DNA of 64,000 bases from NCBI RefSeq assembly GCF_947500125.1, contig NZ_CANMRA010000003.1, positions 62,001 through 126,000 on the forward strand, read 5' to 3'. The position numbers and the translations under genes are program-made. Positions 1 to 64,000 of the stretch are shown here, piece by piece. Under the pieces are notes generated by a model, which saw nothing but the letters and a program-made list of their open reading frames with translations, did no database searches and was not told where the DNA came from. This stretch comes from an uncultured Kocuria sp. Its GTDB lineage: Bacteria; Actinomycetota; Actinomycetes; Actinomycetales; Micrococcaceae. How positions within the stretch are numbered: the stretch's first letter is position 1; every line of letters begins with the position of its first letter.

Positions 1-119
1 GAGATCTGCGTTCACGGGCAAACTCCTGAGGTTGGTGTCCTGGTGGGCCCGGCCGGCGTCCGGCCGGAAAGGGGGCGGCACGGGCGCGCCGGGCGTGCGC
101 TGCGTACCAAAGTACCTGA

Positions 120-1298
120 TCAGTCGGGGAAGCCCCGGAGCAGCCACTCGGCGGCGACGCGGCCGGAGGCCGCCAGGGACGCGTTCTCGGCCGCCCACGC
201 GGCGCGCCGGCGGCGCTCCCGGGCGTCCTCCTCGGCCCGCGAGGGGTCGAGCCGGCGGTCGAGGGCGGCGATCATGGCCCCGGCCACCGCGTCGGCGTCG
301 TGGTCGACGACCGCGCCCAGGGCGTTGTCCTCCACGAGCTCGGCGGCGACCCCCGCCCCCGCGTAGACGACCGGCGTCCCGCACGCCGCGGCGGCGTAGA
401 TCTTGGTGGGCTTGGTGAAGTCGTAGCCAATGCCCGGGAGCACTGCGCCCAGGGCGGCGACGGCGCCCCGGGTCCACTCGGCGGTCTCGGCGGCGGGGCG
501 CAACCCCTCGAAGAGCACGCTCCCGGGCGCGAGCCGCTCGGCGATCTCCTGCACCCGGTCGATGTCGGAGCCGCGGCCGAAGAAACGCAGTTGGGCGCCG
601 GGGTGGGCCTCCAGGACCCGGGGCATGGCGCGGACGAAGACGTCGGCGCCCTGCCACTCGGACATCGACCCGGCGTAGACGAAGTAGGGGGCGGCGGGCT
701 CGGCCACGGGCCCGTCGGGGCGGAAGACGTCGGTGTCGATGCCGTTCTCCGCCACGAGCACCTTCTCCCACTCCACGCCGGTGACGGACTGCAGCTCGCG
801 GCCCATGGCCTCGGACACGGTGAGCACGCCGGCGGCCCGCCGGGCCGCGAGGGTCTCCATGACGCGCATGGCCCGCTTCACCGGGGCGGGGACGTCCATC
901 TTCTCGGCCGCGGTGGTCCAGATGTCCGGGGCGTACCAGACGTACGGCCGCCGCCGCAGGAACGAGGACACGAGCACGGCCATCCCCGTGGTGGGAGGCG
1001 GTTCGCTGACCACGAGGTCGGCGCGGGTGGCCAGGAGCCGGAAGAGGACGGGGACGTCGAAGCTGAGGTACTGGACGATGCCGCGCACGTAGTCGTACCG
1101 GTCGCGCAGGACGGGCCACCGGCGCACCGGGTAGGGCTCCGGCTCGACCACGGCTCCGGCGGGCGGGCGCGTGGTGAGGACCGTGACCTGAGCCCCCGCC
1201 TCGGTCAGCCCACGGGCCAGGGCCCGCAGCCGGAAGGACGCGGCGGCCGGCTCGGGCGCGAAGATGCGGCTGACGATGACGATGCGGCGGGGAGTCAC
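120..1298 (-). CDS. Glycosyltransferase family 4 protein
   Basis: Predicted cytoplasmic GT4-type glycosyltransferase of 392 aa with a GTG start. The N-terminal Rossmann half begins with a RIVIVSRIF strand and a glycine-poor loop followed by an LARGLTEAGAQV helix. The C-terminal half (about residues 200-370) carries FVYAGSMSEWQG, then FTKPTKIYAAAACGTPVVYAG, the WbuB-like version of the GT4 donor-binding region. It probably transfers a nucleotide-activated sugar in cell-surface polysaccharide or glycolipid synthesis, but no substrate can be read from the sequence. It is the last gene on the left of the window, so its operon partners on that side are unknown. The neighbouring membrane-protein gene upstream is separated by a hairpin, which suggests an own promoter. 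Confidence 0.85.
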   Translation of the reverse strand: MTPRRIVIVSRIFAPEPAAASFRLRALARGLTEAGAQVTVLTTRPPAGAVVEPEPYPVRRWPVLRDRYDYVRGIVQYLSFDVPVLFRLLATRADLVVSEPPPTTGMAVLVSSFLRRRPYVWYAPDIWTTAAEKMDVPAPVKRAMRVMETLAARRAAGVLTVSEAMGRELQSVTGVEWEKVLVAENGIDTDVFRPDGPVAEPAAPYFVYAGSMSEWQGADVFVRAMPRVLEAHPGAQLRFFGRGSDIDRVQEIAERLAPGSVLFEGLRPAAETAEWTRGAVAALGAVLPGIGYDFTKPTKIYAAAACGTPVVYAGAGVAAELVEDNALGAVVDHDADAVAGAMIAALDRRLDPSRAEEDARERRRRAAWAAENASLAASGRVAAEWLLRGFPD

Positions 1299-1373
1299 GG
1301 GACCACCTGTTCGGGGCTGCTCGACGGGAGGGGACGGGGGCCGGGCACGACGTCGACGGGCGCGGGCGGTTCA

Positions 1374-1379
1374 ACTGTA
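1374..1379 (-). promoter_or_regulatory. Candidate -10 box of the glycosyltransferase gene
   Basis: On the minus strand TACAGT fits the actinobacterial -10 pattern TAnnnT and lies about 75 bases upstream of the GTG start, in the only relatively AT-containing stretch of this intergenic region. No convincing -35 box is seen. Confidence 0.35.
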
Positions 1380-1387
1380 CTGGTCCG

Positions 1388-1439
1388 GCCCGCCCGGTCC
1401 CGGGCGGGCGCGCCCCGGGCGGCGACGGACCGGGCGGGC
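1388..1439 (-). terminator. Hairpin after the small membrane protein gene
   Basis: A perfect 13-bp inverted repeat (GCCCGCCCGGTCC at 1388-1400 and its complement at 1427-1439) encloses a GC-rich 26-base loop just past the stop of the gene ending at 1447. No U-run follows, as is common for high-GC actinobacterial terminators. Confidence 0.5.
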
Positions 1440-1446
1440 GGGCCCG

Positions 1447-1845
1447 CTACCGGACGGTGCGGCTCGTCCAGGCGAGCACGCCCGGACGGAAGAGCAGGAC
1501 GAGGACGAGGACGGCCGGCGCGGCCGTCGCGAGCCCTGGCCCCCACTGCCCCGACCGGAGCAGGGGGTAGGCGAGCACCAGGAGGAAGAGCTGGACCACG
1601 AGCGCGGCCGCGCGGGGCCACCGGAAGCCGCGCCAGAGGCCCCGGCCCACGCGCAGCAGCCACAGGGCGCCCCCGAGGAACACCGCCGTGAGGAAGACCG
1701 TGCCGCCCGCGGTCAGGGGCTCCCCGAACAGGAGGGTCCAGACCAGGCGCAGCGCGGCGCCCGCGAGGACCAGGGCCTCGAGCAGCACCACGCCGGTCAG
1801 GACGACGACCTCGCCCGGCCGGGCACCCTGGGAGGGGACGGTCAT
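1447..1845 (-). CDS. Small integral membrane protein, function unknown
   Basis: A 132-aa protein with four clear hydrophobic segments at about residues 13-40, 47-66, 79-96 and 103-120, separated by short Arg-rich loops. It is probably a four-helix inner-membrane protein. The ATG start is supported by a good ribosome binding site (AAGGAG, 7 bases upstream). No catalytic motif or known family was recognised. It is divergent from whiB1 and upstream of the glycosyltransferase, which gives no firm functional link. Codon use and the hydropathy pattern support a real gene. Confidence 0.7.
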   Translation of the reverse strand: MTVPSQGARPGEVVVLTGVVLLEALVLAGAALRLVWTLLFGEPLTAGGTVFLTAVFLGGALWLLRVGRGLWRGFRWPRAAALVVQLFLLVLAYPLLRSGQWGPGLATAAPAVLVLVLLFRPGVLAWTSRTVR

Positions 1846-2162
1846 GGAGTTCTCCTTCCGGCGGTGCGGCGGGCGCGGGCTGCGGCGCTCCCCGCCACCC
1901 TAGTCCGCCGGCCGCCGGGGCGGGCCGCCGCCGGGATCCCGGAGCCGTCCGCGCCGGGCGTCCTGTGAGCAACGACTCACCGAACGGGGTGTGACGCGGC
2001 CCCCAAACCCTTGTCCACACCCCTCCGGCGTGGGAAAGTGGACGACAGTTCTTCACAAGGCCCGTGCGAATGGGCCTTTTCTCTTGTCCCGGACGCCGCT
2101 GCCGCAGGATCCCTCTGCCCTGCGCCGCCGGGACCCGCCCTTGAAAGGAGCGATCGCTGACC
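1846..2162 (+). promoter_or_regulatory. whiB1 upstream region and leader
   Basis: This 317-base gap separates the divergent membrane-protein gene from whiB1. It holds an inverted repeat GTGAG-N6-CTCAC at 1965-1980, a possible promoter with TTGTCC near 2008 and GAAAGT 17 bases further, and a terminator-like hairpin at 2057-2078. A strong ribosome binding site GAAAGGAG lies at 2143-2150. The layout suggests a long structured leader or a separate short RNA before whiB1. Confidence 0.4.
2057..2084 (+). terminator. Terminator-like hairpin inside the whiB1 leader
   Basis: AAGGCCC at 2057-2063 pairs with GGGCCTT at 2072-2078 across an 8-base loop and is followed directly by TTCTCTT. This looks like an intrinsic terminator, yet it sits about 80 bases before the whiB1 start codon and on the same strand. 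It could be an attenuator or the 3' end of a small RNA. Confidence 0.5.
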
Positions 2163-2411
2163 ATGGATTGGCGTAGCCGCGCAGCATGCCTGGAGAAGGA
2201 TCCCGAGCTGTTCTTCCCCGTGGGCAACACCGGACCTGCTCTTCTGCAGATCGAGGAGGCCAAGGCCGTGTGCCGCAGCTGCCCGGTGATGGACACCTGC
2301 CTCCAGTGGGCCCTCGAGTCCGGCCAGGACGCGGGCGTCTGGGGCGGGATGAGCGAGGACGAGCGCCGCGCCCTCAAGCGCCGCGCCGCCCGCGCCCGCC
2401 GCGCCTCCTGA
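2163..2411 (+). CDS. whiB1: WhiB1-type iron-sulfur transcriptional regulator
   Basis: An 82-aa WhiB family protein. The four cluster-binding cysteines are C9, C37, C40 and C46, and the GVWGG turn is at residues 58-62, followed by an Arg/Lys-rich tail that would contact DNA. WhiB1 proteins bind a nitric-oxide-sensitive [4Fe-4S] cluster and the sigma factor, and are essential in mycobacteria. The DWR...DPELFFPVGN start and the ERRALKRR tail match WhiB1 rather than other WhiB classes. The convergent neighbour is pdtaS, the same pairing as Rv3219-Rv3220c. The start is fixed by GAAAGGAG about 12 bases upstream. Confidence 0.95.
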   Translation: MDWRSRAACLEKDPELFFPVGNTGPALLQIEEAKAVCRSCPVMDTCLQWALESGQDAGVWGGMSEDERRALKRRAARARRAS

Positions 2412-2428
2412 GCGCTCCGCTCGCGCCG

Positions 2429-2459
2429 AGGACCGGGAACCCTGCGGGGTCCCGGTCCT
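2429..2459. terminator. Bidirectional terminator between whiB1 and pdtaS
   Basis: AGGACCGGGA at 2429-2438 pairs perfectly with 2450-2459, and three further G-C pairs close the short loop. It lies between the convergent stops of whiB1 and pdtaS and can serve both strands. Confidence 0.75.
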
Positions 2460-2484
2460 TGCCGCTTCCCGGGCCGCCCCCGGA

Positions 2485-4038
2485 TCAGTCGTCGAGCCGG
2501 GCGCACACGGTCACCTCGGTGCCCCCGCCCTGCCGCGGCACCCAGCGGATCCAGCCCCCGAGCTCGCCCGCCACGAGGGTGCGCACGATCTGCATCCCCA
2601 GCCCCTCGCCGCTGCCCGCCCTGCGGAAGGCACCGGCCCCGGACTCCTCGATGACCACGTCGCCCATCCCGGCGCCGTCGTCGCTCACCACGACCTCGAG
2701 CAGCTGACCGGCACCGTCCTCGTCCTGCACGCGGGACGCCTCCAGGGTCACCGTGCCGGTCCGGCCGGCGAGGCCGTGCTCGACGGCGTTCGTGACGAGT
2801 TCGTTGATCACGAGCGCCAGCGGGGTGGCCAGACGGGTCGGCAGCTCGCCGAACTCGCCGATCATCCGGGTGTGCACCGTCTGCTCGGGGGCCGCCACCT
2901 CCGCCGCGAGCCGGAACTGCCGGGCGATGAGCTCGTCGAAGTCCACGTTCTGCGTGAATCCCTGGGAGAGCGTCTCGTGCACCATCGCGATGGTCGCGAC
3001 ACGGCGCATGGCCTGCTCGAGACCGTGCCGCGCCTCGTCCGTCGTCATCCGCCGGGCCTGCAGGCGCAGCAGCGCCGAGACCGTCTGCAGGTTGTTCTTG
3101 ACGCGGTGGTGGATCTCCCGGACGGTCGCGTCCTTCGACACGAGCTCCAGGTCCCGGCGGCGCAGCTCCGTGACGTCCCGGCAGAGCAGCACGGCGCCGA
3201 GCCGGCCGGAGCGGTCCCGCAGCGGGACCGAGCGGAAGTTGACGCTCACACGCGTGCCCTCCACCTCGGTGCGCCACGCCGTCCGCCCGCTGAGCACGGG
3301 GGCGAGGGTCTCGTCCGCGTCCGCCCCCGGCCCCAGCACGGGGGTCACGAGGTCCATGAGCCGCTCCCCGAGCAGCTCGCCGTCGATCCCCAGCCGGCGC
3401 AGCGCCGACTCCGCGTTGGGCGAGACGTAGGTCACGCGGTCCTCGGCGTCGAGCCGGATCGCCCCGTCCCCGACGCGGGGCGCGCCCCGGCGCGACCCCG
3501 TCGGGGCGGAGAAGTCCGGCCAGAGGCCCCCGTTGGCCATCCGCAGCAGCGCGTCGGCGGTCTCGCGGTACACGACCTCCTGCCGCGAGGCCACGTGCCC
3601 CAGTGCCCGCCCTGCGTGCAGGGTCAGCAGGGCGAGCGTCCGCCCCTTGCGCACGAGCGGCACCACCTTGACCGGGTCCGAGGAGCGGGCCCCCTCCCCC
3701 GGGGGGCGCACCCGCTCGACCCGCCGGCCGACCCAGGCGGCCCGCAGGGGCCCGCTCAGCTCCTCGGGCAGCAGCTCGCCGACCATGTCCTTGTGGAAGA
3801 CCGTGGGCCCCGTCGCGGGGCGCACGTGGGCGAGCACCCGGAACGGGCTGCCGGGGGCCGGCATGCCGCGGCCGTTGCCGCTGCCCGCGGCCGGGATGTA
3901 GTCGGCGGGGAAGCTGAGGATCAGGTCGCCGAAGGCGAGGTCGGAGATGAGCTGCCAGTCCCCCACGAGCAGGTGCAGCCACTCGTAGTCCCCGGGCCCG
4001 AAGTCCTGGGTGTCCCTGAGCGGTTCCGTGAACGCCAC
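2485..4038 (-). CDS. pdtaS: Sensor histidine kinase PdtaS
   Basis: A 517-aa cytosolic sensor kinase without membrane segments. An N-terminal GAF-like region (about 15-160) is followed by a PAS domain (about 190-295). The HisKA_2 dimerisation domain carries EIHHRVKNNLQ with the phospho-acceptor His at 310/311, and a HATPase domain has its N box INELVTNAVEHG near residue 417 and a GEGLGMQIV G box. In mycobacteria PdtaS phosphorylates PdtaR, an ANTAR-type RNA-binding antiterminator. No pdtaR is in this window. The gene lies 51 bases after the CpaE-like gene on the same strand and may be cotranscribed with it. Confidence 0.92.
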   Translation of the reverse strand: MAFTEPLRDTQDFGPGDYEWLHLLVGDWQLISDLAFGDLILSFPADYIPAAGSGNGRGMPAPGSPFRVLAHVRPATGPTVFHKDMVGELLPEELSGPLRAAWVGRRVERVRPPGEGARSSDPVKVVPLVRKGRTLALLTLHAGRALGHVASRQEVVYRETADALLRMANGGLWPDFSAPTGSRRGAPRVGDGAIRLDAEDRVTYVSPNAESALRRLGIDGELLGERLMDLVTPVLGPGADADETLAPVLSGRTAWRTEVEGTRVSVNFRSVPLRDRSGRLGAVLLCRDVTELRRRDLELVSKDATVREIHHRVKNNLQTVSALLRLQARRMTTDEARHGLEQAMRRVATIAMVHETLSQGFTQNVDFDELIARQFRLAAEVAAPEQTVHTRMIGEFGELPTRLATPLALVINELVTNAVEHGLAGRTGTVTLEASRVQDEDGAGQLLEVVVSDDGAGMGDVVIEESGAGAFRRAGSGEGLGMQIVRTLVAGELGGWIRWVPRQGGGTEVTVCARLDD

Positions 4039-4089
4039 ATCGCCTCCGGTGGTCGCTGGTGGGGAGGGCCCGGACGGCGCCCCCCGTGA

Positions 4090-5442
4090 TCAGCGCCGCA
4101 ACCAGGCCCCGATCCTGCCGCCCAGCCTAGTACCGTGCACGAGCGGGTCCCCCTCCGCCTCCGCCTCCCCGGCGTCGGCGAGCACCCTGCCGGCCAGTGT
4201 CCGGAACGCGGCGCGCCCTGCCGACCCCGCCGCGGTCTCCGCCAGGACGGCCCCCGCCAGCAGCGCCTCGTCGAAGGTCTCCGGGTCCCACGGCACGAAC
4301 AGCTCGACCGCCGGGCCGGCACCGAAGCGCGCCCAGGCCTCGCGGATCCCCAGCTCCGGGGAGCGTCCGGCCGCCGAGCGGCGCAGCTTGTTGACGACGA
4401 CGACGAGCCGGGCGCCGGGCGCGGCCGCGGCGACGTCCGGCAGACCCTTGACCAGCCGCGGCACGCCGATGGTGTCCGCGGCGCCCACGGCCACCACCAC
4501 GTCCGCGCGCTCCAGGACCGTGAGGGCCGCGGCGTGCCGGCGAGGAGCCATGGTGTCGACGGTGAGCTCCTCGTCGGCCTCCAGCGCGAAGCCGCAGTCC
4601 ACGACCGTGGTGCCGAACTCCTGCACCGAGCGCTCGAGCACGGCCGCGACGGCGCTGGAGCGCAGCTCCGGCCAGCGGTCCTGACGGGTCAGGCCCGTGA
4701 GCACCCGGACGGTGCGCCCCGCGACGGCCACGTCGGCCGCCGTCCGGCGCAGGGCCGCGCCGTCGAGCCGGCCCTGGTCGGCCAGGCGGCACGCCTGGGC
4801 CAGACCCGCCGCCTCGTCGAGCATGCCGAGGGCCGCGGCCACCGACGGGCCGTAGGTGTCCGCGTCGAGGAGGGCGGTGTCCTGCCCGAGGAGGGCGATC
4901 TCGGCGGCGAGGTTGACGGCCACCGTGGTCCGGCCCGGCGCTCCCGTGGGACCCCACACCGCCACGATCCGCCCGGCGCCCCGGGGGCCGGACGGCTCCG
5001 CGCCGCCGAGGTCCTCCAGGCCCCCGGGGTCCGCGCCGGCCGCGGCGTCCGCGCGGCCCGCCGCGACGACGTCGGCGTAGCCCACGGTGGTCGGTGCGCC
5101 CGCCGCGGCGGCGACAGCCTCCTCGACGAGGCGGGCGGCGTCCTCGGGGGTAGCGTGCTCCGGGACGACCACGGCGCCCAGGCCGGCGAGGCGGCGGTGG
5201 TCGTGGCCCTCCAGGACCAGCAGCGCCGCGCCACCGAGCCGGATCTGCTCCAGCAGGCTCGCGGTGAGGTCCTCGGCGCCCTCCGCGACGAGGGCGGCCC
5301 GGCCGAGTCCGGCACGGGCCGCGGCCAGCAGCTCCGTGAGGTCGAGGCAGCGGCGCACCACCGTGACCGGCCCGGGCAGCCGTTCGATCCCGTCGACGAG
5401 TGGCCAGGTCGAGACCCCGAGGGCCATGACCGGCAGCACCAT
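4090..5442 (-). CDS. CpaE-like MinD/ParA-family ATPase
   Basis: A 450-aa protein related to the CpaE/MinD group that positions or regulates Flp/Tad-type systems. The first 150 residues resemble a degenerate receiver-like domain. The P-loop is GPTGAPGRTT (residues 164-173), where the usual invariant Lys of GKT is Arg. A second Asp-containing motif (VVDCGFAL) and VVVVNKLRRS follow. The ATG overlaps the stop of the upstream SAF gene by one base (TGATG), so the two are translationally coupled. No other Tad pilus genes are nearby, so a pilus role is not shown. A start further upstream is open but would run over the SAF gene. Confidence 0.8.
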   Translation of the reverse strand: MVLPVMALGVSTWPLVDGIERLPGPVTVVRRCLDLTELLAAARAGLGRAALVAEGAEDLTASLLEQIRLGGAALLVLEGHDHRRLAGLGAVVVPEHATPEDAARLVEEAVAAAAGAPTTVGYADVVAAGRADAAAGADPGGLEDLGGAEPSGPRGAGRIVAVWGPTGAPGRTTVAVNLAAEIALLGQDTALLDADTYGPSVAAALGMLDEAAGLAQACRLADQGRLDGAALRRTAADVAVAGRTVRVLTGLTRQDRWPELRSSAVAAVLERSVQEFGTTVVDCGFALEADEELTVDTMAPRRHAAALTVLERADVVVAVGAADTIGVPRLVKGLPDVAAAAPGARLVVVVNKLRRSAAGRSPELGIREAWARFGAGPAVELFVPWDPETFDEALLAGAVLAETAAGSAGRAAFRTLAGRVLADAGEAEAEGDPLVHGTRLGGRIGAWLRR

Positions 5443-6095
5443 CACCGGCCGCCCGCGGGGTTCCACACGAGCGTGACACGGGCGTCGTTGCCGAGCGCGT
5501 CCACGAGCTCCTCCATCGGGTCCTCCTCGACCAGCACGTGCACCACGGTGCCGCGGCCGGCGCCGAGGGCGGTCTCCTCCGCCTGCACCCCGGCGATCTC
5601 GGCCGCGGGAAGCAGCAGGCGCGCCGGCTCGTGGCCTCGGCCCGAGGGCTTCTGCGCGGCGACCCAGACGTCCACGCGCGAGCCGGCCCCGGCGTCCTGG
5701 GGCAGCGGGTGGTCCACGGGGACGGCCACCGGCTTGCGGTCCAGCCGGTCCGCGGTGCCCAGGGCGTTCCCCGGCAGCAGCTGGCCCGCCGGGATCCGCT
5801 GCGTGGCGACCGTGCCCGGCCCGGGCGCGGCGTCGGCCGGGACGTACAGGTCCGCGGCGTCCTGCAGCCGGACGTCGACGGCCACGACGTCCTCCGCGGT
5901 CACCTCCTGGCCGACCTCGAGGTCCCGGGCCGCCGCCAGGTAGGGGTCCGTCCGGTTCGTGGCGGAGACCACGGCGGTCACCCCGGCGACGGAGAGCAGC
6001 ACGAGCAGCAGCCCGGTCAGTAGCCGGGGGTCCCGCCAGGTCGGTCTCCGGAACCGGACCGACGGGGCGTCCGTGCCCCTGACCGTGCCGCTCAT
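5442..6095 (-). CDS. SAF-domain protein (CpaB/RcpC-like)
   Basis: A 217-aa protein with an Arg-rich cytoplasmic N-terminus, one membrane anchor (about residues 24-44, LLTGLLLVLLSVAGVTAVV) and an extracytoplasmic SAF domain beginning at YLAAARDLEVGQEVTAEDV. SAF domains occur in CpaB/RcpC pilus-assembly proteins and antifreeze-like sugar-binding folds. The chosen ATG has GAGAGAGG 8 bases upstream, and earlier in-frame starts give an Arg-rich, atypical extension. Coupled to the CpaE-like ATPase. CpaB-CpaE pairs normally act together at a pilus secretin, but this organism type has no outer membrane. Confidence 0.82.
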   Translation of the reverse strand: MSGTVRGTDAPSVRFRRPTWRDPRLLTGLLLVLLSVAGVTAVVSATNRTDPYLAAARDLEVGQEVTAEDVVAVDVRLQDAADLYVPADAAPGPGTVATQRIPAGQLLPGNALGTADRLDRKPVAVPVDHPLPQDAGAGSRVDVWVAAQKPSGRGHEPARLLLPAAEIAGVQAEETALGAGRGTVVHVLVEEDPMEELVDALGNDARVTLVWNPAGGR

Positions 6096-6152
6096 CGGCG
6101 ACCGCCTCTCTCGATGCTCGGCGCGGCCGTGGGGACCGCGCTCGTCGACCAC

Positions 6153-6158
6153 ATTGTG
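6153..6158 (-). promoter_or_regulatory. Candidate -10 box of the SAF-CpaE-like operon
   Basis: CACAAT on the minus strand, within GGGCACAATG, about 58 bases before the SAF gene start. The same CACAAT core precedes hemE and mtrA in this window. No clear -35. Confidence 0.3.
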
Positions 6159-6334
6159 CCCGCGGGCGTGGTGCCGCGGGAACGGGTCGGTGCACAACTG
6201 GGGACAGGGTCGTGTCCGGGCCACCCCGCGCGCCGTGCCGGGGTGGTGACGGCGCCGCATGTGGACGGGGGGCCGCTCCGTCCGTTCGGTGGCAGACTGG
6301 AACGGGAGAGCAACCACGAGCAAGGAGGCGGAGG

Positions 6335-6550
6335 ATGGCGCAGCAGCGCTTCCTGACCTTGGCGGACGTCGCCGAGATCCTCAACATCTCGGCGACGCAG
6401 GCGAGGGCTCTCGTGCGCAGCGGGGAGCTGCCCGCCATCCAGGTGGGCGGACGCGGCCAGTGGCGTGTCGAGACCGCCAAGCTGGAGGAGTACATCGCCC
6501 GGGGGTACGAACGGACCGCGGAGGCGGTGCGCTCGGGCGCACTGGACTGA
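6335..6550 (+). CDS. Excisionase-type helix-turn-helix protein
   Basis: A 71-aa MerR/excisionase-family DNA-binding protein. FLTLADVAEILNISATQAR forms the helix-turn-helix, and LPAIQVGGRGQWRV is the wing strand pair typical of this fold. The C-terminal LEEYIARGYERT is a helix. Size and fold resemble BldC-like small regulators, but the recognition residues differ from the BldC sequence, so orthology is not claimed. The start is fixed by AAGGAGG at 6322-6328. It is divergent from the SAF-CpaE-like operon. An inverted repeat CCACCCCG/CGGGGTGG at 6221-6246 in the shared upstream region could be an operator. Confidence 0.85.
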   Translation: MAQQRFLTLADVAEILNISATQARALVRSGELPAIQVGGRGQWRVETAKLEEYIARGYERTAEAVRSGALD

Positions 6551-6577
6551 TCCACCGGGTCGACCCCGGCGGCCGCT

Positions 6578-7141
6578 TCACCCCGCCGCGAGCGAGGTCA
6601 CGCAGACCAGCGCCGGGAACGGCACGGCGCGCAGTGCGGTCACGCTGCTCCGCCTCCGGTAGTCGTCGTCGGGGTGCAGGGCCAGGTCGAAGAAGTCCGC
6701 GCCCACCTGGTCGACCGTCCCGTCGAGCTCGCCGAGCGGTCCGCCGCCGGCGAGCCGGATCCGCACCCCGGCCCTGGCCCGGGCGAGGGCGCGCAGCGCG
6801 TGCCCCAGGCCGAGCCGCAGCGCCACCGGGTCGTCGCCGGACGCCCACCCCCGGCCGAGGGACTCCCACCACAGGACGGCCCCCAGCGGCACCAGGTGCT
6901 CGGTCCCCCGGTCCTCGAGGGCGACCCAGCCGGACCCCACCGTGCGCACCCGGCCCTCGACCGGCACGGACCCCGCGAGCAGGGCCCGCACGGGTTCGCC
7001 CTGCCGCCGGCGCAGCCGGTCCGCCAGGCGCACCCGGGAGTACTCCGCACGGGCCTGCTCCGCGGCCTCCTCCTCCAGGCCCAGCTGGTGCACCGAGGCC
7101 AGCTGGGCCTCCATGTCCGCGAACAGCTGCTCCCAGCGCAC
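6578..7141 (-). CDS. Conserved actinobacterial protein, function unknown
   Basis: A 187-aa soluble protein. The N-terminal third (MRWEQLFADMEAQL...RLRRRQGEPV) is charged and helical. The remainder is rich in small beta strands with repeated GxVxxVGxxxxxL patterns, suggesting two SH3-like or Sm-like barrels (about residues 58-95 and 125-160). The closing stretch VTALRAVPFPALVCVTSLAAG is hydrophobic but has no clear membrane helix. No catalytic residues were recognised. Its start codon faces the LysM gene across a 209-base region with an unusual repeat. The stop is 27 bases from the convergent HTH gene. Confidence 0.7.
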   Translation of the reverse strand: MRWEQLFADMEAQLASVHQLGLEEEAAEQARAEYSRVRLADRLRRRQGEPVRALLAGSVPVEGRVRTVGSGWVALEDRGTEHLVPLGAVLWWESLGRGWASGDDPVALRLGLGHALRALARARAGVRIRLAGGGPLGELDGTVDQVGADFFDLALHPDDDYRRRSSVTALRAVPFPALVCVTSLAAG

Positions 7142-7253
7142 TGCAGGGCCTCCCCTTCCGCCGCCCGGACCGTCCGGTCGCGCAGGGCCTCAACGTAGGC
7201 GTCCGTCCCGGGCCGGTCAAGGAACGTCATGTCCACCGCGGCCCGCGGCACCC

Positions 7254-7283
7254 TTTACACCGGCTGCCAGCGAGTGCTAACAA
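7254..7283 (+). promoter_or_regulatory. Candidate promoter of the LysM gene
   Basis: TTTACA (7254-7259) and TAACAA (7278-7283) are 18 bases apart and resemble a housekeeping promoter. The predicted start of transcription falls at about 7290, inside the repeat array that follows. Confidence 0.45.
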
Positions 7284-7285
7284 TG

Positions 7286-7320
7286 TCAAAACGCGTCAAA
7301 CAACATCAAAAACAGTCAAA
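7286..7320 (+). repeat. Four TCAAA units at exact 10-bp spacing
   Basis: TCAAA occurs at 7286-7290, 7296-7300, 7306-7310 and 7316-7320. In three of four units it is preceded by G (GTCAAA). It is a short AT-rich island in very GC-rich DNA, placed from the predicted +1 to about +30 of the LysM gene, where a repressor operator would be expected. Helical phasing puts every unit on one face of the DNA. Confidence 0.6.
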
Positions 7321-7350
7321 TGAGATCCAACTCCATGGGGTGGGGACGAG

Positions 7351-8181
7351 ATGGACGGCACGGCACGACCCGCACGCACCGCTGCTGCTCCGCTGTGGTC
7401 GGTGCTCCTGGTTCCCGCCCTGGGTCTGACCACCGCGGTCTGTGGCGCCGTCCTGACCGGCCCCGACGTCGGCCGTCCCGCCGGAGGCTCGGACACCGGG
7501 GCGCTGATCGGACTGGTGGCGGCCGCGGTCGGCTGCGCACTGGTCGTGGCCTGGACCCTGGCCGCCGCCCTCGCGGTGCTCGCGGTGCTGGCCGATCGCC
7601 GCCGCTGGCAGCGCCTGGCCGGGCTCTGCCGGAGGTGCTCCCCCGCCCTGCTGCGCCGCGCGGCGGCCACGGCCCTGGGTCTGCAGCTCCTCGCCGCCCC
7701 GGGGGCGATCGCCGACGACACGCCCTCCCCGTTCTGGGACACCGGGGCAGCGGCGCAGGAGGCCCCTGCCCCGGATCCTCGGGCCCCGGAGCAGCCCTCG
7801 GGGTCCGGGGCGTCCGGGACGGGCGCCGACCACGACCCCCGCCGCGAACCCGGCCTCGAACCCGGCCTCGACCCGGGCGTCGGGCCCGGCCCGGGACTCG
7901 GCGGGGAACCCTCCCCCGTTCCTCCGGCGGCGCCGGCTCCCTGCGGCCCGCGGGCCCCGGCGCCGGCGGTGGAGCGCACCGTGGACGGCGCCGTCACGGT
8001 CGTGCGCGGGGACACCCTGTGGTCCCTGGCGGCCGCCAGTCTGGGGCCGGAGGCCTCCGAGGAGCAGATCGCCCGCGCGTGGCCCCACTGGTACGAGCTG
8101 AACCGGCACGTGCTCGTGGACGGGCCGCACCGGCTCCTGCCGGGCCAGCGGCTCCTGGTGCCAGGCGCCGGAGGTCCCTGA
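7351..8181 (+). CDS. LysM-domain membrane protein
   Basis: A 276-aa protein with two N-terminal membrane helices (about 15-37 and 50-80) and possibly a third hydrophobic stretch near 105-125. A long Pro/Gly/Glu-rich linker (about 130-205) follows, and one C-terminal LysM domain (about 213-272: VTVVRGDTLWSLAAASLG ... LLPGQRLLVP). LysM domains bind peptidoglycan or chitin-like glycans, so the protein probably links the membrane to the cell wall. The ATG has a weak GGGGTGGGG upstream. The promoter contains a phased TCAAA array. The following gene is 70 bases downstream and may be cotranscribed. Confidence 0.82.
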   Translation: MDGTARPARTAAAPLWSVLLVPALGLTTAVCGAVLTGPDVGRPAGGSDTGALIGLVAAAVGCALVVAWTLAAALAVLAVLADRRRWQRLAGLCRRCSPALLRRAAATALGLQLLAAPGAIADDTPSPFWDTGAAAQEAPAPDPRAPEQPSGSGASGTGADHDPRREPGLEPGLDPGVGPGPGLGGEPSPVPPAAPAPCGPRAPAPAVERTVDGAVTVVRGDTLWSLAAASLGPEASEEQIARAWPHWYELNRHVLVDGPHRLLPGQRLLVPGAGGP

Positions 8182-8251
8182 CCTGCCCGCGCCCCGGCTC
8201 GGCAGCACCCGAACACCGACCCACCGCAGCACCGTTCCCAGGAGGCCCGTC

Positions 8252-8773
8252 ATGAACGCACCCGCCGCCGGTTCCGACCCGGTCGCCCGTCCGGTCGCGC
8301 CCGCACCCGGACGCCCGGCAGCAGGCCCACCGGCCCGCCGGTCCCGTCCGGCGCCGCCCACGGCCCCGGGCGGGTACACGTGGGGCGCCACGCGCGTGCT
8401 GGGCCACGACGCCGCGGACGAGCTGGGCCGAGTGACGGCGCTGGCCCGGTCCATCGGCCAGGCGGCCGTGGAGGTGCTGGGCGGGAGCCGGCCGGCGGCG
8501 CAGCTGAGCCGCTGGAGCACCCCGGAGATCGTGGAGCGCTTCCAGCAGCGCGCCGAGATGCTCCGGCTGCTGCAGGAGCAGTTCGAGGGCAAGGCCGCGC
8601 TGCAGGAGCTGCACCGCAATCCCCACGTGCGCAGGTGCCGGGTCTGCCGGGTGGACCGCGGCGTCTACGAGGTGGCCCTCGTGGTGGTCGAGCCGCGGCG
8701 CAGCCGGGCCGTGGCCATGCGCCTGGAGCGCCTGGGCCGGGGCTGGAGCGTCACCGAGCTCGAGGTCGGCTGA
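8252..8773 (+). CDS. Rv3235-like actinobacterial protein (DUF6459-type)
   Basis: A 173-aa protein. The first 45 residues are Pro/Ala/Arg-rich and disordered. The folded part (about 60-173) contains LARSIGQAAVEVLGGSRPAAQLSRWSTPEIVERF and a CRVCRVDRGVYEVALVVVEPRRSRAVAMRLERLG beta-rich end (written here in pieces because the family is defined by both). This pattern matches the Rv3235 family found beside secA in actinobacteria. The function is unknown. GGAGG six bases upstream fixes the ATG. The family name is from memory and should be read as likely rather than certain. Confidence 0.75.
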   Translation: MNAPAAGSDPVARPVAPAPGRPAAGPPARRSRPAPPTAPGGYTWGATRVLGHDAADELGRVTALARSIGQAAVEVLGGSRPAAQLSRWSTPEIVERFQQRAEMLRLLQEQFEGKAALQELHRNPHVRRCRVCRVDRGVYEVALVVVEPRRSRAVAMRLERLGRGWSVTELEVG

Positions 8774-8813
8774 CTCGAGGTCGGCGGGTCCACCGCCGCC
8801 CGTCCCGGCCCGT

Positions 8814-11537
<2,724 letters not shown>

Positions 11538-11641
11538 GTGCACACGCTCCTCGTGTTCGACTGCCGTGCTGGGACTGATGGGGGGGGTGTCCGGCACCCG
11601 CTCCAGTCTACGGGAGCCGGTCCCGGTCCTCGGGCACGGAC

Positions 11642-11669
11642 GAGCCCGGCGGCCGCAACCACCGGGCTC
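11642..11669 (-). terminator. Hairpin between hpf and secA
   Basis: GAGCCCGG (11642-11649) pairs with 11662-11669 over a 12-base loop. It lies in the 191-base gap after the hpf stop and before the secA start, so it may end hpf transcription or cause partial attenuation. No U-run follows on the minus strand. Confidence 0.4.
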
Positions 11670-11728
11670 TTCCGGGGCGGGACCCGGCCGGCACCCAGCC
11701 GGACCGCCCCGCCGTCATGGGGGCGCGA

Positions 11729-12415
11729 TCAGCGGGCGGGCTCGGGCTGGTACGCCCGGACGCTCTCCTCGGACTCCTCGCCGTTGTCGCTGAGGCTGAT
11801 GACGCCGTAGCTCCAGCCCTTGCGGCGGTAGACCGCGGAGGGCTCCCCGGTCTCCTTGTCGACGAAAAGGTAGAAGTCGTGGCCGACGAGCTCCATGTGG
11901 TCGACGGCCTCGTCGACGCTCAGCTCGGAGGCCGGGAACCGCTTGCGCCGGATCTCGACGGGGGTGACGGCGTCGGTGAGGCTCACGCTCTGGTCGAACG
12001 CCTCCTGCTCGGCGGTCGCGAGCTCCGCGGCGGTGGCGTAGATGGGTCCGGAACTCGGGACCACGGGCAGGGTGCCGGTGGCCTCGTGAACGGCCGTGGG
12101 ACGGTGGGCGCCGCGGTGCACCTTGCGGCGGTCGCGCGCCCGGCGCAGGCGCTCGAGAAGCTTGCTGTAAGCCTCGTCGAAGGCGGCGAACTTGTCGTCG
12201 CCGCGCGCCTCGGCCCGCAGGACGGGGCCGCGGCCGGAGACCGTGATCTCCACGCCCATGCCCTGGTGGCCGGGCAGCGCGTGGTCCTTCGTGACCTTGA
12301 CATCAATGCGCTGGACCTTCTCGCCCAGCTCCTCGAACTTGACGACCTTCTCGGCGGCGTACTCCTTGAACCGCTCCGGTACGGCGACGTTGCGTCCCAT
12401 GACGTTCAGTTCCAT
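11729..12415 (-). CDS. hpf: Ribosome hibernation promoting factor, long form
   Basis: A 228-aa long-type HPF. The N-terminal S30AE domain (1 to about 100) starts MELNVMGRNVAVPERFKEY and ends in the basic RLRRARDRRKVHRG helix that fills the mRNA channel. After a variable linker, the C-terminal dimerisation domain (about 165-222) has VRRKRFP-like VEIRRKRFPASELSVDEAV and VGHDFYLFVDKETGEPSAVYRRKG. It joins two 70S ribosomes into inactive 100S particles in stationary phase. The ATG has GGAGG nearby. It sits between comF and secA, as in M. tuberculosis (Rv3241c). Confidence 0.95.
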   Translation of the reverse strand: MELNVMGRNVAVPERFKEYAAEKVVKFEELGEKVQRIDVKVTKDHALPGHQGMGVEITVSGRGPVLRAEARGDDKFAAFDEAYSKLLERLRRARDRRKVHRGAHRPTAVHEATGTLPVVPSSGPIYATAAELATAEQEAFDQSVSLTDAVTPVEIRRKRFPASELSVDEAVDHMELVGHDFYLFVDKETGEPSAVYRRKGWSYGVISLSDNGEESEESVRAYQPEPAR

Positions 12416-12489
12416 GATGCCCTCCAAATCTCGGGGGTGACGTGGGCGGATGGGGCCGCCCACCCGGGAGGATTGTTGCGTCCCGTGAC

Positions 12490-12503
12490 TCAACGTTAGT
12501 TGA
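12490..12503 (-). promoter_or_regulatory. Inverted repeat TCAAC-GTTA-GTTGA upstream of hpf
   Basis: Perfect 5-bp arms around GTTA, located immediately before the comF stop and about 75 bases upstream of the hpf start. It could be part of an hpf promoter or a weak hairpin. Confidence 0.3.
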
Positions 12504-12504
12504 A

Positions 12505-13305
12505 TCACCTCGGATATTCACCAGGCCGCGGCGGGGCCGGGACCGAATCAGCGGTGAGCGCAACCGCCGGGGGCCGCACCGCCGCGAGCACCACCGCACC
12601 GACCACCTCGGCCCCTCCGGCCCGCAGCGCACGGGCGGCCTCCCCGAGGGTCGCGCCCGTGGTCAGGACGTCGTCGACGACGACGCACCGGGCGCCCGGC
12701 GCCGCGGCGCACCGCATGGACCCGGTGGGCCGGGCCCGCCGGCCCGCGGTGCCCAGCCGCTTCTGCGCCGGCCCGGGCAGCAGGGTGCCGCTCCCGCGGT
12801 GCCGCAGTCCGCGGCTCACGACCGTGCCCGCGGGGAGCACGCCGCGGCGCGCGCAGTCCTCCAGCAGCAGCCGCACGGGGTCGAACCAGCGGCGCCGCAG
12901 GGCCGCCGGGCTGGTCGGCACCGGGACGAGCAGCACGGGCCCGGGCGGCCAGTCCCGTGCGGCGCGGTGCAGGGCCGTGGCCAGGCAGGCGGCGAGCACG
13001 GGGACCAGATCGGTGCGGCCGGTGTTCTTGAGCGCGAGCAGGCACGTGGCGAGTCCGTGGGCGTAGCGCCCGGCGGCGACGACCGGCAGCGTCGGCTCCA
13101 GCAGCGGCGCGGCCGAGGACGCCTCGAAGGGACGGGCGCAGGACCGGCGCAGCACCATGCGGCAGGCACGGCACACGGCGGCCCCCGGGGCACGGCACAC
13201 GGCGCACTCCACGGGCAGGAGCACCTCGGCGGCCTCGGCCAGACGGTCGAGGACCCGTGCGGCGGCCCGGTCGAGGGCGCGGGCGGAGGGCGGGGTCGCG
13301 GGCAT
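12505..13305 (-). CDS. ComF family phosphoribosyltransferase-like protein
   Basis: A 266-aa ComF-type protein. An N-terminal zinc-ribbon-like segment (CAVCRAPGAAVCRACR, about residues 36-51) is followed by a PRTase fold with the PRPP-binding loop CVVVDDVLTTGATL near residue 225. In competent bacteria ComF takes part in DNA uptake. In actinobacteria its role is not established. It lies between lpqB and hpf in the conserved order (Rv3242c position). The ATG at 13305 starts just before the Arg/Ala helix that precedes the zinc ribbon. Other in-frame starts downstream are possible. Confidence 0.88.
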   Translation of the reverse strand: MPATPPSARALDRAAARVLDRLAEAAEVLLPVECAVCRAPGAAVCRACRMVLRRSCARPFEASSAAPLLEPTLPVVAAGRYAHGLATCLLALKNTGRTDLVPVLAACLATALHRAARDWPPGPVLLVPVPTSPAALRRRWFDPVRLLLEDCARRGVLPAGTVVSRGLRHRGSGTLLPGPAQKRLGTAGRRARPTGSMRCAAAPGARCVVVDDVLTTGATLGEAARALRAGGAEVVGAVVLAAVRPPAVALTADSVPAPPRPGEYPR

Positions 13306-13397
13306 GCGCCCATCCTGGTCCGTGCCCGCCGCCCCGGACCGGGTGGCGTCCCCCGTCCGCACTGCCGGGGCTGTGGACCACGGACGGGCGGCGGTCC

Positions 13398-15092
13398 TCA
13401 GCCGGCGAAGGCCGTGTCCAGCACGTCCTCGCTCTGCGGTGCCCAGGCGTTGCCCGTCAGCATGTGCAGGGTGCCGCCGGCCACGGCGTAGACGGAGGAC
13501 GTGCCGTTGCCGCCGCTGAGCCCGGTGAGGCCGACGAGACCGGGCAGTTCCCGGAACCGCCCGGACACGTCGTAGATGCGGGGTCGGACGGACCCGGTGC
13601 CGTCGAGCGGGGCCGCGACGAACTCCCGGTCGCTGAGCCACAGTGCCGCGTCCACGTCGACGTCGGCGGCCACCCGGTACGGCTCGTTGAGCCGGCGCGG
13701 GGTCCCGTCGGGCCCGCGGACCACGCCGGCCAGCCAGATCTGGGAGACCCCGTCGTCCTCGGTGACGACGAGCGCGCGCGTACCCCCGCGCGAGATCCGC
13801 AGGGAGGTCACGGTCCGCGCCGATAGCCACGAGGCCTCGACGCGCAGCGGGTCGCCGGCGCTCGGGCCGGTGCGCACGGCCCGGACGGTCCCGGCGGAGT
13901 CCCCGGTCCACACCCACCCGTGCTCGTCGAAGCTCGGGCGGGTCAGGCCGGTCCCGCTGAAGCGCTCCACGGGCGCCCCGTCCCGGGTCACGGTCACCAG
14001 GGAGCCCGTGCCCGTGTCCACGAACGCGAAGTGCTCGGCCGCGGCGTCCATCGCGGGGCTGGACGGGTGGTGGCCGTCCAGCGGGGGGATCCCGGCCACG
14101 ATCTCGGTCTGGCCGCCCTGGTAGAACACGAGCTCGCCGTCGTGCAGCCCCACCTGCCGGGACGGGACGGTGACGTCCTGGACCGGCGCGGTGTCCGTCC
14201 ACCCCGCGCCCAGCTCCACGGGCGCCCCGTCGACGAGCAGCTCCACGTCGTTCACCGCGGTGAGCGACCTGAGGCTCAGCGAGAGCTGGTCGTGCATCCG
14301 GCGGTTGATCTCGATGTTCGCAGGGTCGAAGTCGGGCACGCTGAGCTCCACGGTGGCGGTGCCCTCCCGCACGGGCACCGCCGAGCGCGCCAGCGTGGTC
14401 CCCGGCGGGAACGCCGAGGTCACGGCTCCCCGCAGGTAGGGCGCGGGGCCGCCGAGCAGGGCGCGCACGATCGACGTGGACACGGGCACCCGGTCCGGGA
14501 ACCACCGGGGGTCGACCACCACGTTGGACAGGTCCTCGTCCGCGAAGTACAGGTGGTGGGGCTCGAAGATGTCCTCGAAGTCGGGCCGGGTGAGCGCCGT
14601 CGCGTCCGGGGCGTCGGAGATCCGCCACTGGCCGTCCACCTGGACCACGTCGAAGTCGAGCACCTCCGTGGCCCCCGCCGGCTTGCGCTCGATCACGCCG
14701 GAGCCGTCCACCACGCTCTCCACCTCGAGGTTCACGCGGTACTCGTTGTCCTCGAGCCGGGGCACGGGCGAGGCGTCGCCGCGGTGCACGATGGTGCGCG
14801 CGTCGGGGTGCCAGGTGCCGGCGAGCTCCGGGGTGAGGTACTCGCGGGCCACGGAGTAGTCGTCGGCCACGCCGGTCCCGGCCGCGAGGAAGCCGCGCAC
14901 GACCTGCTCCGGCGTCGCCCCGTCCCGGGGGCCGGCCGGTGCGACGTCGTAGGTGGGCTGGGCCGCGGTCCGGGTGGGCTCGGCGTGCCGGTGCACGGGT
15001 CCCGTCCGGGGAATGGCTCCGCAGCCGCCGATCGCCACGGCCGCGGCCAGAGCCAGTACGGCCGTGCGGGTCAGCCGCCGGGTCCTGCTCAT
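13398..15092 (-). CDS. lpqB: Lipoprotein LpqB
   Basis: A 564-aa lipoprotein partner of the MtrAB system. The signal peptide ends in a lipobox with Cys24 (VAIGGC). Residues about 60-180 form the LpqB N-terminal domain and about 190-310 a GerMN domain (VELSVPDFDPANIEINRRM). The rest is a beta-propeller-like region (RPSFDEHGWVWTGDSAG, LRISRGGTRALVV). LpqB is thought to modulate MtrB activity outside the membrane. Its ATG overlaps the mtrB stop in an ATGA, so the two are translationally coupled. Confidence 0.95.
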   Translation of the reverse strand: MSRTRRLTRTAVLALAAAVAIGGCGAIPRTGPVHRHAEPTRTAAQPTYDVAPAGPRDGATPEQVVRGFLAAGTGVADDYSVAREYLTPELAGTWHPDARTIVHRGDASPVPRLEDNEYRVNLEVESVVDGSGVIERKPAGATEVLDFDVVQVDGQWRISDAPDATALTRPDFEDIFEPHHLYFADEDLSNVVVDPRWFPDRVPVSTSIVRALLGGPAPYLRGAVTSAFPPGTTLARSAVPVREGTATVELSVPDFDPANIEINRRMHDQLSLSLRSLTAVNDVELLVDGAPVELGAGWTDTAPVQDVTVPSRQVGLHDGELVFYQGGQTEIVAGIPPLDGHHPSSPAMDAAAEHFAFVDTGTGSLVTVTRDGAPVERFSGTGLTRPSFDEHGWVWTGDSAGTVRAVRTGPSAGDPLRVEASWLSARTVTSLRISRGGTRALVVTEDDGVSQIWLAGVVRGPDGTPRRLNEPYRVAADVDVDAALWLSDREFVAAPLDGTGSVRPRIYDVSGRFRELPGLVGLTGLSGGNGTSSVYAVAGGTLHMLTGNAWAPQSEDVLDTAFAG

Positions 15093-16846
15093 GGCCGGTC
15101 CTCCTCCACGTCGGTCGGCTGCGCCGCCCCGGCGGGGGGCGCCTGCTCCGGCGGGGCCGCGGACGCCAGGGCCAGGGACCCCGTCCTCGTCACGGCAGCC
15201 GTCTCGGGGTACGCGTCGGCGTCGGGGGGCAGCCCGAGCGGGCTCTCGTCGTCGGGCGCGAGCCGCCGTCCGCGGGTCCGGGGCAGGGTGAGCCGGAAGC
15301 ACGCGCCCTCCCCCGGTTCGCCCCACACGTCGAGCCGGCCTCCGTGCAGCCGCGTGTCCTCGGTGGCGATCGCGAGGCCGAGCCCCGTCCCGCCGGTGGT
15401 GCGGGCGCGGGCCGGGTCCGCGCGCCAGAAGCGGTTGAACGCCTTGGCCGCCTCCTCCTCGGTCATCCCGATGCCGTGGTCGCGCACGGCCACGGCCGCG
15501 GCCACGTCGGAGGCCCCGACGACGACGTCGACGGGCCGGCCCTCGCCGTGCTCGAGGGCGTTGACCACGAGGTTGCGCAGGATCCGCTCGATCCGTCGCT
15601 GGTCCCCCTGCACGGTGCAACGGGACAGCTCCGAGCGCACCCGCACCGTGGAGCCGGAGGAGACGGCGAGCGGGGCGGCGGCCTCCACGACGTCGTGCAC
15701 CACCGAGAACAGCTCGACGTTGGCCACCTCGAGGCGCGCGGCGCCCGCGTCGAAGCGGGAGATCTCCAGCAGGTCGGCCAGCAGGGAGTCGAAGCGGTCC
15801 ACCTGGTGGTAGAGCAGCTCGGCGGAGCGGCGGTTGACGGGGTCGAAGTCCTCGCGGGCGTTGAAGAGCACCTCGGCCGCCATCCGCACCGTGGTCAGCG
15901 GGGTGCGCAGCTCGTGGGAGACGTCGGAGACGAAGGTCTGCTGCATCGAGGACAGCTGCTCGAGCTGCGTGATCTGATCCTGCAGGCTGTCCGCCATCCG
16001 GTTGAAGGACCGGGCGAGGCGGGCGACCTCGTGCGAGCCGCTGACGGGCATCCGCACGCCCAGGTCGCCGTCGGCGAGCTGCTCGGCCACGCGGGCGGTG
16101 CTGGACACGGGACGGACGACCTCGCGGGTGACGTACCAGACGATCGCGCCCACGAGCAGGAGCAGGACGACCACCGACAGCAGCAGCACCGCGTGCATCG
16201 CGTCGAGGGTGCGCTGCGGCTCGGAGAAGTCGTAGACGAGGTAGAGCCCGTAGCGGCTGTTCTGGTAGAGGTCCACCACCGTGCCCACGACGATGACGGG
16301 GGCCTCCTCCCCGTTCTCCGTCATCCGGACCGAGGCGGGCTGCCAGAACACGCCGTCCTGCTCCGCGAGGCGTTCCTGCAGCTCCGGGGGCACGGTGCTC
16401 GAGGTCATCCACGGGCTCTGGCTCTGCGCCGGGATGAGGGTCTGCCCGCTGGTGAAGTCCATCGGGAGCAGGATCCAGCGCTCCGTCTCCGCGCCGTCCA
16501 CCGAGAGCGAGCCGAGGGTCGAGGCGACGAGCGCCTGCAGCTCGTCGCGGTCGGAGGCGTCCGAGGCGTCGAAGCTGTCCTGCACCTGCTCGAAGTCCGC
16601 GGTGGCCGAGGCGAGGACCTGGTCCAGCCGTTCGGTGAACAGCCGGTCCGCGATCTGGTGCGACAGGAAGCTGCCCGTGACGAAGAAGGCCAGCGCGGTC
16701 AGGGACAGGGACACGGCGATGGCCCGGAACTGCAGGGACTGCCGCCAGCGGCGGGCCAGGAGGAGCCGGCCCAGCCGCAGCCGTCGGGTCGCGGCCCCGG
16801 CCGGCCCACGGCGCCGGGGGGAGGCGGCGGCGTCCGGCGGGGTCAT
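15089..16846 (-). CDS. mtrB: Two-component sensor histidine kinase MtrB
   Basis: A 585-aa membrane kinase. Membrane helices lie near 41-62 and 219-240 and enclose an extracytoplasmic sensor region. A HAMP domain (241-293) precedes HisKA with SHELRTPL (phospho-acceptor His311). The HATPase has NLVVNALEHG, DHGIGM and GGTGLGLAI. It phosphorylates MtrA and couples cell-wall hydrolase expression and division to envelope state. The C-terminal 60 residues are a Pro/Ala-rich disordered tail. The ATG overlaps the mtrA stop (ATGA). Confidence 0.96.
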   Translation of the reverse strand: MTPPDAAASPRRRGPAGAATRRLRLGRLLLARRWRQSLQFRAIAVSLSLTALAFFVTGSFLSHQIADRLFTERLDQVLASATADFEQVQDSFDASDASDRDELQALVASTLGSLSVDGAETERWILLPMDFTSGQTLIPAQSQSPWMTSSTVPPELQERLAEQDGVFWQPASVRMTENGEEAPVIVVGTVVDLYQNSRYGLYLVYDFSEPQRTLDAMHAVLLLSVVVLLLLVGAIVWYVTREVVRPVSSTARVAEQLADGDLGVRMPVSGSHEVARLARSFNRMADSLQDQITQLEQLSSMQQTFVSDVSHELRTPLTTVRMAAEVLFNAREDFDPVNRRSAELLYHQVDRFDSLLADLLEISRFDAGAARLEVANVELFSVVHDVVEAAAPLAVSSGSTVRVRSELSRCTVQGDQRRIERILRNLVVNALEHGEGRPVDVVVGASDVAAAVAVRDHGIGMTEEEAAKAFNRFWRADPARARTTGGTGLGLAIATEDTRLHGGRLDVWGEPGEGACFRLTLPRTRGRRLAPDDESPLGLPPDADAYPETAAVTRTGSLALASAAPPEQAPPAGAAQPTDVEEDRP

Positions 16847-17526
16847 CGGGCGGACGTGCCCGCCTTGTAGCCGACGCCGCGCACGGTGACCACGATCTCG
16901 GGGCTCTCCGGGTCCCGCTCGATCTTGGAGCGCAGCCGCTGCACGTGGACGTTGACGAGCCGCGTGTCGGCGGCGTGCTGGTAGCCCCAGACGTCGCGGA
17001 GCAGCATCTCCCGCGAGAACACCTGGTGCGGTGCGCGCGCCAGGGCGGTGAGCAGGTCGAACTCGAGGGGGGTGAGGCCGATCTCGTGGTCCCCCCGGTG
17101 CACGCTGTGCCCGCTCACGTCGATGGTCAGGTCGCCGATCCGCAGCTCCTGCGAGTTGGCGCGCTCGACGGGGCGCAGGCGGGCCTTGACCCGGGCCACG
17201 AGCTCGGCGGGCTTGAACGGCTTGGGCACGTAGTCGTCGGCCCCGGCCTCCAGTCCCCGGACCACGTCGACGGTGTCCGACTTCGCGGTGAGCATGACGA
17301 CGGGGACGTCGGAGATCGTGCGGATCTCGCGGCAGACCTGGATGCCGTCCTTGCCCGGGAGCATGAGGTCGAGCAGCAGCAGGTCCGGGCGCACGGCCCG
17401 GAAGGTGTCCACGGCGGTGGCACCGTCGTAGCAGAAGACGGGCTCGAAGCCCTCCGCGGTCAGGACGATCCCGATCATCTCCGACAGGGCGGCGTCGTCG
17501 TCGACGACCAGTATTCGCGCGTTCAT
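16843..17526 (-). CDS. mtrA: Response regulator MtrA
   Basis: A 227-aa OmpR/PhoB-type regulator. The receiver domain has acidic residues D9-D11, phospho-acceptor D53 (LLLLDLMLPGKDG), T80 (VVMLTAK) and K102 region (YVPKPF). The winged-helix domain (about 127-225) contains LTPLEFDLLTALARAP and TRLVNVHVQRLRSKIE. MtrA is essential in mycobacteria and controls cell-wall hydrolases, dnaA and osmotic-response genes. It is the first gene of the mtrA-mtrB-lpqB-comF-hpf-secA cluster. Confidence 0.96.
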   Translation of the reverse strand: MNARILVVDDDAALSEMIGIVLTAEGFEPVFCYDGATAVDTFRAVRPDLLLLDLMLPGKDGIQVCREIRTISDVPVVMLTAKSDTVDVVRGLEAGADDYVPKPFKPAELVARVKARLRPVERANSQELRIGDLTIDVSGHSVHRGDHEIGLTPLEFDLLTALARAPHQVFSREMLLRDVWGYQHAADTRLVNVHVQRLRSKIERDPESPEIVVTVRGVGYKAGTSAR

Positions 17527-17620
17527 CGCCTCTCCGGTGGTGTGGGGCGGACCCGCAGTGGGCGGGGACCGCCGTGGCCCGGGGCGTCCGGGGCGTGGTG
17601 GTGGACCGGGGTCCACCTGC

Positions 17621-17626
17621 ATTGTG
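17621..17626 (-). promoter_or_regulatory. Candidate -10 box upstream of mtrA
   Basis: CACAAT on the minus strand about 95 bases before the mtrA start, in the 161-base gap to the MetE-like gene. Weak support; no good -35 seen. Confidence 0.25.
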
Positions 17627-17687
17627 GCCGATCGCGGCCCGCCCCGCACCTCGGCGCGGAGTGTGTCGGTCCGCCGGGTGGACGGGC

Positions 17688-18746
17688 TCAGTCCTCGGCG
17701 GCGGTCCGGGCCAGCGCCGAGGCGGTCTCGGTGACCCGCGCGAGGACGTCGCGCAGCTCGGCGGGACCCAGGGCGTCGAGCTCCTCGCGCGGTGTGATCC
17801 GGACCTGGTCGAGGGCCCCGGCCGGCAGCCCGAGGTCCCGCCACACGGACCACACGTCCGCGGCCAGCGCCCGGGCGCCTGCCGGTCCGGGGGGCACAGG
17901 GACAAGGCCCAGCCACAGCTGCAGGCCGTCCTCGACGAGCGCGGCGAGCGGCTCCCACTCGTGCGCCGAACCGGCGGGGGCGGGCACGTGCACCGCGTCC
18001 GCTCCGATCTCCCGGGCGAGCCGGGGATCGACCCCGGCGGGCAGCCGCAGGGCGACGGCGGCGGCGCCGGCCTCCCGGCAGGCCTCGACCACGGTGGTCA
18101 GCGACCTCCGGGCCTCCGCCGCGGGGACCGCGCGCAGGGTCCGGTAGCCGCTCATCGTGGGCAGGCCTCCCGCGAGCACCCGGGCGAGCTCGGGCTCGTC
18201 CAGCTGGACGAGGACGTCCCGCCCGGGCGCCGCGGCGCGCACCGCCCGGACGTGCTCGAGGACGCCGGAGGCCAGGGAGTCGGCGATGTCGCGGCGGGCG
18301 CCGTGGTCCTTGAGCGCCCGCTCCCCCGCGTGCAGGTGGAGCCGGGCGGCCAGGCTGAGCGGGCCGAACAACTGGGTCTTGACCGGTGCGTCGTCGGGGC
18401 CGCTCTCGGCGCCGATCACGTCGGCCAGCACGTTGACGTCACCGGCCAGCAGCGCCCGTGCGGACCGGGAGTCCTTGCCGGGGACCCCGGACACGCGCAG
18501 CCCGTGGGGCTGCCGGTCCGCGTGGAGCTGGTCGAGCACCGCGGCCGTGCGGGCGACGGGGTCGGCGGCCGCACCCCGGGCCGGCAGGACGGGCAGGAAG
18601 GAGATGTGGGGCGCCCCGAGCTCGCCCCGCAGCAGGGTCACGGACTCGACGACGTCGGTGCCGGGCATCGCGCCGAGGGCCGTGCCCACGACGCCGGGGA
18701 CGTCGGGGTCGGCGCGCCGGGGAGCGGCGGGGGCGTGGGGCGTCAC
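17688..18746 (-). CDS. MetE C-terminal-like protein without zinc ligands
   Basis: A 352-aa protein of the Rv3015c-like branch of the cobalamin-independent methionine synthase superfamily, a single TIM barrel (GTALGAMPGTDVVESVTLLRGEL near the N-terminus; VLVQLDEPELARVL in the middle). Real MetE uses a His-x-Cys and a distant Cys to bind zinc. Here the only cysteine is in EACREAG, and the usual ITPxCGL near the C-terminus reads ITPREEL. Methionine synthase activity is therefore unlikely and the true role is unknown. The GTG start overlaps the chorismate mutase stop (GTGA). It is the last gene of the iscS-mnmA-aroQ group. Confidence 0.8.
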   Translation of the reverse strand: MTPHAPAAPRRADPDVPGVVGTALGAMPGTDVVESVTLLRGELGAPHISFLPVLPARGAAADPVARTAAVLDQLHADRQPHGLRVSGVPGKDSRSARALLAGDVNVLADVIGAESGPDDAPVKTQLFGPLSLAARLHLHAGERALKDHGARRDIADSLASGVLEHVRAVRAAAPGRDVLVQLDEPELARVLAGGLPTMSGYRTLRAVPAAEARRSLTTVVEACREAGAAAVALRLPAGVDPRLAREIGADAVHVPAPAGSAHEWEPLAALVEDGLQLWLGLVPVPPGPAGARALAADVWSVWRDLGLPAGALDQVRITPREELDALGPAELRDVLARVTETASALARTAAED

Positions 18747-19144
18747 GAGGGGTCGTCGTCCTCCCGCCGGTGGTCCTCGGAGAGGGCCACGTGGTGGCGG
18801 ATGACCTCGCTGATGATGAAGTTCAGGAACTTCTCCGCGAACTCCGGATCGAGCTGCGCGGAGGCCGCGAGCGCCCGGAGACGTCCGATCTGGGCGGACT
18901 CCCGGTCGGGGTCGCCGGCGGGCAGGCCGTGGGTGGCCTTGAGGACGCCGACGCGCTGGGTGGCCTTGAACCGCTCGGCGAGCAGGTGCACCAGGGCCGC
19001 GTCGATGTTGTCGATGGTGCCGCGGATGGACTGCAGCTCGGCGAGCACGCGGGGGTCGGCCCGGCCCTGCAGCGAGGACGCGTCGGCGTCGAAGTCCTGG
19101 TGGGCCCGGACGCCGGCGGAGGCGTGGGGGTGCGGTGCGTTCAT
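18743..19144 (-). CDS. AroQ-class chorismate mutase
   Basis: A 133-aa all-helical chorismate mutase that would convert chorismate to prephenate for Phe/Tyr synthesis. The signature runs IRGTIDNIDAALVHLLAERFK (first helix Arg and the Asp-Ala-hydrophobic pattern), TQRVGVLKATHGLP and FLNFIISEVIRHH. The first 35 residues are a less conserved extension. No signal peptide is present, so it is the cytoplasmic type. It begins 10 bases after mnmA ends and is coupled to the MetE-like gene. Confidence 0.9.
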   Translation of the reverse strand: MNAPHPHASAGVRAHQDFDADASSLQGRADPRVLAELQSIRGTIDNIDAALVHLLAERFKATQRVGVLKATHGLPAGDPDRESAQIGRLRALAASAQLDPEFAEKFLNFIISEVIRHHVALSEDHRREDDDPS

Positions 19145-19154
19145 GCCGGCCAGT

Positions 19155-20366
19155 CTATCGGGCGGGATCGGGCCGGGCGGGACCGGGCCGGGCGGCGACG
19201 TCGGGGCGGGCCAGCGAGTGGGCGCGGTCCACCGTGGCCTGGCCGAGGACCCGGGTGCCCTGGTAGAGCACGACCGACTGGCCGGGGGCCACGCCGCGCA
19301 TCGGCTCCTCGAGGCGGACCACGAGTTCGGGCACCGGGTCGCCGCCGGGCCCCTCGACGAGCTCGAGGCGGGCCCGGGCGGGGACCGGGTCCCCGTGCGC
19401 CCGGACCTGGGCGAGGACGGGGAACGGGTCCGACGCCGTCCCGGCCGCGGCCCCGGGGCGCAGGAGCGGGCCCGCCTCGGGCACGGGCGCCCCGGCCCAG
19501 GAGGGGCGGATCCCGCGCAGCTCGTCGACGGCCAGCATCGCCTGCGGGCCCACGACGACCTCGTTGGTCCTCGGCCGGATCTCCAGGACGAAGCGCGGCT
19601 TGCCGTCGGGGGCGGGGGTGCCGATCCGCAGGCCCTTGCGCTGGCCCACGGTGAACGCGTTGGCTCCGGGGTGGGTGCCGACCACGTTCCCGTCGACGTC
19701 CTTGATCTCCCCCTCGGTCATCTCGATGCGCTCCGCGAGCCAGCCGCGGGTGTCGCCGTCGGGGATGAAGCAGATGTCGTGGGAGTCGGGCTTGCTCGCC
19801 ACGGACAGCCCGCGGCGGGCCGCCTCGGCGCGCACCTCGGCCTTGGACGGGGTCTCGGCCAGCGGGAGCAGCACGTGCTCGAGCTGCTGGGCCGTGAGCA
19901 CGCCGAGGACGTAGGACTGGTCCTTCGCCCAGTCCGCGGCGCGGTGCAGCTCCCGGCGGCCGTCGGGGTCCTCGACCACCTTGGCGTAGTGGCCGGTGCA
20001 CACCGCGTCGAAGCCCAGGGCGAGGGCCTTCTCGAGCAGGGCGGCGAACTTGATCTTCTCGTTGCAGCGCAGGCACGGGTTGGGGGTGCGCCCGGCCGCG
20101 TACTCCGCCACGAAGTCGTCGACGACGTCGGCCTGGAACCGCTCGGAGAAGTCCCACACGTAGTACGGGATGCCGAGGACGTCGGCGGCGCGCCACGCGT
20201 CCCGGGAGTCCTCGATCGTGCAGCAGCCCCGGGAGCCGGTGCGCAGGGTGCCGGGCGTGCGCGAGAGCGCGAGGTGGACTCCCGTCACGTCGTGGCCGGC
20301 GTCGACGGCGCGGGCCGCCGCCACGGCCGAGTCGACGCCGCCGCTCATGGCTGCCAGTACTCGCAC
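19155..20366 (-). CDS. mnmA: tRNA-specific 2-thiouridylase MnmA
   Basis: A 403-aa enzyme that thiolates U34 of tRNA-Lys, -Glu and -Gln. The ATP pyrophosphatase loop MSGGVDS is at residues 7-13. The catalytic cysteines are Cys98 in NPCLRCN and Cys199 in DSHDICF. A C-terminal beta-barrel with [15 protein letters not shown] follows. The GTG at 20366 gives the family's [10 protein letters not shown] start and has GGAGA upstream. The nearby cysteine desulfurase probably supplies the sulfur. The last 15 residues are a Pro/Ala/Arg repeat encoded by a GC-rich tandem run. Confidence 0.95.
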
Positions 20367-20455
20367 GGTGAGATCGTCTCCAGGGGTGAGGGGTCGGGGG
20401 TCGGTGCCGGGGTTCGTGGTCCGTGTCGTCAACGGGGCGCGGCGGGCCGGTATTC

Positions 20456-20497
20456 CCCGGGCCGGCGGGCGTCCCCCGCGCTCCCCGCCGGCCCGGG
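20456..20497 (-). terminator. Intercistronic hairpin between cysteine desulfurase and mnmA
   Basis: A perfect 14-bp inverted repeat (20456-20469 with 20484-20497, 14-base loop) starts two bases after the desulfurase stop on the minus strand. It probably terminates or reduces read-through into mnmA. Confidence 0.6.
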
Positions 20498-20498
20498 C

Positions 20499-21704
20499 TC
20501 AGGCCGGCGCCGCGCCGGAGAGCCCGGCGCGCAGCGCGCGCCGGTGGACCTCCGGCAGGGCGGCGAGGAGGGCGTCGACGTCGGCGGCGGTGCTGGTGCG
20601 GCCCAGGCTGAAGCGCTGCGCGCCGCGCGCGGTGGCCTCGTCCAGGCCCATGGCCAGCAGCACGGAGGACGCGCGGGGCACCCCGGCGTGGCACGCCGAG
20701 CCGGTGGAGGAGGCGATCCCGGCGCCGTCCAGCAGGAACAGCAGCGAGTCCCCCTCGCAGCCGGGGAAGGTGAAGTGGGCGTTCCCGGGCAGCCGGGCAC
20801 CCGCGTGCTCCGGGTCCTCCGGGCCGCGCAGGACGGCGTCGGGCACGATCCGGCGCACGCCCTCCACCAGCCGGTCGCGCAGCCCGGCGAGCCGCTCCGC
20901 CTCGGCCTCCCGCTCCGCGGCGGCCTCCCGCGCCGCCACGCCGAAACCGGCGAGCGCGGCGGCGTCGAGGGTGCCGGAGCGCACCGTGCGCTCCTGGCCG
21001 CCGCCGTGCTGGACGGGCGCCAGCCCCACGGTGCGCCCGGCCACGAGGGCCCCGGCGCCCACGGGACCGCCCAGCTTGTGGGCGGAGACGGCCAGGGTGG
21101 TGAGCCCGGGCAGGTGGGCGTCGACGGGCAGGGAGCCGAAGGCCTGCACGGCGTCGCAGTGGAAGGGGACCCCGAACTCCTCCGCGAGCGCGGCGAGCTC
21201 CGCGACGGGCTGGACGGTGCCCACCTCGTTGTTCGCCCACATGACGGTCAGCAGCGCGGTGGAGCCGGGGTCCCGGGCCAGTTCCGCCCGGACGGCGGCC
21301 GGATCCACCCGGCCGGTCGCGTCGACGGGCAGCCAGACGGGCTCGGCGCCCTCGTGGGCGGCCAGCCACTCCACGGTGTCGGCCACCGCGGCGTGCTCCA
21401 CGGAGGACGCGAGGATGCGCCGGCGGCGGGGGTCCTGCCCGCGCCGGTGCCGGTACAGGCCCTGGACGGCCAGGTTGTCGGCCTCGGTGCCCCCGGAGGT
21501 GAAGACGATCTCGACGGGGTCCGCGCCCAGCGCCGCCGCGACCTCGTCGCGGGCCTGCTCCACGACGGCGCGCGCCGCGCGGCCGGGCCGGTGCAGCGAG
21601 GAGGGGTTGCCGCCGCGCGCGAGCTGCTCGGCGACCGCGGCGAGCGCGGAGGGGCGCAGCGGCGCGGTGGCGGCGTGGTCGAGGTAGACGGGCTCGTGCG
21701 GCAC
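20499..21704 (-). CDS. Cysteine desulfurase, IscS/NifS type
   Basis: A 401-aa PLP enzyme that takes sulfur from cysteine. VYLDHAATAPL is the family start. The PLP-binding Lys210 lies in SAHKLGGPVGAG, and the substrate Cys338 is in SSTGSACHAG. The stretch VMWANNEVGTVQP is also typical. It most likely feeds MnmA and perhaps Fe-S assembly, and corresponds to the Rv3025c position beside trmU/mnmA. The GTG at 21704 is chosen because it starts three residues before the conserved HEPVYLDHA. An upstream ATG would run into the divergent trmL promoter. Confidence 0.92.
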   Translation of the reverse strand: MPHEPVYLDHAATAPLRPSALAAVAEQLARGGNPSSLHRPGRAARAVVEQARDEVAAALGADPVEIVFTSGGTEADNLAVQGLYRHRRGQDPRRRRILASSVEHAAVADTVEWLAAHEGAEPVWLPVDATGRVDPAAVRAELARDPGSTALLTVMWANNEVGTVQPVAELAALAEEFGVPFHCDAVQAFGSLPVDAHLPGLTTLAVSAHKLGGPVGAGALVAGRTVGLAPVQHGGGQERTVRSGTLDAAALAGFGVAAREAAAEREAEAERLAGLRDRLVEGVRRIVPDAVLRGPEDPEHAGARLPGNAHFTFPGCEGDSLLFLLDGAGIASSTGSACHAGVPRASSVLLAMGLDEATARGAQRFSLGRTSTAADVDALLAALPEVHRRALRAGLSGAAPA

Positions 21705-21749
21705 GCCCGCCAGTCTAGGGGCCCGGCCTGGGCGCGCGCCGGGCGTCCG

Positions 21750-21755
21750 TAGACT
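21750..21755 (+). promoter_or_regulatory. -10 box of trmL, apparently leaderless
   Basis: TAGACT ends 7 bases before the trmL ATG at 21763. That spacing puts transcription start on the start codon itself, and no Shine-Dalgarno sequence is present, as in the leaderless mRNAs common in actinobacteria. Confidence 0.6.
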
Positions 21756-21762
21756 GGCGGTC

Positions 21763-22230
21763 ATGCTCCGCATCCTCTTCCACACCCCCGAGATCCCGGG
21801 CAACACCGGCAACGCCATCCGCCTCGCCGCGGTCACCGGGGCCGAGCTGCACCTCGTGGAGCCGCTGGGCTTCGACTTCGGCTCCGCGCACCTGCGCCGG
21901 GCCGGCCTCGACTACCACGACCTCGCGGTGCTGACCGTCCACCCGGACCTGGACGCGGCCTGGGCCGCCCTGGCCCCGGAACGGGTCTGGGCGTTCACCA
22001 CCGACGGCGAGATCTCGCACACGGACGTGGCCTACCGCCCCGGGGACGTGCTGCTGTTCGGACCCGAGTCGGTGGGCCTGCCCGCCGCGGTGAAGGCGGA
22101 CCCGCACGTCACCGCGCGGGTCCGCATCCCCATGCTGCCGGCCCGCCGGTCGCTGAACCTGGCGAACTCGGCGTCCATCGCCGTCTACGAGGCCTGGCGC
22201 CAGCTGGGCTTCGCGGGCGCCGGGAACTGA
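21763..22230 (+). CDS. trmL: tRNA (cytidine(34)-2'-O)-methyltransferase TrmL
   Basis: A 155-aa SPOUT-fold methyltransferase that modifies the wobble nucleotide of leucine tRNAs using S-adenosylmethionine. Motifs are IPGNTGNAIRLAA near the start, LLFGPESVGLP (motif 2) and RSLNLANSASIAVYEAWRQLG forming the C-terminal trefoil knot. Length is normal for TrmL. It is divergent from the cysteine desulfurase gene, so two tRNA wobble-modification functions share this junction. Confidence 0.95.
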   Translation: MLRILFHTPEIPGNTGNAIRLAAVTGAELHLVEPLGFDFGSAHLRRAGLDYHDLAVLTVHPDLDAAWAALAPERVWAFTTDGEISHTDVAYRPGDVLLFGPESVGLPAAVKADPHVTARVRIPMLPARRSLNLANSASIAVYEAWRQLGFAGAGN

Positions 22231-22264
22231 GCGCCCGCGCAGGGACCGGCCGTCCGGCCGCCGG

Positions 22265-23734
22265 CTACTGCTCGTCGGCGTCGCCGACCGTGACCTCCAC
22301 GGTGCGCTCTTCGCCGCCGCGCGAGAACGTCATCGTCCCGGTGCCGCCGGCGGGCAGCTCGCGCACGGCCGCCGTCAGGGAGTTCGCGTCCTGGATGCGG
22401 TGGCCGTTGAACTCCGTGATGACGTCGTCCACCTCCAGCCCGGCGTCGTCGGCCGGCGAGCCGGGCACGACCTGCTGCACCGCGGCGCCGTCGGAGAAGG
22501 CCTGGCTGCGGCCCTCCGCGCCCGGAGCGGCGCTCACGCTCGTGCCGAGGTAGCCGTGCGTGGCCCGGCCGTCGTCGATGATCTCCTCGGCCACCCGCTT
22601 CGCGGTGTCGACCGGGATCGAGAAGCCCACCCCGATGTTGCCGGCCTCCGCGCTGGAGCCGGCCGAGGCGATGGCCACGTTGATCCCGATCACCTCGCCG
22701 TCCGTGTCGATCAGCGGCCCGCCCGAGTTGCCGGGGTTGATGGCGGCGTCGGTCTGGATCACGTTGAGGAACACCGACGGCGAGGAGCCCTGCGAGCGGC
22801 CGCCGGAGCCGCCGTCCTCGTCGGGGAGGTTGAAGAAGAAGTCGTTGCCGTCGCCCTGCTCGCCGCTCTCGCCCTCCGACGGCGCGCTCGGCGCGGCGGA
22901 GGAGGCGACCGTGATGGTGCGGTTGAGGGTGGAGACGATCCCGTCGGTCACCGTGCCCGCGAGGCCCAGCGGCGCGCCGATGGCGATGGCCGTGTCGCCC
23001 ACGTTCACGTCGTCCAGGGAGCCCAGGACCGCCGGGGTCAGCCCCGGGGCGTCGACCTTCAGGACCGCGAGGTCGGACAGCGGGTCGGTGCCGACCACCT
23101 CGGCCGGGAGCACGCGGCCGTCGTCGAGCTGCACCTCGAGGGAGGGACTGCTCGTGGTCCCGTCGAGTGTCACCACGTGCGTGTTGGTGAGGACGTGCCC
23201 CTCGTCGTCGATGATCACCCCGGACCCGGAGCCGTTCTGGCCGCCGCCGGAGGCGGAGATCGTCACCACGGAGGGGGACGCCTTCACGGCCGCCGCGGTG
23301 ACCGCGTTCACCTCGTCCTGGTCGTTGACGATGATCGAGCTGGTCGTGGACCCGCCCGCGGCCGGCGCCGCACCGCCGCCGTCGAGCAGGGCGTCCGTGC
23401 CCACGGCCGCCCCCGCCCCGACCACTGCGGCCAGGACCATGCCCGTCACCAGCGAGCCCCCCGAGAAGCGGCGCCGCTCCCGGCGCGACCCGGCGCCGCT
23501 CCCGGCGCCGTGGCCCCACGGGTGCTGGGCGGCGGGGTCCCCGCCGCCCTGCCACGCGCCCGGGAAGGGGCCCCCGTCCTGCTCGCCGGCTCCGGGGCGC
23601 GGCCCGTAGACGGGGCGCGCGTCCCGCTCGGCGCCGGACGCCCACGGGTCGTGGGCCGGACGGCCGGTGACCGGCGGAAGGGGCTGCGTGAGCTGGGGGT
23701 CGGCACCGGAACGGGGGTCTCGGGGCTCGGACAT
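22265..23734 (-). CDS. Membrane-anchored HtrA/DegP-type serine protease
   Basis: A 489-aa S1C protease with a cytoplasmic Pro/Gly-rich N-terminus (1-90), one membrane helix (about 94-115), a trypsin-like domain and a C-terminal PDZ domain (about 393-485). The catalytic triad is visible: His186 (LTNTHVV), Asp221 (SDLAVL) and Ser337 (NPGNSGGPL). A low-complexity insert (about 280-318) is rich in Ser, Gly and acidic residues. It likely degrades misfolded extracytoplasmic proteins, like mycobacterial PepD. The ATG has AGGAGGAG upstream. The promoter shows a two-repeat operator typical of an OmpR-family regulator. Confidence 0.93.
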   Translation of the reverse strand: MSEPRDPRSGADPQLTQPLPPVTGRPAHDPWASGAERDARPVYGPRPGAGEQDGGPFPGAWQGGGDPAAQHPWGHGAGSGAGSRRERRRFSGGSLVTGMVLAAVVGAGAAVGTDALLDGGGAAPAAGGSTTSSIIVNDQDEVNAVTAAAVKASPSVVTISASGGGQNGSGSGVIIDDEGHVLTNTHVVTLDGTTSSPSLEVQLDDGRVLPAEVVGTDPLSDLAVLKVDAPGLTPAVLGSLDDVNVGDTAIAIGAPLGLAGTVTDGIVSTLNRTITVASSAAPSAPSEGESGEQGDGNDFFFNLPDEDGGSGGRSQGSSPSVFLNVIQTDAAINPGNSGGPLIDTDGEVIGINVAIASAGSSAEAGNIGVGFSIPVDTAKRVAEEIIDDGRATHGYLGTSVSAAPGAEGRSQAFSDGAAVQQVVPGSPADDAGLEVDDVITEFNGHRIQDANSLTAAVRELPAGGTGTMTFSRGGEERTVEVTVGDADEQ

Positions 23735-23811
23735 GGGGGTCTCCTCCTGGAAAGGGACGGGCCCGGCCGGCCCCGGTGCGGGCGGGGGTGGCGCGGGCGG
23801 CTTTGCCCCCA

Positions 23812-23844
23812 AGTATCCACGCCCGCACTGAGACGACGCTGAGA
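23812..23844 (-). promoter_or_regulatory. Promoter and direct-repeat operator of the serine protease
   Basis: On the minus strand TCTCAG occurs twice at an 11-bp period (plus-strand positions 23839-23844 and 23828-23833), followed after 10 bases by a -10-like GATACT (23812-23817). Repeats at one helical turn that replace the -35 box are the usual binding pattern of OmpR/PhoB-type activators. The start codon is about 78 bases downstream. Confidence 0.55.
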
Positions 23845-23981
23845 ACGCTGGTCGCGCCCCGGACGCCGTCCGGACAGCCCCCGAGGGGCTGCCGGGCGCC
23901 CACGGGAGGTCATCAGCCGCCATGTGCTTTCGCCCTGCGCGTAGGCCCGGTGCCGATCACCACGCCGTGGCACCCCCGTCC

Positions 23982-23987
23982 TAGAAT
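23982..23987 (+). promoter_or_regulatory. -10 box of the TPM-domain gene
   Basis: TAGAAT is a near-consensus -10 about 29 bases before the ATG at 24016. An inverted repeat GGTGCC/GGCACC at 23949-23974 lies over the -35 area and could be an operator. Confidence 0.55.
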
Positions 23988-24015
23988 CAGGAGCACCGAC
24001 CACGTGAGGGAGATC

Positions 24016-26070
24016 ATGCACTGGCGCCCCATTGCCCGCAGGACCGTCGCCGGCTGCGGCCTGACGCTCGCCCTGTTCGTCCCCGCCGGAGCCGCTGTCG
24101 CCCAGCCGCCCGTGGACGTGCCCCCTGGCGAGCGGATCGTCGACGAGGCCGGGGTCCTGGACGACCCCTCGGCGCTGGCCTCGGACGTGCGCGAGCTCGC
24201 CACCCAGGAGGGCATCACCCTGACCGCGGTCTTCGTCGACTCCTTCACCGACCCCTCGGACCCCGACGCGTGGCTGCAGGACTTCGCCGAGCTCAACGAC
24301 CTCGGCAGCTCGGACGCGGTGCTGGTCGTCGCCACGGAGGACCGCCAGCAGCGGTTCTCCGCGTACTCGACCGGGCCCCTGAGCACCGAGCAGCAGGAGC
24401 GCATCAGCCGGCAGTACATCACGCCGGCGCTCGCGGCCGACGACTGGGACGGCGCCGTCGAGGGCGCCGTCGAGGGCATCGAGGCGGAGCTCTCCGGCGC
24501 TCCCGCCGGGACCGAGGACAGCTCCGACGGGGGCGGGGCGGGCTTCGGGCTGCTCGGCCTCGGGGCGCTCGGCCTGGGCGGGCTCGCGGTCTACGGCATG
24601 GCCTCCCGCAACAAGAAGCGCCGGCAGCAGCAGTCCGCCCCGCACGGCGGGCCCGGCGGCCAGGACGCCTCGCAGGGCCCCGGTGGTCCCGTGCAGGACG
24701 TCCCGGTGCCGGAGCTGCGCAAGCGGGCCGGGGAGCTGCTCGTGGCCACCGACAACGCCATCCAGCACTCCGAGCAGGAGCTGGCCTTCGCGCAGCTGCA
24801 GTACGGGGACGAGGAGGTCGAGCCGTTCCGCCGCGCCATCCGGGACGCCAAGAAGCACATGCAGGCCTCGTTCGCCCTCCAGCAGCAGCTCGAGGACCAC
24901 ATCCTCGACACCGAGGAGCAGCAGCGGGCCTGGCTCGGCGAGATCATCGCCCGCTCCCAGGACGCCCAGCGCCCCCTCCAGGAGCACCAGGAGGCCTTCA
25001 GCTCGCTGCGCCGGCTGGAGTCCCGCGCCCCGCAGGCCCTCGAGGACGTCCAGCGCCACGCCGAGGCCGTGCGTCCCCGCTTCGCCACGGCCGACGCCCG
25101 GCTGCGGGAGCTGACCGTCCACTACAACGAGACCGCCCTCGCCCCCGTCAAGGACAACATCGAGCAGGCCAGGGACCGGCTCGACTTCGTGGACACCGCC
25201 GTCGAGGAGGCCCGCACGGACCTCGCCGCGGGGCGCACGAGCGACGCCGTGCTGGACATCCGCGCCGCCGAGGAGGGCGTGGGGCAGGCCGGCGGGCTGC
25301 TCGACGCCGTGGAGCACGCGGCCACCGAGCTCGCCCACGCCGAGGAGTCCCTCAAGGACGCGGTGACCATCGCCCAGCGGGACGTCGCCGAGGCGGACGC
25401 CCTCGTCCGGCGCGGCTCCAACCCGGAGCTCGCGGGAGCGGTCGCCGGCGTCGGCGCCGTCCTGCGCACCGTCGAGGAGCAGATGGGCGCGGGCCGGATC
25501 GATCCGCTCGGCCTGAGCCGTCGCCTGGCGGTGGCCAAGGACGAGCTCGACAAGGGGCTCGCGTCGGTGCGCTCCCAGAACGACCGCGACCGTTCCGCGC
25601 GGGAGACCCTCGCCCACACCCTCGTCTCCGCGCAGGCGCAGCTGAGCTCGGCGAGCGAGTACATCTGGGCCCGCCGCGGCGGTGTCGGCCCGGAGGCCCG
25701 CACCCGCCTCGCGGAGGCCGAGCGCTACCTCGAGGCCGCCCAGCGGACCCGGAAGTCGGACCCCTCCGAGGCGCTCACCTGCGCCAACGAGGCCGTCCGT
25801 CTCGCCGGCGAGGCCCAGTACATCGCGCAGCGCGACGTCGACTCCTTCTCCTCCGGCGGCTTCGGCACGCCCATGGGGATGGGCGGCCACCGGGGCCGCT
25901 CCAACAGCGGCATGGGCGGCGCGATGCTCGGCGGCATCCTCCTCGGCTCGATCCTCAACGGCGGCGGCGGCTTCGGCGGCGGTGGCGGTGGCGGCGGCTT
26001 CGGCGGCAGCTTCGGCGGAGGCTTCGGCGGGGGCGGCGGCTTCGGCGGCGGCATCGGGGGCAGCTTCTGA
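24016..26070 (+). CDS. TPM-domain membrane protein with glycine-rich tail
   Basis: A 684-aa secreted/anchored protein. The signal peptide (1-29, ends AVA-QP) leads into a TPM domain (about 38-160; VDEAGVLDD, AVLVVATEDRQQRFSAYSTG). A membrane helix (about 175-198) is followed by a basic stop-transfer sequence. A long helical, coiled-coil-like region rich in Glu/Ala/Arg follows (about 230-610), then a tail made almost only of Gly and Phe (about 640-684). Actinobacterial TPM proteins are commonly paired with PspA-like proteins, as here. The precise function is unknown; envelope maintenance is inferred. Confidence 0.88.
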   Translation: MHWRPIARRTVAGCGLTLALFVPAGAAVAQPPVDVPPGERIVDEAGVLDDPSALASDVRELATQEGITLTAVFVDSFTDPSDPDAWLQDFAELNDLGSSDAVLVVATEDRQQRFSAYSTGPLSTEQQERISRQYITPALAADDWDGAVEGAVEGIEAELSGAPAGTEDSSDGGGAGFGLLGLGALGLGGLAVYGMASRNKKRRQQQSAPHGGPGGQDASQGPGGPVQDVPVPELRKRAGELLVATDNAIQHSEQELAFAQLQYGDEEVEPFRRAIRDAKKHMQASFALQQQLEDHILDTEEQQRAWLGEIIARSQDAQRPLQEHQEAFSSLRRLESRAPQALEDVQRHAEAVRPRFATADARLRELTVHYNETALAPVKDNIEQARDRLDFVDTAVEEARTDLAAGRTSDAVLDIRAAEEGVGQAGGLLDAVEHAATELAHAEESLKDAVTIAQRDVAEADALVRRGSNPELAGAVAGVGAVLRTVEEQMGAGRIDPLGLSRRLAVAKDELDKGLASVRSQNDRDRSARETLAHTLVSAQAQLSSASEYIWARRGGVGPEARTRLAEAERYLEAAQRTRKSDPSEALTCANEAVRLAGEAQYIAQRDVDSFSSGGFGTPMGMGGHRGRSNSGMGGAMLGGILLGSILNGGGGFGGGGGGGGFGGSFGGGFGGGGGFGGGIGGSF

Positions 26071-26126
26071 TCCCGCCCGCCGGGCGCCCGTCCCCCCGGC
26101 GCGGCCCGGCCCACCCATCTGCCCGT

Positions 26127-26171
26127 CCCACGACCCCTGTCCGGCCCACGACCCCGGGAGGCCCTCCCGGG
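26127..26171 (+). promoter_or_regulatory. Direct repeat and hairpin between the TPM gene and pspA
   Basis: CCCACGACCCC occurs at 26127-26137 and 26145-26155, 18 bases apart. The second copy runs into an 8-bp perfect hairpin (26153-26160 with 26164-26171). The hairpin ends 21 bases before the pspA ATG, so it may modulate read-through or translation of pspA. Confidence 0.4.
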
Positions 26172-26192
26172 AAGCACCAGAGAGAAGGAACC

Positions 26193-26936
26193 ATGATCAA
26201 GCAGTCCATCTTCGGCCGCATCGCCCAGCTCGCGAAGGCCAACATCAACGCCATGATCGACGCCGCCGAGGACCCGCAGCTCATGCTGGACCAGATGGTG
26301 CGCGACTACACCGAGAACATCCGCGAGGCCGAGGCCGCCGTCGCGCAGACCATCGGCAGCCTGCGCCTGCTCGAGCAGGACCACGCGGAGGACGTGCGCG
26401 AGTCCCAGGAGTGGGGCAACAAGGCCCTGGCCGCCTCGAACAAGGCCGAGGAGTACCTCGGGGCCGGCAAGGCCTCCGAGGCCCAGAAGTTCGACAACCT
26501 CGCCAAGGTCGCCCTCCAGCGCCAGATCCAGTACGAGACGGAGGCCCGCGGCGCCGAGCCGCAGATCCAGGCCCAGACCGAGGTCGTGGAGAAGCTCAAG
26601 GACGGGCTCAACAAGATGCGGGGCAAGCTCCAGGAGCTGTCCAACAAGCGGGACGAGCTCAACGCCCGGCAGAAGACGGTCCAGGCGCAGTCGCAGGTCC
26701 AGGACGCGCTGAAGGCCTTCGACGTGCTCGACCCGACGAGCGAGGTGTCCCGGTTCGAGGACAAGATCCGGCGCGAGGAGGCCCGCGTCCTCGGCCAGCA
26801 GGAGCTCGCCGCGTCCTCCCTGGACGCGCAGTTCGAGTCCCTCGAGTCCCTCGGCCAGCAGACCGAGATCGAGGCCCGTCTCGCGGCCCTGAAGTCCAGG
26901 AACGCCGAGCGGATCGTCTCCTCCGAAGAGGTCTGA
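26193..26936 (+). CDS. pspA: PspA/IM30 family protein
   Basis: A 247-aa ESCRT-III-like membrane-stress protein that is almost entirely alpha-helical. The N-terminal amphipathic helix (MIKQSIFGRIAQLAKANIN) would insert into stressed membranes. The next helices form the coiled hairpin (LMLDQMVRDYTENIREAEAAV ... ERIVSSEEV at the end). Length is normal for PspA. It lies 122 bases after the TPM-domain gene, suggesting joint expression in an envelope-stress response. AAGGAA precedes the ATG, and a strong terminator follows. Confidence 0.92.
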   Translation: MIKQSIFGRIAQLAKANINAMIDAAEDPQLMLDQMVRDYTENIREAEAAVAQTIGSLRLLEQDHAEDVRESQEWGNKALAASNKAEEYLGAGKASEAQKFDNLAKVALQRQIQYETEARGAEPQIQAQTEVVEKLKDGLNKMRGKLQELSNKRDELNARQKTVQAQSQVQDALKAFDVLDPTSEVSRFEDKIRREEARVLGQQELAASSLDAQFESLESLGQQTEIEARLAALKSRNAERIVSSEEV

Positions 26937-26959
26937 GGCGAGCCCCTCGCCGGGAACGG

Positions 26960-26995
26960 GAAGAGGCCCCACGGCCGCGGCCGTGGGGCCTCTTC
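26960..26995. terminator. Perfect 36-bp palindrome after pspA
   Basis: The sequence from 26960 to 26995 equals its own reverse complement (18-base arms starting GAAGAGGCCCC, no spacer). It is the evident terminator of pspA and may also work on the other strand. Confidence 0.8.
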
Positions 26996-27022
26996 GCTGC
27001 CCGGGAGAACCCCGGGCACGAC

Positions 27023-27057
27023 GAAGGCCCCCGGACCGTGGTGGTCCGGGGGCCTTC
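27023..27057. terminator. Terminator downstream of the initiator tRNA gene
   Basis: A 15-bp perfect stem (GAAGGCCCCCGGACC at 27023-27037 with 27043-27057) closes a 5-base loop GTGGT. It lies 7 bases beyond the 3' end of the minus-strand tRNA and back-to-back with the pspA terminator. Confidence 0.75.
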
Positions 27058-27063
27058 TGGAAG

Positions 27064-27137
27064 TTGCGGGGGCAAGATTTGAACTTGCGACCTCTGGGTT
27101 ATGAGCCCAGCGAGCTACCGAACTGCTCCACCCCGCG
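27064..27137 (-). tRNA. Initiator tRNA-fMet (CAU)
   Basis: A complete 74-nt cloverleaf with anticodon CAU in the loop CTCATAA. The initiator marks are present: C1 faces A72 unpaired in the acceptor stem, and three consecutive G-C pairs (GGG/CCC) close the anticodon stem. The T arm reads GTTCAAAT in its loop. CCA is not encoded; CTT follows A73. It lies 47 bases after the UPF0182 stop on the same strand. Confidence 0.95.
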
Positions 27138-27183
27138 GCGACATGTATGACTATACGTGCCGCGGGGTGGACCCGCAAATCGG

Positions 27184-30168
27184 CTACCCGGCGGGCTGCT
27201 CGGCCGGCTCCTCGGGGGCGAGGGCGCCCTCCGCCTCGGGGGCGACGACGCCGTCCGCCTCGAGCGCCCGCTCGATGGCGTCCTGGAGCCGCTGCTGGGC
27301 CTCACCGTACGAGGTCCAGTCGCCCTCCTGCAGGGCCTCCTCGGACTCCTGGATCGCCTGGTTGGCGTCGCTGAGGGCGTCCTCGAGGCTGCCGCCGGCC
27401 GGGGACTCCGCCCCGTCCTCGCCGGCCCCGTCCGGGCTCCCGGCCTCGGCGTCGTCGACGCCCGCCCCGGACGACGTCTGCGCGCCGGAGTCGCCCTGGA
27501 AGACCTCGTCGAGGGCCTCCTCCAGGGTGGGCGCGAAGCCCACCTCCTCGCCGAAGCCGACCAGCACGCGCCGCAGCGTCGGGTACGCGGCGTCGCCCGA
27601 GGACTGGACGTAGACGGGCTGGACGTAGAGCATGCCGCCGCCCGCGGGCAGGGTGAGCAGGTTGCCGTTGATGACCTCGGAGGCGCCCTGGCGGAGCAGG
27701 TTCAGCTCCGTCGAGACGTCCGTGTCCGAGTTGAAGAGGTTCTGCGCCTGGCCGGGGCCGGGCACCACGGAGGAGCGCGGCAGCTCGAGGAGGCGCAGTG
27801 TGCCGTACTCGTCGCTCTTGACCCCCTCCTCGCCGGTCCCGGCGTCGGAGTTGGCGGACAGGTACCCGTACATCACGTTGCGGGTGTTGCCCGTCTCGGA
27901 CTGCTGCGGGATGAACGAGGTGGTGAGCGAGAAGTTGGCCTCGTCCTCACCGGGCATCCGCATCGACAGGTAGTACGGGGGCAGGGCCACGTCGGTGTCC
28001 TGCGTCGGGTCGTTGGGCACGGACCAGACGTCGTCGTTGGCGTAGAAGCTGTTCGCGTCGGTGACGTGGTAGCGGTTGAGCAGCTCCCGCTGGACCTTGA
28101 ACATGTCCTGCGGGTACCGCACGTGCGCCATGAGGTCCGCGGACATCTCGGAGTAGGGCTGGAGCGTGTCGGGGAAGACGTTCTGCCACGCCTTCAGCAC
28201 CGGGTCCTCGTCGTCCCACGCGTACAGGTTCACGGTGCCGTCGTAGGCGTTGACCGTGGCCTTGACCGAGTTGCGGATGTAGTTGACCCGCTCCGGCGGC
28301 AGGGTCGCGGCGGCGCCCTGGGCGGTCTGCGTGTCCTGCGTGGCCTCCTGCAGCACCGACGGCGTCGAGTACGGGTAGGCGTCGGAGGTGGTGTAGGCGT
28401 CCACGATCCACTGGACCTGGCCGTCGATGATGGCCGGGTACGGGGCGCCGTCGACCGTGAGGTACGGGGCGACCTTCTCGACGCGCTCGCGCGGGTCCCG
28501 GTCGTAGAGGATCTGCGACTCCGGGCGCACGGCGTCCGAGAGCAGCATGTCCGAGGACTGGAACTTGATCGAGTAGGCCAGGCGGTTGAAGAAGTTGCCG
28601 ATGCTGGGCCCGCCGTTGCCGGCGAACGTCGTCTTGGCGTCGCCCGCCTGGTCGCCGGCCGTCTGCGGACGGTCCAGCTCGAGGGGCTCGTCGCCCTCCG
28701 CGCCGCCGACGATCGAGTACGTCGGGGAGTTCTCCCCGAAGTAGATGCGCGGCTCGTAGTCGTCCGAGATCACGCCCCGGGAGGGGATGCCGGCCTGCAT
28801 GAACTGCGGCTTGCCGTCGACCTCGACCCGGTTGCCGTAGGCGGCGACCACGCCGTAGCCGTGGGTGTAGACCACGTGCTGGTTGAACCACCCCTGGTTC
28901 TGGTCGGGGTTCAGCTCACGGGTGGCGATGACGGTGTCCTGGACCTCGCCGTCGATCTCGTAGCGGTCCACGTTGAGGGTGTCCGGGAACTGGTAGTACG
29001 GGCGGAACTGCTGCAGCTGGGAGAACGCGGCGGAGACCACGTTGGGGTCCAGCAGGCGGATGTTCGACGTCGTCTCGGTGTCCTGGCGCAGCGCGCCCTG
29101 CTCGGTCTCCGTGGTGGCGTCGTACGGCATGACCTCGGCCGCGTCCAGCCCGTAGGCCGAGCGGGTGAGGTCGATGTTGCGCTGGATGTACTGGTTCTCC
29201 AGGGCCTGCTCCGTGGGCGTGACCTGGAAGCGCTGGACGATCCACGGGTAGATCCCGCCGGCCACCACCGCGACCACGAGCAGCATGGCGGTGCCGATGA
29301 CCGGCAGCCGCCAGCGGCCGATGAAGGACGCCACGACGAACAGGATCGCCACGATCAGGGCGGCCGCCGCGAGGATCGCCTTGGTGGGGATCACGGCGTT
29401 GACGTCGGTGTACAGGGCACCCGTCCACGTCCCGGACGAGGACTGCAGCGTGGAGTACCGGTCCAGCCAGAAGTTCGCGGCCTGGAGCAGCAGGAACAGC
29501 GCGGCCAGCACCCCGAGGTGGACGCGAGAGGCCCGGGTGGTGCTGAGCCCCCGCTCGGTGATCCGGATGCCCCCGTAGACGTAGTGCATGAGGATCCCCG
29601 CCACGCCGGCCAGCAGGATCGCCGAGACGAGGAAGCCGATGAGGAAGCGCAGGAACGGGAGCGTGAAGACGTAGAAGCCGAGGTCGAGGCCGAACTGCGG
29701 GTCCTCCTGGCCGAACGGCTCCTGGTTGAGGAACAGCAGCACCGTGTCCCACTGCGTCATCGCCGTGCTCGCCGCGAAGAGCCCGAAGAGCACGGGAACG
29801 ACCACCATGACGATCTTGCGGACCGGCTCCAGGGCCTCCTGGTAGCGGCGCAGGTTGTCGTCCACGATGGACTCGGCCGTGATCGGCCGGTTCCGGTAGG
29901 CGAGGAAGAGGCTGGCGAACATCAGCGCCGCCACGAGCACGGCGGCGACCACGAAGATGATGATCTTCGTGACGTTCTCCGTGACGAACACGCTGAGGTA
30001 GCCCAGCTGGTCGTACCACAGGACGTCCGTGTAGAGCTGCGTCAGTCCCACGAAGGCGGCCACGAGGACCAGGACGACCACGACCGTCGGCCACAGCGCA
30101 CCCCGTTTCCGCCGCTGTCCTGCTGGCTGCTGCCTCGGTGGTCGGGGGGCTGTTGGTCCGGCGGTCAC
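27184..30168 (-). CDS. UPF0182 family membrane protein
   Basis: A 994-aa actinobacterial membrane protein (Rv3193c family). About seven membrane helices occupy the first 330 residues (for example WPTVVVVLVLVAAFVGL and IIIFVVAAVLVAALMF). A large extracytoplasmic domain follows (about 340-870), with conserved patches such as GWFNQHVVYTHGYG and YFGENSPTYSIVGG. The last 100 residues are acidic and Ala/Glu-rich. Biochemical function is unknown. The start is a GTG. Its conserved position is beside the YlbL-type protease gene. No signs of truncation. Confidence 0.92.
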   Translation of the reverse strand: MTAGPTAPRPPRQQPAGQRRKRGALWPTVVVVLVLVAAFVGLTQLYTDVLWYDQLGYLSVFVTENVTKIIIFVVAAVLVAALMFASLFLAYRNRPITAESIVDDNLRRYQEALEPVRKIVMVVVPVLFGLFAASTAMTQWDTVLLFLNQEPFGQEDPQFGLDLGFYVFTLPFLRFLIGFLVSAILLAGVAGILMHYVYGGIRITERGLSTTRASRVHLGVLAALFLLLQAANFWLDRYSTLQSSSGTWTGALYTDVNAVIPTKAILAAAALIVAILFVVASFIGRWRLPVIGTAMLLVVAVVAGGIYPWIVQRFQVTPTEQALENQYIQRNIDLTRSAYGLDAAEVMPYDATTETEQGALRQDTETTSNIRLLDPNVVSAAFSQLQQFRPYYQFPDTLNVDRYEIDGEVQDTVIATRELNPDQNQGWFNQHVVYTHGYGVVAAYGNRVEVDGKPQFMQAGIPSRGVISDDYEPRIYFGENSPTYSIVGGAEGDEPLELDRPQTAGDQAGDAKTTFAGNGGPSIGNFFNRLAYSIKFQSSDMLLSDAVRPESQILYDRDPRERVEKVAPYLTVDGAPYPAIIDGQVQWIVDAYTTSDAYPYSTPSVLQEATQDTQTAQGAAATLPPERVNYIRNSVKATVNAYDGTVNLYAWDDEDPVLKAWQNVFPDTLQPYSEMSADLMAHVRYPQDMFKVQRELLNRYHVTDANSFYANDDVWSVPNDPTQDTDVALPPYYLSMRMPGEDEANFSLTTSFIPQQSETGNTRNVMYGYLSANSDAGTGEEGVKSDEYGTLRLLELPRSSVVPGPGQAQNLFNSDTDVSTELNLLRQGASEVINGNLLTLPAGGGMLYVQPVYVQSSGDAAYPTLRRVLVGFGEEVGFAPTLEEALDEVFQGDSGAQTSSGAGVDDAEAGSPDGAGEDGAESPAGGSLEDALSDANQAIQESEEALQEGDWTSYGEAQQRLQDAIERALEADGVVAPEAEGALAPEEPAEQPAG

Positions 30169-30325
30169 TGGTTACCTCTGCAATCGGCGTCGTTCGTCAG
30201 ATGTGGTGCGTGAAGTCGTGGGGTGCGGGATGCTGCGGGGAGGAGCGCCGCCGGCGGGTCGCCGGGGCACCCTGTCCATTCTGCCCGCGGGCTTCTCGGG
30301 GGTGCAATCGTGCACGCGGCGGCCG

Positions 30326-31405
30326 TCATCCGGCGGCGCACGCCGGCAGCGCCGAGAGGTCCCCGCCGTCCCCGACCGCCTCGGCCGCGGCCACGGCGTC
30401 GTCGAGGGTGCGCACGGACAGGACCGTCAGCCCTTCCGGGACGTGTCCCTGGGCCTCGGCGCAGTTGCCCTCCGGGGCGAGGAAGACCTCCGCCCCGGCA
30501 GCGGCGGCTCCCTCGAGCTTCTGCCGGATGCCGCCGATGGGCCCCACCTCCCCCTCCGGGGTGATGGTGCCGGTGCCGGCCACGTGCCGGTCCCCGGCGA
30601 TCGAGCCCGGGGTCAGCTCGTCGACGATCCCCAGGGCGAACATCAGCCCCGCGCTGGGCCCGCCGACCTCGTCCAGCTCGAAGTCCACGTCGATCGGGAA
30701 CTCGTAGGCGGGCAGGAGGTACACGCCGAGCTGCCAGTTCCCCGACGCCTCGTCGCGCACGGTGTCCACCTCGACCTCGCGCGGGGCCCCGGCGCGCTCG
30801 ATCTGCAGGGTGACGCCCCGCTCCCCCGCCGCGTCGAGGGCCGACTTGAGGGACGCCAGGGCGGTGACCGGCTCCCCGTCCACGCCGCGCAGGACGTCGC
30901 CGTGCTCGAGCACCCCCTGCGCGGGGCCGCCCGGCACGGTCCCCTGCACCGAGAGCCGGGTGTCGAAGTCCTGGTCCAGGTGCGTCAGCGCCGCCGCGAT
31001 CGAGTCCTCCTGCGAGGTGCTCATGGCCAGCATGCTGTGCTGGGCGGCCTCCTCGTCGGAGACGTCCCGGGGATAGAGGGTGTCGGCCGGCACGACGGAG
31101 GCGGACGGGTCCAGCCAGGACCCGAGGACGGTGAGCACGTTGACGTTCTTGTCGGGCCCCCCGGTGACGTAGACCGTGGTCAGGTCCAGGACGGACTCGC
31201 TCGGATAGGTCGGGGCGCCGGAGACCCCCAGCAGCTGCCGGCCGTCGTGCTCCCCCACGGTGTTGAACGTGGGGCCGGGAGCCTCGATCACGAACGGCGC
31301 GGGCAGCACCGTCCCGGCCAGCAGCAGCCCGGCGGACCCGAGCAGCGCCCAGGACTCGAGGCCGCGGCGGCGCAGCGCACGGCGCGGGCGGGGGGAAGCG
31401 GTCAC
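30326..31405 (-). CDS. YlbL-type PDZ and Lon-domain serine protease
   Basis: A 359-aa membrane-anchored protease. One helix (about 17-40) anchors it. A PDZ domain (about 140-215, GGPAQGVLEHGDVLRGVDGEP) is followed by a Lon-like S16 domain with catalytic Ser251 in GGPSAGL and Lys296 in GGIRQKL. The related Bacillus YlbL processes cell-envelope/division regulators, so a similar role is possible. The GTG start has GAGG about 9 bases upstream. The next gene downstream is UPF0182 (157 bases away), the Rv3194c-Rv3193c order. Confidence 0.92.
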   Translation of the reverse strand: MTASPRPRRALRRRGLESWALLGSAGLLLAGTVLPAPFVIEAPGPTFNTVGEHDGRQLLGVSGAPTYPSESVLDLTTVYVTGGPDKNVNVLTVLGSWLDPSASVVPADTLYPRDVSDEEAAQHSMLAMSTSQEDSIAAALTHLDQDFDTRLSVQGTVPGGPAQGVLEHGDVLRGVDGEPVTALASLKSALDAAGERGVTLQIERAGAPREVEVDTVRDEASGNWQLGVYLLPAYEFPIDVDFELDEVGGPSAGLMFALGIVDELTPGSIAGDRHVAGTGTITPEGEVGPIGGIRQKLEGAAAAGAEVFLAPEGNCAEAQGHVPEGLTVLSVRTLDDAVAAAEAVGDGGDLSALPACAAG

Positions 31406-31549
31406 GGGCGGTCCTCGGCGGTCGTCGTCGGTGGGACCGGAGGCGGTGAGGCCACCCGGTCCGGACGGTTCAGCTTATCGTGCGGGACCCTCCCCTGAGC
31501 TTCCAGCGAACTGGGAGTTGGCCCATGGTCGGCCCCGTCCGGTGCTCGC

Positions 31550-31555
31550 TACGCT
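31550..31555 (+). promoter_or_regulatory. Candidate -10 box of the zincin-like gene
   Basis: TACGCT fits TAnnnT and lies about 67 bases before the ATG at 31623, in the 217-base divergent region shared with the YlbL-type gene. Confidence 0.35.
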
Positions 31556-31622
31556 GGGAGCAGAGACGTCGGGCGCGCCCGTGCCGCCCGATCCCCCGAC
31601 CCGACCGAAGAACGGTGGACCC

Positions 31623-33065
31623 ATGACTCCCCAGCCTCCCAACGACCGACCCGGGAACAACCCCGGGGACGACTCCGGCGACGGCCCCAAGGACCCCTTC
31701 CAGGAGATGCTCGAGCGTCTCATGGGGCAGAGCGGGATGAGCCCCGAGGACCTCCAGCGCGCCGGTGTGCCGGTGGATCCCCAGGCGATGTCCATGATGT
31801 TCCAGCAGATCCAGTCCATGATGGGCGCCGGGGCGTCCGAGGGGCCGGTCAACTGGAAGCTCGCCCACGACCACGCCCGGCGGATCGCCGCCGAGGGCGG
31901 CGACCCGTCCGTGACCCCCGCCCAGCGCGGGGCGGTCGAGGACGCGATGCGCCTCGCCGAGCTGTGGCTGGCCGACCACACCGATTTCGGACAGCCCTCG
32001 ATCCTGCCCCAGGCGTGGTCCCGCGCGGAGTGGATCGAGGCCACCCAGGAGACCTGGAAGGACATGACGGGCCCGGTCGCGGAGTCCGTGACGAAGGCGC
32101 TCACGGACGCCCTCACCCAGCAGCTGCCCCCCGAGCTCTCCGCCATGATGGGCGGGGCCTCGGGCATGCTCGCCGGCGCGGGCGGGATGCTGTTCGGGAT
32201 CCAGCTGGGCCAGGCCATCGGCGGTCTGTCCCGCGAGGTGCTGTGCTCCACCGACATCGGCCTGCCGCTCGCGGAGGGCCGGTCCGGGCTGCTGCCCGCC
32301 AGCATCAAGGACTTCGGCGAGGGCCTGGACATCCCGGCGCAGGAGATCATGCTCTACGTCGCCGTGCGCGAGGCGGCCCACGTCCGGCTGTTCGCGGCGA
32401 ACCCGTGGCTGCGCCAGCACATCCTGGACCTCGTCAAGCGCTTCTCCGCGGGGATCCACATCGACATGGCCCGCATCGAGGAGGCCGCGCGGGACATCGA
32501 CCCGATGGACCCCTCGAGCATGCAGGAGGCCCTGAGCTCGGGGATCTTCGCCCCGCAGCAGACCCCCGACCAGGAGGTCACGCTCCAGCGGCTCGAGACG
32601 GTGCTCGCCCTCGTGGAGGGCTGGGTGCACGTGGTGACCGTCGCCTCGACCGCCAACCTGCCCTCCGCGGAGGCCCTGTCCGAGACCGTCCGGCGGCGCC
32701 GCGCCTCCGGCGGGCCCGCCGAGCACGCGTTCGGCTCCCTCGTGGGGCTGGAGCTGCGGCCGCGCCGGCTGCGCGAGGCCGCGCAGTTCTGGCAGTACGT
32801 CGGCGAGCGCCGCGGCGTGCAGGACCGGGACGGGCTGTGGGACGCCGCGGAGCTGCTGCCCACCGACGAGGACCTGGACGACCCCGCGGGCTTCACCGAG
32901 CGCCGCGGGCTGCTCACCGCCTCCGAGGACGAGGTCGACGCCGCGCTCCAGCGGCTGCTCTCCGGCGGCTACGAGGGGCCCGGCGCGGACGGCGGCCCCG
33001 GCACGGAGGGCGACGCCGGGCGGCCGGAGGGCGACGGCCCTCAGGACGGGGACGGCTCCCGCTGA
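31623..33065 (+). CDS. Zinc-dependent metalloprotease-like protein (zincin_2/DUF2342)
   Basis: A 480-aa protein of the Rv3195 family. A Pro/Gly/Asp-rich start (1-30) precedes a helical domain. The zincin-like core has MLYVAVREAAHVRLF, where the first His of HExxH is Arg (REAAH), then IEEA helices and the EGWVHVV motif about 100 residues later. Met/Gly-rich MMGGASGMLAGAGGMLFG is a possible membrane-interacting stretch. Protease activity is not assured, given the altered motif, which is common in this family. The C-terminal 40 residues are acidic and disordered. The 3' end overlaps the convergent peptidase gene by 25 bases. Confidence 0.87.
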   Translation: MTPQPPNDRPGNNPGDDSGDGPKDPFQEMLERLMGQSGMSPEDLQRAGVPVDPQAMSMMFQQIQSMMGAGASEGPVNWKLAHDHARRIAAEGGDPSVTPAQRGAVEDAMRLAELWLADHTDFGQPSILPQAWSRAEWIEATQETWKDMTGPVAESVTKALTDALTQQLPPELSAMMGGASGMLAGAGGMLFGIQLGQAIGGLSREVLCSTDIGLPLAEGRSGLLPASIKDFGEGLDIPAQEIMLYVAVREAAHVRLFAANPWLRQHILDLVKRFSAGIHIDMARIEEAARDIDPMDPSSMQEALSSGIFAPQQTPDQEVTLQRLETVLALVEGWVHVVTVASTANLPSAEALSETVRRRRASGGPAEHAFGSLVGLELRPRRLREAAQFWQYVGERRGVQDRDGLWDAAELLPTDEDLDDPAGFTERRGLLTASEDEVDAALQRLLSGGYEGPGADGGPGTEGDAGRPEGDGPQDGDGSR

Positions 33066-33610
33066 TCCGCCTCGGCGCCGTCCGCGCGACGGTGCGCCCA
33101 CGCCGCGCCGTCGAGGAAGGCCCGGGCCCTCTCGGCCAGGGGGTACCGGGCCTCGAGGTCCCGGAACCGGGGGCTGTGGTCGGCCTCGAGCAGGTGCGCG
33201 AGCTCGTGCACCAGCACGAAGTCGAGCACCCACTCCGGGGCCTCCTGGAGCTGCGCCGAGATCCGGATGACGCCGGTGGCGGGCGTCGCGGAGCCCCACC
33301 GGGTGTGCTGCCGACCCGACCACCGCACGTCCGAGGGCCGGGCGCGACCGTCGAGGTGGCGCCGGGACAGCTCCTGGGCCCGCTGCAGGAGACGGTCGTC
33401 GGAGCGCCGATCGGCGCCCTTGGCCGCCTCACGGCGCCGGCGCTCCACGACCCGGGGCACCAGCTCGCGGGTCCAGTGCTCGATCTCCCGCCGGGTGGCC
33501 GTCTGGGGGACCGAGAGCACCACCGTGTCCTCGCTCCAGTGGGCGGACACGGTCTTGCGCCGGCGGGCGGAGCGGCGCACGACGACCTCGGGCTGCGACG
33601 GTACGGGCAT
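33041..33610 (-). CDS. YgjP-like (DUF45/M48-type) metallopeptidase
   Basis: A 189-aa protein with the UTP-pyrophosphatase-associated YgjP-like fold. Conserved parts are VRRSARRRKTVSAHW at the start, RWGSATPATGVIRIS, and the zinc site LDFVLVHELAHLLEADHSPRFRDL, in which HELAH gives the two His ligands and Glu. The substrate is unknown. ATG at 33610 follows a TTCAAT -10 by 6 bases, so the mRNA may be leaderless. Its stop lies inside the 3' end of the convergent zincin-like gene. Confidence 0.88.
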   Translation of the reverse strand: MPVPSQPEVVVRRSARRRKTVSAHWSEDTVVLSVPQTATRREIEHWTRELVPRVVERRRREAAKGADRRSDDRLLQRAQELSRRHLDGRARPSDVRWSGRQHTRWGSATPATGVIRISAQLQEAPEWVLDFVLVHELAHLLEADHSPRFRDLEARYPLAERARAFLDGAAWAHRRADGAEADQREPSPS

Positions 33611-33616
33611 GGGGCC

Positions 33617-33691
33617 ATTGAACACGTCGCGGGCGCGGGCCGCGAAACGCGGCCCGCTCGTGTGCACGGTCCGGCGACGTGGACTGTGCAC
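33617..33691. promoter_or_regulatory. Divergent promoter region with two inverted repeats
   Basis: TTCAAT (minus strand, 33617-33622) is the likely -10 of the peptidase gene. Next to it is a perfect 10-bp inverted repeat with an AAA centre (33635-33657). Further on is an imperfect 30-bp palindrome (33662-33691) with GTGCAC-N-GTCC arms around an 8-bp centre. The second lies in the upstream region of the ThiF-like gene. Confidence 0.45.
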
Positions 33692-33770
33692 GGCCCGTCG
33701 GCGGGGGCGCGGCGGGCGCGGCCCGGGTGACAGTGGCGACGTCCCGCCCGTTCGTCCCGGAAGGCCTCCC

Positions 33771-34604
33771 GTGCCCACCACCCCGTTCCCCGGCGCCCGT
33801 CCGGGACACCACCAGGACCCGGGCCAGCGCCCGTCCTGCCTCGAGCGTCCCCGTCCCGACGAGGTGCACGTCCTGTTCCTGGGCCTGGACGGCCTCGCCG
33901 CGGCGCTGGCCGTACGCCTGCTGCGCTGCGGCGTGCTCGGGCTCAACGTCAACGACACCGCGCCTGTGACGGCCGCCGACCTCGGGACCGGGGCGTACCG
34001 GCCCGCGGACGTCGGCCGTCCCCGCGAGGCGGCCCTGCGCCGGAGGCTGCGCGAGCTCGATCCCCGGTGCGCCCCGGTCAGCGCGCCGGAACTGTTCCCC
34101 GGTGCCCTGCTGCCGGGCACCGTCGTGGTGCACAGTCTCGCGCTCCTGGCCGCTCCCCCGGTCGGCCGGCCCCTGCCCGGGCCGGTGGAAGCGGATTCGT
34201 GGGCGGGCATCGACCCCCGGCACCCGCTGGTGTCGCTGCACCGCGCCGGCGGTGTCCTCCTGCGCTGGCCCACCGTGGCCTGGGCGCACCGGCCCTGCCC
34301 GGACTGCGTGCGGGCGACGCTCGAGGGCAGGGAGCCCGGTGCGGCGCCCCACGGCCCGGCCGCCGTCCTCGCCGCGTGGGCGGCCCCGGCCCACGCGGAG
34401 GCCGTCGCGGTCCGGCTGGCCGTCGAGGTGCTCGCGGTGGCCCTGGCCTCGCTGTGCGAGGACGACGACCGCGGACACGGGCCCGCGGCCCGGGAGCGGG
34501 GCGGGGCCCGGCACGCGGCGCTCTTCGTCCCGCCGTGGCCGGACGCGGTGTCGTGGCCGGAGCTGGACCGGAGCCGGTGCCTGTGCGGACTCGATCAGGA
34601 GTGA
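33771..34604 (+). CDS. Degenerate ThiF/E1-like protein
   Basis: A 277-aa protein resembling the nucleotide-binding domain of ThiF/MoeB E1 enzymes: VHVLFLGLDGLAAALAVRLLRCGV, then ADLGTGAYRPADVGRPREAAL. The usual GxGGxGS loop reads GLDGLAA. Two Cys pairs that could hold zinc are present, CPDC (176-179) and CLC near the end (270-272). Adenylating activity is doubtful. No substrate carrier protein is nearby. The GTG start has GGAAGG upstream but other starts are possible. Gene position corresponds to the Rv3196 region. Its last 10 bases overlap the convergent uvrD2 gene. Confidence 0.72.
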   Translation: MPTTPFPGARPGHHQDPGQRPSCLERPRPDEVHVLFLGLDGLAAALAVRLLRCGVLGLNVNDTAPVTAADLGTGAYRPADVGRPREAALRRRLRELDPRCAPVSAPELFPGALLPGTVVVHSLALLAAPPVGRPLPGPVEADSWAGIDPRHPLVSLHRAGGVLLRWPTVAWAHRPCPDCVRATLEGREPGAAPHGPAAVLAAWAAPAHAEAVAVRLAVEVLAVALASLCEDDDRGHGPAARERGGARHAALFVPPWPDAVSWPELDRSRCLCGLDQE

Positions 34605-36424
34605 GCGCGGGCGCCGCGCGGGCGGGACCGGTGCTGGGGCGGGCGGGGCCCGTCCGTTCCGCGCAGGGCGTCGAGGAACCGTGAGGGCTTGCGCGTGGGC
34701 CGCCCGCCCGGGGTGCGGGACAGGGTCCAGGAGAGCACCAGGTGCTCCCGGGCCCGCGTGATGCCCACGTACAGCAGCCGGCGCTCCTCGTCGATCTCGT
34801 CCGCGGTCTCGGCGAAGCCGATGGGCATCAGGCCCTCGCTGAGCCCCGCCAGGAACACGGCGTCCCACTCCAGGCCCTTGGCCGAGTGCAGGGACGCCAG
34901 CGTCACCCCGTTCATCACGGGGGCGTCCTGCTGGGCCATGCGCCGCTCGAGCTCCGCGGCGAAGGCGGGCAGGACGAACTGCTCCTCGCGGGCCGCGGCC
35001 TCCGCCGCCATCCGGTCCGCGAGCGAGACGAGGGCGGCCAGCGACTCCCACCGCTCCCGCACCGCGCCCGTGGAGCGCGGCGCCCGGTCCGAGTAGCCCA
35101 GGGAGGAGAGGATGTCGCGCACCAGGCGCGTCGGCTCGTCCGTGGCCTCGGCGGCCCGCGCCGCCGTGCGCAGCTGGACCACGGCCTGCTTGACCTCCGG
35201 CCGGTTGAAGAACCTCTCCGTGCCGCGCAGCTGGAAGCCGATGCCGGCCTCCGCGAGCGCGGTCTCGAAGGCCTGCGACTGCCCGTTGGTGCGGAAGAGC
35301 ACGGCGATCTCGGCCGCCGGCACCCCGTCGTCGATCAGGTCCTGGATGCGTGCGGCCGTCCCCGCCGCCTCGGCCTCGTCGTCCGCGTACTCGTTCCAGG
35401 ACGGGGGCGGCCCGTCCGGGCGCTGCGCCACGAGACGCAGCGGGGTGGCCCAGGCGCCGGGGGTCGACCCCCGCGCCGGCCGGCGGGCGGCGAGCAGGCG
35501 GTTGGCGGTCTCCACGACCTGCGGGGTGGAGCGGTAGTCGCGCACGAGCTCGATCACCCGTGCCTGCGGGTGCCGGGACGGGAACTCGAGCAGGTGCCGT
35601 GAGGTCGCGCCGGTGAAGGAGTAGATCGTCTGGGAGGCGTCGCCGACCACGCAGACGTCGTCCCGGCCTCCGAGCCAGGCGTCGAGGAGGCGCTGCTGGA
35701 GCGGGGAGACGTCCTGGTACTCGTCGACGACGAAGTGCCGGTACTGCTCGCGCACGGTCGCGGCGACGCGCTCGTCCTCCTCGAGCACGGCCACCGTGAG
35801 CAGCAGGACGTCCTCGAAGTCGATGAGGTGCCGGTCGGTCTTGAGCTCCTCGTAGGACTGGTACAGGCGCTGGACCGTGCGCACGTCGTAGTTCAGCGGC
35901 ATGTCCCGCCCGGCGGCCCGGGCCGGGTAGGTGTCGGGGGTCAGCATCGAGACCTTGGCCCACTCGATCTCGGCGGCGAGGTCCCGCACGGCCGCGCGGT
36001 CCGTGGACAGGCGCATGTTCTGCGCGGCCTCGGTGATGAGCCGCGCCTTGTGCTCCACGAGCCCGGGCAGGGGTCCGCCGACGGCCTGGGGCCAGAAGTA
36101 CTGCAGCTGGCGCAGGGCGGCGGCGTGGAACGTGCGTGTCTGCACCCCGGCGGCCCCGAGGCCGCGCAGCCGGTTGCGCATCTCGTTGGCGGCGCGGGCC
36201 GTGAACGTGAGGGCCAGGACCTTCTGCGGCGTGTAGACGCCCGTGGCGATGCCGTAGGCGATCCGGTGGGTGATGGCCCGGGTCTTGCCCGTGCCGGCGC
36301 CCGCGAGCACGCACACGGGACCGCGCAGTGCGGTCGCGACCTCCCGCTGCTCGGGGTCCAGGCCGGCGAGGATGCGCTCCTCGAGGGTCGACTCCACGTC
36401 CGTGACGGCCTCGCTCCCGGTCAC
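34595..36424 (-). CDS. UvrD-family DNA helicase (UvrD2-type, short form)
   Basis: A 609-aa superfamily 1A helicase. Motif I is AGAGTGKTRAITHR, motif II VVDEYQDVSP, motif III GDASQTIYSFTGA, motif IV VRDYRSTPQ, motif V SLHSAKGLEWDAVF and motif VI LLYVGITRARE. Gene order (beside nudC and adnB) matches M. tuberculosis UvrD2. That protein carries an HRDC domain and a tetracysteine motif after the motor; here the protein ends about 35 residues past motif VI with an Arg/Pro tail and neither is present. The GTG start overlaps the nudC stop (GTGA). Confidence 0.9.
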   Translation of the reverse strand: MTGSEAVTDVESTLEERILAGLDPEQREVATALRGPVCVLAGAGTGKTRAITHRIAYGIATGVYTPQKVLALTFTARAANEMRNRLRGLGAAGVQTRTFHAAALRQLQYFWPQAVGGPLPGLVEHKARLITEAAQNMRLSTDRAAVRDLAAEIEWAKVSMLTPDTYPARAAGRDMPLNYDVRTVQRLYQSYEELKTDRHLIDFEDVLLLTVAVLEEDERVAATVREQYRHFVVDEYQDVSPLQQRLLDAWLGGRDDVCVVGDASQTIYSFTGATSRHLLEFPSRHPQARVIELVRDYRSTPQVVETANRLLAARRPARGSTPGAWATPLRLVAQRPDGPPPSWNEYADDEAEAAGTAARIQDLIDDGVPAAEIAVLFRTNGQSQAFETALAEAGIGFQLRGTERFFNRPEVKQAVVQLRTAARAAEATDEPTRLVRDILSSLGYSDRAPRSTGAVRERWESLAALVSLADRMAAEAAAREEQFVLPAFAAELERRMAQQDAPVMNGVTLASLHSAKGLEWDAVFLAGLSEGLMPIGFAETADEIDEERRLLYVGITRAREHLVLSWTLSRTPGGRPTRKPSRFLDALRGTDGPRPPQHRSRPRGARAHS

Positions 36425-37506
36425 CACGCGGTCTCCGGCAGGTCCTCGCCGAGCCAGTGCGCGATGAGCGCGTGCGCGATGGAGACCCGCCCGGGGAGGG
36501 TCACCGACCCGGTGCGTGCCGCCTCCCGCAGCTGCGCCCGCGTGAACCAGCGCAGCTCCAGGATCTCCTGGCCGTCCGGGACGGCCGAGCCGGAGTGCAC
36601 CACGGCCCGGCAGCCGAGCATCAGGGAGCGCGGGAACGGCCAGGGCTGGGAGCCCAGGTACTGCACGTCCCCCACGGTCAGGCCCGCCTCCTCGGCGACC
36701 TCGCGGACCACGGCCTGCTCCAGGGACTCCCCCGGCTCCACGAACCCGGCGAGGGTCGAGAACCGGTCGCCCTTCCAGAGCGCCGAGCGGCCCAGCAGCA
36801 GTCGTTCCCGCGCCGGATCGGGATGGCCGTCGCTCACCGCCACGATGATCGCGGGGTCGGTGCGCGGGAAGTGCAGGGAGTCGTCGTTGCGGCACTGCCG
36901 GGCCCATCCGGAGCGGATCACCTCGGTGGGCTCCCCGCACTGCGGGCACCGGGGGTGGTCCCGGTGCCACAGGCCCACGGACTGGGCGGTGACGAGCAGC
37001 GAGGTGTCCTCGGCCGGGAGCACCGGACCCAGCTCGCGCAGACCGGCCCAGCGCAGCTCCTCCTCGCCCCGGGCCGCGGCGAACGCGGTCACGGCCGCCA
37101 CGAGGGGCTCGGGCACCGCGAAGGGCTCCGCCGCGGCGTCCTCTCCCCCCGGCTCGGGGGCGGCGACGGCCCGCAGCAGGACCCGGGGGCCGCGGGCTCC
37201 GTCGGCACCGGGCAGCCGGCCCAGGTAGACCTCCGGCCGGCGGGGGTCGTGGGGCACGGCCGGGAGCTCCGCCGCGGGCACCAGGAGGAGGGCGTCGCCG
37301 GCCACGGGGGCGAGCCCGCCGGCGAGCACGAGCACGAGCGTGGCGGGGTCCTGCGCGGCGAGCACGCGCACGTCCTGGAGCTCACGGTCGACGGCGTCGC
37401 GGTCGAAGGCCGTCGCCGCGAACGGCAGGCGGGCCGGCGCGAGACGCTCGGGGGCGGGCACGGGGCGGGAGCCGGGGACGGGCTCGGGAAGGCTGGAGGC
37501 GGGCAC
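36421..37506 (-). CDS. nudC: NAD+ diphosphatase NudC
   Basis: A 361-aa Nudix hydrolase that splits NAD(H) to NMN(H) and AMP and can decap NAD-RNA. A zinc-ribbon segment CPQCGEPTEV...RQC holds three Cys, with the fourth position not Cys. FPRTDPAIIV, the Nudix box GFVEPGESLEQAVVREVAEEAGL (G-x5-E-x7-REVxEExGL) and the SQPWPFPRSLM motif, specific for NudC, follow. N-terminal residues 1-130 form the less conserved first domain. It is translationally coupled to the UvrD2-type gene, as in Rv3199c-Rv3198c. Confidence 0.94.
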   Translation of the reverse strand: MPASSLPEPVPGSRPVPAPERLAPARLPFAATAFDRDAVDRELQDVRVLAAQDPATLVLVLAGGLAPVAGDALLLVPAAELPAVPHDPRRPEVYLGRLPGADGARGPRVLLRAVAAPEPGGEDAAAEPFAVPEPLVAAVTAFAAARGEEELRWAGLRELGPVLPAEDTSLLVTAQSVGLWHRDHPRCPQCGEPTEVIRSGWARQCRNDDSLHFPRTDPAIIVAVSDGHPDPARERLLLGRSALWKGDRFSTLAGFVEPGESLEQAVVREVAEEAGLTVGDVQYLGSQPWPFPRSLMLGCRAVVHSGSAVPDGQEILELRWFTRAQLREAARTGSVTLPGRVSIAHALIAHWLGEDLPETAW

Positions 37507-37591
37507 GACTCCACTGTAGCGACCCGGCCGCGCCCCGGGCCCGGCAGGGTGGGGACGGGGACGACCGCCGTGCTCACCGGCGGGCCTCTTG

Positions 37592-37597
37592 TAGGGT
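37592..37597 (+). promoter_or_regulatory. -10 box of the phosphotransferase gene, apparently leaderless
   Basis: TAGGGT ends 7 bases before a GTG at 37605, so transcription probably starts on the start codon. An alternative GTG at 37596 would overlap the -10 box, which argues for 37605 as the true start. Confidence 0.5.
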
Positions 37598-37604
37598 GGA
37601 CGCC

Positions 37605-38780
37605 GTGAGCACGTCCCTCGAGCACCTGGCCGCCGTCGCCGCCGCAGGCGTCCCCGGACTCGCGCCCGTGGCGGTGGGGCCCTCCCCCGACGACGACGCC
37701 GACTTCCGGTCCGCCGTGGTCGTCGACGCCGCCGGCCGGCACTGGCGGGTGCGGTCCCCGCTGAGCCCCGAGGCGAGCGTGCGCCTGGAGACCGAGCACC
37801 TCGTGCTGCGCTCCTTCACCCCCGCCGTCCGGTCCCGTCTCCCGTTCCTGGTCCCCACCGCCGCGGGCTCCGTGGCCCACGGGGACCTGCACGCCTTCGT
37901 GCACTCCCACATCGAGGGCGCCCCGCTGGACATCGACGCGCTCGCCCGCATGGCCGCGGAGCCGGACCCGGAGCACCACCGGCACGTGCCGAGCGCCGAA
38001 CCGCCCCCCACGCTCGCCGTGCAGCTCGGACGGCTGCTGGCCGCGATCCACGCGCTGCCGCCGGCCCTGGTCCTGGACGCCGATCTGCCCGGCTACACCG
38101 CCGAGCAGTGCCGGCTGCGGCGGCTCACCGAGCTGCGCCGCGCCGCCGACACGCAGCGCGTGCCGGCCGCGCTGCTGGACCGGTGGGAGCGGGTCCTGGA
38201 GGACCGCGCCGTGTGGCGGTTCCAGCCGCGCGTGGTCCACGGCGACCTGCAGGAGGACGACCTCGTGATCTCCTGCGGGCGGGTGCGCGGGGTGACCGGG
38301 TGGACCGATCTGCACGTGGGCGACCCCGCCGAGGACTTCGCGTGGCTCTTCGCGGCGCGCGATGCGCGCCTCGCCGACGGAGTGCTCGAGGCCTACGCCG
38401 CGGCCTGCCGCCGCACGTCCTTCCAGGCGCCCGACCGGGAACCGGACCGGCACCTGCTGGACCGGGCCCGGCTGGACGCGGAGCTGGCCCTCGCGCAGTG
38501 GCTGGTGCGCGGGGTGGACCGCGGCGCCCCGGACCTGGTCGCCGACGCGGAGCAGATGCTCGCCACGCTCGAGCAGGACGTCGCCCGGCGCCCCGAGCCG
38601 GCACCGGGTGCGGCCGCGCCGGGAACCGCGCCGGAGACCGCGCCTGCGGCCCCGGTGCAGGACGACGCCCCCGAGGATCCGGCCCCGGACCGCGGCCCCG
38701 AGGACACCGCCCCGGCCGGCGCGCCCGGGGCCCCCTCTTGCCGGACGCCGCCGGCAGGACCCGACGGCAGGCCCGACTAG
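37605..38780 (+). CDS. APH-type phosphotransferase
   Basis: A 391-aa protein of the aminoglycoside phosphotransferase/choline kinase fold, of unknown substrate. The N-lobe has HWRVRSPLSPEA in the Lys-loop area. The C-lobe has the Brenner-like VVHGDLQEDDLVI (HGD catalytic loop; the usual HxDxxxxN Asn position is Asp) and GWTDLHVGDPAEDFAWLF for the DxD metal site. The final 70 residues are a Pro/Ala/Asp-rich disordered tail. It is often found beside adnAB in actinobacteria. Its stop overlaps that of adnB by 4 bases. Confidence 0.82.
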   Translation: MSTSLEHLAAVAAAGVPGLAPVAVGPSPDDDADFRSAVVVDAAGRHWRVRSPLSPEASVRLETEHLVLRSFTPAVRSRLPFLVPTAAGSVAHGDLHAFVHSHIEGAPLDIDALARMAAEPDPEHHRHVPSAEPPPTLAVQLGRLLAAIHALPPALVLDADLPGYTAEQCRLRRLTELRRAADTQRVPAALLDRWERVLEDRAVWRFQPRVVHGDLQEDDLVISCGRVRGVTGWTDLHVGDPAEDFAWLFAARDARLADGVLEAYAAACRRTSFQAPDREPDRHLLDRARLDAELALAQWLVRGVDRGAPDLVADAEQMLATLEQDVARRPEPAPGAAAPGTAPETAPAAPVQDDAPEDPAPDRGPEDTAPAGAPGAPSCRTPPAGPDGRPD

Positions 38781-41700
38781 GGGCGCAGCACCACGTCGTA
38801 GGCCTCCCGGACCACCGCCTCGAGCTCCTCGGCCCCGGAGAGGTCGTGCGGGCGGACCACCCGGTCCTCGGCCACGTAGTAGAAGGCGGCGGTGACGTCC
38901 TCGATCGGGACGGCCCGCAGCCGGGACCACGCGAGCCGGTACACGGCCAGCTGCGCCGAGCGCTCCCGCAGCTCCCGCCCGGAAGGCGCCCGCCCCGTCT
39001 TCCAGTCGACCAGCTCCCACGTGCCGTCGCCGTTGCGGAAGACGGCGTCCACCCGGCCCCGGACGGTGATCCCGGCGATCGGGGTCTCGAGGGGGAACTC
39101 CACCGCGAACGGCTGGCGGTCCGCCCACGGGCTCGACCGGAACGTCGCGGCGAGCCCGGGGAGGTCGTAGGCCGCGTCGACGTAGTCGTCGGCGGTTCCG
39201 GGCAGCTCCCCGACGTCGAAGATCGCCGAGCTGCCGTAGTACTGCTCGATCCAGGCGTGGAACGTGGTGCCCCGCCGTGCCGCGGTGCCGGGCCGGCGCG
39301 GCATGGGCCGGCGCAGGCCCGACACGACCTCGAGCGGGTCGCGCGCGAGCGCCACGAGGGTCGACGCCGAGACGTGGGACGGCATGGGGACGGTCCGCTC
39401 CGTCCGGCCGTCCTCGTGCCGCGCCAGCAGGATCTTCGCCTCCTCGGACCACCGGCGGGGGTCGGGCGTCAGCCCGTCCCGCTCCGCGACGCCGAGCAGG
39501 TCCTCGACGTCGAGGTCGGCGGTGTCCTCGAACCCGCGCTCCCGCACCGCGCGGGCGGCCCGCTCGAGCACGGCCCGGCGGCCGAGGTGAGGGGGCGGGC
39601 TCACGCGCACGGCGCTCTGCCCGCTCTCGTCCGTCACGGTCTCGGTGACCTCCGGACCCTCCAGGGGGTCGTACGGCCACGGCGCGCTCAGCACGGTCGC
39701 CGCGGCCGGGTTGCGCGCCCCCTCCGGCACCTCGGCCCAGGGACCGAGGCGGACGGGCGGCTCGGGACCCTCGGTCAGCGGCGCCAGTTCCGCGACGAAC
39801 GCCGAGGGCCCCTGGCTCTTCGCGGCCGTGCCCCGGAACGCGGTGCAGGACAGCTCCAGGACCTCCCGGGCCCGGGTCACGGCCACGTAGGCGAGGCGGC
39901 GCTCCTCGTCCTCGGCGTGCTGGGCGGCGAGCTCCAGGTACTCCGCGTGGGACTCCTCGAGGGCCTTGAGGTCGGTCGTGTCCACGGCCCACTGCGGCAG
40001 GAACCGGGCGTCACCGCGCAGCGGCCAGGCCAGGGTGCCGGTGTCGAGGGTCCAGCGGGAGGGCTTGTCGGTCGGGAAGTTCCCCGCGTTGAGGCCCGGG
40101 ACGTAGACGTGGTCCCACTCGAGGCCCTTGGAGGCGTGGACCGTGACGAGCTGCACGGCGTCGTGCCGCGTGCGGTCGGGGCCGGGCTCGAGCCCGTTCT
40201 CCTCCGCGAGCGTGACGTCGAGCCACGCGAGGAAGGCCGAGACGTCGCTCGTCGCGGAGGACGCGGTGAAGGACTGCGCGGCCTCGTGGAAGGCGTCCAG
40301 GTTGCGCCGCGCCTGGTGGACGGACCGGTGGGGGTGCGCGGCCACCTCGACGTCGAGCCCGAGGACCGTCTCGATCTCGTGGAGCAGGCTCGGCAGGTCG
40401 TCGGAGAGGTAGGAGCGCAGGTGGTCCAGCTCGGCCCGCAGCCTGGTCAGGCGCTCCCGCGCGGTCCCGGACAGGGTGCGGGCGTGCGCGGCGGACCAGC
40501 CGGGCCGTGGGAGGGTCTCCAGGGCCTCGATCAGTGACGCGTGGTCGGAGAGATCGGGCTCGACGAGGGCGTCCTCCTGGGCCTCCTCCTCGGTCACCGG
40601 GCTCTCGAGGTCCTCGGCCCGGCCGGCCTGCGCGGCCTCCGTGCGGCGGCGTTCCAGGTGGGACGCCCAGTCGGCGAGGGCCATGAGATCCCGGGTCCCG
40701 ATCCGCCAGCGGGCGCCCGCGAGCAGACGCACGAGGGCGTCCGAGCGGCCGGGGTCGTCCAGCACCCGGAGGGTCGCGACGACGTCGGAGACCTCGGGGG
40801 TGCTGAGCAGACCGCCCAGTCCCACGACCTCGTAGGGGATCCCCCGGGCGGCGAGCTCCCGCCGCACGGGCTCGATCTGGGAGCGCTTGCGGCAGAGCAC
40901 CGCCATGGTGGGCATCTCCTCCTCCGGCTCGCCGCGGTGCTTCTCCCGGCGGGCCCGGACCCGCTCCGCGAGCGCGACGGCCTCCTCGACGTCGGTCGCC
41001 CACCGGCTGATCCGCACCCGGCCGGTGCCCGCGCCGGGCCGCGGGGTGAGCTCGGGGACGGAGAGGGAGGACCGGCTGCGCGCCCACTCGGGCAGGGTCC
41101 GCAGGGGCGCGGCGATGGTGTTGGCGACGTCGAGGATGCTCGCGTCGTTGCGCCACGCCGTGGTGAGGAAGCTGGGCTCCCCGTCCTGGCCGGGCGCGAC
41201 CGGGAAGGAGTCGTAGAAGCCGAACAGCTGCCCGGAGGAGGCCCCTCGGAAGCCGTAGATCGACTGCTGGGGGTCGCCCACGGCCATCACGGAGTGACCG
41301 TGCCCGAAGAGGGCGGCGAAGAGCCGCAGCTGCGCGTGCGAGGTGTCCTGGAACTCGTCGAGCAGCACCACCCGGTGTCGTTCCCGTTCGGTCCGGCGGG
41401 CGGCCGTGTCCTGCTCCGCCAGCCGGGCCGCGGCGGAGAGGAGGTCGCCGAAGTCCATGGCCTGGGCCTCGTGCTTGCGCCGGGAGAAGTCGGCCACGAG
41501 CTCGGCGAGGACCCACGCGGTGCGCTGGTTGTCCTCGACCTTCTTCAGCTGCGCGCCCAGGGTCTTCTTCCGGCGCCCCGGGGGTGTGGTGGCCAGCGCG
41601 CCGAGCAGCTGGGACGCGAAGCGCTCCACGTCCGCCGGGTCCACGAGGTGCTCCGCGCACGCCGAGGCGAGGTCGAGGACCGCCCCGACCATGGTCGACT

Positions 41701-42265
41701 TCGCGGGCATGGTCTCGAGCAGCTCCCCGGTCCAGGCCTCCACGGTCTGCGCGGCGAGCTGCCACGTGCGGGCCTGGCCCAGCAGCGTGGTGTCCGGCTC
41801 GATCCCGATCCGCAGCCCGTAGTTGCGCACGAGCGTGTTGGCGTAGGAGTGGTAGGTGCTGACGGTGGGGTCTTGGGGCGCGGCCGGGAGGTCGTCCTCC
41901 TCGCCGCCGGCGGGCGTGACGAGCCCCTGGGCGCGCAGCCGGGCGAGCCGGGAGCGCATGCGCTCCCCCAGTTCGCCGGCGGCCTTGCGGGTGAACGTCA
42001 CGCCGAGCACCTGGTCCGGGGCGACGACGCCGTTGGCCACGAGCCAGACCACGCGGTCGACCATGGTGGCGGTCTTGCCCGAGCCCGCGCCCGCGACGAC
42101 CAGCCGGGGGGTGAGCGGGGCGGAGATCACCGCGGACTGCTGGGCCGTGGGCCGGTTGCCGCCGAGCAGGTCGGCGAGCTCCTCGGGGCTGTACCGGGGC
42201 TCGACGCCGCCGTAGGGGTGCTCGGCCGTCTCCGGCGGGGTGCCGTCGGCGGGGGTGCCGGTCAT
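38777..42265 (-). CDS. adnB: AdnB: helicase-nuclease subunit
   Basis: A 1162-aa UvrD-like helicase with a C-terminal RecB-family nuclease, the lead motor of the AdnAB complex that resects double-strand breaks (Rv3201c). Motif I AGAGSGKTATMVDR is intact, motif II is LLDEFQDTSHAQ, motif III GDPQQSIYGFRGA, motif V TVHASKGLEWDHV and motif VI AYVAVTRAREVL. The nuclease site (about 1040-1090) has FHAWIEQYY, GRVDAVFRNGD and ELVDWKTGRAP. It lies 50 bases after adnA on the same strand. Complete and of normal length. Confidence 0.95.
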   Translation of the reverse strand: MTGTPADGTPPETAEHPYGGVEPRYSPEELADLLGGNRPTAQQSAVISAPLTPRLVVAGAGSGKTATMVDRVVWLVANGVVAPDQVLGVTFTRKAAGELGERMRSRLARLRAQGLVTPAGGEEDDLPAAPQDPTVSTYHSYANTLVRNYGLRIGIEPDTTLLGQARTWQLAAQTVEAWTGELLETMPAKSTMVGAVLDLASACAEHLVDPADVERFASQLLGALATTPPGRRKKTLGAQLKKVEDNQRTAWVLAELVADFSRRKHEAQAMDFGDLLSAAARLAEQDTAARRTERERHRVVLLDEFQDTSHAQLRLFAALFGHGHSVMAVGDPQQSIYGFRGASSGQLFGFYDSFPVAPGQDGEPSFLTTAWRNDASILDVANTIAAPLRTLPEWARSRSSLSVPELTPRPGAGTGRVRISRWATDVEEAVALAERVRARREKHRGEPEEEMPTMAVLCRKRSQIEPVRRELAARGIPYEVVGLGGLLSTPEVSDVVATLRVLDDPGRSDALVRLLAGARWRIGTRDLMALADWASHLERRRTEAAQAGRAEDLESPVTEEEAQEDALVEPDLSDHASLIEALETLPRPGWSAAHARTLSGTARERLTRLRAELDHLRSYLSDDLPSLLHEIETVLGLDVEVAAHPHRSVHQARRNLDAFHEAAQSFTASSATSDVSAFLAWLDVTLAEENGLEPGPDRTRHDAVQLVTVHASKGLEWDHVYVPGLNAGNFPTDKPSRWTLDTGTLAWPLRGDARFLPQWAVDTTDLKALEESHAEYLELAAQHAEDEERRLAYVAVTRAREVLELSCTAFRGTAAKSQGPSAFVAELAPLTEGPEPPVRLGPWAEVPEGARNPAAATVLSAPWPYDPLEGPEVTETVTDESGQSAVRVSPPPHLGRRAVLERAARAVRERGFEDTADLDVEDLLGVAERDGLTPDPRRWSEEAKILLARHEDGRTERTVPMPSHVSASTLVALARDPLEVVSGLRRPMPRRPGTAARRGTTFHAWIEQYYGSSAIFDVGELPGTADDYVDAAYDLPGLAATFRSSPWADRQPFAVEFPLETPIAGITVRGRVDAVFRNGDGTWELVDWKTGRAPSGRELRERSAQLAVYRLAWSRLRAVPIEDVTAAFYYVAEDRVVRPHDLSGAEELEAVVREAYDVVLRP

Positions 42266-42315
42266 GGGCGCTGTCGTCTCCTGCTGTCGGGGTGGGATGG
42301 GGCCGGGGTCCGTCC

Positions 42316-45300
42316 TCACGGTTCGCTCACCTGCCGCCCCTCGGCGCACAGCGGGCAGATCTGCGGCAGCTTGCACCCGTGACCGTTGAAGGCGCCCTCG
42401 GCCTGGTCGTGGCGGGCGGTGAACCGTTCCCCGGCCACGAGCTCCGCGGCCCGGGTGATCAGCTCCCGCGCCCATGTGGCGTCCGGGTCGAGGGGGTCCT
42501 GCTGCTGCACGGACGGGGACTTGGCCCGGGTGCCGAGCTGGACGAGCAGGGCGCCGCCGGAGAGCTCCGTCACGGTGCCGCCGGGCAGCTCCAGGACGGT
42601 CTCGTCCGCACCGGCGACCATGGCCGAGCCCGCCCCCGCCGTCAGCGCCACCTGGTAGGCCGCCAGCTGCGGGTGCTCGGCGATCTTCGCCCCGGCCGGC
42701 TGGTTCCGTCCGGTCTTGAGGTCGACGACGACGTAGCGGCCCTGCTCGTCGAGCTCGAGGCGGTCCACGCGGCCCCGGAGCAGGGCGTCGCGCGCCCGCC
42801 CCTGGACGAGCACGCTGAACGCGCCCTCCACGGAGGCCAGCCGGCGGCCGTGCTTGCCGCGGGCGTCCAGCACGTACTGGGCGAACTTGCGCAGCATCTG
42901 CCGGGCCCGTTCGAGCTGGACCGCCGACTCCCAGGTGTCCGGCAGCCCCAGCGTGGGCCAGCGGCGCTCGAGCTCGGCGACGAGCTCGGCGCCCGGCGCC
43001 TCCGGCAGCTCCTCGGCGATGGCGTGCACGAGCGAGCCGAGGCTGCGGCTGAGGTCGGTGGCGGCCTCGGCCCGCGAGGCCGCCACGAACCAGTCGAGCG
43101 GAGACCGGTGGATGGTCTCGATCCGGGACGGGGAGACGGGCACGGGGACCCCGTCGTCGAAGACGGGCGCCGTGCTGGAGAGCTCCGCCGCGCCCCACCA
43201 GGTGTCGGGGTGGGCGCCGGGCACCGGTCGCGGGGAGGCGGCGATGCGGTGGAGCAGCCGGGCGGCGGCCTCGGAGCGCACCGGGTCCTCCTCGTGCAGC
43301 TGGACCCACTGCCGCAGCTCGGCCACGAGGGCGCGCAGCGTCATGGGCCGCGGGGCGTCCACCACGGCTCGGGCGCCGTCCCCGGGCCGGGAGCCCGGGG
43401 GGTCGACGAGGTCCAGGAACTCCGAGGGCTGCTCGTCCTCGCCGGCGGCCGCCGTGACCACGAGCGTCCCGCAGCTGCGGGAGACCGCGGCGGAGAAGGA
43501 GCGCAGCTCGTCGTGGCGGACCTCGCGCATCCGGGTCACCGGGGTGACCCGTGCGGCCTGCTCGACGCCGAGGTCGAGCGCGTCCGTGAGCAGGTCCGCG
43601 CCCAGCAGCTGCCCGCGCAGGCGGGTGTTGGGCCACACGCCCTCCTGCACGCCGGCGACGAAGACCACCGGCCACTGCCGGCCCGCGGCCGTGGCCGGCG
43701 TCATGATCTCGACCGTCTCGTCGGTCGGGGCGCGGGCGGCCAGGGTGTCCATGGGCAGGTCCTGGTTGTCGACGTAGTCCAGGAACTGTGCGGGGCTCGC
43801 GCCGGGCAGGTGGTCGACGTAGCGCTCGGCCGACTCGAACAGGCCCACCACGGCGTCGAGGTCGCGGTCGGCCCGCTCCCCCGCGGGGCCGCCCTCCAGC
43901 GCGCGCCGACGCCAGGACTCGGCGACCCCGGCCGCCTCCCACAGCGCCCACAGGACGGTCTCGGCCGTGGCGCCCTCCTCCCGGAGGGCGCGGGTGCCGG
44001 CCGTGAGCATCCGGGCGATCCTGCGGGCCGGCACGGAGCGCACCCCGGCGGCGTCGAGCGCCCCGGGGGCCACGAGGGCCTCCACGAGCAGGTCGTCGCT
44101 GGTGCGGAGGCCGCCCGCGGCGAGCTCCTCCGCCCGGAGCCGCTGGCGCAGCCGGCGGACGTCCATCGGGGAGGCGTTGCCGATCCGGGAGCTCAGCAGG
44201 TCGACGGCGGCCTGGACGGTGAGGGCGCCGAAGTGGGCGTCCTCCTCCCCCGCCCCGGACGCCGCGGCCGCCTCGGTCACGATGCGCAGCGCGCCCAGCA
44301 GCGGGCGCACCGCCGGCTCGTCCCGGACCGGCGTCTCCGCCGCGGAGGTGCTGACGGGCACGCCGAGGGCGGAGAGCTGGCGCTCGAGGCCCTCCAGGTA
44401 GCGGCCGTTGCGCACGACCACGGCCATGTCGGCCAGCGGGACACCGTGCACGAGGTGGCGCTCGAGGACCTGGTGGGCGATCCAGCGGGCCTCGTGCAGC
44501 GGCGACGGGAGCACCACCGTGGTGACCTCCCCCGGCGCCGCGCCGCCTCCCGCGCCGTCCCGCATGCCGTGGTCCGGGGCGTCCTCCGCCGTGGCGACCT
44601 CGGCGTGCGCCGCGTCCGCGGTGTTTGCGGTGCCCGCGATGTCCTCGGGGTCCGCGGCAGGCAGGAGGCCGCGGGGGTGCCGGGCCCCGGCGACGGCGGG
44701 GATCCGCTCGGCCACGCGCCGCCACACCTCCGCGACGGCCCCGGGCATCCGCCGGCTCGTGCCCAGGGGGTGCCGGCGGAGGGGCCGGGCGGGCTCGGCG
44801 AGCCGGTCGTCGAGGGTGCGCAGCAGGTCGGGCCGGGCCCCGCGGAAGCCTTGGACCACCGTGTCCGTGCAGACCGTCATGACGGTGTCGCGTCCCCGGC
44901 ACAGCACCGCGAGCAGCCGGTGGATCGAGGGCGTCGCCTCGTGCAGGTCGTCCACGAGCACGAGGTCGAGGCGCTCCTGCTCGGCCCGCAGGAACTCCGG
45001 CTGCTCCTCGAGGACCCGTGCGGCCTCGGTCACGAGGACGGCGGGGTCGTAGGCCTCCGGCATCCGCAGCCGGCGGACGGCCAGGTACTCGGCGCGCAGC
45101 GTGGCGGCCGCGGCCCAGTCCGGACGCTCCAGGCGCCGGGCGAGGGCGCGCAGGTCGTCGGGGGCGAGGTCGTACTCGGACATCCGGTCGAACAGCTCGC
45201 GCACCTCCTGGCGGAAGCCGCGGGTCCCCAGGGCCTCCAGGAGGTCCGGCGGCCACACGACGGCGGCCCCGAACCCCGCGGCGTGTCCGGCCATGAGCTC

Positions 45301-45783
45301 GCCGATGAGCACGTCCTGCTCCGGGCCGGACAGCAGCTTGGGCCCGTGCGCGACGCCCGGGAGCAGGCCCTCGTTCTGCGCCCGCCGGAGGAGGTCGAAG
45401 GCGTAGGACTGCCAGGCCCGCACGGGCGGGGAGCTCATGGTGGCCGCGACCGCGGCCGTGAGGTCGTCCCGCAGCCGGGCGGCCGCGAGCCGGGACGGGG
45501 TGAGCACGAGCAGCCGGTCCGGGTCGAGGCCGTGGCCGATCCGGCGCGCCGCCAGCTCCACGAGCACCCGGGTCCGCCCGGTCCCCGGGCCGCCCAGCAC
45601 GAGCCGGGGCCCGCAGCCGGCCGGGAGCCCGGCGATCTCCTCCTGCTCGGGGCCCGGCCGCCACGCGGTGCGCTCCGGCGCGGAGCCGTGCGGGGGCACG
45701 AGGTTCCAGCGCACCGGACCCGCCCCGGGTGCGACGGAGCTCGTGACGGGGGTGCTGTCCTCGGAGTGCCGCATGGGTCTCAT
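42316..45783 (-). CDS. adnA: AdnA: helicase-nuclease subunit with altered P-loop
   Basis: A 1155-aa partner of AdnB (Rv3202c). The motor domain is degenerate: motif I is GGPGTGRT with Arg70 in place of the Walker A Lys, and motif II reads VLVDDLHEATP. The nuclease domain near residue 1020 is well kept (LRGRVDRLELDEQG, VVDLKTGRN). C-terminal cysteines in GCKLPQICPLC fit the Fe-S cluster of this subunit type. The complex would unwind with AdnB and cut with both nucleases. Start at the first ATG; a second ATG three codons later is equally possible. Divergent from the exonuclease gene. Confidence 0.93.
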   Translation of the reverse strand: MRPMRHSEDSTPVTSSVAPGAGPVRWNLVPPHGSAPERTAWRPGPEQEEIAGLPAGCGPRLVLGGPGTGRTRVLVELAARRIGHGLDPDRLLVLTPSRLAAARLRDDLTAAVAATMSSPPVRAWQSYAFDLLRRAQNEGLLPGVAHGPKLLSGPEQDVLIGELMAGHAAGFGAAVVWPPDLLEALGTRGFRQEVRELFDRMSEYDLAPDDLRALARRLERPDWAAAATLRAEYLAVRRLRMPEAYDPAVLVTEAARVLEEQPEFLRAEQERLDLVLVDDLHEATPSIHRLLAVLCRGRDTVMTVCTDTVVQGFRGARPDLLRTLDDRLAEPARPLRRHPLGTSRRMPGAVAEVWRRVAERIPAVAGARHPRGLLPAADPEDIAGTANTADAAHAEVATAEDAPDHGMRDGAGGGAAPGEVTTVVLPSPLHEARWIAHQVLERHLVHGVPLADMAVVVRNGRYLEGLERQLSALGVPVSTSAAETPVRDEPAVRPLLGALRIVTEAAAASGAGEEDAHFGALTVQAAVDLLSSRIGNASPMDVRRLRQRLRAEELAAGGLRTSDDLLVEALVAPGALDAAGVRSVPARRIARMLTAGTRALREEGATAETVLWALWEAAGVAESWRRRALEGGPAGERADRDLDAVVGLFESAERYVDHLPGASPAQFLDYVDNQDLPMDTLAARAPTDETVEIMTPATAAGRQWPVVFVAGVQEGVWPNTRLRGQLLGADLLTDALDLGVEQAARVTPVTRMREVRHDELRSFSAAVSRSCGTLVVTAAAGEDEQPSEFLDLVDPPGSRPGDGARAVVDAPRPMTLRALVAELRQWVQLHEEDPVRSEAAARLLHRIAASPRPVPGAHPDTWWGAAELSSTAPVFDDGVPVPVSPSRIETIHRSPLDWFVAASRAEAATDLSRSLGSLVHAIAEELPEAPGAELVAELERRWPTLGLPDTWESAVQLERARQMLRKFAQYVLDARGKHGRRLASVEGAFSVLVQGRARDALLRGRVDRLELDEQGRYVVVDLKTGRNQPAGAKIAEHPQLAAYQVALTAGAGSAMVAGADETVLELPGGTVTELSGGALLVQLGTRAKSPSVQQQDPLDPDATWARELITRAAELVAGERFTARHDQAEGAFNGHGCKLPQICPLCAEGRQVSEP

Positions 45784-45904
45784 CCCATCACGGGACTCCG
45801 ACGGTCTAAGCCCTCCGCGCCCGTGCGTTCCGGACGGCCCGCGCCCGGTCCCGGGGGACGCGGCGCCCGGGACCGGGCGTGCGTGCCGGGTCGGAGGGGG
45901 CCGG

Positions 45905-45910
45905 TACGGT
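45905..45910 (+). promoter_or_regulatory. -10 box of the exonuclease gene, apparently leaderless
   Basis: TACGGT ends 7 bases before the ATG at 45918 and no ribosome binding site at the right distance is present. Confidence 0.5.
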
Positions 45911-45917
45911 GGGAGCC

Positions 45918-46772
45918 ATGTCCTCGCCCTCAGGCCCCGCCGGCCCCACCGACCAGCTGCCCCTGTTCGACGCCGCCCCGCTGCGCGCGCCGCGGGATGC
46001 TCCGCCCGCGCCGGACGACGCCGCGGAGCAGGACGTGCTCTTCGACCTTGAGAGGCCGTCCGGCGCCGGGAACGGGGCCGCCGCGTGGACCGAGGGCCCG
46101 CGCGCCTCGTTCGACCTCGAGACGACCGGCCGCGACCCGCACACGGCCCGCATCGTCACGGCGTCCGTGGTGCGCACCGACGCCGGGGGCGCCGTGACGG
46201 ACGAGTGGGAGTGGCTGGCGGACCCGGGGGTGGAGATCCCCGAGGAGGCCGCGGCCGTGCACGGGGTGAGCACCGACCGGGCCCGCGCCGAGGGACGACC
46301 GGCCGCGGAGGTGGTCGCGGAGATCGCCGGCGTCCTGGACGCCCTCTTCGCCGAGGGCACGCCCGTGCTGGTGTTCAACGCCTCCTACGACTTCACGGTC
46401 CTCGCCCACGAGGGCCGGCGCCACGGGGTCGAGGTCCGGCAGCCCTTCCCGGTGCTGGACCCCTACGTGCTCAACAAGCAGGTGCACCGGTACCGGCGCG
46501 GCAAGCGCACCCTCGGGGCGCTGTGCGAGGAGTACGGCGTCGAGCTCACCGCGGCGCACACCTCGGCGGCGGACTCGCTCGCCACGGAGCGGCTCGCGGT
46601 GCTGATGGCCCGCCGCTTCCCCGAGCTGGTGCGCCCCGCGGCCGAGCTGCACGCCGACCAGATCGGCTGGGCCGCCGAGCAGGCCGCGAGCCTCCAGGAG
46701 TACTTCCGCCGGACCCGGCCGGATGCCGTGGTCGATTGTGCCTGGCCGCTCCGCCGCCCCGAGGACGCCTGA
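45918..46772 (+). CDS. DEDDh-type 3'-5' exonuclease (DnaQ-like)
   Basis: A 284-aa exonuclease. A Pro/Asp-rich N-terminal stretch (1-60) precedes the DnaQ fold. Exo I is SFDLETTG with Asp66 and Glu68, Exo II is LVFNASYDFTVL, and Exo III is AAHTSAADSLATERL with the His and Asp. It may act in proofreading or DNA end processing next to adnAB; this is inferred only from location and fold. The C-terminal helices contain QIGWAAEQAASLQEYFR. The ATG agrees with a leaderless promoter. Confidence 0.9.
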   Translation: MSSPSGPAGPTDQLPLFDAAPLRAPRDAPPAPDDAAEQDVLFDLERPSGAGNGAAAWTEGPRASFDLETTGRDPHTARIVTASVVRTDAGGAVTDEWEWLADPGVEIPEEAAAVHGVSTDRARAEGRPAAEVVAEIAGVLDALFAEGTPVLVFNASYDFTVLAHEGRRHGVEVRQPFPVLDPYVLNKQVHRYRRGKRTLGALCEEYGVELTAAHTSAADSLATERLAVLMARRFPELVRPAAELHADQIGWAAEQAASLQEYFRRTRPDAVVDCAWPLRRPEDA

Positions 46773-46803
46773 GCGCTCCCGGGGACGGCGGCGCGGTCCG
46801 GGC

Positions 46804-48120
46804 TCAGGCGGCCGGGCGGGCCTCGGCGGCCGCGCGGGCCGCGGCCGGCAGGGCGGACACGATCCGGTCCATCGCGGCGTCGTCGTGGGCGGCGGAGAGG
46901 AACCACGCCTCGAAGACCGACGGGGGCAGGTAGACGCCCTGGTCGAGCATCGCGTGGAAGAACGCCGGGTAGCGGTACGTCTCCTGCGCCTTGGCCTGCG
47001 CGTAGTCGTGCACTCCCGTGGCGGAGGTGCCGAAGGCGACCGAGAACAGGCTGCCGGCCGACTGGACGGAGTGGTCGACCCCGGCCTCCGTCAGCGCGGC
47101 GCGCACCGCCTCCTGGAGCTGCGCAGAGCGCCGGTCCACGGTCTGGTAGGCGATCCGGTCCGCGGTGCGCAGGGTCGCCGCTCCCGCCGCCATCGCCACC
47201 GGGTTCCCCGACAGGGTGCCGGCCTGGTAGACGGGGCCCAGGGGCGCCAGGTGGTTCATGACCGCCGCCCGACCGCCCACGCCGGCGACCGGCAGGCCGC
47301 CGCCGATGACCTTGCCGAACATGAACAGGTCGGGCTCCCAGCCGTCCTCGCCGGCGGCGGTGAGGCCCCAGTAGCCGGCCTCGTGCACGCGGAACCCGGT
47401 CAGGACCTCGTCGAAGATCATCAGGGCCCCGTGCTCACGGGTGATCCGGCGCAGGCCGGCGTTGAAGCCCTCGCCGGGGGCGACCACGCCCATGTTGGCG
47501 GGCGCGCCCTCCGTGATGACGGCGGCGATCCGGCCCGGGTGCGCGGCGAAGACCTCCTCCACGGCATCGAGGTCGTTGTAGGGCAGCACCAGGGTCTCGG
47601 CCGCGGTGGCCGCGGTGACCCCGGCGGAGCCCGGCAGGGCGAGGGTCGCGACGCCGGAGCCCGCCTCGGACAGCAGGGAGTCCACGTGCCCGTGGTAGCA
47701 CCCGGCGAACTTCACGACGAGGTCCCGGCCGGTCACGCCGCGGGCCAGCCGGATCGCGGTCATGGCCGCCTCGGTGCCGGTCGAGACCATGCGCAGCTCG
47801 TCGATCGCGCCGACCCGCTCGACCACGAGCTCGGCCAGCTCGGTCTCCCCGCGCGTCGTGGCCCCGAAGGACAGGCCGCGCTCCACGGCCTCGTGCACGG
47901 CCTCGATCACGGCCGGGTGGGAGTGCCCGACGAGGGCGGGCCCCCACGAGCTGACGAGGTCGACGTACTCGCGGCCGTCGGCGTCGGTGAGGTACGGGCC
48001 CTTGGCCGCGGTGATGAAGGGCGGGGTTCCGCCCACGGACGCGTAGGCCCGCACCGGGGAGTTGACCCCGCCGGGCATGACCTTGCGCGCGCGGTCGAAG
48101 AGTTCCTGGGAAACGCTCAT
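46804..48120 (-). CDS. hemL: Glutamate-1-semialdehyde 2,1-aminomutase HemL
   Basis: A 438-aa PLP enzyme that converts glutamate-1-semialdehyde to 5-aminolevulinate, the second step of heme synthesis. Family signatures are [36 protein letters not shown] and Lys270 in [10 protein letters not shown], which binds PLP. The ATG at 48120 has GGAAGG upstream. It is the last gene of the heme cluster, 53 bases after hemB. Confidence 0.97.
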
Positions 48121-48173
48121 GGGTTCTGTCTGTTTCCTTCCGCCGGGAGTGCCGGCTCGGGGGACGGTGGGGG

Positions 48174-49184
48174 TCAGGAGAGGCCGTTCTCGTCGCGGAA
48201 CCAGTCCGCGAGCTCGACGGCGAAGTAGGTCAGCACGGAGTCGGCGCCGGCCCGGCGGATGGACAGCACGGACTCCTGGATCGCGGCCTTCCGGTCGATC
48301 CAGCCGTTGGCCGCGGCGGCCTCGATCATGGCGTACTCGCCGGAGATCTGGTACGCGGCCACGGGCACCGGGGAGACCTCGGCCACGTCGCGGAGGATGT
48401 CGAGGTAGCTCATGGCCGGTTTGACCATGACCATGTCGGCGCCCTCGTCCAGGTCCAGCTGGAGCTCGTGCAGCGCCTCCCTGCGGTTGGCGGGGTCCAT
48501 CTGGTAGGTGCGCCGGTCGCCCTGGAGCTGGGAGTCCACGGCCTCGCGGAACGGGCCGTAGAACGCGGAGGAGTACTTCGCGGAGTAGGCCAGGACGGCG
48601 ACGTCGGGGTGCCCGGCCTCGTCGAGGGCGGAGCGGATCACGCCGACCTGGCCGTCCATCATGCCGGAGGGGCCGAGCACGTGGGCGCCCGCCTCGGCCT
48701 GGGCCACGGCCATCCGGCCGTAGACCTCCAGGGTCGCGTCGTTGTCCACGGTCCCGTCGTCGGCCAGGACGCCGCAGTGGCCGTGGTCGGTGAACTCGTC
48801 CAGGCACAGGTCGGCCATGACGACGAGGTCGTCGCCGACCTCCGCGCGGACGGCTCGCAGCGCCCGGTTCAGGATGCCCTCGGGGTCGCACCCGGCGCTG
48901 CCCTGGGGGTCCCGCTCTGCGGGCACGCCGAAGACCATGAACCCGCCGAGGCCCTTCGCCGCAGCCTCGGCGGCGGCCCGGCGCAGGGAGTCCAGGGAGT
49001 GCTGGACGACCCCCGGCATGGAGCCGAGCGGGGCCGGCTCGGCGAGGCCCTCCCGGACGAACACGGGCAGGATCAGGTCGGACGGGTGGACCCTGGTCTG
49101 CGCGGCGAGACGGCGCACGGCGGGGGTGGTGCGCAGGCGGCGGGGGCGGGAGACCAGGTCGTAGCGCGGGGTTCGGTGGGTCAC
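48174..49184 (-). CDS. hemB: HemB module: porphobilinogen synthase (internal GTG start)
   Basis: A 336-aa porphobilinogen synthase that joins two 5-aminolevulinate molecules. Catalytic lysines lie in [17 protein letters not shown] and [13 protein letters not shown]. The metal region is [16 protein letters not shown], where one of the zinc-type cysteines is Asp, suggesting a metal use other than pure zinc. The N-terminal [22 protein letters not shown] arm is typical. A GTG at 49184 has AGGAG 9 bases upstream, so separate initiation is credible even though the hemD frame reads in without a stop. Confidence 0.88.
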
Positions 49185-50258
49185 GGAGTTCGTCTCCTCG
49201 GTCGTCGGGAACGGTGTCGTCGGGAACGGTGTCGTCGGGAACGGTGTCGTCGGGAACGGTGTCGTCGGTGCAGGTGCCGCGGGGGCCGGCGCCGGGGGCC
49301 CGGGTACCGGCGGTGTCGGCGGTGCCGGGTCCGGCGGAGTCGGAGCGGGTGCCGCCGCCGCGGCGCGGGCGGTCCGCCCCGGGTCCGCGAGGGCCCGGGC
49401 GAGGGCGTCGCGGATCCCCTCCGGGGTGGGCAGGACCGCGGCGACGGCGGGCAGGCCGAGGTCGGCGGCGGCGCGGCGCGTGGGCTCGCCGATGGCCACG
49501 AGGACGGTGCCCGCCAGGACCGCGGGGTCGCCGCCGACGAGCTCGGCGAGGTGGGACGGTGCCGTGAGCACCACGGCGTCGACCTCGCCCCCGGCCAGGA
49601 CGGCCAGCAGGTCCGACCGGTGGAGCTCCGCCACGTCGTCGTCCGGAGCCGGCCGCACGAGGGGCGCGGCGGCCGGCCACGGCACGGTCTCGTAGGCCGT
49701 GGCCGTCAGGACCCGGTACCCCCGCCGGGTCAGGCCGGTCTCGAGCACGGGCCGCGCCCGGGCGGAGAGCGGCAGCAGGACCGTGCCGGGAGCGGGCTCC
49801 GGCGGCCAGTCGGCGAGCAGCCCGGCGGCCGAGTGCGCGGTGCCGGGCACCAGGTCCGGCGGCAGTCCCGCCGCCGCGAGAGCCGCGGCCGTGGCGTCCC
49901 CCACCGCGGCGACGCGCAGACCGGCCCGCCGTGCCGGCGCGAGCCGGTCGCCCAGCGGCGCCCCGGCCGGGTCCCCGGCGACCGCCCGCAGCGCCCGGAC
50001 CGTGGTCACCGAGGTCACCGCCAGCCAGGTCCGTGCGGCGGACGCCGGGTCCGCCGCACGGTCGAGGAGGGCGGTCACGGGAGCGGTGTCGGGGGGCAGG
50101 GTGGCCTCCAGCAGCGGGGCGAGCCGGACCCGGGCCCCGTGCCCGCGCAGCAGCCCCACGAGCTCCCGGGCCCGGTCGGCGGAGCGGGTGACGACGACCC
50201 TGGCGCCGCGCAGGGCGGCGGGGTCGGCGGAGCGGTCGGCGGGGCCGGGGCGCGGCAC
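48174..50258 (-). CDS. HemD-HemB fusion: uroporphyrinogen-III synthase / porphobilinogen synthase
   Basis: One uninterrupted 694-aa frame. Residues 1-290 are HemD ([56 protein letters not shown]), which closes hydroxymethylbilane to uroporphyrinogen III. A Pro/Ala/Thr linker (about 295-358) ends in four TTPFP units. Residues 359-694 are HemB (below). No stop codon separates the parts. The GTG start lies 5 bases after the hemC stop, so hemD follows hemC in the operon. Fusion of these two non-consecutive enzymes is unusual. HemB may also be made alone from its internal start. A sequencing artefact in the repeat cannot be excluded, but any change of whole 15-bp units keeps the frame. Confidence 0.7.
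49201..49268. repeat. 15-bp tandem repeat in the HemD-HemB linker
   Basis: Four identical copies of GTCGTCGGGAACGGT (49201-49260) and half of a fifth (to 49268). Read on the minus strand it encodes Thr-Thr-Pro-Phe-Pro repeats. The unit is a multiple of three, so copy-number changes keep HemD and HemB in frame. Confidence 0.95.
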
Positions 50259-50263
50259 GGGGC

Positions 50264-51217
50264 TCAGAGCGTCAACCGGGCCAGTCGGCCGGCACCGTCG
50301 GCGAGCAGCTCGTCGCCCAGCCAGAAGCCGAGGTCCCGGGCGGCGTCGACGCCGAGCGCCGCGGCGCGACCGCCGCGGCGCATGACCCGGCTGCCGTCCG
50401 GGTCGGCCACGACGACGTCGAGCACGAGCTCGCCGTCCTCGATCCGCCCGAAGGTGCCCACGGGGGCGGCGCACCCGGCCTCGAGCCGGGTCAGCAGCGC
50501 CCGTTCCGCGGTCACGGCCAGCCGTGTCTCCAGGTGGTCCACGGCGGCGAGGCCGGCGGCGAGCGGGGCATCGCCGGAGGCGTCCTCGGTGCGGCACTCC
50601 AGGGCCAGGGCTCCCTGGCCGGGGGCGGGGAGCATGACGGACGGGTCGATCAGCTCGGTGATCGCGTCCTCCAGTCCGAGCCGCCGGAGACCGGAGGCGG
50701 CGAGCACCACGGCGTCGAGGTCGCCGGGGGCCACCCGCCCCAGCCGGGTGCCCACGTTGCCGCGGATGTCGACGATCTCCAGGTCCGGGCGCGCCGCGCG
50801 CACCTGCGCCGCGCGGCGCGGCGAGCCGGTGCCGACCTTCGCCCCGGCGGGCAGACCGGTCAGGGTCAGCCCGTCACGGGCGCACAGGGCGTCCCGGGGA
50901 TCCTCCCGCACCGGCACCGCGGCCACCTCGAGCCCGGGGACGGGTGCGGTGGGCAGGTCCTTGAGGGAGTGCACGGCCAGGTCCACGGAGCCGGCCAGCA
51001 GCGCGGCCCGCAGGGCCGTGGCGAAGACCCCGGTGCCGCCCATCTGGGACAGGGGCCCGGTGAGGACGTCGCCCTCGGTGCGGATCGTGACGAGCTCCGG
51101 CTCCAGCCCGCCCGCCGCCGCGACGGCGCGGGCCGCCGTGGTGGTCTGGGTGAGCGCGAGCCGGGAGCCGCGGGTGCCGACCCGGAACCCCGGGAGCCCC
51201 TGCCCTGCGGCCGTCAT
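50264..51217 (-). CDS. hemC: Hydroxymethylbilane synthase HemC
   Basis: A 317-aa porphobilinogen deaminase. [32 protein letters not shown] and IRGNVGTRL bind the growing chain, and Cys249 in [11 protein letters not shown] carries the dipyrromethane cofactor. It makes hydroxymethylbilane for HemD, whose frame starts 5 bases later. Its ATG overlaps the hemH stop (ATGA). Confidence 0.97.
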
Positions 51218-52422
51218 GCCCACCGCACCTCCCCGGCGTCGTCGAGGTCGACCGGGAGGGGCTCGCCCTCGGGTCGCTGCGCCATGGTCGGACGGGGGCC
51301 GGTGGCGCCGCGCAGCACCTTGACGCAGCAGTCCGGGGCGCAGTCGTCGAACCACGTGCCCCGGGCGCAGGCGGAGACGCGCGGCGGGGCGGCGCGCCCG
51401 GCGACGCGCTGCTCCACGAGGTCCGCGAGCCCGGCCACGAACGTCGGGTGCGTGCCCGCGGTGGGGGTGCGCACCGCCGGCAGGCCGAGCCGCTCGCAGG
51501 TCTCCAGGGCCTCGGTGTCGAGGTCCCACTTGACCTCCATGTGGTCGGAGACGAAGCCCAGCGGCACGAGGACCGCGCCGGCGACACCGCGCTCGGCGAC
51601 CTCCTCGAGCGCGTCGTTGACGTCCGGTTCGAGCCACGGCACCTGCGGGGGCCCGGAGCGGGACTGGTAGACGAGGTCCCAGGTGTGGTCCCCGAGCTCC
51701 TCGGGCCCCACCCGCTCGAGCACGGTCCGTGCCACGGCCAGGTGCTGGGCGACGTAGGCGGAGTTCTCCTCGAAGTCCATCCGCGCCGGCCCGGACGCCT
51801 CGGCGTCGGTCGTGGGGATGGAGTGGGTGCAGAACAGGATCGCGATCTTTCCGCCGTCGGCGCCGAGACGCCCGCGCACCTGCGCGAGGCCTTCCCGGAG
51901 GCCCTCGACGAAGGGCTGCACGAAGCCCTCGGAGTCGTAGTACTGGTGGACCTTGTCGACCTGCATCTCCCCCGTGAGGCCGAGCTCCTCGAGCGCCACG
52001 CCGTAGTCCTCGCGGTACTGGCGGCAGCCGGAGTAGCTGGAGTAGGCGCTGGTCGCGAGCACCAGGAGCTTGCGCATCCCGCGGGCGTGGCACTCCCGCA
52101 CGACGTCGGCCACGTAGGGCGCCCAGTTGCGGTTGGCCCACAGCACGGGCACGCTCAGGCCCCGGCCGAGCAGCTCGGCCTCGAGGGCGGAGCGCAGGGC
52201 GCGGTTCTGGTCGTTGATGGGGCTCACGCCGCCGTTGGCCCGGTAGTGGGTGGCGACCTCCTCGAGCCGCTCGTCGGGGATGCCGCGGCCCCGCGTGACG
52301 TTGCGCAGGAACGGCAGGACGTCGTCCTGCCCCTCCGGCCCCCCGAAGGACGAGAGGACCACGGCGTCGTACTGCTCGGGCGCGTGCGCCCGGGCCCGCG
52401 ACAGGGCGTTCTCGGCGCTCAT
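51214..52422 (-). CDS. hemH: Coproporphyrin III ferrochelatase HemH (CpfC)
   Basis: A 402-aa ferrochelatase that inserts iron into coproporphyrin III in the Gram-positive pathway. VLSSFGGPEGQDDVLPFL, YRANGGVSPIN, FCTHSIPTTDA and VPLGFVSDHMEVKWDLD are family motifs. The C-terminal cysteines in CARGTWFDDCAPDCC, with an internal Cys in YSGCRQY, fit the [2Fe-2S] cluster known in actinobacterial ferrochelatases. ATGA overlap with hemQ. The 30-residue C-terminal tail after the cluster is an extension. Confidence 0.96.
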   Translation of the reverse strand: MSAENALSRARAHAPEQYDAVVLSSFGGPEGQDDVLPFLRNVTRGRGIPDERLEEVATHYRANGGVSPINDQNRALRSALEAELLGRGLSVPVLWANRNWAPYVADVVRECHARGMRKLLVLATSAYSSYSGCRQYREDYGVALEELGLTGEMQVDKVHQYYDSEGFVQPFVEGLREGLAQVRGRLGADGGKIAILFCTHSIPTTDAEASGPARMDFEENSAYVAQHLAVARTVLERVGPEELGDHTWDLVYQSRSGPPQVPWLEPDVNDALEEVAERGVAGAVLVPLGFVSDHMEVKWDLDTEALETCERLGLPAVRTPTAGTHPTFVAGLADLVEQRVAGRAAPPRVSACARGTWFDDCAPDCCVKVLRGATGPRPTMAQRPEGEPLPVDLDDAGEVRWA

Positions 52423-53171
52423 CGGAGCACCTCCGCGAGCTCCTCGGCGCCCACCCGGCGGCCCGTGTAGAACGGCGTCTCCTCGCGCACGTGCAGCCGG
52501 GCCTCCGTGTTGCGGAAGGCCCGCATGACGTCGACGAGGTCCACCAGCTCGGGGGCCTCCAGCGCGAGCAGCCACTCGTAGTCGTTGAGCCCGAAGCACG
52601 CGATGGTGTTCGCGAGGACCTGCGGGTAGTCGCGTGCGGCCATGCCGTGGTTGCGCAGCATCTCGGCGCGGCGCTGGGGGTTCATGTAGTACCACTCGTA
52701 GGAGCGCACGAACGGGTAGACGCAGACCCAGTCCTCCGGGGCGACGCCGCGGGCGAAGGACGGCGAGTGGTTCCGGGTGAACTCGGCGTCCCGGTGGACC
52801 CCCATCGCGTTCCAGGCCTGCCCGGTGCCGGCCAGGAGCTCCGTGCGGCGCAGCCGGCGGACCGCCGACTGGAGCGCCTGGGGGTCGTCGCCGTGGAGCC
52901 ACGTGAGGACGTCGGCGTCCTCGCGCATCCCCGAGACGTCGTAGGCGCCGCGCAGCGTCACGCCCTCGGCCGCCAGCTGCTCGACCACGCCGTCGAACTC
53001 GGTGGCCGCCGAGGCGTCGTCGCCGGCCGTCCGGGCCCCGGCGCCGCCGGCGGGGCGGGCGAACACGGACCAGACGGCCCAGTGCAGCTGCTCCGCGCCC
53101 CCCTCCTCCGTCGCCTCGGGCCGGTCGGCCGGACGGCCGCCGTTCTCGTGGGAGCTGGTGTCGTGGGACAA
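52419..53171 (-). CDS. hemQ: Coproheme decarboxylase HemQ (ChdC)
   Basis: A 250-aa heme-binding ferredoxin-like barrel enzyme that decarboxylates coproheme to heme b. YPFVRSYEWYYMNPQRRAEMLRNHG contains the Tyr/Lys region and FGLNDYEWLLALEAPE is the family end motif. The first 30 residues are a His/Pro/Glu-rich extension. The start is a TTG at 53171, supported by AAAGGA 7 bases upstream. It lies 3 bases after the hemY stop. Confidence 0.95.
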   Translation of the reverse strand: MSHDTSSHENGGRPADRPEATEEGGAEQLHWAVWSVFARPAGGAGARTAGDDASAATEFDGVVEQLAAEGVTLRGAYDVSGMREDADVLTWLHGDDPQALQSAVRRLRRTELLAGTGQAWNAMGVHRDAEFTRNHSPSFARGVAPEDWVCVYPFVRSYEWYYMNPQRRAEMLRNHGMAARDYPQVLANTIACFGLNDYEWLLALEAPELVDLVDVMRAFRNTEARLHVREETPFYTGRRVGAEELAEVLR

Positions 53172-53174
53172 GGC

Positions 53175-54710
53175 TCAGTCCTTTCGTCGGGTGCTGGTCG
53201 GTGGGGTCCGTGCCGGCTCGGAGGCGGCCGGCGCGGCGCGGTCCGGGACGCCCGCCTCGGCGAGCAGGGCACGGACCTGGGATCGGGTGTCGGCGACGAC
53301 GGAGGCGAGGCCCGTGCCCGCGAGCCACCCGCCGACCGCGACGGCGTCGGGCAGCACCGCGAGCGACCGCCGGAAGTCGGCGACGCGCCGGGCGTGCCCG
53401 ACGCCGGCGCGGGGCAGCGCGGAGCGCCAGCGCACGATGTCCGCGCCGACGAGCTGGCCGGGCCGCAGGGGCATCCCCATCAGGGTCGAGGCGTCCGAGA
53501 GGGCGAGGCGGATGAGCTGGTCGTCGGGCAGGGCCACCTCCGGCGGGACGGCGGCGTCGGTCCGGGGGCGGCCGTAGGAGAGCCGCAGCACGTGCCGGCC
53601 GGGGCCGGCGGCCTCCCGGACCCAGTCCCACTTGGCGCTCGCGTGGGTGAGGGCCTTGGCGCGCACGCCGCGGGCGTCCTCGCTCACGAGCAGGCCGGTG
53701 CCCCGGGGGGCGCCGTCGAGGCGCGGCTCGTCGACCACGAGCGTGGCCAGGGCCACCTGCGGCCCGGCCTCGGGGGCGAACCGCTGGAGCCCGGCCTCGT
53801 GGCCGGCGAGGAGCCGGACGGCGGTCGTGCCGTCGGTGGCCATCACGAGCAGCTCGCCGCGGGCCACGGCGGTCTTGTGCCCATGGCGCGGCTGGCGCTG
53901 GATGACCATCCAGCCCTCGCGGCGGGGGTCGCGGTCGAGGGCGATGACGTCATAGCCGGTGACGAGCTTCACGCCGGCCCGCTCGAGGTCGTGCACGAGC
54001 GTCTCGGACAGGGCGTTCATGCCGCCGCGAAGCCCGGCCACGTTCGCCCCCGCGGGCGCGGCGCGGCGCAGGGCGCCCGCCGCGGCGCCGAGGGAGCCGT
54101 GCTCGCGCAGGGCCCTGCGCAGCCCGGGGGCCACGGCGTCGACGTCGAGGTCGTCGGGGTGGGCGGAGTGCACGCCCGTGGCGAAGGGCGCGACGAGCCG
54201 GTCGACCACCCGCTCCCCCATCCGGGCCCGGACGAGACCGCCGAGGGAGCGCTCGGTCATGCCCACGAACGCCGGCAGTCTGCGGTCGAGGCCGGCGCGC
54301 AGCATGCCGGCCCGGCCCAGGGCCGCCCGCAGCCGGGGGGCGGTGGGGTCCGCGGGGATGCCGAGGATCCCGGAGTCGGGCGCGGGCACGGCGCCCTCCG
54401 GCAGGAACAGCCACGAGCCGGATCGGTTGGGGTGCACCACGCGCTCGCCGAGCCCGAGCTCCTCCAGCAGGTCGGGGACTGCCCGGGAGCGGGTCGCGAA
54501 GGACTCGGCGCCCGAGTCCAGCACGAGGCCCGCCACCTGGTGGGCGCCGACGGCTCCGCCGAGGTGGTCTTCGGCCTCGACCAGGGTGACGCGCAGCCCG
54601 CGAGCCGCCAGGTCACGGGCGGCCACGAGCCCGGAGACGCCGCCCCCCACCACGAGGGCGGAGCGGGGCGGGGTCCGGCGGGCGGGCGGGCCGTCCGGCT
54701 CCGCGCTCAC
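53175..54710 (-). CDS. hemY: Coproporphyrinogen III oxidase HemY/CgoX
   Basis: A 511-aa FAD enzyme. The dinucleotide-binding motif VVGGGVSGLVAARDLAARG is at residues 20-38, and LDSGAESFATRS, PFATGVHSAHPDDLDV and AVGGWLAGTGLASVV are typical. In organisms with HemQ this enzyme oxidises coproporphyrinogen III to coproporphyrin III. The GTG start overlaps the hemE stop (GTGA). The C-terminal 25 residues are a Pro/Ala/Arg tail. Confidence 0.95.
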   Translation of the reverse strand: MSAEPDGPPARRTPPRSALVVGGGVSGLVAARDLAARGLRVTLVEAEDHLGGAVGAHQVAGLVLDSGAESFATRSRAVPDLLEELGLGERVVHPNRSGSWLFLPEGAVPAPDSGILGIPADPTAPRLRAALGRAGMLRAGLDRRLPAFVGMTERSLGGLVRARMGERVVDRLVAPFATGVHSAHPDDLDVDAVAPGLRRALREHGSLGAAAGALRRAAPAGANVAGLRGGMNALSETLVHDLERAGVKLVTGYDVIALDRDPRREGWMVIQRQPRHGHKTAVARGELLVMATDGTTAVRLLAGHEAGLQRFAPEAGPQVALATLVVDEPRLDGAPRGTGLLVSEDARGVRAKALTHASAKWDWVREAAGPGRHVLRLSYGRPRTDAAVPPEVALPDDQLIRLALSDASTLMGMPLRPGQLVGADIVRWRSALPRAGVGHARRVADFRRSLAVLPDAVAVGGWLAGTGLASVVADTRSQVRALLAEAGVPDRAAPAASEPARTPPTSTRRKD

Positions 54711-55912
54711 GGCCGGTCACCGCCCCGGGGCTGCTCCAGCGGCCGGCCGTGGACGAAGGACACGAGGTCCGTCAGCACCTGCGGGTCGGTCCCCGGCGGC
54801 ACGCCGTGGCCCAGGTTGACGACGTGTCCCGGGGCCGTGGCCCCGCCCCGCAGCACCTCGCGCACGTGCTCCGCGAGCACGGGCCAGGGCGCGCCGAGCA
54901 GGGCCGGGTCGATGTTGCCCTGCAGGACGGTGGTCCCACCGAGCCGCCGGCTGGCCTCCGCCAGCGGGATGCGGTAGTCCACGCCCACCGCGTCCGCGCC
55001 GGCGTCCCGCATCGCGGCGAGGAGCTCGCCCGTGCCCGTCCCGAAGTGGATGCGCGGCACGGCGAGGTCCTCGACGGCGCGCAGCGCGGCCGCCGAGTGC
55101 TCCAGGACGTGCGCGGAGTAGTCGGCCAGGGACAGGGAGCCCGCCCAGGAGTCGAAGAGCTGCACGGCCGAGGCGCCGGCCTCGACCTGGGCGCGCAGGA
55201 ACGCCCCGGACGTCCGGGCCGCCCACTCGGCGAGCGCCCGCCAGGCGGCAGGATCGGCGTGCATCATCGTGCGCGGCAACAGGTGGTCCCGGGAGGGCCC
55301 GCCCTCGACCATGTAGGCGGCCACGGTGAACGGGGCCCCGGCGAAGCCGATGAGCGGGGTCGCGCCGAGCTCCGCGACGGTGCGGGCGACGGCCTCCCGG
55401 ATCGGGTCGAGGGAGCCCTCGGAGAGCTCGGGGAGGGCGGCGACGTCGGCGGCCGTGCGCACCGGGCGCTCCAGCACGGGCCCGCGGCCCGGCACGATCT
55501 CGACGTCCACCCCGGCCACGCGCATGGGCACGACGATGTCGGAGAAGAAGATGGCGGCGTCGACGTCGTGCCGGCGCACCGGCTGCAGCGTGATCTCCGC
55601 GGCCATCTCCGGGTCCAGGCAGGCGTCGAGCATCGCGGTGCCCTGGCGCAGGGACCGGTACTCCGGCAGGGACCGGCCCGCCTGCCGCATGAACCACACC
55701 GGGCGGCGGTCGGGCGCGCGGCCCGTGAGGGCCTGCAGCAGCGGGGCGTCCAGCGTGCCGGCGGAGCGCAGCGGATGGCCCTGCGGCAGCGCCCCGAGGG
55801 ATCCGGTCAGGCGCCGGAACGCCGTCGAGGGGTGGGTGCCGCCCGTGGGGTGCCCGGGAACGGCTGCGGTCGACGTGTCCGGCGTGCTCGCCGTCTCAGG
55901 GGTGGTAGGCAT
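54707..55912 (-). CDS. hemE: Uroporphyrinogen decarboxylase HemE
   Basis: A 401-aa enzyme that removes four carboxylates from uroporphyrinogen III to give coproporphyrinogen III. RPVWFMRQAGRSLPEYR is the signature, with PFTVAAYMVEGG, FDSWAGSLS and VNLGHGVPPGTDP also conserved. An extra 40-residue Thr/Pro-rich N-terminus precedes the core. First gene of the minus-strand heme cluster; divergent from hemA across 148 bases. A CACAAT box lies about 12 bases before the ATG and may be its -10. Confidence 0.96.
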   Translation of the reverse strand: MPTTPETASTPDTSTAAVPGHPTGGTHPSTAFRRLTGSLGALPQGHPLRSAGTLDAPLLQALTGRAPDRRPVWFMRQAGRSLPEYRSLRQGTAMLDACLDPEMAAEITLQPVRRHDVDAAIFFSDIVVPMRVAGVDVEIVPGRGPVLERPVRTAADVAALPELSEGSLDPIREAVARTVAELGATPLIGFAGAPFTVAAYMVEGGPSRDHLLPRTMMHADPAAWRALAEWAARTSGAFLRAQVEAGASAVQLFDSWAGSLSLADYSAHVLEHSAAALRAVEDLAVPRIHFGTGTGELLAAMRDAGADAVGVDYRIPLAEASRRLGGTTVLQGNIDPALLGAPWPVLAEHVREVLRGGATAPGHVVNLGHGVPPGTDPQVLTDLVSFVHGRPLEQPRGGDRP

Positions 55913-56014
55913 AGTGCTCCCATTGTGCCAAGGAACACCGACGTCGTTTACCGACGCAGCGTCACCGGGGGCCGGGGCGGCCGGGCGGGGGCGGGCGTGA
56001 GCGTTCTCTCGGAC

Positions 56015-56054
56015 GTCACCGAGGCGCGGATCCGCGGTGACCGTCTAGTATGAA
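56015..56054 (+). promoter_or_regulatory. hemA promoter with operator-like inverted repeat
   Basis: GTCACCG (56015-56021) and CGGTGAC (56035-56041) form an inverted repeat around a perfect GCGGATCCGC palindrome (56026-56035), in the -35 area. A -10 box TATGAA (56049-56054) or TAGTAT (56046-56051) ends 6-9 bases before the GTG of hemA, so the mRNA may be leaderless. Confidence 0.45.
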
Positions 56055-56060
56055 TGCACT

Positions 56061-57386
56061 GTGGTCCTCTTCGCACTCGTCGCCTCCCACCAGAACGTCG
56101 ATCTGAACACCGTTGCGCGTCTCAGCACCGGTGCGCTCGGGCTGTCCGAGGAGATGGTCCGCGGCGGCCCCCTCCGTGGCGCGGTGACGCTCTCGACGTG
56201 CAACCGGCTCGAGATCTACGGCGAGCTCGAGGACGTGCCGGGCACCTCCTCCGGTGCGACGCTGGAGCGGGTGCTGGCCGACCTCGCCGAGCAGATCGGC
56301 TCCCGCGCCGGGCTCGACCCCGAGTTCGTGGCCGACTCCCTGCGGGCCTTCACCGACTCCGGCGCCGCGCGCCACCTCTTCACCGTGGTCTCCGGCCTGG
56401 AGTCCGCCGTGGTGGGCGAGCGCGAGATCACCGGGCAGGTCCGGCGCGCCCTCAACGACGCCCAGCAGGCCGGGACGGTCTCCGGCACGCTGCTGCGGCT
56501 GTTCGAGGCCGCCGCGCGCACCGCCCGCAAGGTGGGGACGCAGACCGCCCTCGGCGAGCGGGGCCGCTCCATCGTCTCCGTGGCCCTGGACCTCGCCGAC
56601 GACGTCACGACCGGCACCTGGCCGTCGCGCCGGGCCCTCGTGTTCGGCACGGGCGCCTACGCGGGGGCGACGATGGCCGCGCTCCGCGACCGTGGGTGCG
56701 CCGACATCGAGGTGTACTCGGCGTCGGGGCGGGCCGAGCAGTTCACGCAGAACCGCGGCGGCACGCCGGTGGGGACCGAGGAGCTGGCCGCGGCCCTGGA
56801 GCGCGCCGACGTCGTCATCGGCTGCAGCGGCGGCTCCGCCCCCATGGGCGCCGCCGCGTTCCCCGCAGGGCCCCGCACCGTGGTCGACCTCGCCCTCACC
56901 CGGGACTTCGACCCGGCCGTGGCGGACCTGCCCGGGGTCGAGCTCATCTCCCTCGAGTCGGTGCGCGTGGCCGCCCCGGAGGAGACCAGGGAGTCCGTCG
57001 AGGCCGCGAGCGGGATCGTGGAGCGGGCCGCCCAGGAGTTCGCCGCGAGCCAGGACGCACGCGACATGGACGCCGCGATCGTCGCCCTGCGCAAGCACAC
57101 CATGGCCGTCCTCGACGCCGAGCTCGAGAAGGTCACCTCCCACCACGGGTGCACGGCCGCGCAGGAGCAGATCGAGCTCGCGATGCGCCGCATGGTGCGC
57201 TCCCTCCTGCACACCCCCACCGTCCGCGCGCGCGAGCTCGCCGCGCAGGGCCGGCAGGACGAGTACATCACCGGCCTCGCGGCGCTGTACGGGATCGAGG
57301 TCCCCGCGCCCGCCGCGGAGCGGACCGCGCCCCCGGCCGCCGCGGCGCCGCCGGAGGTCACCCGCCGCCCCCAGGCCGCGGGGTAG
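56061..57386 (+). CDS. hemA: Glutamyl-tRNA reductase HemA
   Basis: A 441-aa enzyme that reduces glutamyl-tRNA to glutamate-1-semialdehyde, the committed step. The catalytic Cys47 lies in LSTCNRLEIYG, GLESAVVGEREITGQV binds substrate, GTGAYAGATMAALRDRG is the NADPH site, and the dimerisation helix follows. The GTG start codon coincides with the expected transcription start. It is transcribed away from the rest of the heme cluster. The last 35 residues are Pro/Ala-rich. Confidence 0.96.
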   Translation: MVLFALVASHQNVDLNTVARLSTGALGLSEEMVRGGPLRGAVTLSTCNRLEIYGELEDVPGTSSGATLERVLADLAEQIGSRAGLDPEFVADSLRAFTDSGAARHLFTVVSGLESAVVGEREITGQVRRALNDAQQAGTVSGTLLRLFEAAARTARKVGTQTALGERGRSIVSVALDLADDVTTGTWPSRRALVFGTGAYAGATMAALRDRGCADIEVYSASGRAEQFTQNRGGTPVGTEELAAALERADVVIGCSGGSAPMGAAAFPAGPRTVVDLALTRDFDPAVADLPGVELISLESVRVAAPEETRESVEAASGIVERAAQEFAASQDARDMDAAIVALRKHTMAVLDAELEKVTSHHGCTAAQEQIELAMRRMVRSLLHTPTVRARELAAQGRQDEYITGLAALYGIEVPAPAAERTAPPAAAAPPEVTRRPQAAG

Positions 57387-57436
57387 GGCGGGATTCGTTC
57401 GGCCGGCGCCGCCGGTCGGTTGAGGAGGAACGGTTC

Positions 57437-58054
57437 ATGACTGAGACCAGGAGAGGGCGCCCCGCGCGCCTTCCGCGCGAGGCCCGCCGGCGGCAGCTGC
57501 TCGAGACGGCGCTGACCGTGTTCTCCTCGAACGGCTACCACGGGTCGTCCATGGACGACATCGCCGACGCCGCCCAGGTGAGCAAGCCCGTCCTGTACCA
57601 GCACTTCCCCGGCAAGCGCGAGCTCTACCTCGCCCTCGTGGACCACTACCTCGAGGAGCTCTCGCTCGGGCTCGTCTCGGCGCTGCAGGGCAACGACGTC
57701 AACCGCGAACGGGTGGAGTCCATGCTGGACGTCTACTTCGGCTTCGTGGAGGCCAATCCGGAGGCCCACCGGCTGATCTTCGAGTCGGACCTGCTGGCGG
57801 ACCCGGAGGTCGCGGAGCGCTTCGAGAACTTCCACCTGGCCGTGGCGGACTCGATCGCCGGGGTCCTCGGGCCCAACGCGGGGCTGAGCCACGCGCACGC
57901 GGTGCTCGTCTCCCGCTCCCTCACCGGCATGGCGCAGACCGCGGCGGTGCACTGGATCCGCAATCCGGGCACCGGCGGGCGGGCGGAGGCCCAGCGGCAG
58001 ATCTTCCGTTTAGCTTGGGGCGGAATCTCGATCATCGACGAGGACTGGGAGTAG
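57437..58054 (+). CDS. TetR family transcriptional regulator
   Basis: A 205-aa regulator. The N-terminal helix-turn-helix reads LLETALTVFSSNGYHGSSMDDIADAAQVSKPVLYQHFPGKRELYLALV (split by domain: helices 1-3, then the YQHF recognition end). The ligand domain is all-helical. It corresponds to Rv3208, next to DUF3107. GAGGAGGAA gives a strong ribosome binding site. Target genes cannot be read from the sequence; it lies 50 bases after hemA and might be cotranscribed. Confidence 0.92.
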   Translation: MTETRRGRPARLPREARRRQLLETALTVFSSNGYHGSSMDDIADAAQVSKPVLYQHFPGKRELYLALVDHYLEELSLGLVSALQGNDVNRERVESMLDVYFGFVEANPEAHRLIFESDLLADPEVAERFENFHLAVADSIAGVLGPNAGLSHAHAVLVSRSLTGMAQTAAVHWIRNPGTGGRAEAQRQIFRLAWGGISIIDEDWE

Positions 58055-58062
58055 CGCCCTCC

Positions 58063-58068
58063 TAGACT
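58063..58068 (+). promoter_or_regulatory. -10 box upstream of the DUF3107 gene
   Basis: TAGACT lies just after the TetR stop codon and about 38 bases before the DUF3107 ATG. Confidence 0.4.
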
Positions 58069-58106
58069 GACCGGGACGAAGCCCGCAGCCCTGCCCAGGA
58101 GGAACC

Positions 58107-58343
58107 ATGGAAATCAAGATCGGTGTTCAGCACGTCGCCCGGGAGATCGTCGTCGAGTCCTCCCTCGAGGCGCCGGAGGCCGTGGAGCTGATCACCGCGG
58201 CCGTCTCCTCCGGATCCCCGCTGACCCTCACGGACACCAAGGGCAACGTGACGGTCGTCCCCGGGGGTGTCATCGGCTACGCCGCCGTCGGCGCCGAGCA
58301 GAAGCGGCCCGTGGGCTTCATGCCCTTCACGAAGGACGACTGA
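58107..58343 (+). CDS. DUF3107 family protein
   Basis: A 78-aa small protein of the Rv3208A family. MEIKIGVQHVAREIVVES, a helix EAPEAVELITAAV, and a beta-rich end with VTVVPGGVIGYAAVGAEQKRPVGFM suggest a compact alpha/beta fold. Function unknown. Its position between a TetR gene and the rhlE-type helicase is conserved in actinobacteria. AGGAGGAA precedes the ATG. Confidence 0.9.
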   Translation: MEIKIGVQHVAREIVVESSLEAPEAVELITAAVSSGSPLTLTDTKGNVTVVPGGVIGYAAVGAEQKRPVGFMPFTKDD

Positions 58344-58689
58344 GACCCCGTCCGCCGGCCACGGCGGACCCGGCCCGGCGACCGCACGGAACGTGCGCGG
58401 TCGTCGGGCTACACTGTTAAGCGCACTGGATGACCGGTCGTACCCGCGATCCCACGAACGACAGACACCTACTCGCCCCCGCTCCCCGCGAACAGGCCCC
58501 GCACGGCGGCCTCGCGCAGGACCGGATCCGGGCGCCACGCTCCCGCGTGGCCCGCCCGGTCGAGGCGGCGCACGCTCACGATCGGCTTCCACCCAACGCA
58601 CGCCCCCGGCGGCCGCCAGCACGGCGGCCCGGAGGCCGGACCCCGGTCCCCTCCCTTCACCGGGCGTGCCCGAACGAAGGAACCCGACC
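58344..58689 (+). promoter_or_regulatory. Long leader of the DEAD-box helicase gene
   Basis: This 346-base gap has a -10-like TACACT at 58410-58415 (a second, TGTTAA, overlaps it), which leaves about 265 bases of 5' leader. The leader is GC-rich with several inverted repeats (for example GGCGGCC runs near 58610-58630). Long leaders are known from autoregulated or cold-induced RNA helicase genes. The helicase start has GAAGGA 8 bases upstream. Confidence 0.45.
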
Positions 58690-58693
58690 GTGA
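58430..58693 (+). other. Possible 87-codon upstream ORF in the helicase leader
   Basis: An ATG about 8 bases after the predicted transcription start opens a frame of 87 Arg/Pro-rich codons. Its TGA overlaps the helicase GTG (GTGA at 58690-58693). The overlap would allow coupled translation, but third-position GC is lower than in neighbouring genes and no homologous domain was recognised, so coding status is doubtful. Confidence 0.25.
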
Positions 58694-60402
58694 CCGACTA
58701 CATCACCGACACCGCACCGGACGCCGCCGCGTCCGGCGACGACGCCGCCCTCGACGGCACCCCCGAGGTGGTCGTCGAGACCACCGAGCACCCCGAGCCG
58801 CTGCCCCAGGACTTCGCCGAGTTCGGGGTGCGCCAGGACATCGTGGACTCCCTCGCCGCCGAGGGCATCGTCCACCCCTTCCCCATCCAGGCCATGACCC
58901 TGCCGGTGGCGCTCTCCGGCCAGGACATCATCGGCCAGGCCAAGACCGGCACGGGCAAGACCCTCGGCTTCGGCATCCCCGTGGTCCAGCGTGTCGTGGG
59001 CCGCGGCGACGCGGGATGGGACCAGCTGAAGAAGCCGGGCGCCCCGCAGGCGCTCATCGTGGTGCCCACGCGCGAGCTCGCCGTCCAGGTCGGCCACGAC
59101 CTGGCGACCGCCGCGCGGACCCGGAACGCCCGGGTGGCGACCATCTACGGCGGCCGCGCCTACGAACCCCAGATCGAGGAGCTGCAGGCGGGCGTCGAGG
59201 TCGTGGTCGGCACCCCCGGCCGCCTCATCGACCTCAACCGGCAGCGCCACCTCGACCTCTCCGCGGTGCGGGCCGTGGTGCTCGACGAGGCCGACGAGAT
59301 GCTCGACCTCGGGTTCCTGCCCGACGTCGAGAAGCTGCTCTCGGCCGTGCCCGAGGTCCGCCAGACCATGCTCTTCTCCGCGACGATGCCCGGGCCCGTG
59401 GTGGCCATGGCCCGCCGCTACATGACCAAGCCCATGCACATCCGGGCCGCCGCGCCGGACGAGGGCGCCACCAAGAAGGACATCCGCCAGGTGGTCTACC
59501 GGGCGCACCACCTCGACAAGGACGAGGTCGTGGCCCGGATCCTGCAGGCGGAGGGCCGGGGGCGCACGATCGTGTTCACCAAGACCAAGCGGGCCGCGGC
59601 CAAGCTCGCGGACGAGCTGATCACCCGCGGCTTCGCCGCCGCCCCGCTGCACGGCGACCTGGGCCAGGGCGCGCGCGAGCAGGCGCTGCGCGCGTTCCGC
59701 AACAACAAGGTCGACGTGCTCGTGGCCACGGACGTCGCCGCGCGCGGCATCGACGTCGAGGACGTCACCCACGTCATCAACTTCCAGTGCCCCGAGGACG
59801 AGAAGACCTACCTGCACCGCACCGGCCGCACCGGCCGCGCCGGGAACAAGGGCACGGCGGTGACGTTCGTGGACTGGGACGACATCCCGCGCTGGCGGCT
59901 GATCGACAAGGCCCTGGAGCTCGGCATCCCCGAGCCCCGCGAGACCTACTCGTCCTCCGAGCACCTGTACGAGGAGCTGAGCATCCCGAAGGGCACCAAG
60001 GGCCGGCTCCCCCGGTCCAAGCGCACCCACGAGGGGCTCGGCGCCGAGGTGCTCGAGGACCTCGGCGAGCCCGGCGGACGCAAGAGCGGTCCGCGCGGCG
60101 ACGGCCGGGACGGGCGTTCCCGCGACCGCGGCGACTCCCGCCGCGGTGAGGGCCGCGGCGCAGGCCGTGGCGCCGGTCGCGGCGAGGGCCGTGGCCGCCG
60201 CGGCGAGGCCGCGGCGTCCGCCGCCCCGCGCGAGGACGCGACGGGCCCGCGGGAGACGGCCCGGGAGACCACCCGGGAGAAGGCCCGCGAGACCTCGGTG
60301 GAGCGGACCCCGGACGGCACCACCCGGCGTCGTCGGCGCCGCCGCGGCGGCGGCCAGGGCAGCGGAGCCCGGCAGGAGCAGAGCGGCACCGCCGGCGAGT
60401 GA
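58690..60402 (+). CDS. DEAD-box ATP-dependent RNA helicase (RhlE-type)
   Basis: A 570-aa helicase. The Q motif is FGVRQDIVDSLAAEGIVHPFPIQ, motif I AKTGTGKT, motif II VLDEADEMLD, motif III SATMP, and motifs V-VI are DVAARGIDV and HRTGRTGRAG. The C-terminal 170 residues are basic with RGEGRGAGRGAGRG-type repeats that bind RNA. It corresponds to Rv3211 (rhlE) and probably serves RNA decay or ribosome assembly. GTG start. Its stop overlaps the start of a DNA methyltransferase gene (GTGA). Confidence 0.94.
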   Translation: MTDYITDTAPDAAASGDDAALDGTPEVVVETTEHPEPLPQDFAEFGVRQDIVDSLAAEGIVHPFPIQAMTLPVALSGQDIIGQAKTGTGKTLGFGIPVVQRVVGRGDAGWDQLKKPGAPQALIVVPTRELAVQVGHDLATAARTRNARVATIYGGRAYEPQIEELQAGVEVVVGTPGRLIDLNRQRHLDLSAVRAVVLDEADEMLDLGFLPDVEKLLSAVPEVRQTMLFSATMPGPVVAMARRYMTKPMHIRAAAPDEGATKKDIRQVVYRAHHLDKDEVVARILQAEGRGRTIVFTKTKRAAAKLADELITRGFAAAPLHGDLGQGAREQALRAFRNNKVDVLVATDVAARGIDVEDVTHVINFQCPEDEKTYLHRTGRTGRAGNKGTAVTFVDWDDIPRWRLIDKALELGIPEPRETYSSSEHLYEELSIPKGTKGRLPRSKRTHEGLGAEVLEDLGEPGGRKSGPRGDGRDGRSRDRGDSRRGEGRGAGRGAGRGEGRGRRGEAAASAAPREDATGPRETARETTREKARETSVERTPDGTTRRRRRRRGGGQGSGARQEQSGTAGE

Positions 60403-61256
60403 GCCTTTTCGCCTTCGACGCCGAGGGCCCCGACGCGGTGGTCGCCGCGGAGAACCTGGATCTCCTGCGGCGGCTGCCCGACGGGGCCTTCCGCATGATC
60501 TACGTGGATCCGCCCTTCAACACGGGCCGCACCCAGCGCCGCCGGGAGTCCAGCGTGACCCCGGCCGCCGCCGGCGAGGGCGATCGCACCGGCTTCGCCG
60601 GCCGCTCCTACACGACCGTGCTGGGGGCCCTGCGCAGCTACGACGACGCGTTCGCCGACTACTGGGGGTTCCTGGAGCCCCGCCTGCGGCAGGCGTGGCG
60701 GGTGCTCGCCGACGACGGGACGCTGTACCTGCACCTGGACTACCGGGAGGTGCACTACGCGAAGGTCATGTTGGACGCGATCTTCGGGCGGGAGTGCTTC
60801 CTCAACGAGATCATCTGGGCCTACGACTACGGCGGTCGTTCCCGGCGTCGCTGGCCCGCCAAGCACGACAACGTCCTGGTGTACGTCAAGGACCCCCGGC
60901 GGTACCTGTTCGACAGCGCCGAGGTGGACCGGGAGCCGTACATGGCCCCCGGCCTGGTGACCCCGGAGAAGGTGCGGCTGGGCAAGCTGCCGACGGACGT
61001 GTGGTGGCACACGATCGTCTCCCCCACCGGCCGGGAGAAGACCGGCTACCCCACGCAGAAGCCCGTGGGCCTGGTGCGGCGGATGGTCGCCGCGAGCTCC
61101 GCCCGCGGGGACTGGGTGCTGGACTTCTTCGCCGGCTCCGGGACGCTCGGTGCGGCCGCCGGGCAGCTGGACCGGCGGTTCGTGTGCGTGGACCGCAACC
61201 CGGAGGCGATCGAGGTCATGCGCACGCGCCTGCCGGGGGCGACCGTGTGGGACTGA
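60399..61256 (+). CDS. Beta-class DNA methyltransferase, no partner nuclease
   Basis: A 285-aa site-specific DNA methyltransferase. The order is motif IV first (YVDPPFNTG, residues 35-43) and motif I last (DFFAGSGT, 242-249), with EKTGYPTQKP between, which defines the beta class. DPPF points to N6-adenine or N4-cytosine methylation. No restriction enzyme or specificity gene lies nearby, so it is solitary in this window. The start codon overlaps the helicase stop, so both are made from one mRNA. The target site is unknown. Confidence 0.88.
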   Translation: MSLFAFDAEGPDAVVAAENLDLLRRLPDGAFRMIYVDPPFNTGRTQRRRESSVTPAAAGEGDRTGFAGRSYTTVLGALRSYDDAFADYWGFLEPRLRQAWRVLADDGTLYLHLDYREVHYAKVMLDAIFGRECFLNEIIWAYDYGGRSRRRWPAKHDNVLVYVKDPRRYLFDSAEVDREPYMAPGLVTPEKVRLGKLPTDVWWHTIVSPTGREKTGYPTQKPVGLVRRMVAASSARGDWVLDFFAGSGTLGAAAGQLDRRFVCVDRNPEAIEVMRTRLPGATVWD

Positions 61257-61278
61257 GCGCGGGGTCCCGGTGACGGCT

Positions 61279-61314
61279 GTCGGGCCCGGACCGCGGCCGC
61301 GGTCCGGGCCCGAC
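61279..61314. terminator. Perfect 36-bp palindrome between convergent genes
   Basis: The bases 61279-61314 equal their reverse complement (18-base arms starting GTCGGGCCCGG). It separates the methyltransferase gene from the minus-strand symporter genes and can terminate both. Confidence 0.8.
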
Positions 61315-61323
61315 GTCGTCGTG

Positions 61324-61359
61324 CGAGGGGCACGGGCTCAGATGAGGTCGTGCCCCTCG
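61324..61359 (-). terminator. Hairpin spanning the stop codon of the symporter small-subunit gene
   Basis: CGAGGGGCACG (61324-61334) pairs with 61349-61359 over a 14-base loop that contains the stop codon of the gene ending at 61338. A second terminator element for the symporter operon. Confidence 0.5.
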
Positions 61360-61469
61360 CGCCGGGCCTCGGCGGCCTCCTTGCCGAAGGCGGTGCAGAT
61401 CACGGCCAGGGTGCCGGCCACGAGGAGGGGCCAGACGAGGACGTAGACGGTGAGAGCGAGCGGGGACAT
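61338..61469 (-). CDS. Putative transporter small subunit
   Basis: A 43-aa single-helix protein: a hydrophobic segment (about residues 4-29, LTVYVLVWPLLVAGTLAVIC) followed by a charged tail FGKEAAEARREGHDLI. Such small proteins accompany sodium:solute symporters in actinobacteria and are thought to stabilise them. GGAAGGAC is the ribosome binding site. The gene begins 26 bases after the symporter stop, so the two form an operon. Confidence 0.75.
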   Translation of the reverse strand: MSPLALTVYVLVWPLLVAGTLAVICTAFGKEAAEARREGHDLI

Positions 61470-61495
61470 GGGGGTCCTTCCGGGGTCGTCGGGAT

Positions 61496-63187
61496 TCAGC
61501 GGGCGCCGCGGGCCGCGGTGAGAGGCCTCTCGGCAGGGGCGTCGGCGTCGTCGGTGAAGTCGCCGGTGCGCCGCCGGATCGAGGCGAAGTCGAAGTCGTC
61601 GCGGTGGCGCACGGACATCGCCCAGCACACCACCGTGCTCACCGCGTAGGCGACGAGGGAGCCCGTGAGGGCCTCGTAGTCGCGCAGGAAGCCCAGCACG
61701 AACGGGGCCGAGGCGAGCGCAGCCAGCGCCCCGACGACCACGGCGGGGCGGGTGCCCAGGAAGCCGAAGACCATCAGACCCAGCACCACGCCCACGCCGA
61801 GGACGGCCAGGACCTCCACGAGCAGCGGCAGCGGCCCCGTGGCGGGGACGGCTCCGAAGCGCACGGGCAGGAACACGGCGAGGGCGGCCAGCACCGAGAC
61901 GGTGAACGCCCGGTTGGTGACCCTGCCCCAGTAGAAGCTCGCGATGACGGGGAAGACCAGCGCGCCCCAGAGCGCCCCCACGAACACGAGCAGGTCCAGG
62001 ATGTTCAGCTGCAGGCTCGCGAACACGACGGCCACCGCGGTGGCGGCCAGCATGGTCAGCCGGCCGACGAGCAGCATCGTCCGCGGATCGGCCCTCCGGC
62101 CCCGGCTGCGCACGCCCTGGCCGTAGATGTCCGCCATGGTGATCGAGGAGAGCGCGGAGAGGTCGGAGTCGGCGGTCGAGGAGAGCGAGCCGATGACCAT
62201 GACGAAGAACACGGCGAGCAGGACGCCCGGCAGGTAGCCGGCGGCGATCTGCGGGAGCAGGTTGTTGGTGTCTCCCCCCACGGGCTCGAGCCCGGCGTAG
62301 AGAGCGAGCACACCGATCATGCCGATGCCGATGATGGTCGCGCCGTAGCCGATCGTCGCCGTGATGAACGTCGGCCTGATGAGGTCCTCCCGCACGGCGA
62401 AGAGCCGCTGGGCGATGGTCTGGTTGCCGATCGCGTAGGCCAGCACGGCCGCGATGTACGGGGCGCCCTGGTTGAGGAACGCGTCGCCGGAGAAGAAGGT
62501 GCCCTGTTCGGGCGTGAGGTTCTGGGCTCCCTCGGTGAACAGCGACGGCCCGCCCAGGAGGAGGAAGAGCGCCGGGACGATGACCACGACCGCGCCGAGC
62601 ATGGCCACGACCTGCGCGAAGTCGGTCAGCACCGAGGCCCGGAAACCGGACCAGAGGGTGTACAGCAGCACGCCGACGGCGATGACGACGACGCCCTGCA
62701 CGAAGCTGAACGGGGAGAGCATCGCGATGAGCGCGCCGCCGGCGATGAAGTTGGACATGAGGCTGATGACGCTGCCGACCACGTTGGAGCCGGCCAGCAT
62801 GAGCTGGCTGGAGCGGCCGTGCCGGGCGTACATCACCTCGGCCAGGGTGTGGGCGTGCGGGGCGACCTTGCGGATCCTCCGGCCGAACGGGTAGATGAAC
62901 AGGATCATCAGCGCGCCCCAGAGCCCGTAGTGGATGGGACCGGAGATGCCGTAGGTGTAGCCGGAGGTGACCGAGGCGTACATCGAGGACGCCCAGATCC
63001 AGGTCGCGGTCATGGATGCCGCGGAGACGCCGAAGCCGACCCCGTGCCCGGCCGTCATGTAGCTGTCCGCGTTCTCCTTCTTGTGCCCGATGCGCACGGA
63101 CATGAGAAAGGTCCCCCCGTAGAAGAGCACGAGGAGACCGATGGTGAGGAGGAGGCCGAAGGGCGGTTCGATGGCGGCGGGCGGCAT
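61496..63187 (-). CDS. Sodium:solute symporter family protein
   Basis: A 563-aa SSS-family permease with about 13 membrane helices. Typical stretches are YMTAGHGVGFGVSAASMTATWIWASSMY near the start, the IAYAIGNQTIAQRLFAVRE-like region (AIGNQTIAQRLFAVRED) and IGSLSSTADSDLSALSSITMADI, the sodium-binding helix. The substrate cannot be assigned; the sequence recalls DUR3/urea-type members. AAAGGACC precedes the ATG. The downstream 43-aa protein is the likely small subunit. Confidence 0.9.
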   Translation of the reverse strand: MPPAAIEPPFGLLLTIGLLVLFYGGTFLMSVRIGHKKENADSYMTAGHGVGFGVSAASMTATWIWASSMYASVTSGYTYGISGPIHYGLWGALMILFIYPFGRRIRKVAPHAHTLAEVMYARHGRSSQLMLAGSNVVGSVISLMSNFIAGGALIAMLSPFSFVQGVVVIAVGVLLYTLWSGFRASVLTDFAQVVAMLGAVVVIVPALFLLLGGPSLFTEGAQNLTPEQGTFFSGDAFLNQGAPYIAAVLAYAIGNQTIAQRLFAVREDLIRPTFITATIGYGATIIGIGMIGVLALYAGLEPVGGDTNNLLPQIAAGYLPGVLLAVFFVMVIGSLSSTADSDLSALSSITMADIYGQGVRSRGRRADPRTMLLVGRLTMLAATAVAVVFASLQLNILDLLVFVGALWGALVFPVIASFYWGRVTNRAFTVSVLAALAVFLPVRFGAVPATGPLPLLVEVLAVLGVGVVLGLMVFGFLGTRPAVVVGALAALASAPFVLGFLRDYEALTGSLVAYAVSTVVCWAMSVRHRDDFDFASIRRRTGDFTDDADAPAERPLTAARGAR

Positions 63188-63490
63188 TCAGGTCCTTTCG
63201 TCGGGGCGGAGGGCACCGCGAAGCACCGGCCGCCGGCTGATCGGGAGGGTGCCGCGCAGGGGCGTTGCAGCATCGACGCACGTCCGGGAGCGGCCGGGCC
63301 GAACGTAACACACCGCCGAGGGCCGGCTCGGGGCGCCGGCGGCCCCGCGACCGGCCGTGCGAGCCCGTCATGGCGGGGCGGGACGCCCCTGCGGGCCCCG
63401 GGTGGCGTGTGGGCGATCTCACGCCCCGGCAGGGGCGCGGCGGCCCGGTGCGGCCCACGGGCGGTGGTAGGACCCGTGGCCGCGGAACGC
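63188..63490. other. Intergenic region without a recognised gene
   Basis: This 303-base gap between the symporter start and the PHP gene stop holds no convincing ORF. TGTTACGTT on the minus strand near 63300 could belong to the symporter promoter. No clear hairpin or repeat was found. Confidence 0.5.
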
Positions 63491-64000
63491 TCAGGGGTAG
63501 CGCACGGACACGCCGGAGGTGGCCTGCTCCTCGATCCGCACGAGCGACTGGACGGACGTCAGGTTCTCGCCCAGCCGGTTGGGCTTGCCGGCGCCGTGGT
63601 AGTCGCTCGAGCCCGTGACCACCAGGTCGTGCTCGGAGGCCATCAGGACCAGGCGGGCCCGGGCGTCGTCGGGGTTGTCCCGGTGCGCGACCTCGAGCCC
63701 GCCGAGTCCGGCGTCGATCATGGCCTCGAAGACCTCCGGGCCGACCACCCGGCCGCGGGCCGCTGCGAGCGGGTGGGCGAACACGGGCACGCCGCCGGCG
63801 GCCCGCACGAGGCGCACCGCGTGCACCGGGTCCGGTGCGTAGTGGGGGACGTAGTAGCGGGAGCGGCTGTGCAGCACCGAGGCGAAGGCCGCGGTGCGGT
63901 TCTCCACGATCCCCGCGGTGACCAGGGCGTCGGCGATGTGCGGGCGACCCACGGTCGCGCCCTCGTGCACGTGGTCCAGGACCACGTCCCAGTCGATCGG
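63491..64000 (-). CDS. PHP-domain phosphoesterase, C-terminal part
   Basis: The 3' 169 codons of a gene that continues beyond the window. The PHP-type metal-dependent phosphoesterase motifs are VPVFAHPLAAARG, GLGGLEVAHRDNPDD and VVTGSSDYHGAGKPNRLGENL, in which the Asp and His bind the metal. Relatives include the YciV/TrpH RNase and 3',5'-bisphosphate nucleotidase group, so RNA end or nucleotide turnover is possible. The N-terminal metal ligands are outside the window. Confidence 0.88.
   Translation of the reverse strand, partial: PIDWDVVLDHVHEGATVGRPHIADALVTAGIVENRTAAFASVLHSRSRYYVPHYAPDPVHAVRLVRAAGGVPVFAHPLAAARGRVVGPEVFEAMIDAGLGGLEVAHRDNPDDARARLVLMASEHDLVVTGSSDYHGAGKPNRLGENLTSVQSLVRIEEQATSGVSVRYP

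What the first reader, a model, noticed from the sequence alone, without database searches (positions are those of the whole stretch)
48174..50258. HemD and HemB in one open frame joined by a repeat-built Pro/Thr linker
HemD ends at about residue 290 and the frame continues without a stop through a Pro/Ala/Thr linker, including four TTPFP units, into a complete HemB. Known heme fusions include HemC-HemD and HemD with a methyltransferase; a HemD-HemB fusion joins two non-consecutive steps (porphobilinogen formation, and ring closure two steps later) with HemC just upstream. HemB also has its own GTG with AGGAG, so the cell might make both a fused and a free HemB.
Basis: partly seen in the sequence, partly recalled or inferred. 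Interest (0 to 1): 0.72.

Follow-up and report, generated by a model that had tools for sequence, protein, structure and literature searches.

The report
Heme enzymes HemD and HemB fused
Two heme-making enzymes that are normally separate proteins share one uninterrupted reading frame in this bacterium and several relatives, apparently because one base was gained just before the second gene's start, while that start signal was kept, so both a fused and a free enzyme may be made.

Summary
Window 48174-50258 (minus) is one stop-free frame: HemD, a 66-residue Pro/Ala/Thr linker, complete HemB. It is no sequencing slip: 9 of 27 genomes of the genus (Kocuria, by matching contig lengths) are fused, 6 of them in the window's own clade of 8, including single-contig G014. 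In 9 of 9 fused genus genomes HemB keeps its Shine-Dalgarno sequence and start, 9 bases apart; in 10 of 10 whose HemD stop overlaps the HemB start (NTGA) the gap is 8. So the fusion mostly looks like one base gained in that spacer. It arose at least three times in the genus and rarely elsewhere: two clean cases and one with N among 366 other matched family genomes, one in another family (capped lists). The Pro/Thr linker is an older HemD tail, present in two unfused clade members; TTPFP units occur only in this genome of the eight. That HemD translation yields the fusion is inference; free HemB is likely but unproven, and benefit is open. My searches found no published HemD-HemB fusion.

The parts
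48174..50258 (-). single open frame encoding HemD-linker-HemB (694 aa, 72.0 kDa calculated)
   Evidence: translation without stop; mass
49416..50165 (-). HemD (uroporphyrinogen-III synthase) domain
   Evidence: PF02602, E 2.8e-35, residues 31-280 of the 693-aa query that starts at 50255
49185..49382 (-). Pro/Ala/Thr-rich linker, residues 293-358 of the 694-aa product
   Evidence: coordinates; residues 296-345 and 350-388 have pLDDT under 50 in the model
49201..49268 (-). 15-bp tandem repeat, 4.5 identical copies, coding TTPFP x4
   Evidence: Tandem Repeats Finder; translation
49194..49199 (-). GAGGAG Shine-Dalgarno sequence of hemB, in frame as Glu-Glu of the fusion
   Evidence: sequence; duplex energy -8.7 kcal/mol with a generic anti-SD
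49185..49193 (-). 9-nt spacer between GGAG and GTG; 8 nt in the ten NTGA-overlap genus genomes
49182..49184 (-). GTG start of hemB, in frame inside the fusion (GTGA)
48174..49184 (-). HemB (porphobilinogen synthase), 336 aa, 36.2 kDa calculated; the one ALAD match of the genome
   Evidence: PF00490; NF006762 at 470 bits
50264..51217 (-). HemC (hydroxymethylbilane synthase), the step between HemB and HemD
   Evidence: PF01379 and PF03900
46804..48120 (-). HemL-type class III aminotransferase downstream
   Evidence: PF00202; HemL assignment from context

Best explanation
This is a genuine gene fusion of HemD and HemB. The earlier arrangement was two genes with a 4-base overlap (GTGA or ATGA): HemD stopped at the TGA inside HemB's start, with HemB's ribosome-binding site 8 bases before that start. 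Gaining one base in this spacer put HemD's frame in phase with HemB, removed the stop, and left HemB's ribosome-binding site and start in place. Ribosomes that finish HemD now run on through HemD's old Pro/Thr tail, which becomes a flexible linker, into HemB and give a roughly 72 kDa HemD-HemB protein. New ribosomes can still start at the inner GTG and make free 36 kDa HemB. Shown: the frame, its conservation, the one-base difference, and the kept SD and start. Inferred: the direction of the change, that the fusion protein is stable and active in both halves, and that the inner start is used.
For: Both domains are over cut-off in one stop-free frame. Nine of 27 genus genomes are fused and 18 are separate; the fused include G014 (1 contig) and G023 (5 contigs). 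In the clade of 8, six junctions are 0 mod 3 and the two unfused ones 2 mod 3, never 1. SD-to-start spacer is 9 in 9 of 9 fused and 8 in 10 of 10 NTGA-overlap genus genomes, with GGAG in the same HemD codon phase in all 19. SD-anti-SD energies lie between -7.9 and -9.3 kcal/mol in the nine fused genus members. Fifteen consecutive bases over the SD are invariant among the six fused clade members, while ungapped identity at -60 to -40 is 0.38. HemD is 72-91% identical to the window in the five other fused clade members, so it is still under constraint. HemB is the one ALAD match in the genome. The model gives two mostly confident domains and a disordered linker. Further in-frame cases lie outside the genus: G347, G081 and G727.
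Against: No protein or RNA data. The SD segment's third positions are not exceptional: 25 of 195 HemB windows are as conserved or more, so coding constraint alone could keep the SD; Glu-Glu is expected to be written GAGGAG in such a GC-rich genome (general knowledge). Two clade members are unfused, so fusion is not required. Spacer 9 also occurs in three unfused genomes (L009, L011, L012) whose HemD stops earlier, so the spacer alone does not make a fusion. In G347 and G081 the spacer is 7, as in three unfused relatives, so their frame change lies upstream. L017's sister L009 has no overlap, so an upstream stop must also have been lost there.
Confidence: 0.66

Rival explanations
1. The fusion is real but near neutral: the change from overlapping stop/start to in-frame junction is one base away and tolerated, and fusing the two enzymes brings no benefit. 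HemB supply rests on the inner start.
For: Fused and unfused states mix within one clade (L006 and L008 beside six fused); several origins; linker sequence and length drift; HemB keeps its SD and start.
Against: Frame kept through at least four linker length changes in the clade (slippage in 3n-base repeats could also give this); excess in Kocuria, 8 of 25 against 3 of 366 other matched family genomes, one of the three with an N (Fisher 1.3e-8, not corrected for shared ancestry).
Confidence: 0.35
2. Only the fusion protein is made; the inner SD and GTG are fossils of the separate gene.
For: Start codon and SD are also explained by the amino acids they encode; third-position conservation is unexceptional.
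Against: SD and start kept in 9 of 9 fused genus genomes while the neighbouring linker diverged in the window's clade.
Confidence: 0.2
3. Assembly or sequencing error removed a stop or shifted the frame.
For: A perfect 15-bp repeat sits in the junction.
Against: The same in-frame junction in five other clade members, among them the single-contig genome G014 and the 5-contig genome G023; gain or loss of whole 15-bp units cannot shift the frame.
Confidence: 0.02

Closest known systems
CobA-HemD and HemC-CobA-HemD fusions
   Same: Heme-pathway enzymes joined in one chain with HemD as one part (passages of PMC11237513).
   Different: Those join HemD to the enzyme just before or after it; here HemD is joined to HemB, with the HemC step between.
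HemA-HemB fusion of one Sulfolobus assembly
   Same: HemB as part of a fusion (PMC11237513 passage).
   Different: Other partner, archaeal, single assembly.
HemD-HemX fusion (NCBIfam NF005411)
   Same: HemD as part of a fusion known to NCBI.
   Different: Partner is a membrane protein; the window scores 18.8 bits against a cut-off of 414.
Overlapping NTGA gene pairs (translational coupling recalled)
   Same: Same SD, same start, same gene order; L006 and L008 in the same clade have it.
   Different: In the window the TGA is out of HemD's frame, so there is no stop.

Membership tests
Porphobilinogen synthase (HemB) | ALAD domain over curated cut-off, near full length | tested here: met
   PF00490 2-317 of 317, 455.7 bits over 24.6; NF006762 470 bits over 297
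Porphobilinogen synthase (HemB) | two active-site lysines (motif identity recalled) | tested here: met
   K561 in 10 of 10 rows of A1 and K613 in 9 of 9 rows that reach it
Uroporphyrinogen-III synthase (HemD) | HEM4 domain over curated cut-off | tested here: met
   PF02602 2-228 of 231, 122 bits over 27.5; the NCBIfam HemD equivalogs matched are all below their cut-offs
Uroporphyrinogen-III synthase (HemD) | cyclisation activity | not testable with these tools
   needs assay or complementation
Heme-pathway fusion enzymes | two pathway domains in one stop-free frame, conserved in relatives | tested here: met
   9 of 27 genus genomes, 6 of 8 in the clade
Heme-pathway fusion enzymes | single polypeptide observed | not testable with these tools
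   no proteomics held
NTGA overlapping gene pair | upstream stop lies inside downstream start | tested here: not met
   GTGA present but TGA out of HemD's frame, spacer 9

The most novel reading that the evidence does not exclude
The locus is a two-product gene selected as such: fused HemD-HemB and free HemB co-assemble into mixed HemB octamers carrying HemD on flexible Pro/Thr tethers, which sets the HemD:HemB ratio and places the ring-closing enzyme beside the porphobilinogen maker so that it can catch the unstable product of HemC. The one-base switch between overlapping and fused states has been used repeatedly in this genus.
Probability: 0.13. Interest if true: 0.65.

Novelty: new variant of a known kind. 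Interest (0 to 1): 0.45.

Why it matters
It adds a pairing of heme enzymes that my searches did not find described, and it shows a simple route to gene fusion: a 4-base stop/start overlap is one base from an in-frame fusion that keeps the second gene's own start. Because fused and unfused states sit side by side in close species with similar junction sequence, the value of an enzyme fusion can be tested directly.

Tried and rejected
One search used a HemB query in the wrong frame; one search replaces it. The first fusion rule was loose: it called L074 and L092 fused although an in-frame stop lies 26 and 20 codons before the HemB match; the stricter rule removes them. L159 (G287) reads as fused but has N bases at the HemD tail and early HemB, so I count it as unsettled. 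A test that the SD segment is more conserved at third positions than HemB did not stand out (25 of 195 windows reach it; 62 of 318 for five genomes). The Val codon count was out of frame upstream of HemB and is not used; the HemD end coordinate printed there is one codon off and is mended in 'parts'. Idea that the 15-bp repeat switches the fusion on and off: rejected, the unit is a multiple of three. Idea of a phase-variable C-tract: L007 and L006 differ by one C (5 against 4) before the GTG, but the window has no such tract.

Literature: searches (heme genes and fusions; general stop-loss fusion) showed no HemD-HemB fusion in what was listed; the lists were capped (20 of 39; 15 of 19; 20 of 168; 12 of 93), and I saw titles and abstract starts only. 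PMC11237513 (two passages) names other heme fusions; PMC10776470 (two passages) has only hemC-hemD-hemB gene constructs. Subscription papers and UniProt/InterPro domain tables could not be searched.

Survey limits: print only the best rows; a fused frame whose HemD the profile does not see would be missed, above all in the phylum search (181 of 246 matched; in the rows listed only the window is stop-free and full-length). The 80 named loci are the best of 559 and hold 0 fused, 76 separate and 4 without HemD upstream. Of the 30 family loci, 23 are separate and 7 have no HemD upstream; of 15 family loci picked for long or fairly long open frames, 12 are separate, 2 have no HemD upstream and 1 (L071, G347) is fused.

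Full report
The frame. Window 48174-50258 on the minus strand is one open frame. Pfam, given the frame from 50255, places HEM4 (HemD) at residues 31-280 and ALAD (HemB) at 369-685, both far over cut-off. Between HemD and HemB lie 66 residues rich in Pro, Ala and Thr, with a perfect 15-bp array (4.5 copies) coding four TTPFP units. HemB's own GTG is at 49182-49184, nine bases after GGAG. ALAD has no second match in the genome. HEM4 has two other matches elsewhere. The window gene sits in a heme cluster with HemC, a ferrochelatase, a chlorite-dismutase-family protein (HemQ type), a flavin oxidase and a class III aminotransferase (HemL type) (the names HemQ and HemL are from context).

Relatives. 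All 27 genus genomes held have a HemB match. With a HemD profile made from these loci, 9 of 27 genomes are fused and 18 separate. One of the nine, L028, is cut by its contig end inside HemB. A tree of joined HemB and HemD proteins (33 rows) puts the window in a fully supported clade of eight (100/100). Five form one subclade, all fused (window, L003, L004, L005, L028; 98/97). L007 (fused) pairs with L006 (separate) at 92/85, and L008 (separate) is outermost at 84/74, so those two placings are less sure. L017, and L021 with L023, lie in two other parts of the genus tree. If separate genes are ancestral, this needs at least three origins in the genus, plus one loss or one more gain in the window's clade.

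The one-base rule. In each genome I measured the distance from GGAG to the HemB start and the HemD codon phase at GGAG. All nine fused genus genomes have 9 bases and phase 2. Ten of the 18 separate genomes have the HemD stop inside the HemB start (NTGA); all ten have 8 bases and phase 2. Seven other separate genomes have HemD stops ending 16-83 bases before the start, with spacers of 7 to 9, and in L025 no GGAG start was found. Because the HemD frame enters the SD in the same phase in all 19, the difference between overlap and fusion lies in the spacer: one base. In L007 and L006 it is a run of five against four C. L017 has the same geometry, but its sister L009 has no overlap, so it also needed the loss of an upstream stop. 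Outside the genus, G347 and G081 have spacer 7 like three unfused relatives, so their frame change lies further upstream.

The linker is older than the fusion. Unfused L006 and L008 carry HemD tails of the same Pro/Thr character that end at GTGA. Lengths from the HemD IGEP motif to the GTG are 309, 255, 237, 177, 177 and 210 nt in the six fused members (0 mod 3) and 185 and 197 in the two separate ones (2 mod 3). The third phase, which would run out of frame into HemB, is not seen among these eight. This fits selection on the frame, but four length changes are few and 3n-base slippage would do the same. TTPFP units occur only in the window among these eight.

Is HemB still started on its own? 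SD pairing is -8.7 kcal/mol in all six fused clade members and -7.9 to -9.3 in the other three fused genus genomes. Fifteen consecutive bases over the SD are invariant in the six, whereas ungapped identity 40-60 bases upstream is 0.38; the GTG itself is kept in all six. Against this, third-position conservation of the SD segment (0.95) is matched or passed by 25 of 195 windows inside HemB, so it is suggestive only.

Structure. A model from ten sequences has mean pLDDT 74 and pTM 0.46. Most blocks of HemD and HemB are above 70; residues 1-10, 296-345, 350-388 and a HemB loop at 562-585 are below 50. This fits two domains on a flexible tether; their relative placing is not predicted. No PDB hit covers both halves: 24 of 25 cover HemB and one covers HemD.

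How common. A profile of the fused proteins (A1) was run over 395 family genomes, 391 with a match. The listed rows have stop-free full-length matches in 8 of 25 genus members and in 3 of 366 other matched genomes. Of these three, G347 and G081 are clean at DNA level and G287 has N bases. In an order draw, 166 matched genomes lie outside the family and one listed row (G727) is stop-free and full-length; its DNA (L176) confirms the fusion, with CACCAGGAGACCCCCATG at the junction. In a phylum draw, 180 other genomes matched and no listed row but the window's is stop-free and full-length. The genus excess is strong (Fisher 1.3e-8) but not corrected for ancestry, and the lists are capped.

Conclusion. 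A real and recurrent HemD-HemB fusion, most simply explained in the window's clade by one base gained in an overlapping stop/start junction. HemD cannot end before HemB, so HemD translation must yield the fusion unless it is cut (inference). Free HemB from the kept start is likely but untested. Whether fusion is useful or merely tolerated is open; fused and unfused species in one clade argue that it is at least dispensable.

Noticed in passing
window 48774-48806 (-): HemB metal-site region reads [11 protein letters not shown], with Asp where the E. coli enzyme has its middle Cys (comparison recalled); invariant in all ten rows of A1.
   Followed up: no
L155 448-2532 and L156 1426-2277: Two further HEM4-domain matches elsewhere in the genome; by eye the L155 ORF ends in a winged-helix-like part, as in regulator-type HemD proteins.
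   Followed up: partly
L013 (G024): HemD and HemB share a frame with a single TAG between them: one base change from a fusion. Many other family rows also show a single stop in one frame.
   Followed up: no
L108: Record titled Kocuria polaris MS50-16 is only 75% identical to the window in its best segment, lower than several Arthrobacter records; the label may be wrong.
   Followed up: no
L159 (G287): A single-contig genome with N bases in the HemD tail and early HemB, so its fused frame is unsure.
   Followed up: partly
window 42316-45783 (-): Long ORF that by eye looks like a helicase/nuclease of the AddAB type, next to a second helicase-like ORF.
   Followed up: no
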